Assembly (NCBI GenBank): GCA_027484425.1
Contig: JAIXSZ010000056.1
Location: 62,001 to 126,000 of the forward strand
From: Sphingobacteriales bacterium
GTDB lineage: Bacteria > Bacteroidota > Bacteroidia > Chitinophagales > Chitinophagaceae
Direction: 5' to 3'
DNA: 64,000 bases
Part shown: piece by piece, positions 1 to 64,000 of the stretch
Numbering within the stretch: position 1 is the stretch's first letter
How the letters are laid out: each line of letters begins with the position of its first letter
Program-made: the position numbers and the translations under genes
The notes under the pieces: model-generated
What the model was told of the DNA's origin: nothing
Database searches by the model: none
The model's input: the letters and a program-made list of their open reading frames with translations, nothing else

Positions 1-545
1 GCAGTTTTAGCCTTAGGGTCCCAATTGATCATTTTTACGCCACGGTAAATGAGCCCTTTTTCATAAAGCTCTACGAATACCCTTATAACTGCGGCATAAT
101 AATCCTCGTCCATTGTAAAAGTAGTACGAGACCAATCCAATGAGCAACCTAGTTTTTCTAACTGCTTTAAGATGATACCACCATATTTCTCTTTCCATTC
201 CCAAGCGTATTTGAGAAACTCATCGCGTGGCATTTTCTTTTTGTCTATGCCCATATCACGGAGCATATTTACCACTTTGGCTTCCGTAGCTATAGATGCA
301 TGATCGGTACCAGGCACCCAGCATGTATTAAAGCCCATCATTTTGGCACGACGAATAAGGATATCCTGTACGCTATTGTTGAGCGCATGACCCATATGCA
401 ACACTCCAGTTACATTAGGCGGAGGCATAACTATGGTATACGGAGGGCGATCGTCGGGTGTGCTGGTAAAATAACCTGCGGAGTTCCAATGGTTGTACCA
501 CTTTATTTCCGCTTCTGTATGCTGAAAATTCTTACTGAGTTCCAT
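1..545 (-). CDS. valS: Valyl-tRNA synthetase, N-terminal part (runs off window)
   Basis: Charges tRNA-Val with valine in the cytoplasm. The 181 visible residues start with [20 protein letters not shown] and contain the class I synthetase HIGH-type signature [15 protein letters not shown] near residues 41-55, whose PPPNVTG lead-in is typical of ValRS. The motif [13 protein letters not shown] follows around residue 76, another ValRS hallmark. The reading frame is open to base 1, so the rest of the roughly 870-residue protein, including the KMSKS loop and editing domain, lies outside the window. It is transcribed leftwards. A TAnnTTTG box about 60 bases upstream could be its promoter. Identification is firm. 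Confidence 0.95.
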
Positions 546-606
546 AAAATATAAAACGTCAAATGTCAATGACGAAATTTGAAGATTGAAAATTGATAAT
601 AATTGT

Positions 607-614
607 CAAAAGTA
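607..614 (-). promoter_or_regulatory. valS: Putative -7 box for valS
   Basis: Read on the minus strand this is TACTTTTG, a full match to the Bacteroidota -7 consensus TAnnTTTG, about 62 bases before the valS start codon. No convincing -33 TTTG was found, so support is moderate. Confidence 0.4.
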
Positions 615-673
615 ATGACTGTGGTGGTAATTGATGTAGGTGTAATGCAAATAATGCCTGATGGTAATAAAAA

Positions 674-705
674 GAGCAGTATACCTGCAAACAAGTATGC
701 TGCTC
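674..705 (-). terminator. Intrinsic terminator of the NHL-propeller gene
   Basis: An 11-bp stem with one mismatch (GAGCAGTATAC / GTATGCTGCTC) lies just past the stop codon of the leftward gene ending at 743. On the minus strand it is followed by TTTTTATTA, the expected U-run. Confidence 0.7.
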
Positions 706-742
706 AAATATGTTAATAGCAATAAAGCACTAATTGCGTAGG

Positions 743-2080
743 CTATTGCTTTGCCACCTTGACGACAGATACTACTACACCATCGGCTCCAGTGACTTTA
801 AGTATGTACAACCCTGTACACAAATCCGAAAGACTTAAAGTAACGGTGGTTGAGTTTACAACAGTAACCATTGCATTAACAACTCTACCCGTGATATCTG
901 TAATTGTAATGTTGTCATCCAACGCCAATCCAGTAACACTTAAGTTATCATTGGTCGGATTAGGATACACAGATACAACATCACGTACCACATCATTTAC
1001 ACTCACGGGTGTGTATGTTTTGCGAATACGTTGGTTATTGGCGTCAGCAATATATAAATCTCCGTTAGCAGCTACTGCAACACCAAATGGTGTATGTAGG
1101 TTGCAACCATTCACTGCACCCATATCACCACCAAAACCTGGTGTACCATTACCTACAACTGTTGTGATGATACCAGACGTATCTACTTTTCTAATTACGT
1201 CATTGTCAGCATCTGCTATGAAAAGATTGCCCAATGTATCAACAGCTATCCCAGCCGGACGATTAAGTAATGCGGCATTTGCAGGTCCACCATCACCAGT
1301 ATGTCCAAAAGTACTAGCTATACCAGCATAAGTAGAAATAACCCCTGATGGGTTTACTTTTCTAATCACATTGTTTTTAATATCAGATATATAAACATTG
1401 CCCTTTCTGTCGGCTGCTACAGCATACGGTGAATCTAAACGCGCCAATATCGCAAAGTCGCCATCGCCCGAATAGCCAGCTGTGTCATTTCCAGCAAACT
1501 TAGTGATGATACCTGCGGCACTCACCTTACGAATAATGTGATGCTTGGCATCAGCAAAATACAGGTTATTGGCAGTGTCAAAGGTCATTCCATAAGGGCT
1601 ACCAATCTTCGCTGCAGATGCAGGACCACCATCACCTGTGTTGCCATACATACCTATGCCTACTACAGTAGAAATGATGCCTAGTGAATTTACCTTACGT
1701 ATCACATTCCAGCTTGCATCAGATATAAATAACTCATTATTTCTATTTACAGCTATACCATAAGGATAGATCTCCGCCGATGTTGCTACAGAACCGTCTC
1801 CCGTAAAACCAGTACCACCGTTACCCGCAATTGTAACTATATTGCCCGATGCATTTATCTTACGTATTCTGTGATTCAGAAAATCAAGAATGTATATATT
1901 ATTAGTTTTATCAAGGATAACAGACTGAGGGTTGTGCAATTGAGCACCTGTAGAAACAAAACCATCGCCACTGAAACCACCTACACCTGTACCAGATATA
2001 GTATTGATATGAGGAACCTGAGCATGAGCTTGAGCAGCAAATAGAAATGAGGTTAGCAGTAATGGTAATGATAATTTCAT
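743..2080 (-). CDS. Secreted six-bladed NHL-repeat protein with T9SS sorting domain
   Basis: 445 residues from the chosen start. A signal peptide (MKLSLPLLLTSFLFAAQAHA) is followed by six repeats of about 55 residues, each with a G-x-G-D-G turn and an I-A-D/S-D-x-x-N-x-x-I-R-K strand, as in NHL beta-propellers. The last 75 or so residues (from SVYPNPTNDNLSV to SVVKVAKQ) match the type A T9SS sorting domain, so the product is probably secreted across the outer membrane and cell-attached. The frame is open back to 2122, but a TAnnTTTG box at 2095-2102 lies between, so the ATG at 2080 directly before the signal peptide is the credible start. Ligand and role are unknown; NHL propellers usually mediate binding. 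A paralogue lies at 43048-44403. Confidence 0.85.
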   Translation of the reverse strand: MKLSLPLLLTSFLFAAQAHAQVPHINTISGTGVGGFSGDGFVSTGAQLHNPQSVILDKTNNIYILDFLNHRIRKINASGNIVTIAGNGGTGFTGDGSVATSAEIYPYGIAVNRNNELFISDASWNVIRKVNSLGIISTVVGIGMYGNTGDGGPASAAKIGSPYGMTFDTANNLYFADAKHHIIRKVSAAGIITKFAGNDTAGYSGDGDFAILARLDSPYAVAADRKGNVYISDIKNNVIRKVNPSGVISTYAGIASTFGHTGDGGPANAALLNRPAGIAVDTLGNLFIADADNDVIRKVDTSGIITTVVGNGTPGFGGDMGAVNGCNLHTPFGVAVAANGDLYIADANNQRIRKTYTPVSVNDVVRDVVSVYPNPTNDNLSVTGLALDDNITITDITGRVVNAMVTVVNSTTVTLSLSDLCTGLYILKVTGADGVVVSVVKVAKQ

Positions 2081-2094
2081 ACGTATTGTTTGGT

Positions 2095-2102
2095 CAAATA
2101 TA
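2095..2102 (-). promoter_or_regulatory. -7 box for the NHL-propeller gene
   Basis: TATATTTG on the minus strand matches TAnnTTTG exactly and sits 14 bases before the ATG at 2080. It rules out the longer upstream reading frame start at 2122. Confidence 0.6.
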
Positions 2103-2187
2103 ATGTAATTTTTCTTTCCCACTATCTGTTTTAGAGGGTTAGTTTTTGATAGTTAGTAGTAGGGTGAAAAACAATTATCAGAATGTT

Positions 2188-2646
2188 CTATTTAGATCCC
2201 TTTGGCACAAAAAATCCATCTAGAAATCTGTTGCCATTCTTATTCATGTTATAGGCCCAACCCTGAAAACGAATCATATCATAGTCGGCATAAAAAATTC
2301 TAAGAGTATACGCTGTAGATACATATACACTATCCATGTAGTTGAAATAAAGCTTTGTGTTATCGCGCGATACCCACCACATGAATGTCAATGTATCTTT
2401 ATCGGTAGAATCACATTTGTTGGGATAATAATAATATCCAGTGCTATCTTTCCTGAAAACCAACTCACGAGCTACTCTGCAATCCTGATTAATATCGTAT
2501 GCCGGAACAATATATTCATCCATCTGCCAAGGAGTGCTGATAAAAACCTCTCTTGGATCGGGCTGTTCTTTTTCTTTCCATTGCAGCTTGTTGCAGCTCG
2601 CAAAAAATAGCAACCCAGCAAAAGCCCAAAAAAGCAAATTTTTCAT
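2188..2646 (-). CDS. Small lipoprotein of unknown function
   Basis: 152 residues from the ATG at 2646. The N-terminus MKNLLFWAFAGLLFFASCNK is a lipoprotein signal with lipobox FASC (Cys18). The mature part has no motif I recognise. It contains the phrase ELVFRKDSTGYYYYP followed by short beta-rich segments, which resembles the lipocalin-like lipoproteins common in Bacteroidota; a comparable phrase (LEFRKDSTGTEY) occurs in the lipoprotein at 63151-63588. The frame extends 12 codons further upstream, but that would bury the signal peptide. A near-consensus box (TATCTTTA) precedes it. Function cannot be assigned. Confidence 0.7.
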   Translation of the reverse strand: MKNLLFWAFAGLLFFASCNKLQWKEKEQPDPREVFISTPWQMDEYIVPAYDINQDCRVARELVFRKDSTGYYYYPNKCDSTDKDTLTFMWWVSRDNTKLYFNYMDSVYVSTAYTLRIFYADYDMIRFQGWAYNMNKNGNRFLDGFFVPKGSK

Positions 2647-2738
2647 CGTAATATATTTCGTTTGTAAAGATAAATAATACAATTCAATTTGCCATGATAC
2701 TGCCGTTATTTAAGCAAACAATAACCTGTTTTGACGGT

Positions 2739-4061
2739 TTAAGCTGGTTCTTTGGGTTCATCTGTTGTTAATTTCATGTTTCTTAGAGCGGGAGCCGTAA
2801 ACCAAGTAACCGCTACAACCACTAAAGTCATCACACCACCAAATACCACCGCTGGCACAGTGCCCATCAATCTAGCAGTAAGCCCACTCTCCATCGCCCC
2901 AAGTTCATTAGAGGAGCTAATAAACATAGTATTTACTGCCGCTACCCTGCCCCGCATTTTATCTGGCGTATGTAGTTGCAGCACCGTTCCTCTTATTACA
3001 ACACTCACCGCATCAAACATCCCCCCTGCAAACAACATTATTAAAGCCACCAAAAATCCTGCGGAAACATCGAAACCTCCAATGGAAAATAAAGAATGAG
3101 TACCAAAATAACCACAATAGCCAAAAACAACTGTAGTCAGGCCAAATCCCACTATACTCCATGCCAACTTTGCCCCCGGGTGACGGTGTAATGGAACCAG
3201 TGACATAATAAAAAGTGCAATAATGGTGCCAATACCAGGAGCAGCTCTCAACCATCCATACCCCACTTCGCCTACCTTTAATATGTCGTCAGCATAAACA
3301 GGCAGTAAAGCCACTGCACCACCAAACAATACCGCAAACATATCTAACGAAAGAGCTGCCAGAATAATTTGAGTACTAAAAACAAACCTTAATCCTTCTT
3401 TCAAACTTTTGATTGCAGGCTCCTTTGATGTGTTCAATATCGCTTGCTTGGGTATACGCAATACAGCAAACAGGGTAATCATTTCTACAATAGCCACAGT
3501 AAGTAAGCTCCACTCAAAACCTGAAAACGCCAACAAAAAGCCCCCTGCCAGCGGACCAAATACGGCCCCGGCTTGCCACGATGTGCTGCTCCAGGTCGTA
3601 GCATTGGGGTAAAGACTACGAGGCACCAACAATCCCATAAGTGCAAAAGATGAAGGACTAAAAAATGCCCTCAACGCACCACCTACAAAAATACCAGCAT
3701 ACAACAACCATACTATGGCTTTAACAGAGAACTGTAAGCGTGTATAGGGCAACGCCAACCCAACAAAAAATAAGGACAACAAAAAATAGGCTACAGTACA
3801 CCACAATATGAGAGTTCGTTTCTCTCGCTGATCTACAAAATGTCCAGAAAACAAAGAAAACCCAATAGCTGGTATCACTTCACATAATCCTATAATACCT
3901 AACGATAATTTGTCGTGAGTGAGCTGATAAACATAGTAACTTACTATAGCCGATTGCATATTCAGCGCCATAATAATGGAGAAACGCAGCAATAAATAAT
4001 TCCTGAAGAGTGGATACTCCAGTGCCTTATTTTTAGAAAAAAACGCCGATGAAATAGACAA
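2739..4061 (-). CDS. Major facilitator superfamily transporter (TTG start)
   Basis: About 440 residues with roughly twelve hydrophobic segments, starting in the MFS-like lead-in KNKALEYPLFRNYLLLRFS. The motif HFVDQREKRTLIL after the second helix fits the MFS loop 2-3 signature (G-x-x-x-D-x-x-x-R-R). It resembles the MFS_3/enterobactin-exporter-like efflux group; the substrate is not predictable. No in-frame ATG exists before residue 31, so the start must be TTG at 4061 or another non-ATG codon; an upstream in-frame stop lies near 4094. A TAAATTTG box at 4082-4089 supports initiation close to 4061. The C-terminal tail is short and charged. Confidence 0.85.
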   Translation of the reverse strand: MSISSAFFSKNKALEYPLFRNYLLLRFSIIMALNMQSAIVSYYVYQLTHDKLSLGIIGLCEVIPAIGFSLFSGHFVDQREKRTLILWCTVAYFLLSLFFVGLALPYTRLQFSVKAIVWLLYAGIFVGGALRAFFSPSSFALMGLLVPRSLYPNATTWSSTSWQAGAVFGPLAGGFLLAFSGFEWSLLTVAIVEMITLFAVLRIPKQAILNTSKEPAIKSLKEGLRFVFSTQIILAALSLDMFAVLFGGAVALLPVYADDILKVGEVGYGWLRAAPGIGTIIALFIMSLVPLHRHPGAKLAWSIVGFGLTTVVFGYCGYFGTHSLFSIGGFDVSAGFLVALIMLFAGGMFDAVSVVIRGTVLQLHTPDKMRGRVAAVNTMFISSSNELGAMESGLTARLMGTVPAVVFGGVMTLVVVAVTWFTAPALRNMKLTTDEPKEPA

Positions 4062-4081
4062 TAATTCGATATTAGGATGTG

Positions 4082-4089
4082 CAAATTTA
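4082..4089 (-). promoter_or_regulatory. -7 box for the MFS gene
   Basis: TAAATTTG on the minus strand, an exact TAnnTTTG match, 20 bases before the TTG start at 4061. It lies between the upstream in-frame stop and that start. Confidence 0.55.
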
Positions 4090-4281
4090 TCCTAAGCACA
4101 TGGATAAAAGTCAACTATCAACAAAAAGTTACACACACTAGACTAAGGTAAAATTATAAACAAGCTTTGCATATACGATGAACATTCTAACGTAAATCAC
4201 TAATAGGCATCGTAAAAAACTGTGAGCAACAGATATTTAATCCCGAAGTTATTTTACTGCCTCTGGCAATATAAACTCCAT

Positions 4282-4289
4282 TAAATTTG
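4282..4289 (+). promoter_or_regulatory. -7 box for the FtsX-like permease gene
   Basis: TAAATTTG, an exact TAnnTTTG match, ends 8 bases before the ATG at 4298, leaving a very short leader. Confidence 0.5.
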
Positions 4290-4297
4290 CTGTAGCA

Positions 4298-5554
4298 ATG
4301 AGCACCATCAAACAAATAACTGGCACGAGTATTATACAGGCTTTTCAGGAGCTCAGAGCCAATAAATTACGCACATTTTTGTCCTTACTGGGTATCACCA
4401 TCGGGATATTTTGCATCATATCGGTACTTACCGTACTGGATAGTCTCAAAAACTACATACAAAAAGACATGGCTACCTTAGGCAGCGATGTAGTCTATGT
4501 TGGCAGGTGGCCATGGATGGATGATGGTGGCGAATACAAATGGTGGGAATACTTCAGACGACCAAGCATGACGCCAGCAGAGGTAAAGGCAGTGCAATCG
4601 CAAGTACCCGATGTCTCTGTTGCCACACTATGCTTAAGCACAAACCGCATGACTGTCAAATATGACGACATGGAGCTGAGCAGTATCGTGGGTTATGCTG
4701 TGCTACCAGAGTTCGATAAAGTACAAAACATAGATGTTGCCAAAGGCAGATACCTCAGCACCTCCGAATTAGATGGGGGAAACAATGTAGTGGTCTTAGG
4801 ATATGCAGTTTATCGCAATATTTTTCCCGGTAGTATTGATCCCCTTGGCAAAAAAGTAACCTTCATGGGTAGAAAGTTTACTGTCGTAGGTGTGATGAAA
4901 TTTGCCGGTCAGAACATGGCTGGCTTCGACTACGACAATTCTGTAATATTTCCTTACTATGCTGCCACATCGCTTATTGATGTAAACTCACTGGATCATG
5001 ACCCATTTTTGGCAATAAAAGCAGCTAAAGGCAAAAACATAGACGATGTGAAGTACGAAGTAGAGGGAGTACTCCGTAAAATAAGAAAAGTCAGACCCGG
5101 TCAAGCCAACAATTTCGCACTGAATCAACTAAGTCAAGTATCAGAACGTTTAAACGATATTTTCGCTACTATAGATATTGTAGGTTGGTTCATAGGTGGT
5201 CTTTCGCTATTGGTAGGTGCTTTCGGAATCGCCAATATTATGTTTGTAACCGTAAAAGAACGCACTAAAATAATTGGTCTTAAAAAAGCAATCGGTGCCA
5301 AAAGACAGTCAATTCTTATGGAATTTTTGCTGGAAGCAGTGGTTCTTTCGCTTATTGGTGGTGTAGTAGGTGTCTTTATCGTTATACTTATCAGCTTTCT
5401 ACTTACATTTCTATTCGAATTCGAGGTTGTACTTTCATTTTTCAACTTCTTTATCGGTATATTTGTTTCTATAATTGTGGGTATTCTAGCAGGTATAATA
5501 CCAGCAATAAGTGCGTCTAGGTTAGACCCAGTAGTGGCCATAAGATCAAACTAG
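4298..5554 (+). CDS. MacB/FtsX-like ABC transporter permease
   Basis: 418 residues. An N-terminal helix (about 25-48, starting ELRANKLRTFLSLLGITIGI) is followed by a large periplasmic MacB_PCD-type domain (about 50-285) and three C-terminal helices (about 298-325, 345-375, 385-408) with the FtsX signature containing VTVKERTKIIGLKKAIGAKR. Such permeases work with a separate ATPase as mechanotransmission pumps for lipoproteins, peptides or macrolides. No ATP-binding subunit is adjacent, so the partner must be encoded elsewhere; orphan permeases of this kind are common in Bacteroidota. The gene ends 7 bases before the phosphoribosyltransferase gene, suggesting cotranscription. Confidence 0.9.
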   Translation: MSTIKQITGTSIIQAFQELRANKLRTFLSLLGITIGIFCIISVLTVLDSLKNYIQKDMATLGSDVVYVGRWPWMDDGGEYKWWEYFRRPSMTPAEVKAVQSQVPDVSVATLCLSTNRMTVKYDDMELSSIVGYAVLPEFDKVQNIDVAKGRYLSTSELDGGNNVVVLGYAVYRNIFPGSIDPLGKKVTFMGRKFTVVGVMKFAGQNMAGFDYDNSVIFPYYAATSLIDVNSLDHDPFLAIKAAKGKNIDDVKYEVEGVLRKIRKVRPGQANNFALNQLSQVSERLNDIFATIDIVGWFIGGLSLLVGAFGIANIMFVTVKERTKIIGLKKAIGAKRQSILMEFLLEAVVLSLIGGVVGVFIVILISFLLTFLFEFEVVLSFFNFFIGIFVSIIVGILAGIIPAISASRLDPVVAIRSN

Positions 5555-5561
5555 TTTTACA

Positions 5562-6062
5562 ATGACAAAAAAACGAGTACTCATCCTTGATAAAGAGCGT
5601 ATAGCCTTCAAAATGCGCAGAATGGCTTACGAAATATGGGAGCGTAATAGCGATGAGAAAGAAATAGTACTGATAGGCATAGAGGGTAGCGGAAACGTCG
5701 TGGCAAAAAATCTCGCCGCGATATTGGGGGAAATCAGCCCCTTAAAGATTAACCACATCACGTTTACCATCAACAAAAAGAGCCCAATGGATTATGTCTT
5801 AGATTTCGATACCAATCTAAATGACAAATTTATAGTGCTGGTAGATGATGTAGCCAACTCAGGCAAAACATTGATGTATGCATTGCATGGCTTGTTGTCA
5901 TACAATCTCAAAAAAGCTATGGTAGCCGTACTGGTCGATCGTAAACATAAATCATTCCCCATCGCTTGCGATATTGTGGGGCACACCGTAGCTACTACAC
6001 TGCAAGACCATATAGAAGTAGTAACAGGTGCCAACAAGGTCAAAGCTGTATACCTCGAGTAG
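5562..6062 (+). CDS. PyrR-like phosphoribosyltransferase
   Basis: 166 residues of the type I phosphoribosyltransferase fold. The PRPP-binding motif VLVDDVANSGKT is at 92-103, and the later VLVDRKHKSFPI (about 123-134) corresponds to the PyrR signature. PyrR proteins bind PRPP and uracil and may regulate pyrimidine genes. No pyr gene or attenuator is nearby here, so the substrate is uncertain. It lies 7 bases after the permease gene and about 45 bases before the VWA gene, on the same strand. PRTases are also reported among the genes associated with Ter-type stress systems, which makes this position worth noting. The family call is firm; the physiological role is not. Confidence 0.88.
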   Translation: MTKKRVLILDKERIAFKMRRMAYEIWERNSDEKEIVLIGIEGSGNVVAKNLAAILGEISPLKINHITFTINKKSPMDYVLDFDTNLNDKFIVLVDDVANSGKTLMYALHGLLSYNLKKAMVAVLVDRKHKSFPIACDIVGHTVATTLQDHIEVVTGANKVKAVYLE

Positions 6063-6096
6063 TACCACATTCCTTGTTGACCTGCACCAAATTTTT

Positions 6097-6104
6097 TACC
6101 TTTG
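6097..6104 (+). promoter_or_regulatory. -7 box immediately before the VWA gene (leaderless)
   Basis: TACCTTTG, an exact TAnnTTTG match, with a TTG at 6077-6079 in -33 position. It ends only 3 bases before the ATG at 6108, so a transcript from it would start at or beside the initiation codon. Confidence 0.55.
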
Positions 6105-6107
6105 GAT

Positions 6108-6782
6108 ATGGACGAATACATTTCTTTTGAGCAAATACCGTTTGGTAGCGACAATTTTGCCGACAACCCCGAACCCAGATGCCCCTGTGTACTCCTCTTA
6201 GACACATCGGGCTCTATGGCTGGTATGCCCATAACACAGCTCAATGAGGGTGTTCGAACATTCAGACAGGAATTACTGAGCGACCCATTGGCTACCAAGC
6301 GTGTCGAAGTTGCAGTGGTAAGTTTTGGACCAGTCAATATCGTTTCCGATTTCCATACAGTACCCAACTTCCATCCTCAAGAACTGGAAACTACCGGCGA
6401 CACTCCCCTCGGCGATGCTATACTAACAGGCATTGACATGGTAAATCGCCGCAAAAAAGAATACAAAGAAAATGGAATAGCCTATTACAAACCCTGGATA
6501 ATACTTATCACAGATGGTGCACCTACCGACGAATGGGCCGCCGCAGCTGCCGCAGTCCAAAAAGGTGAAGCCAATAAGTCTTTTGCCTTTTTTGCTATAG
6601 GGGTTGAAAGTGCTAACATGGACATCCTCCGCCAGATATCCACTCGTAGCCCATTAAAACTTAAAGGATTAATGTTCAGAGAATTTTTCATTTGGTTGTC
6701 TGCCTCTATGAAAATGGTCTCTGCCAAAAATCCCGGTACCACCATCAATCTATTACCACCTAGCGGCTGGTCTGAGCTATGA
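6108..6782 (+). CDS. VWA-domain protein, TerY/YegL-like (triad member 1)
   Basis: 224 residues, essentially one von Willebrand factor A domain. The metal-ion-dependent adhesion site is intact: DTSGS at 32-36, the TGDTPLGD threonine segment near residue 100, and ITDGAPTDEW near 135. The lead-in PFG..F..NPEPRCPCVLLLDTSGSM is characteristic of the TerY/YegL family. No signal peptide, so it is cytoplasmic. It forms the first gene of a VWA-PP2C-kinase set, where the VWA protein is thought to act as a metal-dependent scaffold or target of the kinase/phosphatase pair. The frame opens at a TTG two codons earlier, but the ATG at 6108 fits the family. Its stop overlaps the next start (ATGA). Confidence 0.92.
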   Translation: MDEYISFEQIPFGSDNFADNPEPRCPCVLLLDTSGSMAGMPITQLNEGVRTFRQELLSDPLATKRVEVAVVSFGPVNIVSDFHTVPNFHPQELETTGDTPLGDAILTGIDMVNRRKKEYKENGIAYYKPWIILITDGAPTDEWAAAAAAVQKGEANKSFAFFAIGVESANMDILRQISTRSPLKLKGLMFREFFIWLSASMKMVSAKNPGTTINLLPPSGWSEL

Positions 6783-7546
6783 CATGGAAAGCCATCGGAC
6801 AATCTATAACCGGAACCTCACATGCAGCTACAACATCAGGTTGCGAGGACACACTCTATTATGAATGCATCACTACACCCGATTCTGATTCTGTGCTTAT
6901 CGTCACAGTATCCGATGGTGCTGGCAGTGCGCTATACGGAGGCGATGGTGCAAAAATCGTAACAACCGAGGCCAATAAATACATCACGCTATTGCTGCAA
7001 GAGAATAGCAGCATAACTGTGACCGACATATATGCTATGGCAGAGCAAATTTATGATGTACTAGCCAACGCCGCTACAAACAATGATGTTGCAATAGAAG
7101 AATATTCCTGCACTATGGTGGGCGCTGTTGTTTCAAGCAAATATGCGCTATTTTATCAAATAGGCGATGGGGCTATAATACGCTCAAATGACGCTGGTGC
7201 ACTTTCTACTGTTTGGTGGCCTCACAACGGCGAATACTTAAATACTACCGCCTTTGTGACAGACAATGTATCAATGCCAGATCTGCAAGTAGTTCTTCTA
7301 AACGAAGAAATCAACGAATTAGCGCTATTTACAGACGGACTCCAGATGCTTACACTCAGTATGGACACTCTAACCGTTCATCAACCATTTTTCACTGGTT
7401 TGTTTCATCACCTGCGTTTGGCAGATACTCCCGAAAAAATAGCTACACTCAATACGATGCTAGCACAGTACCTCGATAGCCCTGCCATAAATTCCAGAAC
7501 CGACGATGACAAAACCTTATTCCTAGCTACAAGATTACCTGCATGA
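6779..7546 (+). CDS. PP2C-type Ser/Thr phosphatase, YegK-like (triad member 2)
   Basis: 255 residues with the PPM/PP2C metal motifs in order: VSDGAGSALYGGDGA (about 44-58), YQIGDGAII (about 126-134), ALFTDGLQ (about 181-188) and TDDDKTL (about 241-247). These supply the aspartates that bind the two catalytic metals, so an active Mn/Mg-dependent phosphoprotein phosphatase is expected. The start codon overlaps the stop of the VWA gene and its own stop overlaps the kinase start, both as ATGA, so the three genes are probably translationally coupled. The obvious inferred substrate is the partner kinase or VWA protein. Confidence 0.92.
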   Translation: MTWKAIGQSITGTSHAATTSGCEDTLYYECITTPDSDSVLIVTVSDGAGSALYGGDGAKIVTTEANKYITLLLQENSSITVTDIYAMAEQIYDVLANAATNNDVAIEEYSCTMVGAVVSSKYALFYQIGDGAIIRSNDAGALSTVWWPHNGEYLNTTAFVTDNVSMPDLQVVLLNEEINELALFTDGLQMLTLSMDTLTVHQPFFTGLFHHLRLADTPEKIATLNTMLAQYLDSPAINSRTDDDKTLFLATRLPA

Positions 7547-9471
7547 CTTTTACCGGACTACATAACGAATCATACATCACAGGCCGCGAGCTAGGGCGAG
7601 GTGGTGAAGGATGCGTATATGAACTCCAAAGTCATCGCGATTTGGTACTCAAACTATACACCGATCCCCTATCTGCTACCAAACAAGCCAAACTAGAGCA
7701 AATGATAGCTATTCGCACAGATGCACTAGCTAGTTATGCCGCACTACCTGCCGATCTCGTAAAAAACGCAAATGGAATGGTTTGTGGTTTTGTAATGAAA
7801 AAGCTCACTGCCTATGTGCCATTGCACCATGTATTTAGCCCCATGGATCGCAAAAAAATGTTTCCCGACAAAGGCTATAATTTTCTTGTTCATGTCGCAC
7901 GCAATCTCGCCACTGCTTTCCACCAGTTACATCAGGCTGGTATCGTTGTCGGCGATGTCAATGAAGGCAACATACTCATTAGCTCATCGGGATTAGCCGC
8001 ATTTATCGATTGCGATTCTTTTCAGATACCCAACGGCAACACCTACTTTTTTTGCGAGGTAGGCGTGCCCCGCTACACCCCACCCGAACTCCTTCGACTC
8101 CAATCCTTTGAGCGGGTAGTTCGCACCACCAACACCGACAATTTTTCCCTGGCTATACTGTTGTTTCAGTTGTTGTTTCTCGGCCGCCATCCTTATGCTG
8201 GTAAGCATAGAGGTGCTGCCGATATCGATGAAGAAACCGCTATAAAACAGCACCAGTTTGCTTACTCTTTACAAAACCCCAAAAAGAAATTAAGCCCTCC
8301 ACCCGATAGTTTCGATATCAACGCCTTACCCGAAGAGGTAATTGCACTTTTTCATAGAGCTTTCGAATCTACCGATAGACCCACACCTGCAGACTGGATA
8401 ACAGCATTGGGAACCATGCTCACCAACATCGTTACGTGCCCCATATCCAAGCTGCACACTTATCCCGCTACCCTCACCGAATGTCCTTGGTGCCAGTTTC
8501 GCAAAAACAGAGGTATCATGTACTTTCTCGATGATTCCTATCTCCAGGCCAACAATATGCTGCTGAACATCGAGCAGTTTATCAATGGCTTCAAACCCGA
8601 AACTATTTCGGTAAAGAAGATATCTCCCGGACCTTCCAAAACAAAGTTAACCCCCACCCCGCCTGGCACCTTACTCGCAAAGGCCAATGCTAGGCGCAGA
8701 TGGGTAAGTTTGTATCTGTTTGTCATAGGAGTAGTCATAGCTATTTTTTACCCCATTGTCTCGGTTTTATTTTTTGCGGCCGCCACTTGGGTATATAAAA
8801 AATCGGGCTGGGTAAAATTACTGGCTGCCGAACTCAAAAACCGGGTCAATCACCATTTTTCGTTGCACAATCGCCTTACTGCGCTCATCAAAAATTACGA
8901 ACAACCCAACGACGTAGCGCAGTACAACGAGGTATTGCACAAGATGCAGCAACTGATACACAATTTCAGACGGCTACCAGATATGCTCGAACAAAAGAAA
9001 AAAGCTGCGGAAGAAACCCTCTACAACCTACAGTTAGACGAATTCTTACGCCAGTTTCACATCAACGATTACACAATACCCTCCATCGGCAAAGTAAAAA
9101 AAACCGCACTGATCGACAATGGAATACGCAATGCCGCCCACATTTCCCGTCTAGCCACTACCAAAGTACCCGGCATAGGACCAGCTAACGAAGCCATTCT
9201 GCACAATTGGCGCAGACAAATGTCGGCAGGGTTTGTATACATCCCCGACAATTACCAGTTGAGTATCGCAATGCAAAAGGTAAACGATGAAGTACAACAA
9301 CTAAAGTACCAGCTAGAGCAGCACATACGAAAAGAATACCAAAACCTAAGCTTCCTAAAAACCAACATCAACAACAAAAACCGTCTATTGGAAATTCAGA
9401 TTCAGGAGCTAACCATGCAAGTACGCCAAGCAGAAGTGGACGTAGATGCTTTCAAAAAATTTGCGGCATAG
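7543..9471 (+). CDS. Membrane-anchored protein kinase with C-terminal helix-hairpin-helix, YegI-like (triad member 3)
   Basis: 642 residues. The kinase domain (about 10-290) has a glycine loop GRGGEG at 18-23, Lys37 in VLKLY, a catalytic loop GDVNEGN at 137-143 (variant of HRDLKxxN, retaining Asp and Asn), and a metal-binding DCDS at 156-159 in place of DFG. A PPE motif follows at 180-182. C299, C314 and C317 (CPWC) could form a small zinc site. One or two membrane helices lie at about 387-416. A coiled-coil region then leads to a helix-hairpin-helix at about 536-556 (KVPGIGPANEA). This architecture is that of E. coli YegI. The HhH hints at nucleic-acid binding, which is an inference. It is translationally coupled to the phosphatase gene. 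Confidence 0.92.
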   Translation: MTFTGLHNESYITGRELGRGGEGCVYELQSHRDLVLKLYTDPLSATKQAKLEQMIAIRTDALASYAALPADLVKNANGMVCGFVMKKLTAYVPLHHVFSPMDRKKMFPDKGYNFLVHVARNLATAFHQLHQAGIVVGDVNEGNILISSSGLAAFIDCDSFQIPNGNTYFFCEVGVPRYTPPELLRLQSFERVVRTTNTDNFSLAILLFQLLFLGRHPYAGKHRGAADIDEETAIKQHQFAYSLQNPKKKLSPPPDSFDINALPEEVIALFHRAFESTDRPTPADWITALGTMLTNIVTCPISKLHTYPATLTECPWCQFRKNRGIMYFLDDSYLQANNMLLNIEQFINGFKPETISVKKISPGPSKTKLTPTPPGTLLAKANARRRWVSLYLFVIGVVIAIFYPIVSVLFFAAATWVYKKSGWVKLLAAELKNRVNHHFSLHNRLTALIKNYEQPNDVAQYNEVLHKMQQLIHNFRRLPDMLEQKKKAAEETLYNLQLDEFLRQFHINDYTIPSIGKVKKTALIDNGIRNAAHISRLATTKVPGIGPANEAILHNWRRQMSAGFVYIPDNYQLSIAMQKVNDEVQQLKYQLEQHIRKEYQNLSFLKTNINNKNRLLEIQIQELTMQVRQAEVDVDAFKKFAA

Positions 9472-9574
9472 GTTATCAATACTACCCCTGAATCATTTAG
9501 TATATATTCCAACTGACAGACTGCAAAAAACTTATTACTATTCCAACACTCAGCAAACCAAAAACATATCTAAA

Positions 9575-10177
9575 ATGAATGACAAAGAGCAAAAGTTCTC
9601 ATTTACTGAAGATAATATCCTACTACAAATAACGCTAAGTATACCCGAACCAGTTATTCAATCAACAAACAATGTATTTCACGATTTGATGAGCTGTGTA
9701 ATTGAACAACAGATTCATTACCGAAGTACTAAAAAGGTGTTTGAAAAAATGCTCGACAACTCAAAAATCAAACTACTTAGTAAAGATAATTTTCATATTT
9801 TCGAGCAAAATTCTTTTACAAATGCCTCCATTTCCCAAAACAAGTGTGAAACTATTGCCAGCATACTGCAGTTTTGGGATACTAAAAATATTGATTGGCA
9901 TAAACTAACCGATGAAGAAATACGAGCAGAACTCTCAAACATTAAAGGTATTGGCAAGTGGACAATAGACATGATTTTGTTGTACACCTTACGTCGTCCC
10001 AATGTATTTCCGTTCGATGACTACCATCTAAAACTCATAATGAGTAGCCTGTATGGCCTAGACCCAAAAGTAAAATTGAAAGCAAATATGATAGAAATTT
10101 CAGAAAAATGGGGAGATCAGAAGTCGCTAGCTGTGTTGTACCTCTTGGCTTGGAAGGATTCAAAAAGAAAGTTGTAG
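9575..10177 (+). CDS. AlkA-type DNA-3-methyladenine glycosylase (HhH-GPD)
   Basis: 200 residues from the ATG at 9575. The HhH-GPD core is clear: the hairpin LSNIKGIGKWTIDMILLYTL near 130-150, followed by the catalytic-Asp segment FPFDDYHLK near 158-166. These enzymes excise alkylated bases in base-excision repair. There is no Fe-S cysteine cluster, which fits the alkylpurine rather than the EndoIII branch, and it is shorter than E. coli AlkA because the N-terminal beta domain is reduced. The frame opens at 9446 inside the kinase gene, but the internal ATG matches the family N-terminus and avoids the overlap. Confidence 0.85.
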   Translation: MNDKEQKFSFTEDNILLQITLSIPEPVIQSTNNVFHDLMSCVIEQQIHYRSTKKVFEKMLDNSKIKLLSKDNFHIFEQNSFTNASISQNKCETIASILQFWDTKNIDWHKLTDEEIRAELSNIKGIGKWTIDMILLYTLRRPNVFPFDDYHLKLIMSSLYGLDPKVKLKANMIEISEKWGDQKSLAVLYLLAWKDSKRKL

Positions 10178-10235
10178 TCTGGCTGCTAAAAATATAGTTT
10201 CTCTGCTCGAAACGCCTGGCTTCGTCCTTACTTAC

Positions 10236-10254
10236 GCAAGCGTCTTTCTTGCGA
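10236..10254. repeat. Intergenic hairpin after the glycosylase gene
   Basis: CGCAAG and CTTGCG pair across a 7-base loop within a GC-richer patch (about 10205-10255) of the 214-base gap 10178-10391. No U-run follows, so it is not a good terminator. The patch also has a short frame (...LLETPGFVLTYASVFLAK) that could be a gene remnant, but it is too short to call. Confidence 0.4.
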
Positions 10255-10391
10255 AATAATCAATTAACTATTTTACATTCATTAATTGTCAAAATAGAAA
10301 ATCCACAACCCAAAAGAATTTATTCAAGTCACATTTCATTGTCAATGCCTATACAGAAAACTAATACCATAAAATAATAAATAACTACAAC

Positions 10392-10970
10392 ATGAATCCA
10401 GAAGTAAATTGGTTTTTTGAAAAGTCAACAAAATGGCAAGAAGCCTACCAAGAGTTAAGAGAAATTGCACTTTCTTTTGATTTGACAGAAGAGTTAAAAT
10501 GGGGTTGCCCTTGCTACACAATCGGCAAAAGCAATATTTTTCTAATACACGGTTTTAAAGACTATTGTGCTTTGTTATTTATGCAAGGTGCTTTACTTAA
10601 AGACACAAACAATATTCTAATCCAACAAACGGAAAATGTGCAGTCGGCAAGGCAAATTCGTTTTACCAATGTTGAAGAAATTCTGAAAAGTAAATCAATT
10701 ATAGTAGCCTATATCCAACAAGCTATAGAACTTGACAAAGCAGGACTTAAAGTAGAATTAAAAAAGACTACCGAATTTACAATGCCCGACGAATTTCAAT
10801 TAGCATTAATCGAAATGTCCGACCTGAAAATAGCATTCGAGAAATTAACACCAGGACGTCAAAGGGGTTATTTGTTATATTTTTCTTCTGCCAAACAATC
10901 AAAGACAAGAAAAGAAAGAATTGAAAAGTATATTCCAAAAATACTAGACGGAAAAGGGTTAGACGATTAA
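10392..10970 (+). CDS. YdeI/OmdA-family protein (DUF1801 type)
   Basis: 192 residues. The first half has the DUF1801-like pattern (EELKWGCPCYT, then FLIHGFKDYCALLFMQGALL), and the second half ends in the conserved tail LTPGRQRGYLLYFSSAKQSKTRKERIEKYIPKI seen in YdeI proteins. Family members are described as OmpD-associated or bacteriocin-protection proteins, but a molecular activity is not established. No signal peptide, so probably cytoplasmic. A second divergent member lies at 49449-50060. The gene stands alone, with about 200 bases on either side. Confidence 0.82.
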   Translation: MNPEVNWFFEKSTKWQEAYQELREIALSFDLTEELKWGCPCYTIGKSNIFLIHGFKDYCALLFMQGALLKDTNNILIQQTENVQSARQIRFTNVEEILKSKSIIVAYIQQAIELDKAGLKVELKKTTEFTMPDEFQLALIEMSDLKIAFEKLTPGRQRGYLLYFSSAKQSKTRKERIEKYIPKILDGKGLDD

Positions 10971-11171
10971 CAGCGAAAAATAACACCTCACGGTTATTCC
11001 AGTCGTTCTTACGAGTCAACTGGGACAACCAATAAAAATACACTAGTTAAATATTCCTATATTATTCAACATGAATCTTACATCAAAACCAGTATTGGGC
11101 AACTAAATCTATACCTTCCCATTTACTTCATATCTTTAAGTCCATGTAAAAATTTAAAAACTATCATTCCA

Positions 11172-11642
11172 ATGTGGAAATACATCACCCAACAAATCAA
11201 CATAAAGACAGCAGTATTCATAATTACTATGAGCATAATGTCTAGCTCATGTGTTGCACAGAAGGAATTATCTTCCCCAGATCAGATAGCGGCAAGCTTT
11301 TTTAAGAGTTATGAGCAACATGGTTTCGATGCGGCAATTGAGAATATCTCTTTGTATACCGAGGCCGAAATGAGAAATTCTATGCCTTCGTTGAGGGACA
11401 CGCTGTCCAAAATAATTGATCTTGTTGGTAAATCCTTTTTGGGTTCAGAGGTTCTGTTCAAAAAAGATGTCTCTGCTAGTTTAAGCTATCATAGCTATAT
11501 TATCAAGTATCCATTGGCACCGTTACGGCTTACTTTTATCTTTTACAAACCAAGCGACAAATGGAGGGTTATAAATTTCTCTTTAGATGGAGACATGACC
11601 AGTGAAATGCAACAACTCGGTAGAATATACTATTTGAAATAG
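11172..11642 (+). CDS. Small secreted or lipoprotein, unknown function
   Basis: 156 residues. The hydrophobic stretch at about 13-27 ends in SSSCVAQ, giving a weak lipobox (Cys at about 29); cleavage by signal peptidase I after VAQ is also possible. The mature region (ASFFKSYEQHGFDAAIENI..., ending in FIFYKPSDKWRVINFSLDGD) looks like a small alpha+beta domain of the NTF2/DUF3887-like sort, but no signature residue confirms this. It is the second gene of a run of small proteins on the same strand with 80-180-base gaps. Function unknown. Confidence 0.6.
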   Translation: MWKYITQQINIKTAVFIITMSIMSSSCVAQKELSSPDQIAASFFKSYEQHGFDAAIENISLYTEAEMRNSMPSLRDTLSKIIDLVGKSFLGSEVLFKKDVSASLSYHSYIIKYPLAPLRLTFIFYKPSDKWRVINFSLDGDMTSEMQQLGRIYYLK

Positions 11643-11816
11643 CACATGAAAACCAGATGTACTACTTATATAAATAAGGTTTGGGTTTATTGAACACTTT
11701 TTTTACCACATAAATCCTGTCTCACACAACGTTTTTGTTTAGAAATCAAGACCAACAACGGCTGAAAATTGTGCTAGGTTGATGTTCATTGCTTATAGCG
11801 CAACAATAAAAAGTTT

Positions 11817-12389
11817 ATGTTCAGAGTATTTTTATTAACGACATTCATATTTACATTATTAATTAATGGTGTCGCGATGTGCCAGAATACCCACAGTCAA
11901 ATTGTGGAAGATATTTGTATGAATATCTTAATGCGCAACAGTTACGACTCCATCCAGTTAAACGTAAAAGGTCTTGGGGTATCCCCTATCGACCAAAGTG
12001 TAGTTGTTTTTACCCCTGATAGTCTAAGAAAATCAATTCTTGATTTTAGGCTTCTTGAAAAAAAAAATCAAACAGCAATATTACTTAATAAACATTTCCC
12101 GATATTTCCTCTTTCAGATACTCTTCACATAGTAGATTCGCTTGGTTCATTTGAAAAAGGCATAAAACAATTTAATGGTCATAGTTTCTTATTTGAGTCA
12201 AAAAAATCGAGTTTATCAAATACAAATACTATATACCTAAATCACGTTAGGTTTCGCAACAATACTATTGCTTTAAATTTCACATTTCCTAGCGATATCA
12301 ATTTAGTTTACACGGTATCCTTCACTTTGATTAATAAATCAGTGATTTTTTTTAGCTCTGACTTAATTGAAATACCCAGTTTAAATTAA
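11817..12389 (+). CDS. Small exported protein, unknown function
   Basis: 190 residues with an N-terminal signal sequence (hydrophobic 4-19, MFRVFLLTTFIFTLLINGVA) and a cleavage site near ALA/MCQ. The mature part is beta-rich with no cysteine pair or catalytic motif that I recognise. Base composition is very AT-rich, more so than the housekeeping genes in the window. It lies within the small-gene island. A poly-A run near 12059-12066 codes for lysines and could be a slippage site, but the frame is intact. Confidence 0.55.
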   Translation: MFRVFLLTTFIFTLLINGVAMCQNTHSQIVEDICMNILMRNSYDSIQLNVKGLGVSPIDQSVVVFTPDSLRKSILDFRLLEKKNQTAILLNKHFPIFPLSDTLHIVDSLGSFEKGIKQFNGHSFLFESKKSSLSNTNTIYLNHVRFRNNTIALNFTFPSDINLVYTVSFTLINKSVIFFSSDLIEIPSLN

Positions 12390-12390
12390 C

Positions 12391-12451
12391 GTCATTGTTC
12401 CAGTTGTTCCGAAGGGCCTGTTTTCTGTAGCAACAGCTGTAGAACAACGAC
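12391..12451. repeat. Imperfect inverted repeat between small genes
   Basis: GTCATTGTTC (12391-12400) and GAACAACGAC (12442-12451) are complementary at 9 of 10 positions around a 41-base centre. It fills most of the gap between two small genes. Integron attC core sites are not present. Confidence 0.45.
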
Positions 12452-12471
12452 TCAGAAATAAATAAACAAAA

Positions 12472-12897
12472 ATGAAAACATTAAAAATATTCAGAAGTTG
12501 CATTCTTGGGTTTTTAGCTGTAACAGTTACTTTTTCAGAAAAGTATTCTACTATTGCTTTTGCAGGGATGATTTTGACTATACCATTGTTTTATTTTTTA
12601 TTAAAGTTCATTTACCGAAATAGTCCACGAGTTGGTGGGGTTGTAACAGACAATTACGAAACTCGTTACGGGAGGGATATTGTAATTCAATTTGAATTCA
12701 ATAATATTACATATGATGTAACCAAAACATATGATTTAGATAACGCACCAATTGTTGGCACGCATTTGCCATTAGTCATAGACAAACAAAACGTACATAA
12801 CAGCGAAGTAGAAATAAATACAAACAAAGAAACACTCATGCTATCAGTATTATTTTTAATTGTGTTGATTACTTACATTTTAACTAGATGCGTGTAA
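12472..12897 (+). CDS. Small membrane protein, DUF3592-like layout
   Basis: 141 residues. Two N-terminal hydrophobic segments (about 7-20 and 28-46) precede a soluble beta-rich region (about 50-110, with VTDNYETRYGRDIVIQFEF and THLPLVIDKQNVHNSEV), followed by a C-terminal membrane helix (about 122-139). The order helix, beta domain ending in a pattern like P-V-x-Y-D-P, helix resembles DUF3592 proteins, but conservation cannot be judged from one sequence. No neighbour suggests a role. Confidence 0.6.
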   Translation: MKTLKIFRSCILGFLAVTVTFSEKYSTIAFAGMILTIPLFYFLLKFIYRNSPRVGGVVTDNYETRYGRDIVIQFEFNNITYDVTKTYDLDNAPIVGTHLPLVIDKQNVHNSEVEINTNKETLMLSVLFLIVLITYILTRCV

Positions 12898-12929
12898 TAA
12901 CCTCAGACTTTTCGATGCGTCACAAACTT

Positions 12930-12954
12930 GACGTCAGTCTTTTCGACTGGTGTC
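12930..12954. repeat. Intergenic hairpin
   Basis: CAGTC (12935-12939) and GACTG (12945-12949) pair around TTTTC, extended by GAC/GTC outside two unpaired bases. It is similar in sequence to the GCCAGT..ACTGGC hairpin at 14235-14251. Confidence 0.4.
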
Positions 12955-13072
12955 TACATCTGTGCCAGTGTTTTCTCGTTAATATATATTGAAATGTAAG
13001 TATTTAAAAAGCAGCTCTGGATAATGAAATATAATAGAAGGATGAAAAACTACATACGTAAACGGAATAACA

Positions 13073-13591
13073 ATGGGAACTCAACAACAGTTAAATGCAT
13101 TCAATAAAATTTGTATTGTGTTTTTGTTTTGCCTTTTGTCATTTAATGCAAAGGCACAGTTCTCTTTTAAATATGATAGTTCAATAAGTGTACTATATTT
13201 ATTTGAAAAAAATGGTGATACTGTAAAATGTTTAGATACTATGCTTTTTTTAAGTTCGTATAGATATTCCTTTCATCTAAGAGAAAGACAGATTCTGTAT
13301 TCATGGTTTGAGTACGACTTATTGTATCCAAATGCTCAATATGCTCTTACTTCATGTCTAATCAACGACAGTGGAAAATTCGCTAAATCCTCGCACACCT
13401 ACATACCATTAAGGAAATTCCCAATATTCAAAGAGAAAAAAATGAAAATAACCTTAAATCAATCAGGCATTTGCTTAAATTTTGAAAAAGGCAGTATACC
13501 TATTGTAGTGTTGGCATATTCCAATTTAGAAATGAATAGTAGTAAGTTTAATAAAGTACTAAAGAGAATTGCAAGAATGTTGCAAGAATAA
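13073..13591 (+). CDS. Small exported protein, unknown function
   Basis: 172 residues with a signal sequence (hydrophobic core IVFLFCLLSFNAKAQ at about 15-29, with a good AKA-Q cleavage site). The mature part is mostly beta and aromatic rich, with no family I recognise. It sits in the run of small AT-rich genes. An ATG earlier in the region is not in frame, so the start at 13073 is the natural choice although it places about twelve residues before the hydrophobic core. Confidence 0.55.
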   Translation: MGTQQQLNAFNKICIVFLFCLLSFNAKAQFSFKYDSSISVLYLFEKNGDTVKCLDTMLFLSSYRYSFHLRERQILYSWFEYDLLYPNAQYALTSCLINDSGKFAKSSHTYIPLRKFPIFKEKKMKITLNQSGICLNFEKGSIPIVVLAYSNLEMNSSKFNKVLKRIARMLQE

Positions 13592-13668
13592 CATTCCGCA
13601 GTTGTTGGTTTTGTTTTATGACAAAATACGGCAGAAAATGTACTTTTATGAATCACCTTTAGCCGATT

Positions 13669-13881
13669 ATGTCAGGAATAAGAAAGCTCTTAACACCATT
13701 AAAGCTGGCTACAGCCTACCTATTGTTTATAATAGTTTACCTGATTGGATGCAGTATAAATGATCCAAGTGTAGTTGGTTGGTCATATCTTTTTGGGATG
13801 GCATTATTTTTCTCAGATCTTCCGAACGGACGTGCAAATGGTAGTGGCAGTAAAAAGGAGTCAAATCAAAATGCAGACTAA
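13669..13881 (+). CDS. Possible 70-residue membrane protein
   Basis: 70 residues with hydrophobic segments at about 14-28 and 38-48 and a charged, Gly/Ser/Asn-rich tail. It is followed after 5 bases by the next small membrane-protein gene, which favours both being real and cotranscribed. No homology is recognised, and its short length leaves doubt. Confidence 0.4.
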   Translation: MSGIRKLLTPLKLATAYLLFIIVYLIGCSINDPSVVGWSYLFGMALFFSDLPNGRANGSGSKKESNQNAD

Positions 13882-13886
13882 TTTTT

Positions 13887-14177
13887 ATGAAATTTCTAGC
13901 TATCGTTTTTAACATTTTTGTACTGTTAATACTAGGAGTATTCCAGTTTTTGATGATTGGCTTTTCCATCGCTCCTGAACCTCATCCCGGAAATGCGCAG
14001 ACCAGCCAAATAAATTTTGATTCGAATATCTTGTTCAAGCTGTTTCTTGAGTGGATTTTGGGGCTTGGGGTGCTGTTATTTGTAAATAAGGCTGTATTCA
14101 AAAGCAGAACGGCATTCCAGATTCTTGGGATAGAATTTGTATGTATCATTCTGATGTATTTATACCTAACGTTATAA
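13887..14177 (+). CDS. Small three-helix membrane protein
   Basis: 96 residues with three hydrophobic segments (about 2-28, 50-68, 78-95) and a short polar loop with PEPHPGNAQTSQ. It begins 5 bases after the preceding small membrane protein. Function unknown; no motif recognised. This is the last gene of the small-gene island before the stem-loop cluster. Confidence 0.5.
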   Translation: MKFLAIVFNIFVLLILGVFQFLMIGFSIAPEPHPGNAQTSQINFDSNILFKLFLEWILGLGVLLFVNKAVFKSRTAFQILGIEFVCIILMYLYLTL

Positions 14178-14204
14178 AAAAGACGCAAAGGAATATCCAG
14201 TTTG

Positions 14205-14400
14205 CTGTAGGTTGTACCTACAGGTTGCACGGTAGCCAGTATCCGACTGGCATAAATACATAATAGCTATTGAGCAGTTTTATGCACCAGCCCCAAAGGG
14301 GCGCAATATCATAGCGGTGGGCAAAGCCCATCGTAAATCACAAGTTTATAACCTAGCCCCAACGGGGCGGAATATCTCAAATCAGCAGGTATTGCCCACC
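14205..14400. repeat. Dense stem-loop repeat cluster
   Basis: Successive hairpins: CTGTAGGT/ACCTACAG (14205-14223), GCCAGT/ACTGGC (14235-14251), and two copies of a 22-base unit AGCCCCAA(A/C)GGGGCG(C/G)AATATC at 14289-14310 and 14355-14376, each a GCCCC/GGGGC hairpin. Between and after them GGTGGGCAA (14316-14324) is repeated inverted as TTGCCCACC (14392-14400). The unit structure resembles REP-like interspersed elements. There is no gene in 14178-14669; the rest of the gap shows only a promoter. Confidence 0.65.
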
Positions 14401-14615
14401 GATAACTATCACTGTTACTAAGACAAGAACCAATCATCCCTGCCCTTCCTGTAATCATATAATCGTGTTCAGACTAAAAAAACACATTAAACTTCTGAAA
14501 ATAAAACCACTTATCCACAATTTTCACACCCAAAAACCTTAGTACAAATCCTCTACAACACAAGCCCACAGCACCATACAGCCCACGAAAGGAAATAAAT
14601 ACAAATTTCACCTCA

Positions 14616-14647
14616 TTTGTTGGTCTCAAATACCCATCTCAACTTTG
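14616..14647 (+). promoter_or_regulatory. Putative promoter of the HTH-protein gene
   Basis: TTTG at 14616-14619, a 20-base spacer, then CAACTTTG at 14640-14647. That is seven of eight bases of the relaxed Bacteroidota -33/-7 arrangement, 22 bases before the ATG. Confidence 0.45.
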
Positions 14648-14669
14648 TGATACTAAAAATCCTACTACC

Positions 14670-16091
14670 ATGACCCTAACAGACCAAAAGAAACAAGCCC
14701 TTGAGCTTTATGTCAACCAATCCTTTACCCAGCAGCAAGTAGCCGATGCTATTGGAGTTTGTATCCGCACCTTCCGCAACTGGGTCAAGCAACACGCCTG
14801 GGATCGCCTGCGTCTGGCTACCCACCAAGCCCCAGCATTAATAGCCGACAATTTCAGCAGCCAGCTCGTAGAGCTACAAAACAACATCGCCGCTCGCGAA
14901 CCCGGCAAACGCATACCTACCATGCAAGAAATGGAGATCATGCGAAAGCTAACCGTATGTATAGCCAACACCAAAAAGACGGTATCATTACCCCAGGTCA
15001 CACAAATGATGCGCATGTTTCGCGCTTTCGTTTTCGACAACCGTTCAAAACCCTACGCCCAAGGCGTAGCCGACCTTATCGATGGCTTCATCGAGGCGCG
15101 CTCGCGTTTCGGTTACGCCCCCTTCGAACTCGAATTTGGCGTTGAAAAAATCCAGCACATCGACCCACTCTACAGTCCCTATGTCGATACCATAGCCAAA
15201 GAAACCACCGAACCCGTAATCCCAAGATTTTACGAACCACCAAACACTACTCCACCAGCACCCAGCAAACGAACGCACGTCATTGATACCAGCACCTGGA
15301 CCGACGAAATGCTCCTAGCTATCAACGAAGAACTCAGCAACCACGAAGCCATCAAAAACATGCCACCCGAACAACAAAAAACCTATGCCGAATTGTCCCA
15401 AATCCTAAAGCCAGTCATGGATAGTAGATTGCCAAAAACCAACGACCCAACTCGCAAAGAACAGGAAGCTACCAGCAACCAACCAGACAACCTCGAAAGC
15501 ATGCTCACACGTATCAGAAAAGCATTCCTCCAAAATCACCCCCTTCAGCCAGATTACGAAAAACCCAAAACGACCAGCAATAAAGCATCTTTACCGGAAA
15601 ATGAAACCTCATTGATAATCAACGACTTAAGTGCCAAAACACATGAAAACACCGGCAACAAAGCGGCAATTTATGAAAACCTCATGCACACCCCACAACC
15701 CATAAACACAAAATCAAATATCACAACTCCCTACCCCGTAAACCAACCTGAAACCACTAGCAAAACAGCACCATTAACGGAAAATGAAACCTCATTGATA
15801 ATCAACGACTTAGGTGTCAAAACACATGAAAACAACCTATCAGTAGCCGTAGCTTTTAGCGAAGGATACGGCAACGAACCGGCAAAACCCATCGACCCAT
15901 TGTTTGTAGGTTACCCCACCTCCAGTACACCCCCCGACCCTACCGTGCCCTATACTTATTACAATGGCAGAATGCTCCTCACCAAGTACCCCGATGGTAG
16001 CATCCGTTACGACTATGGTGGTGGTCGCCCCGCCGTCACCATCAAAAAAGGTGGCCCCGCCATCCTCGAGCGCCGTGTTTTCTACATCTAG
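14670..16091 (+). CDS. HTH protein resembling phage terminase small subunits, with repeat-containing linker
   Basis: 473 residues. An N-terminal helix-turn-helix (about 18-45, FTQQQVADAIGVCIRTFRNW) and a following helical region (about 50-170) look like the DNA-recognition part of a terminase small subunit. The middle (about 190-390) is Pro/Thr/Asn-rich and probably disordered, and holds two copies of a segment containing ENETSLIINDL. The C-terminus ends in a compact aromatic/glycine piece (YYNGRMLLTKYPDGSIRYDYGG). No large terminase, portal, capsid or integrase gene is near, so it is not part of a visible prophage. GC content is visibly higher than in the preceding island. Function unknown; DNA binding is inferred from the HTH. 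Confidence 0.6.
   Translation: MTLTDQKKQALELYVNQSFTQQQVADAIGVCIRTFRNWVKQHAWDRLRLATHQAPALIADNFSSQLVELQNNIAAREPGKRIPTMQEMEIMRKLTVCIANTKKTVSLPQVTQMMRMFRAFVFDNRSKPYAQGVADLIDGFIEARSRFGYAPFELEFGVEKIQHIDPLYSPYVDTIAKETTEPVIPRFYEPPNTTPPAPSKRTHVIDTSTWTDEMLLAINEELSNHEAIKNMPPEQQKTYAELSQILKPVMDSRLPKTNDPTRKEQEATSNQPDNLESMLTRIRKAFLQNHPLQPDYEKPKTTSNKASLPENETSLIINDLSAKTHENTGNKAAIYENLMHTPQPINTKSNITTPYPVNQPETTSKTAPLTENETSLIINDLGVKTHENNLSVAVAFSEGYGNEPAKPIDPLFVGYPTSSTPPDPTVPYTYYNGRMLLTKYPDGSIRYDYGGGRPAVTIKKGGPAILERRVFYI
15595..15835 (+). repeat. Direct repeat inside the HTH-protein gene
   Basis: A 58-base segment at 15595-15652 recurs at 15778-15835 with only two mismatches; the offset is 183 bases, exactly 61 codons, so the reading frame is kept. 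It encodes the repeated ENETSLIINDL..KTHEN segment. Confidence 0.85.
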
Positions 16092-16228
16092 TGTCTTGAA
16101 ATAGATAGCATTGATAATCAATTATTTATAAACCATACCGCATGTAAAAAGCTACAACAAACCGGCAAATCATACACAATATTTTATACTATAGCTCGTC
16201 GCAAATCACTGCTCTTAGCTGTTTATAA

Positions 16229-16236
16229 TACCTTTG
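16229..16236 (+). promoter_or_regulatory. -7 box for the DUF486 gene
   Basis: TACCTTTG, exact TAnnTTTG match, ending 7 bases before the ATG at 16244; the leader would be at most a few bases. Confidence 0.5.
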
Positions 16237-16243
16237 CGCCCTT

Positions 16244-16612
16244 ATGAAAGCAATATATACAATACTGCTATTGATAGTGTCCAATGTTTTTATGACGTTT
16301 GCCTGGTATGGTCACCTTAAATTTAAAGACATATCTTGGCTTAAAACACCGGGATTGTTTTCAGTCATTCTTATAAGCTGGGCAATGGCATTTTTCGAGT
16401 ATGTGTTTCAGGTACCTGCCAACAAAATTGGATTTAAAGAAAATGGAGGGCCTTTTTCTTTAGTCGAGCTTAAAACTATTCAAGAAGCCATCACACTCAC
16501 TATTTTTATGATATTTTCTGCGGTGGTCTTCAAGCAAAAATTTGAGTGGAATCATGTTGTTGGCTTTCTTCTTATTGTGTTAGCCGTTTATGTAATATTC
16601 AAAAAGTGGTAA
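16244..16612 (+). CDS. DMT-like membrane protein (DUF486)
   Basis: 122 residues with four membrane helices (about 3-22, 35-55, 74-96, 100-118). The order of motifs NVFMTFAWYGHLK, ISWAMAFFEYVFQVPANKIG and the final FLLIVLAVYVIFK is typical of DUF486 proteins, relatives of small multidrug/DMT transporters. The substrate is unknown. It stands as a single gene with its own -7 box. Confidence 0.88.
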   Translation: MKAIYTILLLIVSNVFMTFAWYGHLKFKDISWLKTPGLFSVILISWAMAFFEYVFQVPANKIGFKENGGPFSLVELKTIQEAITLTIFMIFSAVVFKQKFEWNHVVGFLLIVLAVYVIFKKW

Positions 16613-16699
16613 ATTGTACCGTTAATAGTACCTTGCTTGCATAAAAACTATATAAAAGTTAAAATACTTTTTCTGTTCGCTTATCGGGTGCAAATAAGT

Positions 16700-16707
16700 T
16701 AAATTTG
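16700..16707 (+). promoter_or_regulatory. -7 box for the SurA-like gene
   Basis: TAAATTTG, exact TAnnTTTG match. The longest reading frame begins inside this box, which argues for the downstream ATG at 16738. Confidence 0.6.
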
Positions 16708-16737
16708 CCCGAAGCTTTCTTATACAATATATTATAC

Positions 16738-18126
16738 ATGAGTTTTATCATCCCAAAAGGAATCCTTGCTATTGCCTTATCGGTTTTTGTCGCTAGCGCA
16801 TCTTCCCTTACACATGATTTGTATGCACAGCAAAGTGCCGACAAAATAATAAGTGTCATAGGTAGAAACCGCATCATACTCCAGTCCGAACTGGAAGTAC
16901 AAGCTGCTCAAGCCGAAATGCAAGACCCTAATTTCGACAAGGATGATAAATGTATGCTGTTGCAACAAATGATATTGCAGAAGATGTTAATGGAGCAAGC
17001 CGATAGAGATTCTGTTAATGTTACCGACGAAGATGTAGAAGGCCAGCTAGATAATAGGTTACGTTACTTTACCTCGTTATATGGTTCTAAAGAAAAGCTA
17101 GAGCAGGTATCCGGAAAAACCATTTACCAACTGAAAGAGGAATACAGAGATGTGATAAAAGATCAGATGCTCGCCGAAAAAGTACAAAACCAGATTCTCG
17201 AAAACACAAAAATTACGCCTGCCGAGGTAGATGCTTTCTACAAAAAAATACCTGTAGACAGCCTACCCTTTTTCCCAGCCACAGTTGAGGTAGGTCAGAT
17301 AGTAGTTGATCCTCCAGTAAGTCAGGAAATGGACGACTATGCCCACCAAACCATTGAAGGATACAGAAAAGACATCATAGAAGGCAAAAGGAGTTTCGAA
17401 ACCGTAGCAGGGTTATACAGCGAAGACCCCGGTAGCAGAGATAATGGTGGCAGATATGATGGCATTACCAGAAATGGTGGCTGGGCACCAGAATTCTTGG
17501 CTGCGGCGTTCAAACTACAAAATGGAGAGATATCGCCAATCGTTAAAACCAAATTCGGTTACCACATCATCCAGATGATCAGCCGCAGAGGCGATGAGGC
17601 CGACCTAAGACACATACTTATCAAACCCACAGTTACCAGCTCCGATTTCAATAAGGCAACAGCCAAATTAGATAGTATCAGAAAACTATTGGTTTCAGGT
17701 AGAATGACATTTCAGGAAGCAGTAGGCAAATTCTCAACCGATGAAGCCGCCAAAAGAACTGGTGGTATGATTAATGACCCCTCTACCGGCAATACAGATC
17801 TAGACATCACCAAATTAGATCCCGTTATGGTGTTATTGCTCGATACGCTCCAAAACGGTGGTTTTTCTGCTCCACACATCTTTGTAAATGAGCAGCGCGA
17901 AAAGTCATGTAGAATAGTGTATATGCGGTCCAGAACTACCCCTCACAAAGCCAACTTAAAAGAAGATTACGGCCGCATACAGGAAGTAGCCCTAGCTCAG
18001 AAAAAACAAAACAAAATTCAAAGCTGGGTTACTGCCAAGGTGCCTACCTTCTACCTATGGATCACCCCCGAATACCGCAAATGTGACAACATGAAGGATT
18101 GGGTTACAGAAATAGAAAAACCATAA
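16738..18126 (+). CDS. SurA-like periplasmic peptidyl-prolyl isomerase
   Basis: 462 residues from the ATG at 16738, beginning with a signal peptide (cleavage near LYA-QQS). A SurA_N-type helical region (about 30-165) is followed by two parvulin (rotamase) domains at about 178-280 and 285-385. The first is well conserved (VGQIVVDPPVS, FETVAGLYSEDPGSRDNGG, GYHIIQMISRRG); the second starts LRHILIKP and has FSTDEAAKRTGGM. Such proteins chaperone outer-membrane proteins. The layout matches SurA of Bacteroidota in length and order. The gene stands alone between a DUF486 gene and a convergent nnr operon. Confidence 0.88.
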   Translation: MSFIIPKGILAIALSVFVASASSLTHDLYAQQSADKIISVIGRNRIILQSELEVQAAQAEMQDPNFDKDDKCMLLQQMILQKMLMEQADRDSVNVTDEDVEGQLDNRLRYFTSLYGSKEKLEQVSGKTIYQLKEEYRDVIKDQMLAEKVQNQILENTKITPAEVDAFYKKIPVDSLPFFPATVEVGQIVVDPPVSQEMDDYAHQTIEGYRKDIIEGKRSFETVAGLYSEDPGSRDNGGRYDGITRNGGWAPEFLAAAFKLQNGEISPIVKTKFGYHIIQMISRRGDEADLRHILIKPTVTSSDFNKATAKLDSIRKLLVSGRMTFQEAVGKFSTDEAAKRTGGMINDPSTGNTDLDITKLDPVMVLLLDTLQNGGFSAPHIFVNEQREKSCRIVYMRSRTTPHKANLKEDYGRIQEVALAQKKQNKIQSWVTAKVPTFYLWITPEYRKCDNMKDWVTEIEKP

Positions 18127-18161
18127 TTTAACAACCTCAATTTTAAGTGGCTCATAGATAA

Positions 18162-19667
18162 TTATTTATTAATCATCTTCCACGCATTACCCATATTATC
18201 TATAATATCAGTAGCTACCATCGCTTCCTGACTATGAGTTGCGGCCGCCATATCTCCTGCCAATCCATGCAGATACACGCCCAGCACAGACGCATTATAG
18301 GCACTGTATCCTTGCGCCAGCAGCCCTGTTATTATGCCTGTTAGTACATCACCTGCCCCACCTGTTGCCATGCCAGCATTACCGGTAGTATTGTATCTAC
18401 ATTCACCTTCTGGGCTTATCACAGCTGTGTGCTTACCCTTCAATACTATGCATATATTATAGCGCATAGCCTGTATCCGGGCATTATCCACCTGCACCAT
18501 ACTGTTGGTATTACTCCCAAACAGTCGTGCAAATTCCTTAGGATGGGGGGTTAGTATTGTTCCCTTTCGCAGTTTGGATAACAACTCCGGATGAGCCGCT
18601 ATTATATTAAGCGCATCAGCATCAAGTACCATAGGTTTATTGCATTGGTCCAGCACATGTGTCAGGGCGGCTATTGCCGCAGCATCAGTGCCCATTCCTG
18701 GCCCTATACCCAGCGCATCAGCATCCTCCCAATACAATATACTTTCCAGCGTTTTAGAGCCACTGGTGTGGCACATAGCTTCAGGTACAGCTGTTTGTAG
18801 TATGTTGTAGCCACTCTCAGGTAGTGCCACAGTCACCAGCCCTACCCCCGATCGCAAAGCAGCCTTGGAACAGAGCACCATAGCCCCCATCTTACCATAC
18901 TGCCCACCGGCTATATAAGCCTTCCCAAAGGTGCCCTTATGCCCAAACGAGGGACGCTTTTTGTATAAAGTTTTGATGTATTCAGCATCAGTTGAGTAAT
19001 AGTGTGCCTGTGTTTTTTCAATGAAGCTCTTACTCAGCCCAATGTCTACTATATGCACATTACCAGTATATACACTACTCTCAGGGTGCATATATACCCT
19101 TTTATAAAACTGAAAACTCAGTGTATCATGCACTTTAAGTATAGTTTCATTGGCCACTGGCGGGGTGTCACACTGCAATCCACTGGGTATGTCTATCGCT
19201 ATTTTTCTATTGGGCAATTCATTTACTTGCTCTATAAAGTCTGCTATCCAGCCCACCACAGGCCTGTTTACACCAGTACCCAGTATAGCATCTATCACCA
19301 CTATATGAGCGGGAATACCAGTTATAAAAGTGCCCGGCTGTAGCACCTGCACCAGTTCTGGGTCTATCTGTTGTAGCCGTTCCAAATTGATGGCACAGTC
19401 AGCCGATAGCGTTGTTGACGATTGAAGCACAAAAGCTTTTACACCCACCTTTCGTTGATGCAGCAATCTGGCTATTGCTAGCCCATCACCACCATTATTA
19501 CCAGGCCCACATAGCACCACAAAAAGGTGCTCAGTAGGTAAGTTTTCCTTTATCCAAGTGGCACTGCGGAGCGCAGCACGCTCCATCAGGTCTACCGACG
19601 TTATACCCTCTGTTTTGATGGTGTGTTCATCACAGGTCCTAATTTGTGTTACAGAGAATATTTTCAT
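18162..19667 (-). CDS. nnr: Bifunctional NAD(P)H-hydrate epimerase / ADP-dependent dehydratase
   Basis: 501 residues. The N-terminal half is the YjeF epimerase (LFVVLCGPGNNGGDGLAIAR near 50-68, VIDAILGTGVNR near 125). The C-terminal half is the ribokinase-like dehydratase (GIGPGMG, MVLDADALNIIA, GTILTPHPKEFARLFG, and ATGGAGDVLTGIITGLLAQG). Together they repair hydrated NADH/NADPH. Full length for the fusion. The gene lies 13 bases after the M14 carboxypeptidase gene on the same strand, so the two are probably cotranscribed although functionally unrelated. Confidence 0.95.
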   Translation of the reverse strand: MKIFSVTQIRTCDEHTIKTEGITSVDLMERAALRSATWIKENLPTEHLFVVLCGPGNNGGDGLAIARLLHQRKVGVKAFVLQSSTTLSADCAINLERLQQIDPELVQVLQPGTFITGIPAHIVVIDAILGTGVNRPVVGWIADFIEQVNELPNRKIAIDIPSGLQCDTPPVANETILKVHDTLSFQFYKRVYMHPESSVYTGNVHIVDIGLSKSFIEKTQAHYYSTDAEYIKTLYKKRPSFGHKGTFGKAYIAGGQYGKMGAMVLCSKAALRSGVGLVTVALPESGYNILQTAVPEAMCHTSGSKTLESILYWEDADALGIGPGMGTDAAAIAALTHVLDQCNKPMVLDADALNIIAAHPELLSKLRKGTILTPHPKEFARLFGSNTNSMVQVDNARIQAMRYNICIVLKGKHTAVISPEGECRYNTTGNAGMATGGAGDVLTGIITGLLAQGYSAYNASVLGVYLHGLAGDMAAATHSQEAMVATDIIDNMGNAWKMINK

Positions 19668-19680
19668 TTAATGGTCTATT

Positions 19681-22065
19681 TTACCTACTGATAACTACCT
19701 TCTTCACTGGCAATGCGACATTACCATTCATCAATCTGAGGTTATACATACCACTAGGCAGCATAGTCACATCTACAGTTGTGGTAGATTTGTTCATACC
19801 AAAAGTCAGTACTTTTCTGCCCATAAGGTCATAAATACTGCCCACCATCGGCACAGTACCTACCGGTACATTAGTACTTACGTACAGACTATTTCCCACC
19901 GGATTTGGATACGTGTGTAGCGCATATGCTGTTCCACCCGATTGATCTATTACCGAAACCGTGCTATCCTGCACAGACCTCACTTCTATATCGTCCACCC
20001 AGAAACCTTCATAGTTATTCGCCTCATCGCTTACCATCTCAAATTTCAACAGTATCTTCTCTCCCAGATAATCAGCTAGATTCATGTCCTCTTTTAACCA
20101 ATAAGGTTGCTGCGCATCGTATACTGGCTCGTTATATAGCTGATATATCGTACCCGGTTTGGTGAAGTTGCCACAAAGCGGCGTCCATAATCCCGACCCT
20201 TCCACCGATGCTTGTACCGAAACATAGTCATACTTAGACTCTATACCCCAGCGCGCAAAAAACCTCAACCACGCTTCTGTAGCATAGGTAAGATCTATGG
20301 GGTTGCGGAGGGTTATCGAGAATATACCATCATCTAGATAATTGCTACAACTAGCACTGCTTTTTAACGCAGCCGGCGCCGATACATAACTAGCAGTACA
20401 CGCATTCCATCCATCATTAACCCAATCAGCTAGTGTGTTTGTTCCAGGAGTTGTAATGTTGTATTGTTTGCCATAAAAGAAGCTTACAGTATCAGTGTAG
20501 TCATACAATCCATTATTTACCTTAAGCACATATTTTATCTCCTGACCATTAGGAGTAGCAGCCGCTATGGTATAGGCAAATGAATCTGCTACCTGTTGCA
20601 AATGCGCCAAAGAACTATAAGTTTTGGTAGTGGCAGGCACTGTAAGCCAGCTATCCAGCGCTTGAATACTTACTGTATAAGTCGCAGTATCTGGTATCCC
20701 CAAGCGCTGCAAGTTGTAATTCAGATAGCCACTAGTAGCCACTAGTATCTTGTCCTCCATATTGGTAATACGAGCATATGGCAGTAGTAGCGATGCTGTA
20801 TTCACATTGGCTGCAAGGTTGTTTATGCAGTCTTGTTCTATGTTCGATGCTGGTGTGTAAAACCCAAATTCATCCGACCCCACTTCTGGTGTAAACGCAA
20901 AAATCTTATCTTTTGCCACAGTATCGCCATACATCCAGTCATCTGAGCCACCGTTTGATACATAACTTAGTGTTTGGTCACACGTGCCATATCTATAGTT
21001 GTTTTCCGCTGTTATAAACGCTCCATACGATGAAAACGTAGTAGAATCTTCGGTAAGCAATGAGTACACATGACCCCAAGGGTAAATAAGCGCATTATTG
21101 TAAGTATGATAATTCAGGTTTAGTTTAAAGTTGTGGTTTTCAGCAAACCACTTCATTGCCTGTGTTTCGGGCTCAGAAAATGCAGCAGTACCCCTGTAAG
21201 TCTGTGATGAAGTAACCGGACTCGACCCAAAATCATCGAAACCCCATGTAAGGCCATAGTTACGATTCAAATCTACCCCAAATGTGCCATCAAGATTATC
21301 GCGCATATTCTTCCGCCACAATCCACCGCCAGCAGGGTCGGTTGTTATGTTACGTATATACCCATCAGGGTTTAGGCAAGGTATAAAATACAATTCTGTA
21401 TTGTCCACTATAGCTTTGATATGTGGGTCAGTGGCATAGTTTTCCAGCAAATACCATAGGTAAAAGATGTTTGCTGACAAACTACCCGGCTCCCGTGCAT
21501 GATGCACTGACGTTGTAAGCATCTGTGGTTTTAATGGCTGATCTACAGTAGGATTATTAGATATTCGTACCCAGTATATGGGCCTACCCTCTATAGTTTG
21601 GTAAGTACCTACAGGTTGTTTTGCACTTATCAGCGACGGATATAGTAGTCGCATAGAATCTAGTATATCCAGCATTTCTGTGTAGGTAAAATAACCAGCA
21701 TAGCTACCCAAATGAAAGTGAGATGGTGTTGTTGCTATTGGCGGCACATGACATCCAGCAGCAGTTGTTTTTGCAGCAGTTTGGCTGTTTTGATCCCTGT
21801 AATGTTTACTCACGTCAGGAATTAGTATATCAATCTTAAAACCAGCTTTTCGTGCCAAATCAATCTCAGACTGAGAGAAATCTGAAATGAAAAAGGTATT
21901 TTTCTTATGTTCACCATGGTCTACCGCCAACCCTAGTGCTGAGATACCAGCTATAGTATGTTGGTTATCCAGATTTATTTTAGCACGTGAAAAAAGTTCT
22001 TTTTTTTGCGCAGTTGCAGATAATACCAGCACTGACAGGGAAAGGACTAAAAAAACAAATCGCAT
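19681..22065 (-). CDS. Secreted M14 zinc carboxypeptidase with T9SS sorting domain
   Basis: 794 residues. Signal peptide (1-19, ending ATA-Q), a propeptide-like region, then the M14 catalytic domain (about 120-430). Zinc ligands are H189 and E192 in HHARE and H320 in LNYHTYN; the substrate-binding NRNYG follows at 267-271 and the catalytic Glu is E394 in FTPEVG. A beta-rich region with a MAM/discoidin-like look (about 560-700) precedes the sorting domain (from TYPNPVGNSLYVS to VKKVVISR). The product should be an active surface or extracellular peptidase. It is the first gene of a two-gene unit with nnr. Confidence 0.93.
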   Translation of the reverse strand: MRFVFLVLSLSVLVLSATAQKKELFSRAKINLDNQHTIAGISALGLAVDHGEHKKNTFFISDFSQSEIDLARKAGFKIDILIPDVSKHYRDQNSQTAAKTTAAGCHVPPIATTPSHFHLGSYAGYFTYTEMLDILDSMRLLYPSLISAKQPVGTYQTIEGRPIYWVRISNNPTVDQPLKPQMLTTSVHHAREPGSLSANIFYLWYLLENYATDPHIKAIVDNTELYFIPCLNPDGYIRNITTDPAGGGLWRKNMRDNLDGTFGVDLNRNYGLTWGFDDFGSSPVTSSQTYRGTAAFSEPETQAMKWFAENHNFKLNLNYHTYNNALIYPWGHVYSLLTEDSTTFSSYGAFITAENNYRYGTCDQTLSYVSNGGSDDWMYGDTVAKDKIFAFTPEVGSDEFGFYTPASNIEQDCINNLAANVNTASLLLPYARITNMEDKILVATSGYLNYNLQRLGIPDTATYTVSIQALDSWLTVPATTKTYSSLAHLQQVADSFAYTIAAATPNGQEIKYVLKVNNGLYDYTDTVSFFYGKQYNITTPGTNTLADWVNDGWNACTASYVSAPAALKSSASCSNYLDDGIFSITLRNPIDLTYATEAWLRFFARWGIESKYDYVSVQASVEGSGLWTPLCGNFTKPGTIYQLYNEPVYDAQQPYWLKEDMNLADYLGEKILLKFEMVSDEANNYEGFWVDDIEVRSVQDSTVSVIDQSGGTAYALHTYPNPVGNSLYVSTNVPVGTVPMVGSIYDLMGRKVLTFGMNKSTTTVDVTMLPSGMYNLRLMNGNVALPVKKVVISR

Positions 22066-22238
22066 AGCGTATAATTATTAACTAAAATTACGGAATACTG
22101 ATTAAAAAAAGCAAAATGATAAAATTGGGAGAATGAGTGAATTATTGCTTTTTAATCAGGGAAAACTATCGTAAATTAGTGTAATAGGCAATACTTATAA
22201 AGTACAATTACAGCAACACAAATATCATCTGAAAACTT

Positions 22239-24500
22239 ATGGACATTAAATCGACTACCCCACTAGGCGTGTATGATAAATCGGAAGAAGAAGAGAAGAA
22301 AATTATACTGAGAGAGTATCGCGCACTTCTGCGCGCACTCAAACAAGATATCAAAAAGGGAGATAAGTCTTTACTCAGGCATGCCTTTGAGATGGCGGTA
22401 GAGGCTCACAAGAACACGAGAAGGAAATCGGGAGAACCTTACATTTTGCACCCACTGGCAGTAGCACGTATAGTGGTAGAAGAAATAGGATTGGGTGTAA
22501 CTTCTGCCATATGCGCACTCCTGCATGATACTGTCGAAGACACCGAAATAACACTGGAAGACATAGCCAGAGAATTTAATAACAATGTGTCAAAAATAAT
22601 AGATGGTCTTACCAAAATTTCTAATGTTGTAGACATCAGAGGAAATAGCACTGTACAGGCAGAAAACTTCAGAAAGATACTACTAACGCTCGCAGAAGAC
22701 CCTAGGGTAATATTGATAAAGCTAGCTGACAGGCTGCATAATATGCGTACCCTCGATAGTATGAATAGGGAGAAGCAGCTAAAAATAGCCTCTGAAACTA
22801 CCTATATATACTCTCCATTGGCTCACAGACTCGGTTTGTATGAAATAAAGTCAGAAATGGAAGATCTGGCACTCAAGTTTACACAACCAGATATATATAC
22901 AGACATCACACGTGGACTTAAAGAGACTAAAAGAGAACGCACCCGATACATTAACGAATTTATCAAGCCACTTAAAGAAGAGATATCCCATTTAGGTTTT
23001 GATTTTGAGATATATGGCCGACCCAAAGCAATACACTCAATATGGAACAAAATGCGAAATAAGCATGTGACATTTGAAGAGGTATATGATATATTCGCAA
23101 TAAGGATTATTCTAAAATCGCCACCGGAAAGAGAAAAAGAAGACTGCTGGAAAGTATACTCCATCATAACAAACTTTTATCACCCAAATCCGGAAAGGCT
23201 AAGAGATTGGATAAGTGTACCCAAGGGTAACGGGTATGAAGCATTACATACTACCGTGATGGGGCCTGGAGGTAGGTGGGTAGAGGTGCAAATACGTACG
23301 GCTCGCATGAATGAAATAGCAGAAAAAGGACTAGCAGCACATTGGAAATACAAAGAAGGCGCTCCTACTGCACAAGAAAGTAAGCTTGATAGCTTTTTGG
23401 AACATTTACGTGAAGTATTGGCTAGTCCCAATACTGACACAGTAGACTTTATTCAGGATTTCAAATTAGACTTGTTTACCGAAGAAATATATGTTTATAC
23501 CCCTAAAGGTGATATGAGGGTGCTACCAATGGGAGCCACCGCACTAGACTTTGCATTTGATATACATTCACAGTTGGGAACTCGGTGCATAGGTGCAAAG
23601 GTGAATCATAGATTGGTGCCACTGAGTCATAAAATAAATAGTGGTGACCAAATAGAGGTAATCACCTCTTCTAAGCAACACCCTTCTGAAGATTGGTTGC
23701 AGTTTGTGGTGACTGCAAAAGCAAAATCGGGTGTAAAAGCTTACCTAAAAGAAGACAAACGTAAAACGGCTGAATCAGGCAAAAACATGCTGAAGCGTAG
23801 GCTGGAGAAAATGAACACTACCCTATCGCAGCACAACATTAATGAACTAGTACAACACTATAAAAAGTCATCGCCACTAGACTTATTTTATGCTATAGCT
23901 GTAAGTAATGTTGACCTTAGTGATTTGAAAAACTTTACCCTTTATGGCGACAAATTGCAGCATCAATCAAAAGAAATAAAAAATGATACTAAAGAACTTG
24001 TTGACGAAGATGCACTAAAAGTAAAACATGGAAAAGGAGTAGAACTAGTGATATTCGGCGAGCGCTCAGACAAAGTATTATACAAACTGGCACAATGTTG
24101 TCAGCCGATACCAGGAGATGATGTTTTTGGTTTTGTAACATCGGGTGAGGGTTTAAAAATTCACCGCACTGATTGTCCCAATGCTGCAAAGCTACTTGCC
24201 AACTACGGTCATAGAATAGTGAAAACAAAGTGGGCTAAAAACAAAGAAATATCTTTCCTCACAGGAGTACGCATTACGGGAATGGATGATGTGGGTGTGA
24301 TACAGAAAATAACCAATATCATTTCAGGTGAGCTAAAATTGAATATGCGCTCATTGAGCATAGACTCAAAAGATGGAATATTTGAAGGCACGATAATGGT
24401 ATTTGTGCACGACAGAGAGGAGCTCAATATGTTTTGCAACAAATTGGGCGCATTGGATGGAATAACAAAAATAGAGCGTGTAGATAGCCCAGAAGGATAA
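22239..24500 (+). CDS. rel: Bifunctional (p)ppGpp synthetase/hydrolase, RelA/SpoT family
   Basis: 753 residues with the full long-RSH layout: HD hydrolase domain (about 45-200, H71 and HD at 96-97 in LLHDTVEDTEI), synthetase domain (about 250-370, with GRPKAIHSIWNKM, VYDIFAIRII and GYEALHTTVMG), TGS (about 415-475, YVYTPKGDMRVLPMGATALDFAF), a cysteine-bearing region (CCQPIPGDDVFGFV) and a C-terminal ACT domain (about 675-750). Intact HD residues suggest both synthesis and hydrolysis of the alarmone, as in single-RSH organisms. It is monocistronic and convergent with the pterin dehydratase gene, 11 bases away. Confidence 0.95.
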   Translation: MDIKSTTPLGVYDKSEEEEKKIILREYRALLRALKQDIKKGDKSLLRHAFEMAVEAHKNTRRKSGEPYILHPLAVARIVVEEIGLGVTSAICALLHDTVEDTEITLEDIAREFNNNVSKIIDGLTKISNVVDIRGNSTVQAENFRKILLTLAEDPRVILIKLADRLHNMRTLDSMNREKQLKIASETTYIYSPLAHRLGLYEIKSEMEDLALKFTQPDIYTDITRGLKETKRERTRYINEFIKPLKEEISHLGFDFEIYGRPKAIHSIWNKMRNKHVTFEEVYDIFAIRIILKSPPEREKEDCWKVYSIITNFYHPNPERLRDWISVPKGNGYEALHTTVMGPGGRWVEVQIRTARMNEIAEKGLAAHWKYKEGAPTAQESKLDSFLEHLREVLASPNTDTVDFIQDFKLDLFTEEIYVYTPKGDMRVLPMGATALDFAFDIHSQLGTRCIGAKVNHRLVPLSHKINSGDQIEVITSSKQHPSEDWLQFVVTAKAKSGVKAYLKEDKRKTAESGKNMLKRRLEKMNTTLSQHNINELVQHYKKSSPLDLFYAIAVSNVDLSDLKNFTLYGDKLQHQSKEIKNDTKELVDEDALKVKHGKGVELVIFGERSDKVLYKLAQCCQPIPGDDVFGFVTSGEGLKIHRTDCPNAAKLLANYGHRIVKTKWAKNKEISFLTGVRITGMDDVGVIQKITNIISGELKLNMRSLSIDSKDGIFEGTIMVFVHDREELNMFCNKLGALDGITKIERVDSPEG

Positions 24501-24511
24501 CCGTTTGTATT

Positions 24512-24742
24512 CTATATGAGTTTATCAATGGCTGAGGCCAAATCATGGTCTTTAGCGGTTATTTTATTTCCAGCATCATGAGTACTCAGCCATATTTCTA
24601 CTGTGTTCCATGTATTGGTCCATGTAGGGTGATGGTCTGCTTTTTCTGCCAATAATGCTACCCTAGTCATAAATGAAAAAGCCTCGCTAAAATCAGAAAA
24701 TACTAATTTTCTGTACAATTTATCGTTAATCTCTTGCCACAT
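24512..24742 (-). CDS. Pterin-4a-carbinolamine dehydratase
   Basis: 76 residues, short even for this family. The signature [36 protein letters not shown] holds the catalytic histidines (HHP, plus the later THD). The enzyme dehydrates 4a-hydroxytetrahydrobiopterin when an aromatic hydroxylase is present, or acts in an alternative pterin role. No hydroxylase gene is nearby. The ATG at 24742 (MWQEIND) is preferred over a TTG two codons earlier. The N-terminus lacks about 20 residues found in many homologues, a known short form. Confidence 0.88.
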
Positions 24743-24788
24743 ATCCAATTGGTTTGGTGTAAATTAAAACCTTCTATATCATACTAAA

Positions 24789-24829
24789 AAGGCTGCCTAT
24801 TTGATACATGCATCACGATAGGCAGCCTT
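24789..24829 (-). terminator. Intrinsic terminator of the M4 protease gene
   Basis: A perfect 12-bp stem (AAGGCTGCCTAT / ATAGGCAGCCTT) lies 22 bases beyond the stop codon at 24851; on the minus strand it is followed by TTTTTAGTAT. Confidence 0.8.
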
Positions 24830-24850
24830 AATAATTAAGAAAAACATCAA

Positions 24851-27800
24851 TTATTTTTCGACAGCAACATGGAAAACTACCTTTTGCTCACCCACCTGAA
24901 CTGACACCAAATAAACACCTGATGCGATGTTTGATGGTAAAACAACTGGCATATTCAATTCACTTGAAGGAGTTAAAGTTGCACCCGAAAACACTGTTTG
25001 TCCGAGCATGTTGACAACAGAAACTCTTATTGGATCAGAAACAATTGAAGAGAGCTGACCAGTAATAGCAAACCTTCCATTATTAGGATTGGGTGATAGT
25101 ACCAATTTGTTACCGTCATTCATAGTTTGCTCTATACCAGTGGTAATATTCACACTAAATCCTGCACTTGTGGTAGTACGAGGACTAGCACACAGTAAAC
25201 TACTTGTAACCATACAAGTTACTATTTGCCCATTTGATAATGAACTGGTTGTGTAGGTCATATTAGTGGCACCAGTTATTGGAACGCCACTTACAAACCA
25301 CTGATAGGTAGGAGATGGACCGGCATTAGGTGCCACTGCGATAAAAGTAAGTGGAACACCAGTTGGCGCACCAGTAGCACTAGCCGATACAGAAACAGTG
25401 TTGACCGTTGGGGATTGCACTCTCATAGTAAATGGTGCACTTGTGGCTACTGTGCTAGTAACACAAGGATAATTACTTGTCATTCGGCATATTATAATAT
25501 CACCATTTAGCGGCCAAGTAAGATACATTGGACCAGTAGCAACGTTTATACCATTCTCTGTCCATAAATACTCTGGCGCACTTCCGCCCCACATTGGAAC
25601 TGCAGAATAGGTAACCATATCACCAGTACAAACAGTATCATTAGGGCTGGCCATTATACTGACAGATGGGGTAACTGTAGGATTCACAACCATTGTTATG
25701 GCACTTGTGGCCGTGGCAGGTATAGCACACAGCTCGCTACTAGTTAATTGCACACTGACCATATCTCCATTTGCTGGTATATAGGAATAGGTATTCGTTG
25801 TACCAGCAACAGGCGAACCATTTACAAACCATTGATAAGCAGGCGTTGCTCCTCCATTTACTGGCGCAGCTGTAAATGTTACTGGTGTAGTTGTAGCGCA
25901 GATAGTAAGACCACCTGAAGAGGTAATGCTAACAGAAGGGGTAACGATTGCTGCTGCACTAACGGTAATCGTAACGGGACTAGAAGTGGCAGTACACCCA
26001 AATGAGCTTGTCACAATTACTTGATAACTGCCAGCGGTAGGCGTAACATAGGTGCCAGTCGTAGCACCTGCGATATTCACCCCAGCCAATTGCCACTGAT
26101 ATGTGTGACCAGAAGTTGGGCTTGCCGTCAGTGTAGCACTGACGCCAGTACATATCGCTACAGTACCTGAAGGTGAGATCGACGCAGCAGGAATAGGATT
26201 GATAGTAACTATCCGAACTGCATTGCTAATACATCCAAGTCCGTTGGTGTAAGAATAGCTAATACTAGCAGTTCCAGCTGAAATACTTGACACTAGCCCT
26301 GCCGCGTTTACAGTTGCAATAGCAGGATTACCAGTGCTCCATGCGCCGCCAGGCATAGCATTAGCTAGTGTAGTGGTAAAACCAGTACATACACTTGCAG
26401 TACCAGTAATAGCCGGTAATGAAGTAGGAGCATTCACTGTCATAGTGTATAATGCATTGGCACTTCCACAACCATTAGTTACTGTGTAGGTTATGGTAAC
26501 AGTTCCAGCCGAAACCCCAGTGACAACCCCTGATGCTGAAACTGTAGCTGTTGCTGCTGAAGAGCTACTCCATACACCTCCTATGCTGGCACTAGACAAA
26601 GAAGTTGTTTGCCCGATACAAACAGCAGATGACCCAGTAATAGGTGCAGCATAAGCAGAATCCAATGTAACTGTTATTGGCAAAGATGTACTATCACACA
26701 AACTTTGATTGACGATAACGGTATAATTTCCTCCTGTGGTAGCTGTATAGCTCGTTGAGGTAGCACCTACGATATTTACTCCATTTCTTTGCCATTGGTA
26801 TCCTAAACCTGCCCCGGTAGGAGATGCGTTCATCAACACATCACTTCCGACACAAAAAGTAGTAGGCCCAGTAGGAGTAATAGATGCGGCAGGTATGTTG
26901 CACAATGGACCATCAACTAACATATACCTACCAAAACCAGTAAATGTTCCTCTAAAGCCAACATAGTTTCCAGCCATTATGAGCGTGGGGGTAACTAACA
27001 CTGAATTTGTAGAATTGAGTGTTGCGTCGGAACCAGAAATAGTTTTAAGCAACATAAATGACGATGGAGGCAAGCCTGCTAATTCAGCAGTTGTCATGTA
27101 CATAGTTACTTCATAGGTGGTAATGTTACCATTTATGGTTGGAGTAATTGATATTTCCTTTAACGATCTGTTGATAGGAGAGAATGTAGCTGCTGTAACA
27201 CCGTTGCCTTGTTGAGACACACTAGCAGTAACACAACCCAGGTTATTATCCATACCTTGAATGCCTGCTATAACCTGTGTATCAGCCGGACTATAGAAGT
27301 AAACTTCGTCACCGGTTTTTACATTTATTACTCGAGTGCTGGCAGCTGTAGTCTCAATAGCTGATGGTGCTACTATTTGTTTGAATCTAATAATTGGCCT
27401 CACAACAGATCTGTTGCCTGTACTAAAACCTAGAGAACAACCAGTACCTGTTCCTGTGTTTGTAGTGTTGTAATCTCCAATTATGAATTCGCCCTGCTGC
27501 ACACCAGATACGACATCATTGGCACCAAATGTAGCAGCATTCATACCATAACAAAACTGAACAACTACATTACTAACACCGTCCCAGGTAAACGTACCAG
27601 TATTAAAATTAATTGAGTCCATACCAACATAGGTAGTAAAATTGCCAGTATAAACTTGGGTAAGACCAGCTGTTACAAAAGCAGCATACAAATCGGGTAC
27701 TGCTGTGTTAGCCAAGCTAACTGTAAAACCTACAAACGGTGCAGTAGAACCTTTAGAAATCACATTTAACGACAACTGACTGATGGGTACTCGTGGCACC

Positions 27801-30058
27801 ACTCCAGCAGCTTGCAATTCGCTGGCATACAATAAGTATTGCATCCTAGACCTACGCTGTCTGCCTGCAAATGGCGAAGTGAAATCGCACGGCACTGGAG
27901 TCCCTACATTGGTAGTAGGATATACTACCCTGCCAGTATATGGTATGCTATCGTTGTTATCAATGAACACGGTCAAAGAATCATTGAACGGAGAAACTAC
28001 TGCGCCACTTCCCATTGGGGTAACAGTAAACGCTAGATCTAGGCGTTTGTCGTCATTTACATCTCCATCATCAAATATTGTCATTGTTACAAATCTGGTA
28101 GATGTATCTCCGACAGGAAAAGTTACTGAAGATGCACTCAAAGTGTAGTCGATACCAGCAACAGCAGTGGAAGAACCAACCACAACAAGATTAGCCACTG
28201 GGCTTCCTCCTGCAATAACCGGACCATTTGGTTTCAAACCAATGTTTATTGTTTTTGTAGCAGGACAAGCAACTCCGGGCACTACTTCATTTACTCTAAT
28301 TGTAGTTCTGGTAAACGCTATTTGCGGTGCACATGGTACGTAGTTGGGTCCAACTCCTACTGCATACCAAGCGCTTGTTACACTCTGAGCTTCTGGTGAG
28401 CATGGTCCAAACAGAGTATTTGCCACATTGATAGAAGCAGTTCTACAGTCCATGTAGGTGGCTGTTGTAGACAAAACCAACTCTGTTTCGTACAATATTG
28501 TTGCTGAGTTTGTCCATCCCAAAGCATTTACTATGTAGCTATTACCTAGGTCATTAGTACCTGTGCCTCCATTTACAAGCAAGTAATACCAGTAGTTCAT
28601 TAACCCACTATTACGGTGCACTCCACAATAATCATTACCACCTGATGGGGTGCAACCTACCACATTGAACCAGTTAGTACCACCATATGTGTCTGGCTGA
28701 CCTTGTAAAAGCGGTGCATTCATACTGCGCAGAGGCTCTGTTCCTATTTCTTCACCTATGTCCCACGCAGCTTTAGGCATAGCGTCTGATTCATATGGAT
28801 TTGCCCAATGCTCAATAGTAGCAGCCCAGCAATCACTGAATGCTTCATTTAATGCACCCGCTTCACTTTCATATACAAGGTCACATGTTGCCTGACATAC
28901 TCCATGTCCCACCTCATGGGCTGTGACGTCAAGGCTAGTAAGTGGAGAAAAACCACCAGCAGCAATACCCGAACCGTCGCCATAGGTCATTGATACTCCG
29001 TTCCAAAATGCATTATTGTAATTTGTGCTATAATGTACATACTGAAACAGAGTGCTATTTAAACCATCCCAACTAAGGCGACCATGCTGAGACTGAAAGT
29101 AATCATATACTACCTCACCACCCCAGTGTGCATCTAGTGCAACATTGTCAATTGGGGCGCTTGGCCAGGTATTGGTAACACTTGTGAACTGACTAGCTGT
29201 GCCATAATTAGTACCATTATTCATATTGCGCGTGTACACCCCATTTCCTCTTGTAGAGTCATACAATCTGTATGTGCCGCCGACAAAACTTGTTTGGAAT
29301 GGAACTATACCACTATAGCGCGAAGCACCAGATGCCGATGTGTGTTTTATTAATTGATTTACAAACAAAACGTGACCGTCGGTAGCATCGATATACACAT
29401 CTTGCCTACTCATTGGTTCGTCGGCATATATATCGAAAGAATATGCAAGGTGTAGTTTTCTATCATTTGTACCAGACCTTTTATCTTCTACCCATACTAG
29501 TTTGCCTTTGGGTAAATAGGTAGTATCGTTTTTGTTATACTCTGATTTTATATGGGCTTCCTCGATAGGATTTTGCCATTTATATTTTGTTGCACCTACA
29601 AAAGCAAGTGCCTTTGAAAATGCAGTAGATTCGTTTAGTAATGGAGAAGAAGATAAATCAGAGGTAGGTTTGAAAAAATTGCCTGTGATGAAGCTAATCT
29701 TTTCATCTTTAGCAGTTACTGTGTAACCTCCATGAGCCACTTTCAGTCCTTTGTAATACTGCACATACCTTCGCACAGTAGTATTACTTTTCGTTTTGGT
29801 TTCATTTTTGAATGCCAATTGTAACTTATCGCCAGATACAATTCCCAAATAATTGTTGAATAGTTCTTGCTCTTGTCCTAACTTCCAAGAAGCTGATGGG
29901 CCAAATGACATAGACTTAAGAGAATTGTCTATACTATTTCTCTCTTCGCTCAGGACTACTTGCTCAGTATTTCGCTGTTGGGCATACACTGCTTCAGTTG
30001 ATATCAAAGCCGATAAAGAGAACGCAACTACAGCAATACGATTTGTAAAACTCATCAT
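24851..30058 (-). CDS. Giant secreted M4 (thermolysin-family) metalloprotease with Ig-like repeats and T9SS domain
   Basis: 1735 residues. Signal peptide (cleavage near VYA-QQ), an FTP/PepSY-type propeptide (about 45-215), then an M4 catalytic domain (about 250-575) with H381-E382-x-x-H385 and the third zinc ligand E405 in GALNEAFSD, exactly 20 residues after H385 as in thermolysin. Next come a Calx-beta-like segment (about 580-700, ending [11 protein letters not shown]), a central region, and a row of Ig-like/adhesion repeats (about 1085-1640) typified by CxGxxTxLS...[25 protein letters not shown] and YQWxxNGVxIxGAT. The C-terminus (from [12 protein letters not shown] to VVFHVAVEK) is a T9SS sorting domain. 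The product is probably surface-attached. It has its own terminator. Confidence 0.93.
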
Positions 30059-30068
30059 ATAAAATATT

Positions 30069-30506
30069 TTACTTGCTTTCTGTGTTTAAATATTTTAGAA
30101 AATACTTTTTCGTGACATAATACCCCAACCAAGACAAAGGCAAATGGAGTAATACAGATAATACAGATAAGAATACTGGGTTACCATCCAGTTTAGTTAT
30201 CGTAAAAACCTCACCCAAACTAATAACGAGACCAACAATAAAAGCTGGAATCGAGGACGGTTTTGAGTAAACGAGTGTAGATATTACTCCTGCCAAAGTT
30301 GACACAAGAGCAATATTTAATAACATCAAAAAATAAAAACTGGAAGATACTTGACTGAAAAACAAGATTGAAGATTCCCTGCCAGACATACCGAAACTAG
30401 TAGGCATAGGGTACATTGCATGAATCCCTCTCTCTCCTAACACCTGCAAAATCATGCCAGACATCACACCCGCTACAACAGGCAAAATTAACTTTGGTAT
30501 ACTCAT
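30069..30506 (-). CDS. Small membrane protein, unknown function
   Basis: 145 residues from the ATG at 30506 ([20 protein letters not shown]), with about four hydrophobic segments (3-22, 50-75, 80-105, 112-130) and a basic C-terminus. The layout (glycine-rich first helix, [24 protein letters not shown] at the end) resembles small uncharacterised Bacteroidota membrane proteins, but I cannot assign a family. It lies 10 bases upstream of the M4 protease gene on the same strand and may share its transcript. Confidence 0.6.
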
Positions 30507-31002
30507 GGTCGTATAGCTAAGTAAAGTTAACAACTTTTAATGAGAAAAGCCAATCGATATATAAATATATACCCTACGCCGTCAAAGTATTCAATAAATA
30601 ATACTGCATTAAAATTCGACCGACAAAGGCAGAGACATAATTCCAGCAACAAAACTTTGTGAGGTAATAAAACAGCCATTTATGATGTTATCACGAATCT
30701 GAAAACCAATTAGAAAAACACAAGAAGGATTTGTTGATTGAGGCATTTTATCTTTTCAGGTAAAGATTGATAATGCTATTGCGAATCTGCATGCAAGAAG
30801 CAGACGCGTGAGATAGATCTCGTTATGCATGAGACCTTAAAAGTTCATCTTTTACCTATTTTGTCTGTTGCGCCAATAAAATCGAATTAATTATAAAATA
30901 CATGCTAGTGAAGTTGACTAGTAACTGCATTTTGTGTTACAAAAAATGTGATGTTTTCTTAAAAATAAAATCTGGAATAAGGAAAACGACGATTCTAGCA
31001 AT
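30507..31002. other. Intergenic region without recognised gene
   Basis: About 500 bases between divergent genes. No plausible coding frame, tRNA or strong terminator was seen. A weak hairpin (TCTGC/GCAGA near 30785-30806) and the doubled palindrome TGCATG/CATGCA near 30790 and 30825 are the only structure noted. Confidence 0.4.
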
Positions 31003-31010
31003 TATATTTG
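31003..31010 (+). promoter_or_regulatory. -7 box for the PagL-like gene
   Basis: TATATTTG, exact TAnnTTTG match, 12 bases before the ATG at 31023. It makes the TTG-initiated extension starting at 31008 unlikely. Confidence 0.6.
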
Positions 31011-31022
31011 TTGCACCGTCTT

Positions 31023-32153
31023 ATGCTGTTGAGATATACTATAAACACATTCTTTCTTTTTTTTCTGACTATCAAAGGCATAGCTCAGACCAGCAAACCA
31101 CTCTCTGGTTTCTGTATAGAAACCAATGCAATGAGTGGTAAAGTGATAAAACATACAGAAAGATTCAAGCTACCTGTACCTGACCAATCAACAGCGGTTG
31201 ATATAAATCTACAATGGAAGACATTCGGTAAAAAGCAATGGCACCAACGGAGGCGTTACCCTGTAATAGGGATTGCATTTGCTTACACGAATTATGGTAT
31301 GGATTCGCTGTATGGCAGGTGTTACAGTATTTACCCTAACATTGAAATACCCATCATTACCGGCAACAAACTACAATGGACTGTGAGAATAGGTGATGGC
31401 GCTGGCTATGTAACCCGCAAATATCAGCGACGTTCCCCTATCGACACACTAAACAATGCTATAGGTAGCCACCTGAACGATTATGCTTCGTTTCTTACAG
31501 ATGTGCGTTACCATGTGAACGACCATTGGGATTTACAAGCAGGTCTGAATTTCTCACATATCTCCAATGCTTCATTTCATCAACCCAATCTGGGTATTAA
31601 TATGTGGGGTGGGCATGTGGGTATCAAGTATTACCCTGTCACCTCTTCACCACAACGAATTACTCATGATTTACCTCATCTGTCCAATCGATGGCTGGCA
31701 CAATTCAGGCTAACTATGGGTTATAATCAGTCGAACGCACCACTAGGTCCATCCTATCCTATCTACCTAGCGACAGTACTTGCAAGCAAAAGGTGGATAG
31801 GCAAAAACAAGATGTTTTTCGGGCTCGACTATTCCTATCATCAGCAGATCTATGCTTTTTTGCGGAACAACTCTTTTGTGGAACCAGGCACTGAATACAA
31901 AAACTCCTACAAAACCGCCGTACTAGCTGGAAATGAATTCTTGTTAGGTAGGTTAGGTGTAGTGCTGCAAGCTGGTTATTACCTGCGACAAGCCTTTCAA
32001 ACACAAGGAAAAGTATATCAGAAAATAGGTGGCAACTATTACATCACCCAGCGCGAACATGGACCTATAAAAGAAGCCTACCTATGTGCGTTTCTAAAAA
32101 CTCACTTATCTACCGCGGAGCTAGCTGAATTTGGTTTTGGGATGAGTTTTTGA
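31023..32153 (+). CDS. PagL-like lipid A deacylase / acyloxyacyl hydrolase family outer-membrane protein
   Basis: 376 residues from the ATG at 31023, with a signal peptide (FFLFFLTIKGIAQ). The PagL-type catalytic His-x-Ser is visible as H179-I-S181 in LNFSHISNASFHQPNLGINMWGGHVGI, which is the usual block for this family. The expected third catalytic residue (Glu about 12 positions on) is not evident. PagL enzymes remove a 3-O-acyl chain from lipid A in the outer membrane; many Bacteroidota homologues are annotated as acyloxyacyl hydrolase. It is longer than classical PagL and includes extra beta strands. It converges on a PAP2 phosphatase / LptF-LptG gene pair, consistent with an envelope-lipid role. 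Confidence 0.78.
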   Translation: MLLRYTINTFFLFFLTIKGIAQTSKPLSGFCIETNAMSGKVIKHTERFKLPVPDQSTAVDINLQWKTFGKKQWHQRRRYPVIGIAFAYTNYGMDSLYGRCYSIYPNIEIPIITGNKLQWTVRIGDGAGYVTRKYQRRSPIDTLNNAIGSHLNDYASFLTDVRYHVNDHWDLQAGLNFSHISNASFHQPNLGINMWGGHVGIKYYPVTSSPQRITHDLPHLSNRWLAQFRLTMGYNQSNAPLGPSYPIYLATVLASKRWIGKNKMFFGLDYSYHQQIYAFLRNNSFVEPGTEYKNSYKTAVLAGNEFLLGRLGVVLQAGYYLRQAFQTQGKVYQKIGGNYYITQREHGPIKEAYLCAFLKTHLSTAELAEFGFGMSF

Positions 32154-32172
32154 TTTTTAGTAGGTCTATTTC

Positions 32173-32829
32173 TCATTGTAGTGGTTTTGCCCACTTTATT
32201 TTCTTTCCCAAATATCCGTTCATGATGACAAAACATATAGTCGTAACTATTACCCCTACAATACTACCCATGTAAACATCTGCAAAAAAGTGCGCTGCCA
32301 GATACAGTCGTGAGTACGCTACCGACAATGCTAAAACAAAAAAAACAACTGCCCAAGGGCGATGTGAGGGATATAGCAATAATGATAAAAAGCAAAAAAA
32401 GCTAAATGCGCCCTCCGTATGACCCGATGGGAAACTATGGTGGTACAATGATGGCCAATGGGGTAATTTATGTATCCATAAGGCATCAGAAAAGTACTTT
32501 AGTGGTCGTGGCTCATCAAACCAAGCTTTCATTCCCTGTTGTGTTAGCATAGGAACTACATTGCAAACTATAGCAACAATTAGATACCACCAATTTCGAT
32601 ACGAAGGAATAATTAGTAACAATAGTAAGACAGGCACCACTACCTCTGCTTGCCCAAAATGAGTAATGCGATACATTAAAGCATCTAGAAAACGAGTGTG
32701 ACGCGAATTGACGAAAAAGAATAGAAACTCCTTACTATAATTGTTGATTAAAAAAGCACCAACAATGAGCCAAACCAAAAATGGATAGACAAAAAATGGG
32801 TTAAATATGTGACGCTTATTGCTGCCCAC
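32173..32829 (-). CDS. PAP2-family phosphatase (membrane, GTG start)
   Basis: 218 residues with five or six membrane helices and the PAP2 triad: KAWFDEPRP (motif 1, near 104-112), PSGHT (motif 2, near 137) and SRLYLAAHFFADV (motif 3, near 175-187). Such enzymes dephosphorylate undecaprenyl pyrophosphate, phosphatidic acid or lipid A. The start is GTG at 32829, lying inside the 3' end of the LptF/G gene (14-base overlap); no in-frame ATG occurs until well into the protein. The overlap implies coupled translation. Confidence 0.88.
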   Translation of the reverse strand: MGSNKRHIFNPFFVYPFLVWLIVGAFLINNYSKEFLFFFVNSRHTRFLDALMYRITHFGQAEVVVPVLLLLLIIPSYRNWWYLIVAIVCNVVPMLTQQGMKAWFDEPRPLKYFSDALWIHKLPHWPSLYHHSFPSGHTEGAFSFFCFLSLLLYPSHRPWAVVFFVLALSVAYSRLYLAAHFFADVYMGSIVGVIVTTICFVIMNGYLGKKIKWAKPLQ

Positions 32830-34297
32830 TCTGTTTTTGATTTTCTATGTTTTGTTTTTTGTTTAATCGGTCAGTTACTGCCCGATACATTTTTTTGTAC
32901 CAGTCTGCGGTAAAAACCCTTGAATCATTTCTAGCAGCTTTTATTAGCACAAAAGCAACAGGCAACAGTGCAATTGATGACATCCACATTCCTAACCAAG
33001 GGGCTACTGACTCAGCTTTGGCTAATTTTTCACCAGATATATTAAGTATGTGAAATGCGACAAAAAAAGCAACAGCAATAACCAGCGGCATGCCCAAACC
33101 ACCTTTTCTGATAATAGCACCTAATGGAGCACCAATTAAAAACAAAAGTAAACAAGCAAATGAAAGTGTAAATTTCCGATGCAATTCTATCTCGTATCTC
33201 AAATAGTTTTCAGTCTGTAGTTTGTAGTCAAGCGCTGTAACATCCATCAGCGATTTAAAGTTCCTAACATTGTTTATAACAGCTTGCAGTACTGGTTTTC
33301 TCAAAGAATCAGCTATTAATTCCACAAAACTGCTGTCATAATCTCTGGTGTTGTATCCTTTTTCAGCAAGTGCAATTTTCATTCTATCGCCTTCCTTGCT
33401 TTGGGTTTCTAGTATGAGGTAGGGTGCCAAGTAGGAATTAATGTTAGCAGCACTGTGTTGCTGATTCTTCTTCAAACTATCAATATTTTCCACAAGTTGA
33501 GCCACATTCATCATTTGGTTGGCATTCTTAAAACCGTCTTCGTTGCTGCGGGTAAACTTAAACCCTGACAAATCAAACACTTTATCCCACTCATCAAAGT
33601 GCATTCTTATTTGGGTAAAATTATGCGCACCGTTTTCATAACCTTCATGATACTGCCAACCGTCTTTTAACCGGAATATCAACCTTTGCTTGTCTGGTGT
33701 AGCTATCATTTCACCTTCTTTGGCCATAACCAGCTTGTTGTTGCCTACCATATCGCTATGGTCATAGATCATCACATCTCTTATTACCCTACCATCTTTA
33801 TCCTTGCTACCTACCCTAATTGAGTATCCTTGTATGTCATTATTAAACTGATCTGCTCGTATATTTAGGGTAGGCTTAGAGTTGCGCACATCATAGAGTA
33901 GTGAGAGTGCTTTCAGATTGGCTACAGGAATAACATTATTGGCAAACACAAATGCCAAACCAGATACAAAAAGAATGAAAATAAACAATGGCTGCATAAA
34001 CCGGAGCAGGGATATACCTGAGGATTTGATGGCAACGAGCTCGAAATTTTCACCCATGTTGCCAAATGTCATTATAGAAGACAGCAATACAGCCAAGGGT
34101 AATGCTAAGGGTACTAAAGTTGTAGATATATATACTAGAAGCTGAAGTAACAAAAGGGCTCCTACACCTTTACCTATCATTTCATCCATATACAGCCAAA
34201 AGAACTGCATCATTAGCACAAACAGTGATACAAAAAATGTAACAATGAAAGGCCCGATAAAACTTCGTACCAGCAATATGTCGAGCTTCTTAATCAA
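32816..34297 (-). CDS. LptF/LptG-family permease (YjgP/YjgQ), TTG start
   Basis: 493 residues with the family layout: three N-terminal helices (IKKLDILLVRSFIGPF..., to about 120), a periplasmic beta-jellyroll region (about 125-370) and three C-terminal helices with the conserved LLFLIGAPLGAIIRKGGLGMPL. LptF and LptG drive LPS extraction from the inner membrane with LptB. Which of the two it is cannot be decided. The initiation codon is TTG at 34297, because the codon just before it is an in-frame TAA. A -7 box lies at 34318-34325. It overlaps the PAP2 gene by 14 bases. Confidence 0.9.
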   Translation of the reverse strand: MIKKLDILLVRSFIGPFIVTFFVSLFVLMMQFFWLYMDEMIGKGVGALLLLQLLVYISTTLVPLALPLAVLLSSIMTFGNMGENFELVAIKSSGISLLRFMQPLFIFILFVSGLAFVFANNVIPVANLKALSLLYDVRNSKPTLNIRADQFNNDIQGYSIRVGSKDKDGRVIRDVMIYDHSDMVGNNKLVMAKEGEMIATPDKQRLIFRLKDGWQYHEGYENGAHNFTQIRMHFDEWDKVFDLSGFKFTRSNEDGFKNANQMMNVAQLVENIDSLKKNQQHSAANINSYLAPYLILETQSKEGDRMKIALAEKGYNTRDYDSSFVELIADSLRKPVLQAVINNVRNFKSLMDVTALDYKLQTENYLRYEIELHRKFTLSFACLLLFLIGAPLGAIIRKGGLGMPLVIAVAFFVAFHILNISGEKLAKAESVAPWLGMWMSSIALLPVAFVLIKAARNDSRVFTADWYKKMYRAVTDRLNKKQNIENQKQSGQQ

Positions 34298-34317
34298 TTA
34301 GGCGTTGTTTGTAGTTG

Positions 34318-34325
34318 CAAACGTA
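34318..34325 (-). promoter_or_regulatory. -7 box for the LptF/G-PAP2 unit
   Basis: TACGTTTG on the minus strand, exact TAnnTTTG match, 20 bases before the TTG start. Confidence 0.5.
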
Positions 34326-34384
34326 CATAAAACATAAGCTATTTAATCTAACGGCTGGTAGCATTAACTTTTCATTCGAAAAAA

Positions 34385-34409
34385 ACAATCCGTATCGTTG
34401 ATACGGATT
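34385..34409 (-). terminator. Intrinsic terminator of the START-like gene
   Basis: A perfect 11-bp stem (CAATCCGTATC / GATACGGATTG) with a 3-base loop; on the minus strand it is followed by seven T residues. It lies about 80 bases past the stop at 34491. Confidence 0.85.
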
Positions 34410-34490
34410 GAGGGTTTGAAAAACTATAAAAAACATCACCCATTACCGCAGCGAAGACTGCAATAGATTATTAAATGATGTAGAATTACA

Positions 34491-34874
34491 TTATGCTCCT
34501 ATTCTGTGCTTGAGGTCATGTACTTGTGAGCTCCAAAGTCTTTCCTGATCTTTTACATCAGCCTTGTCTGCGAAGTCAGTGATTCTGAGTATTGTTTCAT
34601 TTGTTACAGGACTTTGCTCAATGCTGAATTCAAAGAACTCATCATTAGAATAGTGATCCCAGCGATAACGAACAAATTCGTTTTCAACATGCTCCAAAAG
34701 CTGGGCGGTATCAGTACTGCCGTTCCAGGAAAAATAGTAATTACTATCTCTTTGGTCAACTTTATCTGCAAACCACTCTTGCAAGCCTACGGGCGTAAAC
34801 AAAAACTCGTATAAAATGTTGGGTGAGCAACGTATCGGAAACTCCACAGAGTACATTATTTTCTTTTTACTCAT
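34491..34874 (-). CDS. START-like (SRPBCC/AHSA1-type) domain protein
   Basis: 127 residues, one START-like domain: MYSVEFPIRCSPNILYEFLFTPVGLQEWFADKV at the start and ILRITDFADKADVKDQERLWSSQVHDLKHRI at the end. This short form is a conserved Bacteroidota protein usually annotated START-like; ligand unknown. It is transcribed divergently from rpoD, with a 255-base spacer that holds the rpoD promoter. It ends before a strong terminator. Confidence 0.82.
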   Translation of the reverse strand: MSKKKIMYSVEFPIRCSPNILYEFLFTPVGLQEWFADKVDQRDSNYYFSWNGSTDTAQLLEHVENEFVRYRWDHYSNDEFFEFSIEQSPVTNETILRITDFADKADVKDQERLWSSQVHDLKHRIGA

Positions 34875-35018
34875 CGTTGTGCTGTTCTCTAGTTATTAGT
34901 TGGGTGCAATAATAAAAAAATGCAACTACAATCAAAATTTATTTCGTGTTTGTTTTAGATATTTTATTACACCATCTAGATCATATAAGGTTTTGTTGTT
35001 AAGGCAATCATAATTTTT

Positions 35019-35050
35019 TTTGGGTTGGATTGATAAGACCCTTAGTTTTG
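35019..35050 (+). promoter_or_regulatory. rpoD: Promoter of rpoD
   Basis: TTTG at 35019-35022, a 20-base spacer and TAGTTTTG at 35043-35050. This is an excellent match to the Bacteroidota -33/-7 promoter and would give a leader of about 75 bases. Confidence 0.7.
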
Positions 35051-35129
35051 TAAGTATAATGTCAACTTTCATTGATGCTATTAGTTGTGAGTTAATTTTT
35101 TCAAACCACTCAATTCATTGCCTATGTCT

Positions 35130-35999
35130 ATGCGTCAGCTAAAGATCACGAAATCAATTACGAATCGTGAGAGCCAATCTCTAGAAAAATATCTTCAGGA
35201 AATCGGTAAAGTTGATTTGATCACGCCAGAAGAAGAAGTACAACTCGCCATCAGGATAAAGCAGGGCGACCAGTATGCACTTGAAAAACTTACCAAAGCG
35301 AATCTTAGGTTCGTAGTATCGGTAGCCAAACAATATCAGAATCAGGGGCTGTCGTTAAGCGATCTAATAAACGAGGGTAATTTGGGGCTTATTAAAGCTG
35401 CTCAACGTTTTGATGAAACCAGAGGTTTCAAATTCATTTCTTATGCAGTTTGGTGGATTCGCCAGTCTATATTGCAAGCACTTGCTGAGCAATCGCGTAT
35501 TGTGCGTCTACCGCTTAACAAAGTAGGTCTATCTAATAAAATCAGTAAAGCTTATTCACAACTTGAACAAGAGTTTGAACGTGAGCCATCTACTGAGGAA
35601 CTTGCAGAACTGCTGGAGATAGGCACTGAAGAGGTAGAGACAACATTAGGTGTAGCAGCGAGGCACGTATCTGTAGATGCGCCCTTTGTAGACAGCGAGG
35701 ATAATACGCTTCTAGATGTACTGGAAAATCCAAACTCTGATTCAGCTGATTCGGAGTTATATCATGGTGAGTCATTGAGATGCGAAATTGAACGTTCGCT
35801 AAGTACACTTACAGATCGTCAGCGCGATGTTATAAAACTATACTTTGGTATAGGTGTGGCTAACCCAATGAGTTTGGAAGACATAGGTGAAAAGTTTTCA
35901 CTTACTCGCGAACGTGTTCGCCAGATAAAGGACAAAGCAATAACAAAATTGCGCACAGCTAGTCGGTGTCAATTACTGAAAACATACTTAGGCAATTAA
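35130..35999 (+). CDS. rpoD: Primary RNA polymerase sigma factor (sigma-70 type)
   Basis: 289 residues from [20 protein letters not shown], the conserved N-terminus in Bacteroidota. Regions 1.2 ([20 protein letters not shown]), 2 ([27 protein letters not shown], then [15 protein letters not shown]), 3 and 4 ([39 protein letters not shown]) are all present. The lack of a long region 1.1 is normal for this phylum, whose primary sigma factor recognises TAnnTTTG rather than TATAAT. Two codons further upstream an ATG (35124) is an alternative start. The gene has a strong promoter and terminator and stands alone. Confidence 0.95.
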
Positions 36000-36022
36000 T
36001 ATTCGTTACCTATTGTAATCAG

Positions 36023-36055
36023 AGGGGCAAAGATTAACTTTCTTTGCCCCTTTTT
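36023..36055 (+). terminator. rpoD: Intrinsic terminator of rpoD
   Basis: A 10-bp stem AGGGGCAAAG / CTTTGCCCCT with a run of T immediately after, 23 bases past the stop codon. Confidence 0.88.
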
Positions 36056-36150
36056 AATGTTTGTTACACAACAGTTGATCAACAGGAGCAATAAACAGAT
36101 CCCACACAAACTCAGTTGTAAGCGTACAGCAGGAATTAACAATAAACGAA

Positions 36151-36187
36151 CAATGCCAATACATTGATAATCAATGTATTGGCATTG
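36151..36187 (-). terminator. Perfect 18-bp inverted repeat after the hexosaminidase gene
   Basis: CAATGCCAATACATTGAT (36151-36168) and its exact complement (36170-36187) are separated by a single base. It lies 24 bases beyond the stop of the leftward GH20 gene, where a terminator is expected. The following minus-strand bases (TTCGTTTATTG) hold only a weak U-run. Confidence 0.6.
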
Positions 36188-36210
36188 TTACTTGATTCAT
36201 TATTCAATAA

Positions 36211-38070
36211 CTAATTCTCCATTTTAACAGTATTCACTATGCTTCTTTTTCCTGATGCAGTTATAGCTATACTTTTAAATATTATAGTGTTTCTTTCAGG
36301 GACAGTAAAGTCTACTGGTGCAGTATACACCATGTCGTTTTCGGTAGGTTCGTGCCCGTCAATGGTATAGTATATCTTGGCACCTGTGACTGGAGGGAGT
36401 AATTCTATCCTGAATTTATTGCCCTTTAGCACACTGTCTCCTGCGCCTAAAGGTACTGGTACTCTATAATTGTAGCCAGCCTGATCTAGAAGGAGCAGAT
36501 GGCGGGGTATGCGTTGTTCAGAAAAGTTTTTATAATCTTTTTTGTCTTTTGGGGTCCATGCAGTTTCGCTTAACGATAGCATTCTTGGTAGTAACATATA
36601 TTCTGCTTTACCTGTTGTAGCTATATATTCGGTCCATAAGTTTGCTTGTACACCTATCACCCTTTTCTGTTGCGCTTCATTTAGCACAGAAGGTATGGGG
36701 TCGTAATTATATGCCTTCTCTAATGGTGCGAAACCACCGATGCTTAATGGCTCTTGGCTAGATTTACTTTGTGTGTGGTCGAAATAAAGACCGCCACTAC
36801 CTGGGGTCATTATCACATCGTGCCCTAATTGCGCAGCAGCTATTCCACCTTTTTCACCCCTCCAGCTCATTACGGTAGCATTCGGAGCCAATCCACCTTC
36901 TAGTATTTCATCCCAACCTATTATCTGCCTGCCTTGATTGTTTACAAATTTTTCGATTTTGCCAATAAAATAACTCTGCAAACCCTCCTCATTTTTTAGC
37001 TTTTGTTCTGCAATCAACTCTCTACAAAACTGTGATTTTTTCCATGATACTTTATTGCACTCATCGCCACCTATATGTATATACTTACTCGGAAACAACT
37101 CCATAACCTCCCTCAGTATGTCATAAAGGGCATTAAATGTCTGCTCAGTAGGGCAAAATGCGTCGTCGTAAACGCCCCAGGTTTCACCTACTTTGTAGGT
37201 TTTGGCTGCATCGCAGCTCCACTCAGGGTATGCGGCAAGTGCTGCCAATGAGTGACCAGGAAGCTCTATCTCTGGAATCACATTGATATATCTGGCAGTA
37301 GCATAGTCTACAATTTCTGATACTTCTTGCTGAGTATAGAAGCCACCATGAGGTGTATTGTCATATAGGTCGGCAACACTTGTAGGTCCTGCGGCACGAC
37401 CAATCTTTGTTTGTGCTCTTTTGCTACCTACTTCTGTCAGCTTAGGGTATTTTTTTATTTCTATTCGCCATCCTTGGTCATCAGTGAGGTGCCAATGAAA
37501 ATTATTGAGTTTATACATAGCCATCACGTCTATGTATTTTTTGACAAAAGCTACATCAAAAAAGTGCCTAGACACATCCAAATGCATACCCCTGTATGAA
37601 AACCTAGGGTAGTCTTTTATAGTTCCGCATGGTATGGTAGCATCTCCAATACTTCCTTTTTCCATTAGCTGAATTAGGGTCTGTATACCATAAAACATAC
37701 CTGCGCCCCTACCCTTTAGCTCGATATTATTTTCGGTAATCTTCAATTCGTACCCTTCAGGAGGTAAATCGCCCTTGAAATTGAGAGATAACATAATAGT
37801 CTTATTCGTATTTACCTTTTTCTTGTCGAGACTACTCATATCTGTAACGCTCAATGCAAGATTGGATTTACGAAGATATTCTGCAAAAAAACGCATTGCT
37901 TTATGATTGGGCGAGTCTACCATTACTATCGTTTCTGAGGTAAACTTAAACACTCCTTTTCCTTTATCTACCGATACTGGCGCAGGTATAATGCCCATGT
38001 TAGGGTCGGATTTCTGAGCAAAAGCACTTGCTGGAAACGCCAACATCAATGCAACTATTATTCTTTTCAT
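36211..38070 (-). CDS. Beta-N-acetylhexosaminidase (GH20)
   Basis: 619 residues with a signal peptide (to SAFAQK, about 19). A GH20b-type N-terminal domain (about 27-150) precedes the TIM-barrel (about 155-510). The catalytic Asp-Glu pair is D336-E337 in HIGGDECNK, and the conserved NNFHWHLTDDQGWRIEIKKYP is at 189-210. The C-terminus (about 530-619) is a small beta domain of the chitobiase type. It removes terminal GlcNAc/GalNAc from glycans in the periplasm or at the surface. The next gene upstream on the same strand is a GH2 enzyme, 129 bases away, suggesting joint glycan degradation. Confidence 0.95.
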   Translation of the reverse strand: MKRIIVALMLAFPASAFAQKSDPNMGIIPAPVSVDKGKGVFKFTSETIVMVDSPNHKAMRFFAEYLRKSNLALSVTDMSSLDKKKVNTNKTIMLSLNFKGDLPPEGYELKITENNIELKGRGAGMFYGIQTLIQLMEKGSIGDATIPCGTIKDYPRFSYRGMHLDVSRHFFDVAFVKKYIDVMAMYKLNNFHWHLTDDQGWRIEIKKYPKLTEVGSKRAQTKIGRAAGPTSVADLYDNTPHGGFYTQQEVSEIVDYATARYINVIPEIELPGHSLAALAAYPEWSCDAAKTYKVGETWGVYDDAFCPTEQTFNALYDILREVMELFPSKYIHIGGDECNKVSWKKSQFCRELIAEQKLKNEEGLQSYFIGKIEKFVNNQGRQIIGWDEILEGGLAPNATVMSWRGEKGGIAAAQLGHDVIMTPGSGGLYFDHTQSKSSQEPLSIGGFAPLEKAYNYDPIPSVLNEAQQKRVIGVQANLWTEYIATTGKAEYMLLPRMLSLSETAWTPKDKKDYKNFSEQRIPRHLLLLDQAGYNYRVPVPLGAGDSVLKGNKFRIELLPPVTGAKIYYTIDGHEPTENDMVYTAPVDFTVPERNTIIFKSIAITASGKRSIVNTVKMEN

Positions 38071-38199
38071 ACTTTAGTATTAATAATTTATCCTAAGAAA
38101 ATGGACACGTTAATCAGCCCAATAGCTATTGCAAGGTAGATAAAAACTATCTCTTACACATACACCCAGCAGCTAAATATCTATTCTGTATTATTCTAT

Positions 38200-40842
38200 T
38201 CACCTCTGTATTTCGGTGTATTCTGTACCGGTATTCCATCCCTCTAAACATATCTGCATATTCGATACATCTTCGCACTTCACTGTCAGCTCTTTAGTAC
38301 TCATAGGCATTACAGATACATAATTTGTGCTAGTGTGTAATGGCAATATTCGTTTATGGGTATTTTTGTCTACGACATATACCCTATTGAAGAAGGCAAT
38401 ACCATTCTTAGTGTCATTAGTAATTGTTACGGCGATTTGTCCATTAGTATCAGCTTTCGCGGTTACCTGCACTTTCACTGGCTTTAATTCTTTTAACCAC
38501 GCATAGCTTTCATTTTTATCTCGCAACCAATACAAGTTGTCATCCACCACATTTGTTTTAGTTGCATCTACCACTTGCAGACTCATAAAACAGCCTTTTT
38601 CACCTATTCCAGCTGCTTTCAATTCCTCGTCGTTAAAGCATTTATATTCGATACATTGATCCTTCATCAACAATGATAGCCTGTTTTCGAAGCTCAGCTT
38701 CACACTTCCGGTAACATCATATACAGTACAGCGCACCCAGGCATCATCTATTTCTTCGGAACTGGTGTTGGATATTAGTACACATCGCTTTCCGTAATGC
38801 CTATACATGATATGCACTGGTTTGGCACCTGCCTGCAGTCCGTATAGCCCAGCATTTGGGTCCAGATATACATCATACATTTGCCCCAGCATAGCGGTCC
38901 ATGGGTTTTGGGTTTTCCAAACTAAGACACCAGTGTACCATTCCCACATTTTAGACACTACACCTTCCATCAGTGCTCTGTATTGATTGTAATTCACCAA
39001 TTGCGCCTTTCTACAAAAATCAGCTACATCCTTTGGCGCACCGTAAACCATCACAGCCGAATCGTAACTGCTGTACTTGTGATACTCCCACACCGAATCT
39101 GCTACCCATTTTCTGCGGACAGTGTCATAGTAGGGCATTACCCTATTTTCTTTGGGTATAAAACGCTCCAGTGATACCACATCACCTACGCCCACGGATC
39201 CCACTTCTGAATTAAACGCGTAAGACCTATGCTCCCAAAAATATCTATCCTTCTGTATTGTATATGGGCCATCATGCGCCTTCAGTGACATACTATCATG
39301 ATTGGAGTATTCAAAAAAATACCGGGTCCCATCCAAAGCTGGCAATAGTGAATCTTTGAGGACTTTTAATATATCAGCTGGAGGACGAATCTCATTTCCT
39401 CCACACCAAATAGCTAGCGATGCATGGTTGCGCAACATGGATATTTGGTCTGCTGCCGTTGCTAACCATAATTCATGATCCAAGGGATACAATCTTCTGG
39501 TAGTAGTATCATCCTTTTTAAAGGCATCGTACCACCTACCGTTACAGTCAGCTGTTATCCAGAAGTCCTGCATGACTAGCAGTCCATATTTGTCACATGC
39601 ATCATAAAACTCTGGTCTTTCCGTTAGCCCACCACCCCACACACGTATCATGTTTAGGTTCATCTCCTTGTGGTACCGCACTTCAGCTTCATAACGTTCG
39701 TTGGTGCATCGCATAATAGCATCACTCGCTATCCAGTTAGCCCCCTTCACTAGTAATCGCGCTCCATTTACATACAGCTCTCTACTCTGTGTCTGCATAT
39801 TCCATGCAGTAGTAATCTCTCTTACACCTACATTTATATGCTCCTCGTCCTGCAGACCAGCGCTATCAGCTACAAACTGCACTTTCAGTTCATATAGGTA
39901 TTGGTGGCCATAACCATTAGGCCACCATAGTTTGGGATTATTGAGCGTACATACAGGCAACGTTTTTTGCACCCTTTCACCGCTAGCTAGTTTTAGTCTT
40001 TCTTCTATATGATGCCCATCTATTTCATATACTAGTTTACCTGCAATAGTTTTATTACCAGCATTATAGGCACATGCACTTACAGAAATAGTTGCTGGTT
40101 GTTGTGTATCACTGTTGCTGCGCTTGCCAGGCACATGAGTCACCACATGCACATCATATACATCTATATTGCCCGTTTTTTCTACAATTACTTTGTCCCA
40201 TATTCCGGTGTTGCGGTCGTGTATAGGCTGTATCCAGTCCCAGCCAGCAACATATTGGTTGGTTACATTTTTGGCTATCACGCCATCACCACCCTGCCCA
40301 CCGTTAGGGTTACCTACATGGTCTGGCGGATAGACCTTGACAGCCAGTCTGTTTTTGCCATCTTTAGCTAGGTATTTGGTTATATCATACTTATGTCGCA
40401 GATACATGCCCATAGCAGTATCGCTACTCACCTGCATTCCATTCATGTACACTATTGCCTTGTAGTTGATACCCCTTAGCTGCAGCCACACCCTACTGCC
40501 CGATCTTGGCACTTCTTTGAAATCTACCGCGTACCAGTAAGTATAATAAGCACTACCTGAATCATATATATCAGGTATCAGCTTGTTATTCATACCATAA
40601 AACGGATCTGGTATCTTTTTGTTGAGCAGCAGTTGGGTAAGCACAGTGCCCGGAACTGTGGCAGGCATCCACTTTGCGAGTGGGTAATTAGGTTTCGACA
40701 GCACTTTGCCGTCCTTGGGTACGCCTGTTGCTTTAGCACAATACCAACCCTTATTTAGCTCATACTGCACCTGTGCCTGCAAGGCTCCTGCAAAGCATAC
40801 CGTTAGCACACACAACAAAAACCTGATTACATTTCTTTTCAA
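38200..40842 (-). CDS. GH2 beta-mannosidase-like glycoside hydrolase (TTG start)
   Basis: 880 residues with a signal peptide (LLCVLTVCFAGALQAQ). GH2 sandwich domain (about 30-210), immunoglobulin-like domain, TIM barrel with acid/base E484 in WCGGNE and nucleophile E546 in FNSEVGSVG, and further C-terminal beta domains. The GGNE motif resembles beta-mannosidases and mannosylglycoprotein endo-beta-mannosidases more than exo-glucosaminidases, but the substrate is not settled. The only start consistent with the signal peptide is TTG at 40842; an in-frame TAG lies two codons before it. Together with the GH20 gene it could trim N-glycan or chitin/mannan-type oligosaccharides. Confidence 0.88.
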   Translation of the reverse strand: MKRNVIRFLLCVLTVCFAGALQAQVQYELNKGWYCAKATGVPKDGKVLSKPNYPLAKWMPATVPGTVLTQLLLNKKIPDPFYGMNNKLIPDIYDSGSAYYTYWYAVDFKEVPRSGSRVWLQLRGINYKAIVYMNGMQVSSDTAMGMYLRHKYDITKYLAKDGKNRLAVKVYPPDHVGNPNGGQGGDGVIAKNVTNQYVAGWDWIQPIHDRNTGIWDKVIVEKTGNIDVYDVHVVTHVPGKRSNSDTQQPATISVSACAYNAGNKTIAGKLVYEIDGHHIEERLKLASGERVQKTLPVCTLNNPKLWWPNGYGHQYLYELKVQFVADSAGLQDEEHINVGVREITTAWNMQTQSRELYVNGARLLVKGANWIASDAIMRCTNERYEAEVRYHKEMNLNMIRVWGGGLTERPEFYDACDKYGLLVMQDFWITADCNGRWYDAFKKDDTTTRRLYPLDHELWLATAADQISMLRNHASLAIWCGGNEIRPPADILKVLKDSLLPALDGTRYFFEYSNHDSMSLKAHDGPYTIQKDRYFWEHRSYAFNSEVGSVGVGDVVSLERFIPKENRVMPYYDTVRRKWVADSVWEYHKYSSYDSAVMVYGAPKDVADFCRKAQLVNYNQYRALMEGVVSKMWEWYTGVLVWKTQNPWTAMLGQMYDVYLDPNAGLYGLQAGAKPVHIMYRHYGKRCVLISNTSSEEIDDAWVRCTVYDVTGSVKLSFENRLSLLMKDQCIEYKCFNDEELKAAGIGEKGCFMSLQVVDATKTNVVDDNLYWLRDKNESYAWLKELKPVKVQVTAKADTNGQIAVTITNDTKNGIAFFNRVYVVDKNTHKRILPLHTSTNYVSVMPMSTKELTVKCEDVSNMQICLEGWNTGTEYTEIQR

Positions 40843-40923
40843 AAACTACGGTTTATGCCACAAAGTAGGAAAATACACCTAGAGATTGTACTACTATAAC
40901 CTATAACAACTTGTTATTGGAGT

Positions 40924-42807
40924 TTATGCCTCAAACAATTGTAGCTTATTCAGGTTTCGGTATAGTCCGTCCTCTATAGCTATCAGTTCCTGATGGGTAC
41001 CTGCTTCTTTTATCTTGCCATCTTCCACCACCAGTATCTGGTCGGCACTTCTGATGGTTGATAAACGGTGCGCTATCACAAACGAAGTTCGGTTCTTCAT
41101 CAGGTTCTGCAGTGCATCTTGCACCAGCGACTCCGACTCTGAGTCTAGCGAACTAGTAGCCTCATCTAGCAGCAATATTACCGGATTCTTCAGTATGGCT
41201 CTGGCTATCGCTATGCGCTGCCTTTGCCCGCCCGACAGTTTTATGCCTCTCTCCCCTACCAAAGTCTGGTATCCCTCTGGAAACTTAGATATAAACTCGT
41301 CTGCATTGGCTTGTCTGGCAGCATTTTTTACTTCTTCGGCGGTAGCATCTGGCTTACCATAGGCAATGTTCTCAAATATCGTTCCGCCAAACAGCAAGAT
41401 ATCCTGTGGCACCAGTGCCAATTGTCTTCTCAGTTGCGATAGCGGTATATCTGTAGCAGGTTTTCCATCAAATAATATACTGCCCTTATCTGGCTCATAA
41501 AACCGCAGCAACAACGACACTATGGTACTCTTACCTGCACCACTCGGGCCCACTATGGCTATCTGTTGTCCTCTTTGAGCATGTAAGCTTAAGTCCTTGA
41601 TTACTGTAATTTCCTTTCTAGATGGATAACTAAAAGCTACATTTTTCAGCTCCACATCTCCTTTCAGTTTGTAGGCATCTTGCACCATTACCGCCGTGTC
41701 CGATACTATTTCTATCTCCTCCTTCAGCAATTCGCGCACCCTAGCAGTAGCACCCAGTGTCTTTTGCAACTGGCTAAACAACTCTGCAAAACCAGCCATT
41801 GTACCACCCAAAAACGCGGTGTACACAACAAATGCTGTCAAATCTCCAAACGACAGCTGTTTCGCTTGCATAAGTCCTGCACCATACCACACCACCAGCA
41901 CTATAGCCCCAAACACACTAAACAACATAAAAGACACAAACAGTCCTCTGAACCTGCCATTTTTAATAGCAGTGTCCACTACTTCTTTTATATTTTTTTG
42001 ATACCTGCCCAGTTCATACCACTCATTAGAGAATGCTTTCACATTACTGATACCCTGTAGAGTTTCCTGCACGACAGTGTTCGATTCTGCCAACTGATCC
42101 TGTGCCTTCCTCGACATTTTACGGATATACCGCCCAAATATTAATGCAATAACTACCACTACTGGCACAACAGATAGCATTAGTGCTGTCATTTTAGGGC
42201 TAATAAGTAAAATGAGTATTATACCCCCTATCATTGTCAATACTCCTCGTAGCAGTTCTGCTAACAGACCGGTAACAGCATCTTGTATTTGGCTCACATC
42301 TGCTGTTATCCTGCTCGATAGTTCTCCCACTCTGCTCTGCGCAAAGAAGTTCATCGGCATCATTATCATTCGCTTATATATATCCTGACGCATGTCTGCC
42401 ACGGCATGTTCGCCCACATACGTAAACAAGTAGATGCGCATAAACGAAAATATCATTTGAAACGCCAATACCAGTATCATGGTCACTGCTATGACACCTG
42501 GCGAAAAAGATGTTGCACCTAAACTATCCAGATTGAGTGCGTTGATGATACTAGCCATCATTGGGGGCAGTGGCAATCCTTCTCCAGCGCCACTTAGGCT
42601 ACCGTGTGCACTATCAATTAGTTTTTTCAGCAAAAACGGGAATACCATTATGGTGCCCGTAGACAGAGTGATAAAAAATAATCCTGTTATAAATTTTGTC
42701 CTGTAGGGGCGTAGATATTTAAATATCATGGTTGCTTCCTTCAGTGACTCCTTCGTTATCTTAGCTTTTGGCGATTCTTCGCCAATTGTTTCTTTCCTTC
42801 GGGCCAT
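40924..42807 (-). CDS. MsbA-type ABC exporter (fused permease and ATPase)
   Basis: 627 residues. Six membrane helices (about 30-355) are followed by an ABC ATPase domain (about 380-620) with Walker A around K426 (GPSGAGKS), signature LSGGQ from 524 and Walker B ILLLDEATSSLD. Half-transporter of the MsbA/BmrA group that works as a homodimer to export lipids, drugs or peptides; the substrate is not predictable. It has its own TAACTTTG promoter box. The GH2 gene downstream is 81 bases away. Confidence 0.93.
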   Translation of the reverse strand: MARRKETIGEESPKAKITKESLKEATMIFKYLRPYRTKFITGLFFITLSTGTIMVFPFLLKKLIDSAHGSLSGAGEGLPLPPMMASIINALNLDSLGATSFSPGVIAVTMILVLAFQMIFSFMRIYLFTYVGEHAVADMRQDIYKRMIMMPMNFFAQSRVGELSSRITADVSQIQDAVTGLLAELLRGVLTMIGGIILILLISPKMTALMLSVVPVVVVIALIFGRYIRKMSRKAQDQLAESNTVVQETLQGISNVKAFSNEWYELGRYQKNIKEVVDTAIKNGRFRGLFVSFMLFSVFGAIVLVVWYGAGLMQAKQLSFGDLTAFVVYTAFLGGTMAGFAELFSQLQKTLGATARVRELLKEEIEIVSDTAVMVQDAYKLKGDVELKNVAFSYPSRKEITVIKDLSLHAQRGQQIAIVGPSGAGKSTIVSLLLRFYEPDKGSILFDGKPATDIPLSQLRRQLALVPQDILLFGGTIFENIAYGKPDATAEEVKNAARQANADEFISKFPEGYQTLVGERGIKLSGGQRQRIAIARAILKNPVILLLDEATSSLDSESESLVQDALQNLMKNRTSFVIAHRLSTIRSADQILVVEDGKIKEAGTHQELIAIEDGLYRNLNKLQLFEA

Positions 42808-42842
42808 TTAGTTGTATTGTTGCTATATATTCAGCAAAAACG

Positions 42843-42850
42843 CAAAGTTA
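42843..42850 (-). promoter_or_regulatory. -7 box for the ABC exporter gene
   Basis: TAACTTTG on the minus strand, exact TAnnTTTG match, 35 bases before the ATG at 42807. Confidence 0.5.
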
Positions 42851-43047
42851 CACCACTACTTTGGCCACTTAGCATGTTTTCGGTGAGCTATTGTCTTTTC
42901 TCGGTAAAATCATGATGCATACGTTTGAACACAACATCCCTAAACACTAACCCCAAATATTATTCCATACACTCACCAAAGATTGTCATTACTATATTAC
43001 GTCTTAATATTAGCGATGTGTTGCATCTCTTTTAATCTTGCTCAATT

Positions 43048-44403
43048 ATGATAAAATCACTCACCTATTCGACCTTTTTCATTGCTCTTGCCTTCATCAG
43101 CCACGATGCTACATCCCAAATTATCATCACCTTCGCTGGTGTGGGGCATGGTGGCTACACCGGCGATGGTGGTCCTGCTTCGGCAGCAGCGCTCAATGGT
43201 CCTTCTTATCTCACCACTGATACCGCTGGCAATATTTACTTCAGTGATTTTAATAGCAATGTTGTTCGCAGGGTCAATACTAGTGGCACTATCACTACCA
43301 TTGCTGGTACGGGCACTTCTGGCTACACAGGCGATGGCGGTCCGGCAACTGCTGCCACATTCAATTTCGTAAGGGGAATAGCACTCGACAAATGGGGAAA
43401 TCTATTCATTGCCGACCAAAACAACCACGTCATTCGCCGGATAGACAACGCTGGCACTATCACCACCTTTGCTGGCAATAGCACCAATGGTTACAGCGGC
43501 GATGCTGGTCCTGCTACTGCCGCACAACTTTCTTATCCTCAGCGCATAGCCACCGATACCGCTGGCAATATATTTATTACAGATTTCTACCACGTTATCC
43601 GCAAGATAAACCCCTCGGGCATCATCACTACTATTGCGGGCACACCTGGCATAGGTGGCTATAGTGGCGATGGCGGCCCAGCATCGGCAGCCGCTTTTCA
43701 CTCGCCTGACGGTATGTGTACAGACCTCACAGGCAATCTCTACATTGCCGATGGCCGAAATCATGTTATTCGCAAAATAGACACTGCTGGTATAGTCACT
43801 ACCATAGCCGGCAGCAACGTATCGGGTTACACCGGCGATGGCGGCACAGCCACGGCAGCCAACCTCAACCGCCCATCGTCAGTAGCCATAGACACCACAG
43901 GGGCATTGTATATTGCCGACTCGTGGAATCATGTTATCAGAAAAATAGCCGCCTCTGGCATCATTAATACCGTTGTAGGTACAGGTACATCTGGGTACAG
44001 TGGTGACTATGGTCTTGCCGATACTGCCAAAATCTCCTTCCCCTCCAGTATTATTTTCGACCGTACCAATCGTCTTTATATCGGCGAGGCTGCTTATGTT
44101 ATTCGCCGTGTGCAGCCTGGCACACCCACCACCTATGTTACATCTATATCACCCACCACTTCATTTACTCTATTCCCAAATCCTGTCAATCAGTCACTTA
44201 CATTATCCTTACCGCTCCACCACCCAGCACCTGCTATTGTATATATTACAGATGTTTCTGGTCGTCAGTATATCGCCACACCCATTCCTATCGGCACCAC
44301 CACCCACACCATCAGCTTACATCAGTTGCCCATAGGCACCTACACCGCCACTTATACTAGCGGCACCCTATCTACTCAGCAAGTATTTACCGTTGTTAGG
44401 TAG
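43048..44403 (+). CDS. Secreted six-bladed NHL-repeat protein with T9SS sorting domain
   Basis: 451 residues, signal peptide (LTYSTFFIALAFISHDATSQ), then six repeats of about 54 residues with the phrase T-I-A-G-T-G-T-S-G-Y-T/S-G-D-G-G-P-A and N-H-V-I-R-K. A short C-terminal domain (from FTLFPNPVNQSLTL to TQQVFTVVR) is the type A T9SS signal. Same architecture as the gene at 743-2080; the repeats here are more regular and the DNA visibly richer in G and C, suggesting recent internal duplication or stronger homogenisation. Function unknown. A box TAATCTTG (7 of 8) lies at 43033-43040. Confidence 0.85.
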   Translation: MIKSLTYSTFFIALAFISHDATSQIIITFAGVGHGGYTGDGGPASAAALNGPSYLTTDTAGNIYFSDFNSNVVRRVNTSGTITTIAGTGTSGYTGDGGPATAATFNFVRGIALDKWGNLFIADQNNHVIRRIDNAGTITTFAGNSTNGYSGDAGPATAAQLSYPQRIATDTAGNIFITDFYHVIRKINPSGIITTIAGTPGIGGYSGDGGPASAAAFHSPDGMCTDLTGNLYIADGRNHVIRKIDTAGIVTTIAGSNVSGYTGDGGTATAANLNRPSSVAIDTTGALYIADSWNHVIRKIAASGIINTVVGTGTSGYSGDYGLADTAKISFPSSIIFDRTNRLYIGEAAYVIRRVQPGTPTTYVTSISPTTSFTLFPNPVNQSLTLSLPLHHPAPAIVYITDVSGRQYIATPIPIGTTTHTISLHQLPIGTYTATYTSGTLSTQQVFTVVR

Positions 44404-44594
44404 GCACTGTACTATAATCCTGTTCTGATAATTTTTGTTTTGGGGGCATTGCTGCTTCTGGCTACAAAGCGCCCTATTTAATATCTCACTGCCGCCCCCT
44501 AATAAAAATCACAACAACACTTTAACACCAAAGTGTTGGACACTACTATGCATAAAAAAACGAAATTGCACCCTGTACTTTCACTCCATTTATC

Positions 44595-45191
44595 ATGCCC
44601 ACGCAAGACGATCTACCCATAACACATACAGACAAAACCTTTACCAATGTCAACTATGCAGGTGAAACACTACAAAACCGGGAGTTTAACAATTGCCGCT
44701 TTCTAAATTGCGACTTCACCAAAAGTATACTTAGCCACAACGATTTTGTAGATTGTCACTTTACTCAGTGCAACTTTTCATTGTGCATTGTAGTAGGAAC
44801 AGGATTTAAAGATGCAAAATTCGTACAATCGAAAGTGATGGGTGTTGACTTCACCAAATGCAACAAATTTTTGTTTTCATTTCATTTCCAAGATTGCACA
44901 CTCGATTATTCAGTGTTTTATGGCACCAAACTCCGCAAAACCCCGTTTATTAACTGTTCACTTAAAGAAGTAGATTTTGAAACCGCCGACCTAACAGCAG
45001 CACAATTTCAGCAGTGCGATATGACCGGCACCCGCTTTTTACAATCTATACTTGAAAAAGCTGATTTTCGTACAGCACTCAACTTCAATCTAGACCCAGA
45101 TAACAACAAACTGAAAAAAGCCCGTTTTTCAGCCCTTAACCTGTCAGGTCTCCTTTCAAAATACAATCTGGATATCGATTACAACGAATAA
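44595..45191 (+). CDS. Pentapeptide-repeat protein, Qnr/McbG-like
   Basis: 198 residues, mostly A(D/N)LXX-type pentapeptide repeats, here written as NCxF / CDFTK / CxFxx, forming a right-handed beta-helix. The central break (GVDFTKCNKFLFSFHFQDC) and the C-terminal helix-forming end (DPDNNKLKKARFSALNLSGLLSKYNLDI) fit Qnr and McbG, DNA-mimic proteins that shield gyrase. A protective role against gyrase inhibitors is therefore an inference; resistance cannot be claimed from the sequence. No neighbour supports a toxin or microcin locus. The gene ends before the convergent nrdA terminator. Confidence 0.82.
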   Translation: MPTQDDLPITHTDKTFTNVNYAGETLQNREFNNCRFLNCDFTKSILSHNDFVDCHFTQCNFSLCIVVGTGFKDAKFVQSKVMGVDFTKCNKFLFSFHFQDCTLDYSVFYGTKLRKTPFINCSLKEVDFETADLTAAQFQQCDMTGTRFLQSILEKADFRTALNFNLDPDNNKLKKARFSALNLSGLLSKYNLDIDYNE

Positions 45192-45357
45192 AATTAATAT
45201 ATTGAACTGCGTCGGGTATATGGATACTATTTATGTCGTGCATTTTTGCAATAATTGAATGTGATGTCAATTGTACCTTCCATCTTTATTAAATCAGCAT
45301 CAATATCTAATAAATGACACTTGGGAAGTTCCTGGACCAAAAAAACGAAAACAAAAA

Positions 45358-45397
45358 ACCGCCTCCTTTGAAAGTATAAACAATCGAAAGAGGCGGT
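45358..45397 (-). terminator. Intrinsic terminator of nrdBA
   Basis: ACCGCCTC (45358-45365) pairs with GAGGCGGT (45390-45397), with an imperfect inner CTTTG/CGAAAG extension; on the minus strand it is followed by TTTTTTG TTTT. It lies 30 bases past the nrdA stop. Confidence 0.8.
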
Positions 45398-45426
45398 ATT
45401 CAAATGTAAGTAAAACCAACAATATC

Positions 45427-47820
45427 TTATGAACTACAAGTAATGCAACCTTCTTCCATGCTACAAGTAGGACCTGCGTATTCTGTAGTTATATCGTCTA
45501 TGTCATTGTTTTCTGTAATTGCTGTCGCAGATGGCAAAACAGGTTCAATTTCTTTACTGCCTTGTTTTTCTACTGTAAATTGAACGGCTTGTGCTGCTGC
45601 TTGCGTACGTAAATAATACATACCCGTTTTGAGTCCTTTCTTCCAAGCGTAGAAGTGCATGGAAGTAAGTTTCGACATGGTAGGACTATCTACAAACAAA
45701 TTGAGCGATTGCGACTGGCAGATATACGCACCTCTATCGGCAGCCATATCTATCAAGTTGCGTTGCTTGATTTCCCAAACGGTTTTGTACAGTTCTTTTA
45801 TGTTAGCTGGTATTTCGTCTATGTGTTGAATAGAACCATTAGCAGCAATTATCCTGTTTTTGATACTATTGTTCCACAAGCCCAATTCAGCCAAATCTTT
45901 CAATAAATGTTTGTTAACTATAATAAACTCCCCACTCAATACTCGGCGAGTATAAATATTAGATGTATATGGTTCAAAACACTCATTGTTGCCCAATATC
46001 TGAGAAGTAGAAGCAGTAGGCATAGGAGCAACTAGTAACGAGTTGCGAACACCATGGGTCATTACTTCGCTACGCAGTGCATCCCAATCATGCCTATCAG
46101 ACGGCTGGGTATTCCATAAGTCGAATTGAAACTGACCTTTAGACAAAGGAGAGCCGTGGAAAGTTTGGTAAGGACCTTGCTCAATAGCAAGATCTTTACT
46201 GGCAGTCATTGCTGCAAAGTATATCGTCTCGAAGATATTTTTGTTGAGCAATTTAGCCATATCACTTTCGAATGGCAAACGCATAAGGATGAAAACATCA
46301 GCAAGACCTTGTACACCCAAACCTATAGGACGATGACGAAGATTAGAGTTACGTGCTTCCTCAACTGGATAGTAATTATTATCTATTATTTTATTGAGAT
46401 TGCGTGTTATGTGATAAGTTATTTCGTATAGTTTTTCGAAATTAAACTTACCATCTTGGATGTATCTAGGCAAAGCAATTGAAGCTAGATTACACACAGC
46501 AACTTCATCAGGGCTGGTGTATTCTATAATTTCAGTGCAAAGGTTACTGCTTTTGATGGTACCCAGATTTTGTTGGTTGCTCTTACCATTAGCAGCATCT
46601 TTATAGAGCAAATATGGCGTACCAGTTTCGATCTGAGCTTCTAGCACTGCAAACCAAAGTTCTTGAGCCTTAATAGTTTTTCTGGCTCTTCCTTCCGCTT
46701 CGTATCTTGTATAAAGCTCTTCGAAAGCAGCACCATGACATTCAGACAAACCTGGCGCTTCGTTAGGACAAAACAAACTCCAAGTGCTGTTTTCCTCTAC
46801 TCGCTTCATAAACAGGTCAGGAATCCAGAGTGCATTAAACAAATCTCTAGCTCTCAATTCTTCCTTACCATGGTTTTTGCGAATATCCAAGAATTCGAAA
46901 ACATCGGCATGCCATGGCTCTAGATAAATTGCAAATGCGCCTTTGCGTTTGCCACCACCCTGATCGACATAGCGGGCGGTATCATTAAATACGCGGAGCA
47001 TCGGCAGCAAACCATTACTGGTGCCGTTAGTGCCACCGATATAACTACCTGTAGCACGAACGTTATGTATAGCCAAACCTATACCACCTGCACTTTGTGA
47101 TATTTTTGCAGTTTGTTTCAATGTGTCATAAATACCTTCTATGCTATCATCTTTCATAGTAAGGAGAAAGCATGAAGACATTTGTGGTTTAGGTGTACCT
47201 GCATTAAAAAGAGTAGGAGTGGCATGAGTGTACCAACGCTCGCTCATAAAATTGTAGGTTTCCAGCACACTTTTGATATCGTGTTTGTGAATACCTACCG
47301 CAACACGCATATACATATGCTGAGGACGCTCTACTACTTTTCCATTCAGGCGAAGTAAGTATGACTTTTCCAAAGTTTTGAAACCAAAATAATCGAAACC
47401 AAAATCTCGGTCGTAGATGATTGAGCTATCCAGCAATTCAGCATTTGCTTCAATAATTTCCATGACATCATCTGCCAGCAATGGCATTTTTCTGCCATTT
47501 TTTGCATCAGTACAATCGTATAGTTTTCTCATTGTTTCAGAGAACGACTTGATTGTGTTTTTATGCAAGTTGCTGATTGCTATCCTACTAGCCAGCAAAG
47601 CATAATCTGGATGTTTGATAGTAAGTGATGCAGCAGTTTCTGCAGCAAGGTTATCCAACTCGGATGTCGCTACACCGTCATAGATACCTTCGATTACTTT
47701 TTTGGCTACGTCTATTACATTCACAGATTTGTGAAGGCTGTAGGAGAGTTTTTCGATACGTGCAGTTATCTTGTCAAACTTTACGCTTTCTCTCTTTCCA
47801 TTTCTTTTTACTACTTGCAT
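45427..47820 (-). CDS. nrdA: Ribonucleoside-diphosphate reductase, large subunit (class Ia)
   Basis: 797 residues. An N-terminal ATP-cone ([22 protein letters not shown]) carries allosteric activity control. The catalytic barrel has [17 protein letters not shown] (active-site Cys), NLCTEI (radical-chain Cys region), and [27 protein letters not shown]. The C-terminal tail ends in [12 protein letters not shown], holding the redox cysteines reloaded by thioredoxin. It reduces NDPs to dNDPs with NrdB. It lies 79 bases downstream of nrdB on the same strand, an nrdB-nrdA order seen in Bacteroidota. Confidence 0.97.
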
Positions 47821-47899
47821 ACTACTAAAATATTATAGAGGTTGATATTTGTGGTTTAGTTTTTTCCTGCTTCTGATAATTTTTGCGACATGTTTGCCA

Positions 47900-48865
47900 C
47901 TAAAAATCTTCATCAAGCGAGAAACTTTGTGAGGCCGAACCAGCCACTACACCCGCTTTCTGGTAATCGCCTACCCTTTTTTCAAAGAAATTTGTTTTTC
48001 CTTGTAATGATATCATTTCCATGAAATCGAAAGGATTAGTTGTATTGTAGATTTTAGCATAACCTAATTCTTCAATCCATCTGTCAGCAACGAATTCTAT
48101 ATATTGTTGCATCAATTTCGCATTCATGCCTATAAGGTCGACTGGTATTGCTTCGCTTACAAACTGTTTTTCAATAGCTACGGCATCACAAATAATATCA
48201 TATACCTGCTGCTGAGACAATTTGTTTTGGAGCATACTGTACAGAAGGCAAGCGAATTCGCAATGCATACCTTCATCTCTGCTAATAAGCTCATTACTGA
48301 AGGTCAAACCTGGCATTAGCCCTCTTTTTTTGAGCCAAAAAATGGAGCAGAAGCTACCGCTAAAAAATATACCTTCTACTGCTGCAAATGCTACTAATCG
48401 CTCAGCAAACGTTCCATTTTCTATCCATCGAAGTGCCCATTCGGCTTTTTTGTTTACACCAGGCACGGTTTCAATAGCGTGAAACAATCTGTTCTTTTCC
48501 TTGGGGTCTTTGATATAGGTGTCTATGAGCAACGCATAAGTTTCGGAGTGGATATTCTCCATCATTATTTGAAAACCATAGAAACAACGAGCTTCGGGCA
48601 ATTGCACTTCGCTCATAAAATTCACCGCTAGGTTTTCGTTTACAATACCATCACTTGCTGCAAAGAATGCCAAAACATGCGAAATGAAATGACGTTCACC
48701 ATCATTTAAAGCATCCCAATGTTTCTGGTCGTCACTCAAATCTATCTCCTCTGCTGTCCAAAAACTCGCTTCGTGTTTTTTATACATCTCCCATATCCGT
48801 GGATAGTTAATGGGAAGTATCACAAAACGGTCTTTATTCTCTCTGAGTAATAACTCTTCCTGCAT
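47900..48865 (-). CDS. nrdB: Ribonucleoside-diphosphate reductase, small subunit (class Ia)
   Basis: 321 residues of the ferritin-like R2 fold. Iron-ligand segments are visible: FWTAEEIDL near residue 36, [11 protein letters not shown] near 105 (with the radical-tyrosine region), and [28 protein letters not shown] near 165-190. The C-terminus [10 protein letters not shown] is the typical tail that docks in NrdA. First gene of the nrdBA operon. No clear NrdR box was found upstream. Confidence 0.96.
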
Positions 48866-49448
48866 AATCGTTGTTTATAAAAGTTTTATTTTAGACTAAT
48901 TCAGGTGAGGGGCAATACTTACTGAACAGAAACCAATTTTATTTTAGAATGACCACTCACTTATCTCTTTCACTTCACTTTCTACTAAGACCTTTCTTTA
49001 ACTGCTTTATACTAGGTAATCTTTCGACCAGAATTTCTTCTATTAACTTTAGTTGATTGCTATGTGTTAAAACAAAAGTACCGTCTTTAGCATTGGTCAA
49101 AACAAAATGATTTGCACACCCTGTGGAAAACCTAGAGCAAATGTGAATGAATGAAAAAGCAACAATAAGATAACAACAGACATCCTTGTTTTAGAATATT
49201 TGTGGGTTCAACCATGCACTTCTAAAACCCTTATCTGGTGGTCTTATTACAAAATTTACCCACTATAATTTATCTCGAAAAGATAAGTGATATGGTAAAT
49301 CAACAAAAAATAGATTGTGGAAAAACTTTTTTCACCTGCTCCGACTCTAAAAATGAAGTAAACTAAACCTAATATATTATATCTTGGTAGTCTCAATAAA
49401 ACCGATCGAAATCAACCACTAATTTTAGTAGAAAATCAACTTAAAAAA
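48866..49448. other. Intergenic region between nrdB and the YdeI gene
   Basis: 583 bases without a convincing gene. It contains a start-less minus-strand frame (described separately), a small TTATCT/AGATAA hairpin near 49270-49286 and two TGTGGAAAA words near 49122 and 49316. No tRNA or terminator was seen. Confidence 0.5.
48975..49190 (-). pseudogene. Possible gene remnant upstream of nrdB
   Basis: A 72-codon minus-strand frame ending at 48975 has no ATG but reads like protein, closing with LKLIEEILVERLPSIKQLKKGLSRK-like basic sequence. An ATG at 49183 in another frame gives a short signal-like peptide of 28 residues that stops at 49097. A single frameshift would join the two. It could be a broken small secreted protein or chance. 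Confidence 0.25.
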
Positions 49449-50060
49449 ATGGGTAAAAAAGATGAAAGAATAGACGCTTACATTGCGAATTCTGCGCCAT
49501 TTGCACAACCTATTTTGTCACATTTACGCGCATTGATACATGATGTTTGCCCTGAAGTAGTGGAAACTTGGAAATGGAGTTTTCCGAATTTCGATTACAA
49601 GGGTAATTCTTTTGTGAGTCTGGCAAGTTTCAAGAAACATTGCGCATTGAGATTTTGGAGAGCATCCTTGATGGAGGATCCGGATAACATTTTTAACATT
49701 AGTGAAAACGGCGCCCTAGGCAGTCTGAACAAAATATGTGCATTAACAGATTTACCTGACGATAGTGTGTTGATAAAATACCTCAAAGCCGCCGTAAAGC
49801 TGAGTGAAGAAGGTAAAAAAGCGCCCAAAACAAGTAAGTCAAAAACAGCAGAACCAATTAAAACTCCTGATGATCTTGCAATTGCCCTAACTGCAAATGA
49901 AGCTGCAAGCAAGCTTTATAACAATTTTAGCAACTCGCACAAAAAGGAATATGTGGTGTGGATAGAAGAAGCTAAAACATTAGCCACCAGAAACAAAAGA
50001 ATAGCACAAGCTGTAGAAATGATCGCTGAAAACAAAAGCCGCAATTGGAAATACAAGTAA
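49449..50060 (+). CDS. YdeI/OmdA-family protein (DUF1801 type)
   Basis: 203 residues. The N-terminal DUF1801 domain (about 1-110) has the block VVETWKWSFPNFDYKGNSFVSLASFKKHCALRFW, and the C-terminal OmdA-like part (about 135-203) has LAIALTANEAASKLYNNFSNSHKKEYVVWIEEAKTLATRNKRI. A Lys/Thr-rich linker separates them. Cytoplasmic, molecular function unknown. It is a distant paralogue of the protein at 10392-10970 and is transcribed alone. Confidence 0.85.
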   Translation: MGKKDERIDAYIANSAPFAQPILSHLRALIHDVCPEVVETWKWSFPNFDYKGNSFVSLASFKKHCALRFWRASLMEDPDNIFNISENGALGSLNKICALTDLPDDSVLIKYLKAAVKLSEEGKKAPKTSKSKTAEPIKTPDDLAIALTANEAASKLYNNFSNSHKKEYVVWIEEAKTLATRNKRIAQAVEMIAENKSRNWKYK

Positions 50061-50139
50061 TGACAGTTTGATATAAGTTATCTGGTGTTTTACTTCAAGT
50101 GTAAATTCTTACACAGGGTACGATACTACTATATTGTAT

Positions 50140-50147
50140 TACTTTTG
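50140..50147 (+). promoter_or_regulatory. purM: -7 box for purM
   Basis: TACTTTTG, exact TAnnTTTG match, ending 12 bases before the ATG at 50160. Confidence 0.5.
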
Positions 50148-50159
50148 CGGTGCTAAAAA

Positions 50160-51335
50160 ATGAACATATTGAACGACAGGTATAGCCAGCGGGGCGTATC
50201 CGCACAAAAGGAAGATGTACATAAGGCAGTAGCAAAACTAGATAAAGGACTGTATCCTAACGCTTTTTGCAAAATATATCCCGACTATTGGGGTAATGAC
50301 CCTGAATATTGCAACCTTATGCATGCAGATGGGGCTGGCACAAAATCGATACTAGCATACCTATATTGGAAAGAAACTGGAGACATGAGTGTGTGGCAAG
50401 GTATAGCAATAGATAGTATAGTGATGAACATAGATGATATGCTATGTGTGGGTGCAACTGGTCCATTTACCTACTCATCTACTATAGGTAGAAATAAACA
50501 TCTGATACCCGGAGAGGTAATATCAGAGATAATAAATGGTACTCAGGCATATTTTGACAAACTAAGCGGTTTTGGCATTGATGTAAGGTTTATGGGCGGC
50601 GAAACAGCCGACGTAGGAGATGTAGTGCGCACTGTGATTGTAGATGGCACTATGGCATGCCGGATGAGAAGAGACAAACTGGTGACCACCGAAAAGATGA
50701 AACCAGGAGATGTAGTAGTATCTCTTGCTAGTTATGGACAAGCCACCTACGAAACAGAGTATAATAGTGGAATGGGCAGCAATGGCCTGACGAGTGCCCG
50801 TCACGAAATGCTCCACAAAAAATATGGCACCCAATATCCTGAAAGCGTAGACCCGAATTTGCCAGAGGATGTGGTATATAACGGCAAACATGAACTGACT
50901 GACGCCACTAGTACCCCGCTGAATATAGGCAAAATGATACTTTCACCCACCCGCACGTATTCGCCAGTGATACTGAAAGTTCTCGATCAGCATTTTGATA
51001 AAATACATGGCATTATTCATTGTAGTGGAGGTGGACAAAGTAAATGTTTACATTATCTTCCGTCGGCTATGCGGGTTGTGAAAAATAATTTATTACCTGT
51101 GCCACCGTTATTTAAGATGATTCAGGAATCGGCGGGCACTGACTGGCGAGAAATGTATCAGGTATTTAATATGGGACAAAGGTTGGAAATATTTACTGAC
51201 GAAACCACTGCTCGTGAAATTGTGAATATTTCAGAGAGTTTTGGGATACAGGCGCAGATTTCTGGTTATGTAGAAATATCAGAAACAAAAGAAGTAGTGA
51301 TACAGTCAGAATACGGTAGTTTTTTGTACAAATAA
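50160..51335 (+). CDS. purM: Phosphoribosylformylglycinamidine cyclo-ligase (AIR synthetase)
   Basis: 391 residues. The enzyme closes FGAM to AIR in purine synthesis, using ATP. Start RYSQRGVSAQKEDVHKAV is the conserved N-terminus; the signature DGAGTKSILAYLY (about 59-71) and the metal/nucleotide region GGETADVGDVV (about 147-157) follow, with IIHCSGGGQSKCLHYL further on. It is longer than the roughly 345-residue enterobacterial form but matches the Bacteroidota type. The gene is monocistronic here; no other pur gene is adjacent. Confidence 0.95.
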   Translation: MNILNDRYSQRGVSAQKEDVHKAVAKLDKGLYPNAFCKIYPDYWGNDPEYCNLMHADGAGTKSILAYLYWKETGDMSVWQGIAIDSIVMNIDDMLCVGATGPFTYSSTIGRNKHLIPGEVISEIINGTQAYFDKLSGFGIDVRFMGGETADVGDVVRTVIVDGTMACRMRRDKLVTTEKMKPGDVVVSLASYGQATYETEYNSGMGSNGLTSARHEMLHKKYGTQYPESVDPNLPEDVVYNGKHELTDATSTPLNIGKMILSPTRTYSPVILKVLDQHFDKIHGIIHCSGGGQSKCLHYLPSAMRVVKNNLLPVPPLFKMIQESAGTDWREMYQVFNMGQRLEIFTDETTAREIVNISESFGIQAQISGYVEISETKEVVIQSEYGSFLYK

Positions 51336-51460
51336 AATAATTTCTACCATCTTGCGTTTATTCTCTGTAACACAAAACAGTATTGAATTAGAAATTAGGC
51401 TTATCTTTACTTTGTCATTTACTCAACCTTATTAAACACAAACGCCAAAATCAAAAAAAA

Positions 51461-52141
51461 ATGAAAAAGCTTCTGATTACAGCATTATCGATTATGTTAC
51501 TCAGTAACGTAAATGCACAAGAAAACTCTGATGATGACGGACCAATGAACGAGCGTATTTCGCTAGATGGCTCTCCTATGCCCAGAAATAAAATGTTTAA
51601 CAACACTCGTTGGAATAGCCTTACAACAATTGCCTTATCTCCATTTCAGTATTCAGAAAATGGTGTGGGTGTTGGTTTGAGTTATGAGCGTGCTTTGGAC
51701 GTAGATGGCTATATATCTGCCTACGTTCCTTTTATTGCTACGTTTAACATGGAAGAAAATAATGACAGGTATTATTACAACAATCAAAACAGAAATAATA
51801 TCATGTTCTATGCCATGCCAGGTATTAAATTTTACCCAACAGGCATGGGCAGGGTTAAATATGCAGTTGGTCCATCAGCTGTTATCGGCGTAGGACAGAA
51901 AACAATGGATGACTATTATTATGACCCATATTATGGTTACAGTACATCGAGAAATGGTACATACGATAGAGTATTGTTTGGTATGATGATCAATAACTCA
52001 TTGAACATTTACGCTACCAAACGTGTGTATGTTGGAGCGGAGATGGGTTTTGGTTTCACCTACATGGATATTATTAACAACGTGAATCGCGGTGTAACTT
52101 TCCTTACTCAGGGAAGTTTCAAGATTGGATACTCGTTCTAA
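51461..52141 (+). CDS. Outer-membrane beta-barrel protein
   Basis: 226 residues with a signal peptide (MKKLLITALSIMLLSNVNAQ) and alternating amphipathic strands: NSLTTIALSPFQYSENGVGVGLSYERAL, IMFYAMPGIKFYPTG, VYVGAEMGFGFTYMD and a C-terminus GSFKIGYSF that ends in the aromatic residue usual for Bam-assembled barrels. About eight strands are expected. Tyr/Asn-rich loops (DRYYYNNQNRNN, DDYYYDPYYGY) are notable. Function unknown. A strong terminator follows. Confidence 0.85.
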   Translation: MKKLLITALSIMLLSNVNAQENSDDDGPMNERISLDGSPMPRNKMFNNTRWNSLTTIALSPFQYSENGVGVGLSYERALDVDGYISAYVPFIATFNMEENNDRYYYNNQNRNNIMFYAMPGIKFYPTGMGRVKYAVGPSAVIGVGQKTMDDYYYDPYYGYSTSRNGTYDRVLFGMMINNSLNIYATKRVYVGAEMGFGFTYMDIINNVNRGVTFLTQGSFKIGYSF

Positions 52142-52168
52142 ACTGACATAAAATCCGATTATATTTTT

Positions 52169-52201
52169 CTATGCCCTGCTATTAGCGGGGCATAGTTTTT
52201 T
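52169..52201 (+). terminator. Intrinsic terminator after the beta-barrel gene
   Basis: CTATGCCCTGC / GCGGGGCATAG form an 11-bp stem with one T-G wobble and a 5-base loop, followed by six T residues. Confidence 0.88.
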
Positions 52202-52248
52202 AGATATAGTTATCAAAATAATCTAGCTCCAAATCGAATTATATCTCT

Positions 52249-52256
52249 TACATTTG
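52249..52256 (+). promoter_or_regulatory. -7 box of the thiamine operon
   Basis: TACATTTG, exact TAnnTTTG match, placed so that transcription would begin just before the TPP riboswitch. Confidence 0.6.
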
Positions 52257-52264
52257 TTTTACAC

Positions 52265-52342
52265 TTTAGGGGTGCCATTTACCGATTGGCTGAGATCATA
52301 CCCTTGTACGTGATCAGGATAATGCCTGCGAACGAAAAAAGT
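52265..52342 (+). promoter_or_regulatory. TPP riboswitch (THI element)
   Basis: The conserved THI-box blocks are present in order: AGGGGTGCC, GGCTGAGATCATACCC, then TGATCAGGATAATGCCTGCG followed by an A-rich tail. It binds thiamine pyrophosphate and should repress the operon when TPP is plentiful. It lies directly upstream of thiS-thiC-thiD-thiE-thiG. Confidence 0.93.
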
Positions 52343-52366
52343 AAACATAGCTAGTATACTTCTCAG

Positions 52367-52398
52367 CTACCTGCGTAAATCCCTCTGCCTACAGGTAG
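52367..52398 (+). promoter_or_regulatory. Hairpin just before thiS, possible riboswitch expression platform
   Basis: CTACCTG (52367-52373) pairs with CAGGTAG (52392-52398), ending 4 bases before the thiS ATG. There is no U-run, so it would act on ribosome access rather than termination. Confidence 0.5.
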
Positions 52399-52402
52399 AA
52401 TT

Positions 52403-52606
52403 ATGGAAATAATCATCAACGATAAGACTCTTTCATTGCCCGAAGGTGCATCTGTGGCTTTTGCCCTCTCTGTTGCCAACATTATGGCTCAAAGAGGCGT
52501 AGCAGTAGCAGTTAATAGCTCTGTAATATCCAGTGCCGAATGGGAATTGCACATTCTAAAAGAAAATGATAAAATAATGGTCATAAAAGCCACACAAGGT
52601 GGTTAA
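52403..52606 (+). CDS. thiS: ThiS sulfur-carrier protein
   Basis: 67 residues, a ubiquitin-fold protein ending in the required Gly-Gly (KATQGG). The C-terminal glycine is adenylated by ThiF and converted to a thiocarboxylate that donates sulfur to the thiazole ring made by ThiG. First gene of the operon, under the TPP riboswitch; thiC begins 54 bases later. Confidence 0.93.
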   Translation: MEIIINDKTLSLPEGASVAFALSVANIMAQRGVAVAVNSSVISSAEWELHILKENDKIMVIKATQGG

Positions 52607-52645
52607 TGTGAAAGTATGGTTCACCCGCAAATTAAAATATAATAA

Positions 52646-54514
<1,869 letters not shown>

Positions 54515-54567
54515 ATTATAACTTGAAAGTGAATTTATAAATTAAAAGTATGCAGTACTAAAAGTCT

Positions 54568-55338
54568 ATGTCTGATATCGCACCCAATACTACTATTACC
54601 ACTGTTCTCTCTGTAGCAGGCTTTGACCCATCGGGCGGGGCTGGTTTGCTAGCTGATATCAAGACATTTGAGGCTAATGGTGTGTATGGTATGGGTGTGG
54701 TAACGGCGCTTACTTTTCAGAACGATAAAGAATTTGATGGGGTAAAATGGATACCTGTAGATGATATAATCCAACAGATATCTGTTTTACTGCGTCGTTG
54801 TAGCATCAAATACATTAAAATTGGGCTTATTGAAAGTTACGAGGTGTTACTGAAAATTATTGAATTCTTGAAAGAACAGATAGTTAATCCAGTAATAGTT
54901 TTTGACCCCATTATCAAGGCTAGTGCTGGTTTTAAGTTTCATAATAATGCTAACCAGTTTGTAAGCTTGTTGCAACACGTTTATTGTATTACCCCAAACA
55001 TACCAGAAGCGGAATGGATATTGCAATCGAGTGACTTAAACGATCAACTGGAACAACTTAGTGAGCAAGTAAACATATACCTAAAAGGCGGACATAGTGA
55101 TAATGAAACTGTAACCGACTTGCTGTATACAGCAGACCATACCTATGCATTTGCGAATGAACGACTACCCTATGGCACCAAACATGGGAGTGGTTGTGTG
55201 TTATCGGCATCGCTTACAGCACAACTCGCAATGGGCCACGACCTGCCCACAGCTGCAGAAAATGCAAATGCATATACCTATCGTTTCTTGGGCAGCAGTA
55301 CTACACTATTGGGCACACATCAATCTTATGCATCATGA
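54568..55338 (+). CDS. thiD: HMP/HMP-phosphate kinase
   Basis: 256 residues, ribokinase fold. VLSVAGFDPSGGAGLLADIKTFEANGVYGMGVVTALTFQ near the N-terminus is the pyrimidine-binding block, VIVFDPIIKASAGF near 110-125 is the conserved middle, and GTKHGSGCVLSASLTAQLA near the end carries the catalytic Cys/anion hole. It phosphorylates HMP and HMP-P to HMP-PP. Its stop overlaps the thiE start by four bases (ATGA). Confidence 0.94.
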   Translation: MSDIAPNTTITTVLSVAGFDPSGGAGLLADIKTFEANGVYGMGVVTALTFQNDKEFDGVKWIPVDDIIQQISVLLRRCSIKYIKIGLIESYEVLLKIIEFLKEQIVNPVIVFDPIIKASAGFKFHNNANQFVSLLQHVYCITPNIPEAEWILQSSDLNDQLEQLSEQVNIYLKGGHSDNETVTDLLYTADHTYAFANERLPYGTKHGSGCVLSASLTAQLAMGHDLPTAAENANAYTYRFLGSSTTLLGTHQSYAS

Positions 55339-56072
55339 AATCGATAAGCAAACTACACTTTATAACTACGAATGCTGCTGCTGCTGAGCTTGCGTGCAAA
55401 GGCGGGGTAAACTGGGTGCAACTTCGGCTGAAAAACGTAACGTACGAACAGTACAAGCAAGAAGCGTTAAAGGCAAAAGAGGTATGTACAAGGTACAACG
55501 CAGCACTGATAATAAACGACAATGTACAATTAGCTGCCGATGTTGGAGCTGATGGTGTGCATATTGGTAGTACCGATATGACACCTACAGAAGCTAGAGC
55601 ACTTCTTGGAGAAAATTTCATTATAGGCTGCACTGCTAATACCCTTGACGACGTTGTGAGGTTATCTGCATTGCCTGTTAACTATATTGGATTAGGACCA
55701 TTCAGATACACAACCACTAAACAGAACCTCAGCCCTGTGCTGGGTTGGGAAGGATATGATAGCATCATGAAACAGCTAACAAATACTCATACCCAACACC
55801 CTCCTATTGTAGGTATAGGTGGCATTATCCTACATGATGTACCATCGTTAATGGGAACTGGCATACACGGTATTGCAATATCTGGTGCCATAAGCAATGC
55901 AAGTGATGTGAGTGGTAAAGCGACTGATTTCATCAATATAATTGAAAATAAAAATATAGAGCGCTCTTCGCCTAGTGGTACAACCAGAAGTGCTAGTGTA
56001 ATATCAGAAGGAGTAATCGAAGTTGTTGCCAATGGGATTGTTGAAATAATTTCATCAGCGTCAATCGATTAA
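55335..56072 (+). CDS. thiE: Thiamine-phosphate synthase with extra C-terminal tail
   Basis: 245 residues from the ATG at 55335, which overlaps the thiD stop; the frame opens earlier (55194) inside thiD but the family N-terminus starts at MKSISKLHFIT. Active-site blocks: WVQLRLKN, ALIINDNVQLAADVGADGVHIG, GPFRYTTTKQNLSPVLG and VGIGGI..GIAISGAI. It joins HMP-PP and thiazole phosphate to thiamine phosphate. The last 40 residues or so (SPSGTTRSASVISEGVIEVVANGIVEII) are not part of the normal TIM barrel and have low-complexity character. Confidence 0.92.
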   Translation: MKSISKLHFITTNAAAAELACKGGVNWVQLRLKNVTYEQYKQEALKAKEVCTRYNAALIINDNVQLAADVGADGVHIGSTDMTPTEARALLGENFIIGCTANTLDDVVRLSALPVNYIGLGPFRYTTTKQNLSPVLGWEGYDSIMKQLTNTHTQHPPIVGIGGIILHDVPSLMGTGIHGIAISGAISNASDVSGKATDFINIIENKNIERSSPSGTTRSASVISEGVIEVVANGIVEIISSASID

Positions 56073-56104
56073 TAATTTTAAAACAAGTATAATATTAATA
56101 CTCA

Positions 56105-56878
56105 ATGAACGATACACTAATAATAGCCAGTAAATCTTTTAGTTCACGCCTTTTTACTGGCACTGGCAAGTTTGGCAATCATCAGTTGATGGAAGAAGCA
56201 TTGCTGGCTTCAGCGTCTGAGCTAGTAACTGTGGCACTGAAACGAGTAAGTATAGATGGTGAAGATGATGATATTCTGCGTCATCTCAATCATAGCCACA
56301 TTAATTTACTACCTAATACCTCTGGAGTACGAAACGCTAAAGAAGCAATTTTTGCAGCCCACCTTGCTCGCGAAGCCATGCAGACCAACTGGCTAAAGCT
56401 GGAGATACATCCCGACCCAAAATACTTGATGCCCGACCCTATAGAAACCCTGAAAGCAGCTGAACAACTGGTGAAAGACGGTTTTGTGGTATTGCCCTAT
56501 ATCCATGCCGATCCTGTACTATGCAAGCGACTAGAGGAAGTAGGTGTAGCGGCTGTAATGCCACTAGGCGCCCCTATAGGTAGTAATATGGGACTGAAAA
56601 CACTAGAATTTTTGCAAATAATAATAGAGCAAAGTAAAGTGCCTGTAATAGTAGATGCAGGCATAGGTGCACCTAGCCATGCAGCAGCAGCCATGGAGCT
56701 GGGCGCTGATGCAGTACTTGTAAATACGGCTATTGCTGTTGCAGGAGATCCGGTAATGATAGCAAATGCATTCAGGATGGCTGTAATAGCAGGCAGAATA
56801 GCTTTCAATGCCAAACTACCAAGCGTAAAACAGCATGCAGAAAGCAGCAGTCCGTTAACTGATTTTTTGAACGTGTAA
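56105..56878 (+). CDS. thiG: Thiazole synthase
   Basis: 257 residues, TIM barrel. The Schiff-base lysine is K98 in WLKLEI, with [17 protein letters not shown] at the start and [33 protein letters not shown] near 180-215. It builds the thiazole ring from deoxyxylulose phosphate, dehydroglycine and ThiS thiocarboxylate. Last gene of the operon, 32 bases after thiE; thiH or thiO and thiF, which it needs, are not in this window. Confidence 0.96.
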
Positions 56879-56900
56879 ACAACAACATTTACTGTACATT

Positions 56901-56934
56901 AATAAATAAGGGGGCCATAGCCCCCTTATTTATT
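56901..56934. terminator. Bidirectional terminator between thiG and the EGF lipoprotein
   Basis: A perfect 15-bp stem (AATAAATAAGGGGGC / GCCCCCTTATTTATT) with a 4-base loop between two convergent genes. The A/T-rich outer part supplies U residues in both directions. Confidence 0.85.
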
Positions 56935-56950
56935 AAAAAATATAAATATT

Positions 56951-57628
56951 CTAGTTAATCACTGCATTATAAGACTGATTTTTGGTCATTGGTAAACTCA
57001 AACTGTTGAAAGACCAGAAAAGGGGCGTTTTTTCTAAACGTACTTTTGTATCAGTGTATGCTCTGTAATAGCCAATGTGGTATTTTTTACCATCATTATT
57101 CACTGTTGTAATATCCAATGTTGAGTCGCGCTGTTTATAGTTTACATGTACCTGAGTTATAAAAGGCAGTGTACTATTATTGTTAGTAGCCATCAAAAAG
57201 AAGTAATCGTTACTAACATCCAAGTTACTAAACTCTACTCCTCTTATAGGAAAACCAATTTTAATAGGAGCTAAGTCTACATTGATTCCGTAAGTGCCCT
57301 TTGTTTTGGCAGTTGCTTTCAAAGTATCTCCATAAGAACCTGTGAAGGTGATAACAGCACCACTATCTACTGATAATTCAGTACCATTAACCAACAGGTA
57401 CACTCTGGTAAACGTTTCATTGCGTAGCGAAATAGAAGACACATTTGCAGTTTGGCAATAAGCACCTGTATAACCAGTAGGGCAAATACAAAATCCATCA
57501 CTACATGTGCCCCCATTTTGACAAACAAGCGTTTTACACCTGTCTTTTCTGCAAGAAGTGTATACTACAGTAGCCATGGCCAACAATGTAAATATTGCTG
57601 TAATTACAATCGATTTGGTTTGTTTCAT
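56951..57628 (-). CDS. Lipoprotein with an EGF-like domain
   Basis: 225 residues. Lipobox VYTSC (Cys26) follows a hydrophobic signal. Directly after it comes one EGF-like module with six cysteines: C..LVCQNGGTCSDGFCICPTGYTGAYC (about residues 31-58). The remainder (about 65-225) is a beta-rich domain without recognised motif, including an NGTELSVDSGAVITFTGSYGDTL segment. EGF modules are uncommon in bacteria but occur in Bacteroidota surface lipoproteins. Probably outer-membrane anchored and extracellular; partner unknown. Transcribed towards the thiG terminator. Confidence 0.82.
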   Translation of the reverse strand: MKQTKSIVITAIFTLLAMATVVYTSCRKDRCKTLVCQNGGTCSDGFCICPTGYTGAYCQTANVSSISLRNETFTRVYLLVNGTELSVDSGAVITFTGSYGDTLKATAKTKGTYGINVDLAPIKIGFPIRGVEFSNLDVSNDYFFLMATNNNSTLPFITQVHVNYKQRDSTLDITTVNNDGKKYHIGYYRAYTDTKVRLEKTPLFWSFNSLSLPMTKNQSYNAVIN

Positions 57629-57946
57629 TTTATATTTCTGTTATTGATTGGCAGCTACATCTTTGGACCCACAAACTACCAAGTAAAATTTAAATAATAA
57701 TTGTGCTAAACAATTAGCCTAGCTACAAGAATTATAAAAGGTCGTGGCATAAAATTAATAGATTCTTCTGAAGTAACGCAATATTTACATCAATCTGAAT
57801 CAAAATTTATTTGCAATGCAGTTGACATCGCAAAATGACACAAATCTAACTATGAATACTACATAAATATGCTTCAAAAGTGCTTAAGAACGAATTGCAA
57901 ACATTAATTTATCAGTAAAATTGGACGAGCCTGTTTGAAAGATAAT
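57629..57946. other. Intergenic region, nothing recognised
   Basis: About 320 AT-rich bases between divergent genes. No coding frame, tRNA or terminator seen; only the -7 box of the rightward gene at its end. Confidence 0.4.
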
Positions 57947-57954
57947 TATCTTTG
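57947..57954 (+). promoter_or_regulatory. -7 box abutting the 57957 start codon (leaderless)
   Basis: TATCTTTG, exact TAnnTTTG match. It ends two bases before the first of two adjacent ATGs, with TTGG at 57921-57924 in about -33 position. Confidence 0.55.
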
Positions 57955-57956
57955 CA

Positions 57957-58661
57957 ATGATGTCTAAATTCTATTCTACAACACTGTTATTATACTTTAT
58001 TTGCACATTAACGTTGCAAAAAGTCGTTGCCCAGAATATCAAATCTTTTGATTTTCCTAAAGTAGTATTGGTTCAACTTTCTTCTGAACAAAATAGGATC
58101 AATGCGCTGATAAAGACCAAAAGGTATAACGACCTTGAGCGATTTAAACAAGAAGCAGAGGCTGTAAGAAATGCCACAATTGCAGATTTTAGAGATAATT
58201 TTAAGTTTTGCCAAGTTTATTTTTACATTGATACTAATGTCCAAAAGGTAAAAGATTGCCAATTCGAAGGTGTTTTGTTGTATAGCGACTTATCTCCTGT
58301 TACCAATTTATCCTTGGCTGATAGTTGCGAACTAAATGCTATTGTTTATTACGGCTATCCTCAATGGCAAACAAAGAAAGGGAAATGGGATACCACCAAA
58401 TCAAATTTCGGTGAAGCGGGTAAACCCTATGGTCGTGGACTAGTGATAAATGACCATCAATTGAGACAAATATATTATATATATTGGCTTGATGGTGATT
58501 TTTTCAACCTGAAATTCTTAGTAAGAAAAAAGAATAGAAAAAACAAATACATGTATTTTTCCAGAAAATTCGAACTTGAATATACCCCACAAGCAGCTGA
58601 ACTGGATAGGAGTTTAGTTGAGCGAGAACGAAGATTGAGGAGAAAGTACAATAGACAATAA
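57957..58661 (+). CDS. Exported protein of unknown function
   Basis: 234 residues with a signal sequence (YSTTLLLYFICTLTLQKVVAQ, cleavage at VVA-Q). The mature part starts with a charged helical region (EQNRINALIKTKRYNDLERFKQEAEAV), then a beta-rich region (about 80-200), and ends in a strongly basic tail (ERERRLRRKYNRQ). No family recognised. The position beside the sucB gene is probably incidental. Second ATG (57960) would fit a leaderless transcript equally well. Confidence 0.65.
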   Translation: MMSKFYSTTLLLYFICTLTLQKVVAQNIKSFDFPKVVLVQLSSEQNRINALIKTKRYNDLERFKQEAEAVRNATIADFRDNFKFCQVYFYIDTNVQKVKDCQFEGVLLYSDLSPVTNLSLADSCELNAIVYYGYPQWQTKKGKWDTTKSNFGEAGKPYGRGLVINDHQLRQIYYIYWLDGDFFNLKFLVRKKNRKNKYMYFSRKFELEYTPQAAELDRSLVERERRLRRKYNRQ

Positions 58662-58745
58662 ATAGAAACTGTACACTGTATTTTTACTAATACATCTGCA
58701 GTAGTAAACAAGGAATTTAGTTAATTGGTTTCAACTAAATTTTGG

Positions 58746-58753
58746 TAAATTTG
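58746..58753 (+). promoter_or_regulatory. sucB: -7 box for sucB
   Basis: TAAATTTG, exact TAnnTTTG match, with TTGG at 58725-58728 as a possible -33. The longest frame starts just before this box, favouring the ATG at 58784. Confidence 0.6.
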
Positions 58754-58783
58754 CCATCAGTAAAGCAAACTACATCATATACA

Positions 58784-60004
58784 ATGATAGACATTAAAGT
58801 ACCAGCAGTAGGTGAATCAATAAGTGAGGTAACCTTAGTTAAATGGCTGAAAAAAGAGGGATCTTATGTGAACAGAGACGAGGTGCTTTGTGAACTAGAA
58901 TCAGAAAAAGCTACTTTCGAACTCAATGCAGAGCAAGCTGGTATATTACATATCAAAGCTGAAGAAGGTGTAACGCTCAACATCGGTGACTTGGCATGTA
59001 GCATAGATGAAACTGCGGCAAAACCAGAAACTGCTGCGCCAGCTCCAGTAGCTGCTGCACCCGTAGCAGCTGCAGCGCCAGCTGATACAAAACCTGCTGC
59101 GGCAGCTGCTCCAGCCAGCGATGTAAAGGCAACACCAGTGGCGCAAGCTATAATGGCTGACAAACAAGTGAAACTAACAGAAGTAAAAGGTACAGGTACA
59201 AAGGGCAGAATAATGAAACAAGACGTACTGGAAGCAATAGCGCATCCAGGACGTAAAGGTGGTGACGCTGCTTTCACAAGAGAAGATCGTCGCGAAAAAA
59301 TGAGCAACCTTCGCAAAACGGTGTCTCGCCGCTTAGTGGAAGCAAAAAACAGTACAGCTATGCTTACTACCTTTAACGAGGTAGACATGACACGTATCAT
59401 GGATATACGCAAAGCTTACAAAGACACTTTCAAAGAGTCGCATGGTGTAAATCTCGGGTTCATGTCATTTTTTACTAAGGCCTGTTGTATAGCATTACAA
59501 GAATGGCCTGCTGTGAATGCTTATATTGATGGAGAAACATTAGTTTATCACGACTATTGCGATATTTCAATAGCAGTTTCAGCTCCTAAAGGACTTGTAG
59601 TACCTATAATTCGCAATGCAGAAAGCCTAAGTATGGCTGGTATAGAGCAGAAAGTAGTAGAACTAGCCAAAAAAGCCAGAGATAACAAGTTAACCCCTGA
59701 TGAAATGACAGGTGGTACATTTACGATTACTAATGGAGGTGTTTTCGGGTCGTTGATGTCTACTCCTATTATCAATATTCCACAGTCTGCAATATTGGGT
59801 ATGCACAAAATTCAAGATCGCCCAATGGCAATAAATGGCAAAGTGGAAATTCGTCCGATGATGTATTTGGCACTTAGCTATGACCATAGGATCATTGATG
59901 GTCGTGAGTCTGTAGGTTTCTTGGTTCGCGTGAAAGAATTACTTGAAAATCCAGACTTTATGCTGTTTGGCAGTGACCCGGTAAAGACTTTATTAGAAAT
60001 ATAA
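58784..60004 (+). CDS. sucB: 2-oxoglutarate dehydrogenase E2 (dihydrolipoyl succinyltransferase)
   Basis: 406 residues from the ATG at 58784. Lipoyl domain (1-78) with the lipoylated K42 in ESEKATFEL, an Ala/Pro-rich linker, an E3-binding domain (about 118-155, [18 protein letters not shown]) and the acyltransferase core (about 175-406) with the catalytic H368/D372 in [10 protein letters not shown]. It transfers succinyl groups to CoA in the TCA cycle. The E1 gene is not adjacent. sucD and icd lie within 4.5 kb on the other strand, so TCA genes are loosely clustered. Confidence 0.96.
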
Positions 60005-60030
60005 TTCTCATATAATTATAGCATAAAAAG

Positions 60031-60064
60031 CACCGAACATTTTTAGAAGGTTCGGTGTTTTTTT
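60031..60064 (+). terminator. sucB: Intrinsic terminator of sucB
   Basis: CACCGAAC / GTTCGGTG stem with an 11-base loop, followed by seven T residues, 27 bases past the stop codon. Confidence 0.88.
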
Positions 60065-60076
60065 ATGCGTAAGAGT

Positions 60077-60637
60077 TTACTTTTTATCAATTAAGTCGTC
60101 GGTAAAGTTTCTGATTGCTTTTTCATTTGCAAACTTTCCGGAGTTATAATCTTGTGATTTATTTCTAGGGATAGAAAGGCTCTCCCAGTTGTTTTTCGAG
60201 TGCAGTTTTGATGCGTATACTATTTGTCCTACATGGTACGAATAGTGAGCAATTTGTCTGTTTATTGCCTCTAGTATGGTAAGCCCATCGTTTCTTATAA
60301 ATATTATTTGCCCTAAATCTTCTTCACTTACAGTATCAAGAGCCTGAAACAAACATCCCCACCCTTCTTCCCATTGCTTCATAATTTCTTCTCTTGACGC
60401 GGCATGTTGTTCAAATTCCGCGTCTCTTTTTCTCCATTCTTTTTCACCGTCGGTGTTTTTAAAGTCTGTCCACCTGCTCAGCATATTACCCCACAAATGT
60501 TTTACAATAGTAGCAACACTATTGGTATCATCATTGGCTTGCCAGTTCAGTTGTTCGTCGGTTAACTGATCAATAGATTTTTCTCCTAGTTGTTTATACA
60601 TCTTGAAGAGCGTCTTTGCATTGTCTGTATAGTTCAT
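60077..60637 (-). CDS. DinB-like protein (DUF1572)
   Basis: 186 residues, a four-helix DinB-fold protein. Metal-binding histidines are probably H in VATIVKHLWGNM (about 48) and the pair in RQIAHYSYHVGQIV (about 131-136), the usual H/HxxxH spacing. DUF1572 members are of unknown activity, some related to bacillithiol or mycothiol-dependent transferases. Transcribed convergently with sucB; the terminators lie 13 bases away. Function not assigned beyond the fold. Confidence 0.86.
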   Translation of the reverse strand: MNYTDNAKTLFKMYKQLGEKSIDQLTDEQLNWQANDDTNSVATIVKHLWGNMLSRWTDFKNTDGEKEWRKRDAEFEQHAASREEIMKQWEEGWGCLFQALDTVSEEDLGQIIFIRNDGLTILEAINRQIAHYSYHVGQIVYASKLHSKNNWESLSIPRNKSQDYNSGKFANEKAIRNFTDDLIDKK

Positions 60638-60716
60638 ACCGCTAATTTATAATCTAACGAAAATACCAAGTTAATGATAATTATCGCCGTAAAGGAATGT
60701 AGTATTCTAAAAACAA

Positions 60717-60743
60717 CTAACCTCGGCAATTGGCCGAGGTTAG
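60717..60743 (-). terminator. sucD: Intrinsic terminator of sucD
   Basis: A perfect 11-bp stem CTAACCTCGGC / GCCGAGGTTAG with a 5-base loop, followed on the minus strand by TTGTTTTTAG, 25 bases past the sucD stop. Confidence 0.85.
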
Positions 60744-60767
60744 AAAATAAAAAATACGAATACTATT

Positions 60768-61646
60768 TTAAGCTGTAACAGAGAGCACCTCTGCCATTGT
60801 AATACCTATGTTAGCTGGGCTGTCTACTACATGAATACCACACTCACGCATGATTTTCATTTTAGCAGCTGCAGTATCATCAGCACCACCTATTATAGCA
60901 CCAGCATGACCCATACGACGACCTGCAGGTGCAGTTTGACCTGCTATAAATCCTACAACTGGTTTACGCATGTTTTCTTTAAGCCAGTAAGCTGCCTCAG
61001 CCTCCATGTTTCCACCTATTTCACCTATCATTATGATACCATCTGTTTCCGGATCATTCATAAGCAGCTCTACAGCTTCGCGCGTAGTGGTACCTATGAT
61101 TGGATCACCACCTATACCTATAGCAGTAGAAATTCCCATTCCAGCTTTAACCGATTGGTCAGCAGCTTCGTAAGTTAAAGTACCCGACTTAGAAACGATA
61201 CCTATACGACCTGGTTTGAAAACGAAACCTGGCATTATACCTACTTTAGCCTCACCTGCGGTTATAACACCAGGACAGTTAGGACCTATAAGACGGCAAT
61301 CACGACCTTTTATAAACTCACGTGCTTTTACCATATCCTGTACAGGAATACCTTCAGTGATACAGATAATTACTTTTACACCAGCATCAGCCGCTTCCAT
61401 TATTGCATCTGCAGCAAATGCAGGTGGTACAAATATGATAGATACATCTGCACCAGTAGTATCAACGGCATCTTTTACAGTGTTAAACACTGGGCGATCT
61501 AGATGGGTAGTACCTCCTTTTGCAGGAGTAACACCACCTACCACATTAGTGCCGTATTCTATCATCTGGGTAGCATGAAAGGTACCTTCTGTACCAGTAA
61601 AACCCTGTACTATTACTTTTGATTCTTTGTTTACTAAAACAGCCAT
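60768..61646 (-). CDS. sucD: Succinyl-CoA ligase, alpha subunit
   Basis: 292 residues. CoA-binding Rossmann part ([33 protein letters not shown] at the start), the hinge IGPNCPGVI near 120, and the phospho-histidine in [12 protein letters not shown] (about 246). It interconverts succinyl-CoA and succinate with substrate-level phosphorylation. The beta-subunit gene (sucC) is not adjacent, as is common in Bacteroidota. Preceded by its own TAAATTTG box. Confidence 0.97.
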
Positions 61647-61669
61647 TAGCCTGATATTTTAAGATAGTG

Positions 61670-61677
61670 CAAATTTA
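61670..61677 (-). promoter_or_regulatory. sucD: -7 box for sucD
   Basis: TAAATTTG on the minus strand, exact TAnnTTTG match, 23 bases before the ATG at 61646. Confidence 0.6.
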
Positions 61678-61781
61678 AATGAAATAACGCAAATTGTCAG
61701 ATAAAATCTTTGTAACCAAGTAGTGTTTATACCAAAAATTGACAGCAAAATTACTGAGACTTAACCACACAAAAATTAATG

Positions 61782-63008
61782 CTAAGCTAGTTTACTCATC
61801 AAGTTAGTATTGAGCGCATCTAGAAACTCTTCTGTATACATATAATGCTCACCGTGATTCACTTTATTGCCATAAATACACACTGCCAAATCCTTGGTCA
61901 TTTTACCACTCTCCACTGTTTCAATACAAACTTGCTCCAATGCATTAGCAAAATTAATCAGCTCTTCATTATTGTCTAGTTTACCCCTGAAAGCTAAACC
62001 TCTGGTCCATGCGAATATTGAAGCAATTGGATTGGTAGAGGTAGGTCTCCCTTTTTGATACTCTCTGTAGTGGCGGGTAACTGTACCATGGGCTGCTTCT
62101 GCTTCCATAGTTTTACCATCTGGTGTAACTAACACGGAAGTCATTAGACCTAATGAACCAAAACCTTGAGCAACCGTATCACTTTGCACATCACCATCGT
62201 AGTTTTTGCATGCCCATACAAAATTGCCATGCCACTTAAGTGCACTAGCTACCATATCATCTATCAATCTATGTTCATACGTAAGGTTTTCGCTTTCGAA
62301 CGCAGCCTTAAATTCATTCTGATAGATATCTTCAAATATATCTTTGAATCTACCATCATACTTTTTGAGTATCGTATTTTTTGTAGAAAGATATAAAGGC
62401 CATTTTTTCTGTAAAGCTAAATTGAAACATGCTCTTGCAAAACCCATGATAGACTCATCGGTGTTGTACATAGCCAAAGCCACACCATCACCTTTGAAGT
62501 TATATACTTCATGCTCTATTGTGGTGCCATCTTCACCTTCAAACTTTACTGTAAGTTTTCCTTTTCCTTTTACTACAAAATCTGTAGCTCTATACTGATC
62601 GCCAAATGCGTGACGACCTATACAAATTGGTGCCGTCCAGTTTGGCACTAATCTTGGTATATTACTCATCACTATTGGCTCTCTGAATACTGTACCATCA
62701 AGTATGTTGCGGATAGTGCCATTGGGGCTTTTCCACATTTGCTTCAACTTAAACTCAGATACTCGAGCTTCATCTGGAGTGATAGTTGCACACTTAATTC
62801 CAACACCATATTGTTTGATTGCATTTGCAGCATCTATCGTAACCTGGTCGTTTGTCTCATCACGATATTCGACACCAAGATCAAAATATTTTATATCAAT
62901 ATCAAGATATGGGAGAATCAGTTTTTCTTTGATGTATTTCCATATTATTCGGGTCATTTCATCACCATCTAGCTCTACTACTGGATTGAGCACTTTGATT
63001 TTAGCCAT
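61782..63008 (-). CDS. icd: NADP-dependent isocitrate dehydrogenase, eukaryote-type
   Basis: 408 residues from the ATG at 63008 ([20 protein letters not shown]); an earlier frame start adds 23 unlikely residues. It resembles the eukaryotic cytosolic/mitochondrial IDH type: [21 protein letters not shown] (isocitrate-binding), [49 protein letters not shown] (metal Asp) and [31 protein letters not shown]. It oxidises isocitrate to 2-oxoglutarate in the TCA cycle. Upstream of sucD on the same strand, but 135 bases apart with a promoter between, so separately transcribed. Confidence 0.96.
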
Positions 63009-63090
63009 TGTGTTATAATTTATAATTTTTATAAAATCGTGTAAATCATGGGCTAGAAAACTTTTGTAAAAAGCCATAACTTACAGAAAC

Positions 63091-63098
63091 CAAAAGTA
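63091..63098 (-). promoter_or_regulatory. icd: Putative -7 box for icd
   Basis: TACTTTTG on the minus strand, exact TAnnTTTG match, about 82 bases before the start at 63008; it also lies upstream of the longer frame. Confidence 0.4.
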
Positions 63099-63150
63099 AT
63101 GAGTTTTTGGAAAGTACAATAGGAAATAAAGAAACAACAATCAATGCTTC

Positions 63151-63588
63151 TTAATTTTTCTTGTAATAATATGCAGATAAACCTAATTTACTATTCGTAG
63201 TTATTTGCAATTGGCTGCCCGACAGCAACAATACTTTGTACTTGAAAGTATCTCCAGTATTGTAAACGGTATTCAATGAAATATCACCACTAAAATACCA
63301 TGTAAAACCTAAATCGGGCACCTGTGTCGTATATTCTGTACCAGTGCTATCTTTCCTAAATTCTAAGATATTTGTGATAACTGTGCTTGCCTCATTTTTT
63401 TCCCACTGGTCTATTACGCCATTAGAGTTGTCATCAGTTGCAAAACCGGTCTTTTCCCACTTTCCTATAATTCTTGCATTAACGCTGTTGTCGTCATTAT
63501 TTTTTTTGCATGATGACAACGAAAAAAATAAAGCATTTACTAACATCACTTTGCATACTACTACAGTCGCTCTCATAATCATCGGCAT
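63151..63588 (-). CDS. Lipocalin-like lipoprotein
   Basis: 145 residues with a lipobox (LSSC, about Cys27) followed by a Lys/Asn/Asp-rich tether. The mature part (IIGKWEKTGFATDDNSNGVIDQWEK..., then ILEFRKDSTGTEYT and FTWYFSGDIS) has the GKW start and repeated beta strands of the lipocalin-like (DUF4923/lipocalin_4-type) lipoproteins of Bacteroidota. The inserted DDNSNGVIDQWE resembles a calcium-binding loop, an inference. Ligand unknown. Start at the first ATG; two nearby in-frame ATGs are alternatives. Confidence 0.72.
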   Translation of the reverse strand: MPMIMRATVVVCKVMLVNALFFSLSSCKKNNDDNSVNARIIGKWEKTGFATDDNSNGVIDQWEKNEASTVITNILEFRKDSTGTEYTTQVPDLGFTWYFSGDISLNTVYNTGDTFKYKVLLLSGSQLQITTNSKLGLSAYYYKKN

Positions 63589-63659
63589 TTAAAAAAGTAA
63601 TGTTGATAGAGGAATAAAACACTAATGCAAAAATATCGAAAAATGCAATTACAAAACCA

Positions 63660-64000
63660 TCAATAATCTCCAAAAGAAGTTACTGGTAATTCTGCAAGAG
63701 CTAATTCAAGTTGTTTATCATTAGGTGCAATACCATGCCATTCATGCGTGCCTTCCATAAAGCTTACCCCCTTACCCATGGCAGTATGCATTATTATACA
63801 AACAGGTTTGCCTTTTCTGGTAGCATCTTTAGCTTCTGTCATGCCATCCAAAACCTCTTGCATTACATTGCCGTTCATATCAATAACATGCCAACCAAAT
63901 GCCTCAAACTTGCTGCGTAATGAACCTAAATTCATTACCACATCAGTAGGGCCATCTATTTGTTGTCCATTATAGTCGATAGTGGCTATGAGATTATCTA
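63660..64000 (-). CDS. Transketolase N-terminal (TPP-binding) subunit, C-terminal part
   Basis: The frame is open to the window edge. The visible 112 residues read IATIDYNGQQIDGPTDVVMN, then KFEAFGWHVIDMNG, KGKPVCIIMHTAMGKGVSFMEGTHEWHGIAPND, which is the end of the TPP-binding half of a split transketolase (also resembles DXS-like enzymes, but the KGVSFMEG...WHG block favours transketolase). The partner C-terminal subunit would be expected next, but the adjacent gene in the reading direction is a lipoprotein, so it is elsewhere. It depends on the TPP made by the thiamine pathway. Confidence 0.9.
   Translation of the reverse strand, partial: DNLIATIDYNGQQIDGPTDVVMNLGSLRSKFEAFGWHVIDMNGNVMQEVLDGMTEAKDATRKGKPVCIIMHTAMGKGVSFMEGTHEWHGIAPNDKQLELALAELPVTSFGDY

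Follow-up and report, generated by a model that had tools for sequence, protein, structure and literature searches.

The window, by which we mean the whole 64,000-nucleotide stretch of Sphingobacteriales DNA that we analyzed, contains adjacent genes for a VWA-domain protein, a PP2C-family phosphatase and a Ser/Thr kinase. All three lie on one strand, in the same order as the YegL-PphC-YegI triad of Escherichia coli.

6108 to 6782, forward strand: VWA-domain protein, YegL-like (Pfam VWA, 2.8e-10; 59% identity to E. coli YegL), with an intact MIDAS (DTSGS...T...D) and a CPC motif
6779 to 7546, forward strand: PP2C-family protein phosphatase, PphC-like (Pfam PP2C_2, 7e-40; 35% identity to E. coli PphC)
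7543 to 9471, forward strand: membrane-anchored Ser/Thr kinase, YegI-like (Pfam Pkinase, 1.1e-11; 30% identity to E. coli YegI over the full length)
8437 to 8493, forward strand: candidate zinc knuckle, C299-x5-H305-x8-C314-x2-C317, directly behind the kinase domain (all four residues conserved without exception in the 54 aligned triads; predicted to bind metal)
8668 to 8802, forward strand: hydrophobic double helix, residues 376-399 and 404-420, a probable membrane hairpin (topology predicted from hydropathy and a structural model)
9073 to 9210, forward strand: helix-hairpin-helix (HhH)-like tip, residues 511-556, ending a long antiparallel coiled coil (sequence motifs, weak Pfam HHH matches, tail model with pLDDT 96.3)

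The open reading frames are real at these coordinates, and the genes overlap twice as ATGA, at 6779-6782 (VWA/PP2C) and 7543-7546 (PP2C/kinase), as a first-pass annotation made from the sequence had stated. We place the start of the VWA gene at the ATG at 6108, whereas the list of open reading frames gives a TTG at 6102. The same annotation had read all the catalytic and metal-binding motifs of the three proteins as present. In an alignment of 54 triads (52 selected by length from 71 complete ones, plus those of the window and E. coli), these residues are invariant throughout: D32, S34, S36, T99 and D136 of the VWA MIDAS, aspartates 46, 130, 186 and 243 of the phosphatase, and K37, D138 and D156 of the kinase. 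The CPC motif of the VWA protein is nearly invariant as well, partly by selection, because the seed patterns used to search for loci themselves contained it. The VWA protein is the slowest-evolving subunit: its median pairwise identity across the 54 triads is 60.7%, against 37.6% for the phosphatase and 31.2% for the kinase, so that its median divergence is clearly below theirs. Identities of the three subunits correlate across triads (r 0.86-0.93), for which shared ancestry alone may be the cause.

A model of the full kinase (pLDDT 90.9) best matches PknB in the PDB (5u94, TMt 0.72). The membrane helix that had been noted in this protein holds up as a prediction, with a hydropathy maximum of 2.77 at residue 392 that falls within the first of the two modeled helices. 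The Cys-His-Cys-Cys zinc knuckle had been overlooked in the first reading. Of the "DNA-binding-type HhH" reported there, the hairpin is weakly supported for this protein. At least one [VILT]xG[IVFLM]G hairpin occurs in 47 of 58 aligned kinases, and nine of the 11 kinases that lack it are archaeal. Pfam matches to HhH families are all below cut-off, both in the window kinase (IMS_HHH, 0.016; HHH_5, 0.32) and in E. coli YegI (HHH_5, 1.6e-4). Because of these low-scoring matches, and because the hairpin is missing from some kinases, the "DNA-binding" part of the description is unproven. No PDB structure matched the fold of the kinase tail at E 0.001; a looser listing returned mostly coiled-coil and helical proteins with Z up to 10.4, which is not evidence of kinship.

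Comparison with E. coli confirmed the proposed match to its YegL-YegK(PphC)-YegI set, both in gene order and in the full-length colinearity of all three families. Like the window kinase, YegI has the zinc-knuckle Cys and His residues, a hydrophobic segment (hydropathy maximum at residue 393) and an HhH-like tail. The two loci also differ. In E. coli K-12, yegJ lies between pphC and yegI, and the Hsp70 gene yegD and alkA lie near yegI; YegI itself has DSD where the window kinase has DCD, and a serine in place of Asn143. According to excerpts of PMC13232886, YegI is located in the membrane and autophosphorylates, PphC dephosphorylates it, and the conditions under which the E. coli triad is expressed are undefined. 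YegI autophosphorylation is also treated in an excerpt of PMC12189002.

We compared the window with the best 80 of at least 555 confirmed related loci, which come from Bacteroidota, Proteobacteria, Methanoregula and others. Among these 80, the VWA-PP2C pair is present in 79 and the entire VWA-PP2C-kinase set in 71. The triad is not strictly obligate, since no kinase was found beside VWA-PP2C in nine of the 80, five of which (L070, L072, L074, L094 and L098) had at least 2.7 kb of room for one. We conclude that the window carries a complete three-gene phosphorylation switch of the kind known from E. coli and found in both bacteria and archaea.

The first-pass annotation had extended this unit to a fourth gene, proposing that the phosphoribosyltransferase (PRTase) directly upstream provides the phospho-switch with a nucleotide or senses one for it. 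The features on this side of the triad are as follows.

2739 to 4061, reverse strand: MFS transporter (Pfam MFS_1), divergent from the permease and part of the same conserved block (also in L036-L039 and in six of the seven loci L148-L154)
4298 to 5554, forward strand: MacB/FtsX-type ABC permease (Pfam MacB_PCD, FtsX), 7 bp ahead of the PRTase, whose partner it is (adjoins the PRTase in L036-L039, L050 and L148-L154)
5562 to 6062, forward strand: PyrR-like PRTase, outside the triad, final gene of the upstream conserved block (Pfam Pribosyltran, 1e-16; best PDB sequence matches are PyrR, 4e-19)
6074 to 6104, forward strand: Bacteroidota-type promoter-like site, TTG (6074-6076), 20 bp, TACCTTTG (6097-6104), its activity predicted from sequence

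The PRTase matches the NCBIfam PyrR model at 4e-27 with 94.7 bits, under the cut-off of 138, although PyrR is still the closest solved family. Two points favor a functional link: the PRTase lies on the strand of the triad, its stop codon 45 bp from the VWA ATG and without overlap, and the title of a paper on Ter systems names a nucleoside-like metabolite. Gene neighborhoods speak against a shared function. The annotation had named absence of the PRTase beside the triad in nearly all relatives as evidence against its reading, and we found the PRTase in the examined flanks of none of the best 80 of at least 555 loci, 71 of which had at least 1 kb of upstream sequence; the conserved PRTase-VWA-PP2C-kinase order that it had suggested looking for was therefore not found. 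Close relatives, whether or not they carry the triad, instead have the PRTase beside an FtsX-type permease, in most cases accompanied by an asparaginase and an MFS gene. The permease is the neighbor in all seven PRTase neighborhoods examined from triad-bearing relatives (L148-L154) and of the four closest PRTase relatives in our sample of the order: in each the permease adjoins and the triad is absent. Distribution differs too: of 298 genomes of the order, 278 have a PRTase match (E 0.001; 257 below 1e-20, the other 21 being weaker and possibly a paralogue), but only six have a full-length triad kinase. Additionally, the promoter-like site separates the PRTase from the triad, and in the genome of the window the conserved block is broken directly behind the PRTase. 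The best asparaginase match in this genome is on another contig (C29), next to a dnaX-like gene, and the same order follows the PRTase in L150. The PRTase is most likely a chance neighbor from a different, conserved gene block; in this lineage, a break in the block immediately after the PRTase would have brought the triad next to it. That it is a functional fourth component seems to us very improbable.

The promoter-like site, which the first reading had also overlooked, ends 3 bp before the VWA ATG and follows the motif defined in an excerpt of PMC7366714. We looked for it in the 38 closest of the best 80 of at least 555 loci (L054-L091, most with Bacteroidota titles; L080 is titled Williamsia). 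TAnnTTTG stands at -11/-12 in five of the six closest relatives (L054-L059) and in five of the 38; anywhere within 60 bp it occurs in six of the 38, compared to about 1.2 expected, and the strict motif is missing from that interval in the other 32. Both this and the scarcity of leaderless mRNAs in B. thetaiotaomicron, where about 3.7% of 5' UTRs are shorter than 10 nt (excerpt of PMC7366714), count against a promoter here. The sequence of the site suggests that the triad has its own promoter, located at the VWA start codon.

All-against-all clustering of the flanking ORFs in the same 80 loci, again the best of at least 555, identified the triad genes, each in 67 to 72 loci, as the only widely recurring ones. 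The next cluster, of SDR-type proteins, covers nine loci. An SDR-type gene is directly behind the kinase in the closest five (L054-L058), with a GNAT-type gene nearby, and may be a local fourth partner there; no SDR gene follows the window kinase. The remaining clusters (4 to 6 loci) consist of antisense ORFs, of generic protein families (ABC ATPases, for example) or of gene blocks that a few loci have in common, and none qualifies as a conserved fourth gene. A link to AlkA, considered because alkA is near yegI in E. coli and an HhH-GPD gene lies behind the window kinase, occurs in none of these 80.

The first-pass annotation had also likened the set to the TerY-P triad. According to excerpts of PMC11090510, the TerY-P triads found in Ter and in CoCoNuT systems combine a VWA protein and a PP2C phosphatase with a Ser/Thr kinase that has a C-terminal zinc ribbon, and the comparison stands for this broader kind, the window kinase having its own C-terminal Cys-His-Cys-Cys knuckle as a candidate zinc site. 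Unlike the kinase described there, that of the window adds a membrane hairpin and a coiled-coil/HhH tail. A TerY-P island is also described in H. pylori (excerpt of PMC4978471). VWA-PP2C-kinase sets that occur with GAP1-N2 systems are reported to be confined to actinobacteria and linked with GTPase systems (excerpt of PMC7159879), whereas a Pfam scan of 11 window proteins found no GTPase. For Ter/CoCoNuT-type triads we also looked for linkage to restriction/McrBC genes, and these 11 proteins include no restriction family.

The first-pass annotation had suggested a stress or phage-response module outside a full Ter locus. A metal-sensing hypothesis for TerY-P, quoted in an excerpt of PMC11090510, raises the possibility that metal or membrane stress feeds the switch, with the zinc knuckle as sensor. 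The knuckle's invariance in 54 of 54 triads and the intact MIDAS are consistent with this, as is the finding that two MAGs titled Taibaiella (L055 and L057) carry a gene of the TerC family upstream of their triad. Those two are the only loci with TerC near the triad out of the 80 compared (the best of at least 555), however, and the window VWA protein is only about 30% identical to plasmid TerY among the matches listed, compared to 59% for YegL. The annotation had seen no TerC, TerD or TerZ genes. A profile search extends this for TerD (PF02342) to the whole genome; TerC-family genes do exist there, on other contigs, with none in the window. We consider a stress sensor of this kind possible but unlikely.

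Excerpts of PMC11090510 also report TerY-P-like modules with an OB-fold kinase as stand-alone defense, and TerY-P accompanying most Type II and III-A CoCoNuTs. An anti-phage or abortive-infection role would fit the sparse distribution of the triad (six of 298 genomes of the order) and its variable contexts. The window kinase matches PADLOC defense-kinase models (PD-T4-6 best at 2.8e-10, mad6 at 3e-9), E. coli YegI more weakly (best 1.2e-4), and a VWA protein of 39% identity (E 1e-39) is encoded in one unannotated phage record. Such matches occur in only three of 50,697 phage records, however, and PADLOC, whose coverage of TerY-P is not established, matched neither the VWA protein nor the phosphatase even at E 10. 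We regard the cross-phylum conservation of the VWA protein (59% identity to E. coli YegL) as high for a defense gene. We also scanned 123 of 252 picked neighbors with PADLOC, namely the 127 from the 38 closest loci minus four, the 125 from other loci being left out. At E 1e-5 this gave 113 families, none with more than two members; two of the three families with two members, DndA and SspA, are cysteine-desulfurase families that we take to match housekeeping enzymes as well. No defense island around the triad was seen among these 123 neighbors, a count with no control set behind it. A defense function appears improbable.

Taken together, the locus is very probably best explained as a stand-alone phospho-switch of the YegL-PphC-YegI type, to which the PRTase is unrelated. 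The hydrophobic hairpin would anchor the kinase, with the kinase domain, zinc knuckle and HhH-tipped coiled coil probably in the cytoplasm. We expect the kinase to autophosphorylate and probably to phosphorylate the VWA subunit, outside targets or both, and the phosphatase to reverse this. The VWA protein, with its putative metal-binding MIDAS, is most likely a metal-dependent adaptor or switch that binds the target, or else a substrate of the kinase. The three genes are predicted to be translationally coupled and are probably transcribed from their own promoter.

These results remove a tempting but false four-gene link and assign the locus to a family that is represented in E. coli K-12, where the triad is genetically tractable and the comparison yields specific residues that can be tested: the zinc knuckle, the MIDAS and the CPC motif. 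The single point that might interest a specialist is the conservation of the VWA protein across phyla. Speculatively, YegL-type triads could be a portable signaling unit of bacteria and archaea, in which the VWA core acts as a metal-gated phospho-adaptor on a widely conserved target and the HhH-tipped coiled coil of the membrane kinase relays a nucleic-acid or envelope signal.

Directly behind a permease gene and a phosphoribosyltransferase (PRTase) gene, the window carries three genes that are joined twice by ATGA overlaps, with 45 bp separating the PRTase stop from the VWA ATG:

4298-5554, + strand, MacB/FtsX-type permease
5562-6062, + strand, PyrR-like PRTase
6108-6782, + strand, VWA protein
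6779-7546, + strand, PP2C phosphatase
7543-9471, + strand, Ser/Thr kinase

The first-pass annotation had described a coupled VWA-PP2C-kinase triad of the YegL-YegK-YegI type, and this description is borne out by the three ORFs with their Pfam-supported families and two overlaps, and by gene order and full-length alignment with the E. coli proteins. In E. coli K-12, yegL, pphC and yegI follow one another as in the window, with yegJ between pphC and yegI, and identity to their products is 59% for the VWA, 35% for the PP2C and 30% for the kinase. The window kinase and YegI also have in common a hydrophobic segment around residue 392, a candidate zinc knuckle (C299-H305-C314-C317) that immediately follows the kinase domain, and helix-hairpin-helix (HhH)-like hairpins in the tail. 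In the window kinase these hairpins comprise VPGIG at 542 and, 30 residues before it, the less canonical IPSIG. A model of the kinase from 52 sequences (pLDDT 90.9) resembles protein kinases, for example PknB (5u94, TMt 0.72). In a model of the tail (pLDDT 96.3), a long antiparallel coiled coil carries an HhH-like tip, and we found no PDB match for the tail at E 0.001. We conclude that the window triad is a further member of an already known family.

This family occurs in both archaea and bacteria. We scanned with a VWA profile and took the best 80 of at least 555 confirmed loci, which span Bacteroidota, Proteobacteria, Methanoregula, Pirellulales and others; 79 of these 80 have VWA and PP2C together and 71 the complete triad. 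Among the nine loci with no detected kinase, L089 and L100 stop at or just past the known genes, L066 and L071 have space of 1.4-2.3 kb, and at least 2.7 kb is available in L070, L072, L074, L094 and L098. Because the kinase went undetected in the last five despite that room, VWA-PP2C pairs lacking an adjacent kinase seem, from sequence, to exist. Two Flavipsychrobacter-type loci have a PP2C-kinase gap of 0.8-1.0 kb without a sizeable ORF (L064:11434-12424, L065:11434-12232), recalling the position of yegJ in E. coli K-12.

Across 54 triads, comprising 52 loci retained by length, the window and E. coli, the metal-binding MIDAS residues of the VWA, PP2C aspartates 46, 130, 186 and 243, kinase K37, D138 and D156, and the candidate zinc knuckle are all invariant, and kinase Asn143 is retained in 44. 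Median pairwise identity is 60.7% for the VWA, 37.6% for the PP2C and 31.2% for the kinase, the VWA value being somewhat overstated since the search started from this protein, with its CPC motif as a seed. The ranking is unchanged between the window and E. coli in this alignment (58%, 34% and 30%). Across all 80 loci the MIDAS core reads DTSGS in 46, DTSIS in 7, DTSYS in 7, DNSWS in 6 and otherwise in 14, with D, S and S fixed and the free positions varying.

The first-pass annotation had also proposed the PRTase as a linked fourth component. We built a profile on 15 PRTase relatives; it retrieves all of them and the window PRTase, but has no match at the 80 triad loci up to E 10. Upstream sequence at these loci reaches at least 1 kb in 71 and at least 5 kb in 62. 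The PRTase is matched in 278 of 298 genomes of the order at E 0.001 (257 below 1e-20, by our own count), and the kinase query in 36, with full-length triad kinases in only six, the window's own included. The fetched stretches of the other five keep VWA-PP2C-kinase and hold no PRTase, one contig (L034) ending just upstream of the VWA. Around the four closest PRTase relatives in the order sample (L036-L039) lie a divergent MFS gene, a permease, the PRTase and an asparaginase, and no triad; over all 15 neighbourhoods fetched there, a permease adjoins the PRTase in five and the triad is present in none. All 12 triad-bearing genomes queried have a PRTase match (fragments only in G300 and G301), at 40-42% identity in three distant ones, and seven PRTase neighbourhoods from such genomes contain the permease (7/7), MFS (6/7) and asparaginase (5/7) genes but never the triad. 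Thus, a conserved PRTase-VWA-PP2C-kinase order was not found, and linkage of the PRTase to the triad is not supported. PyrR is nearest to this protein among solved structures, its score falling under the NCBIfam PyrR cut-offs.

Two of these neighbourhoods, L149 and L150, also have the window's upstream genes 743-2122 and 2188-2682, and L150 continues with asparaginase and then dnaX. The window genome has its best asparaginase match (82%) on a separate contig, next to a gene with an almost identical dnaX N-terminus. The conserved order of the relatives was therefore broken right behind the PRTase in the window lineage, and the triad came to sit at the break. L149, too, carries another gene after its PRTase, and the break may thus predate the window genome. 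The G+C content of the triad (6108-9471) is 44-46%; the upstream block has 41-43%, the window 40% and the stretch just downstream 35-37%. This slight offset may reflect a separate origin.

Within the intergenic 45 bp, TACCTTTG at 6097-6104, with TTG 20 bp upstream, matches the Bacteroidota -7 consensus TAnnTTTG (PMC7366714). The motif occurs at -11/-12 in five of the six closest relatives (5/38 loci) and within 60 bp in six of the 38 closest loci, which are not independent of each other, versus ~1.2 expected at the motif's frequency in the window; 32 lack it. We infer that the triad would be driven by its own promoter at 6097-6104, and a start site there would yield an almost leaderless mRNA.

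Other neighbours vary. Behind the window kinase lies an HhH-GPD DNA glycosylase-like ORF (9446-10177, Pfam score just under cut-off) whose listed start overlaps the kinase end, ATG 9575 being the likelier start; alkA is near yegI in E. coli as well, and an AlkA match occurs in 0/80 triad loci. Further downstream, a 473-aa protein with a weak, below-cut-off N-terminal homeodomain/transposase-like HTH (14670-16091) sits in an A+T-rich stretch (10200-16000, 37% GC). The genes downstream of the window kinase differ from those of the five closest relatives, L054-L058, which have an SDR-type gene 3' of the kinase (e.g. L054:13464-14258) and a GNAT-type gene near it. A convergent DUF1963 gene follows the kinase in L079, L081 and L082, and just past a Pseudoflavitalea triad (L032, contig shared with L081) are MoxR-vWA-beta-propeller ternary-system genes (bpMoxR, bpX0/X1, bpX4; L032:1596-6494). 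Hsp70-type genes one gene past the kinase in Mucilaginibacter (L086:14567-16420, L088:14720-16573) recall the Hsp70 gene yegD adjoining E. coli yegI, and are probably housekeeping DnaK.

The absence of TerD noted earlier for the window extends to the whole genome, which has two TerC-family genes on other contigs. TerY-like proteins of enterobacterial plasmids are ~30% identical to the window VWA (25 of 2,325 records listed). In two of 80 loci, both Taibaiella-titled MAGs (L055:8800-9546, L057:8773-9525), the gene immediately preceding the triad belongs to the TerC family and ends ~0.45 kb before the VWA. In PADLOC, neither the window VWA and PP2C nor E. coli YegL and PphC match any model, the window kinase matches 15 models of defence families (PD-T4-6 scoring best, 2.8e-10) and YegI weakly matches four. 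Among the 123 flanking proteins scanned, all from the 38 closest loci, 113 PADLOC families gave matches at E 1e-5, each in at most two members. VWA matches occur in 3 of 50,697 phage records, the best of them an unannotated record of 11.7 kb at 39% identity.

According to PMC13232886, the membrane-bound E. coli kinase YegI autophosphorylates and is dephosphorylated by PphC, and no expression-promoting condition is defined for yegI/pphC. By homology, the window kinase should autophosphorylate and its PP2C reverse this. The hydrophobic double helix may form a hairpin, which would keep kinase and tail intracellular, and the slow rate at which the VWA evolves points to this protein, rather than the two enzymes, as the one that may contact a conserved partner.
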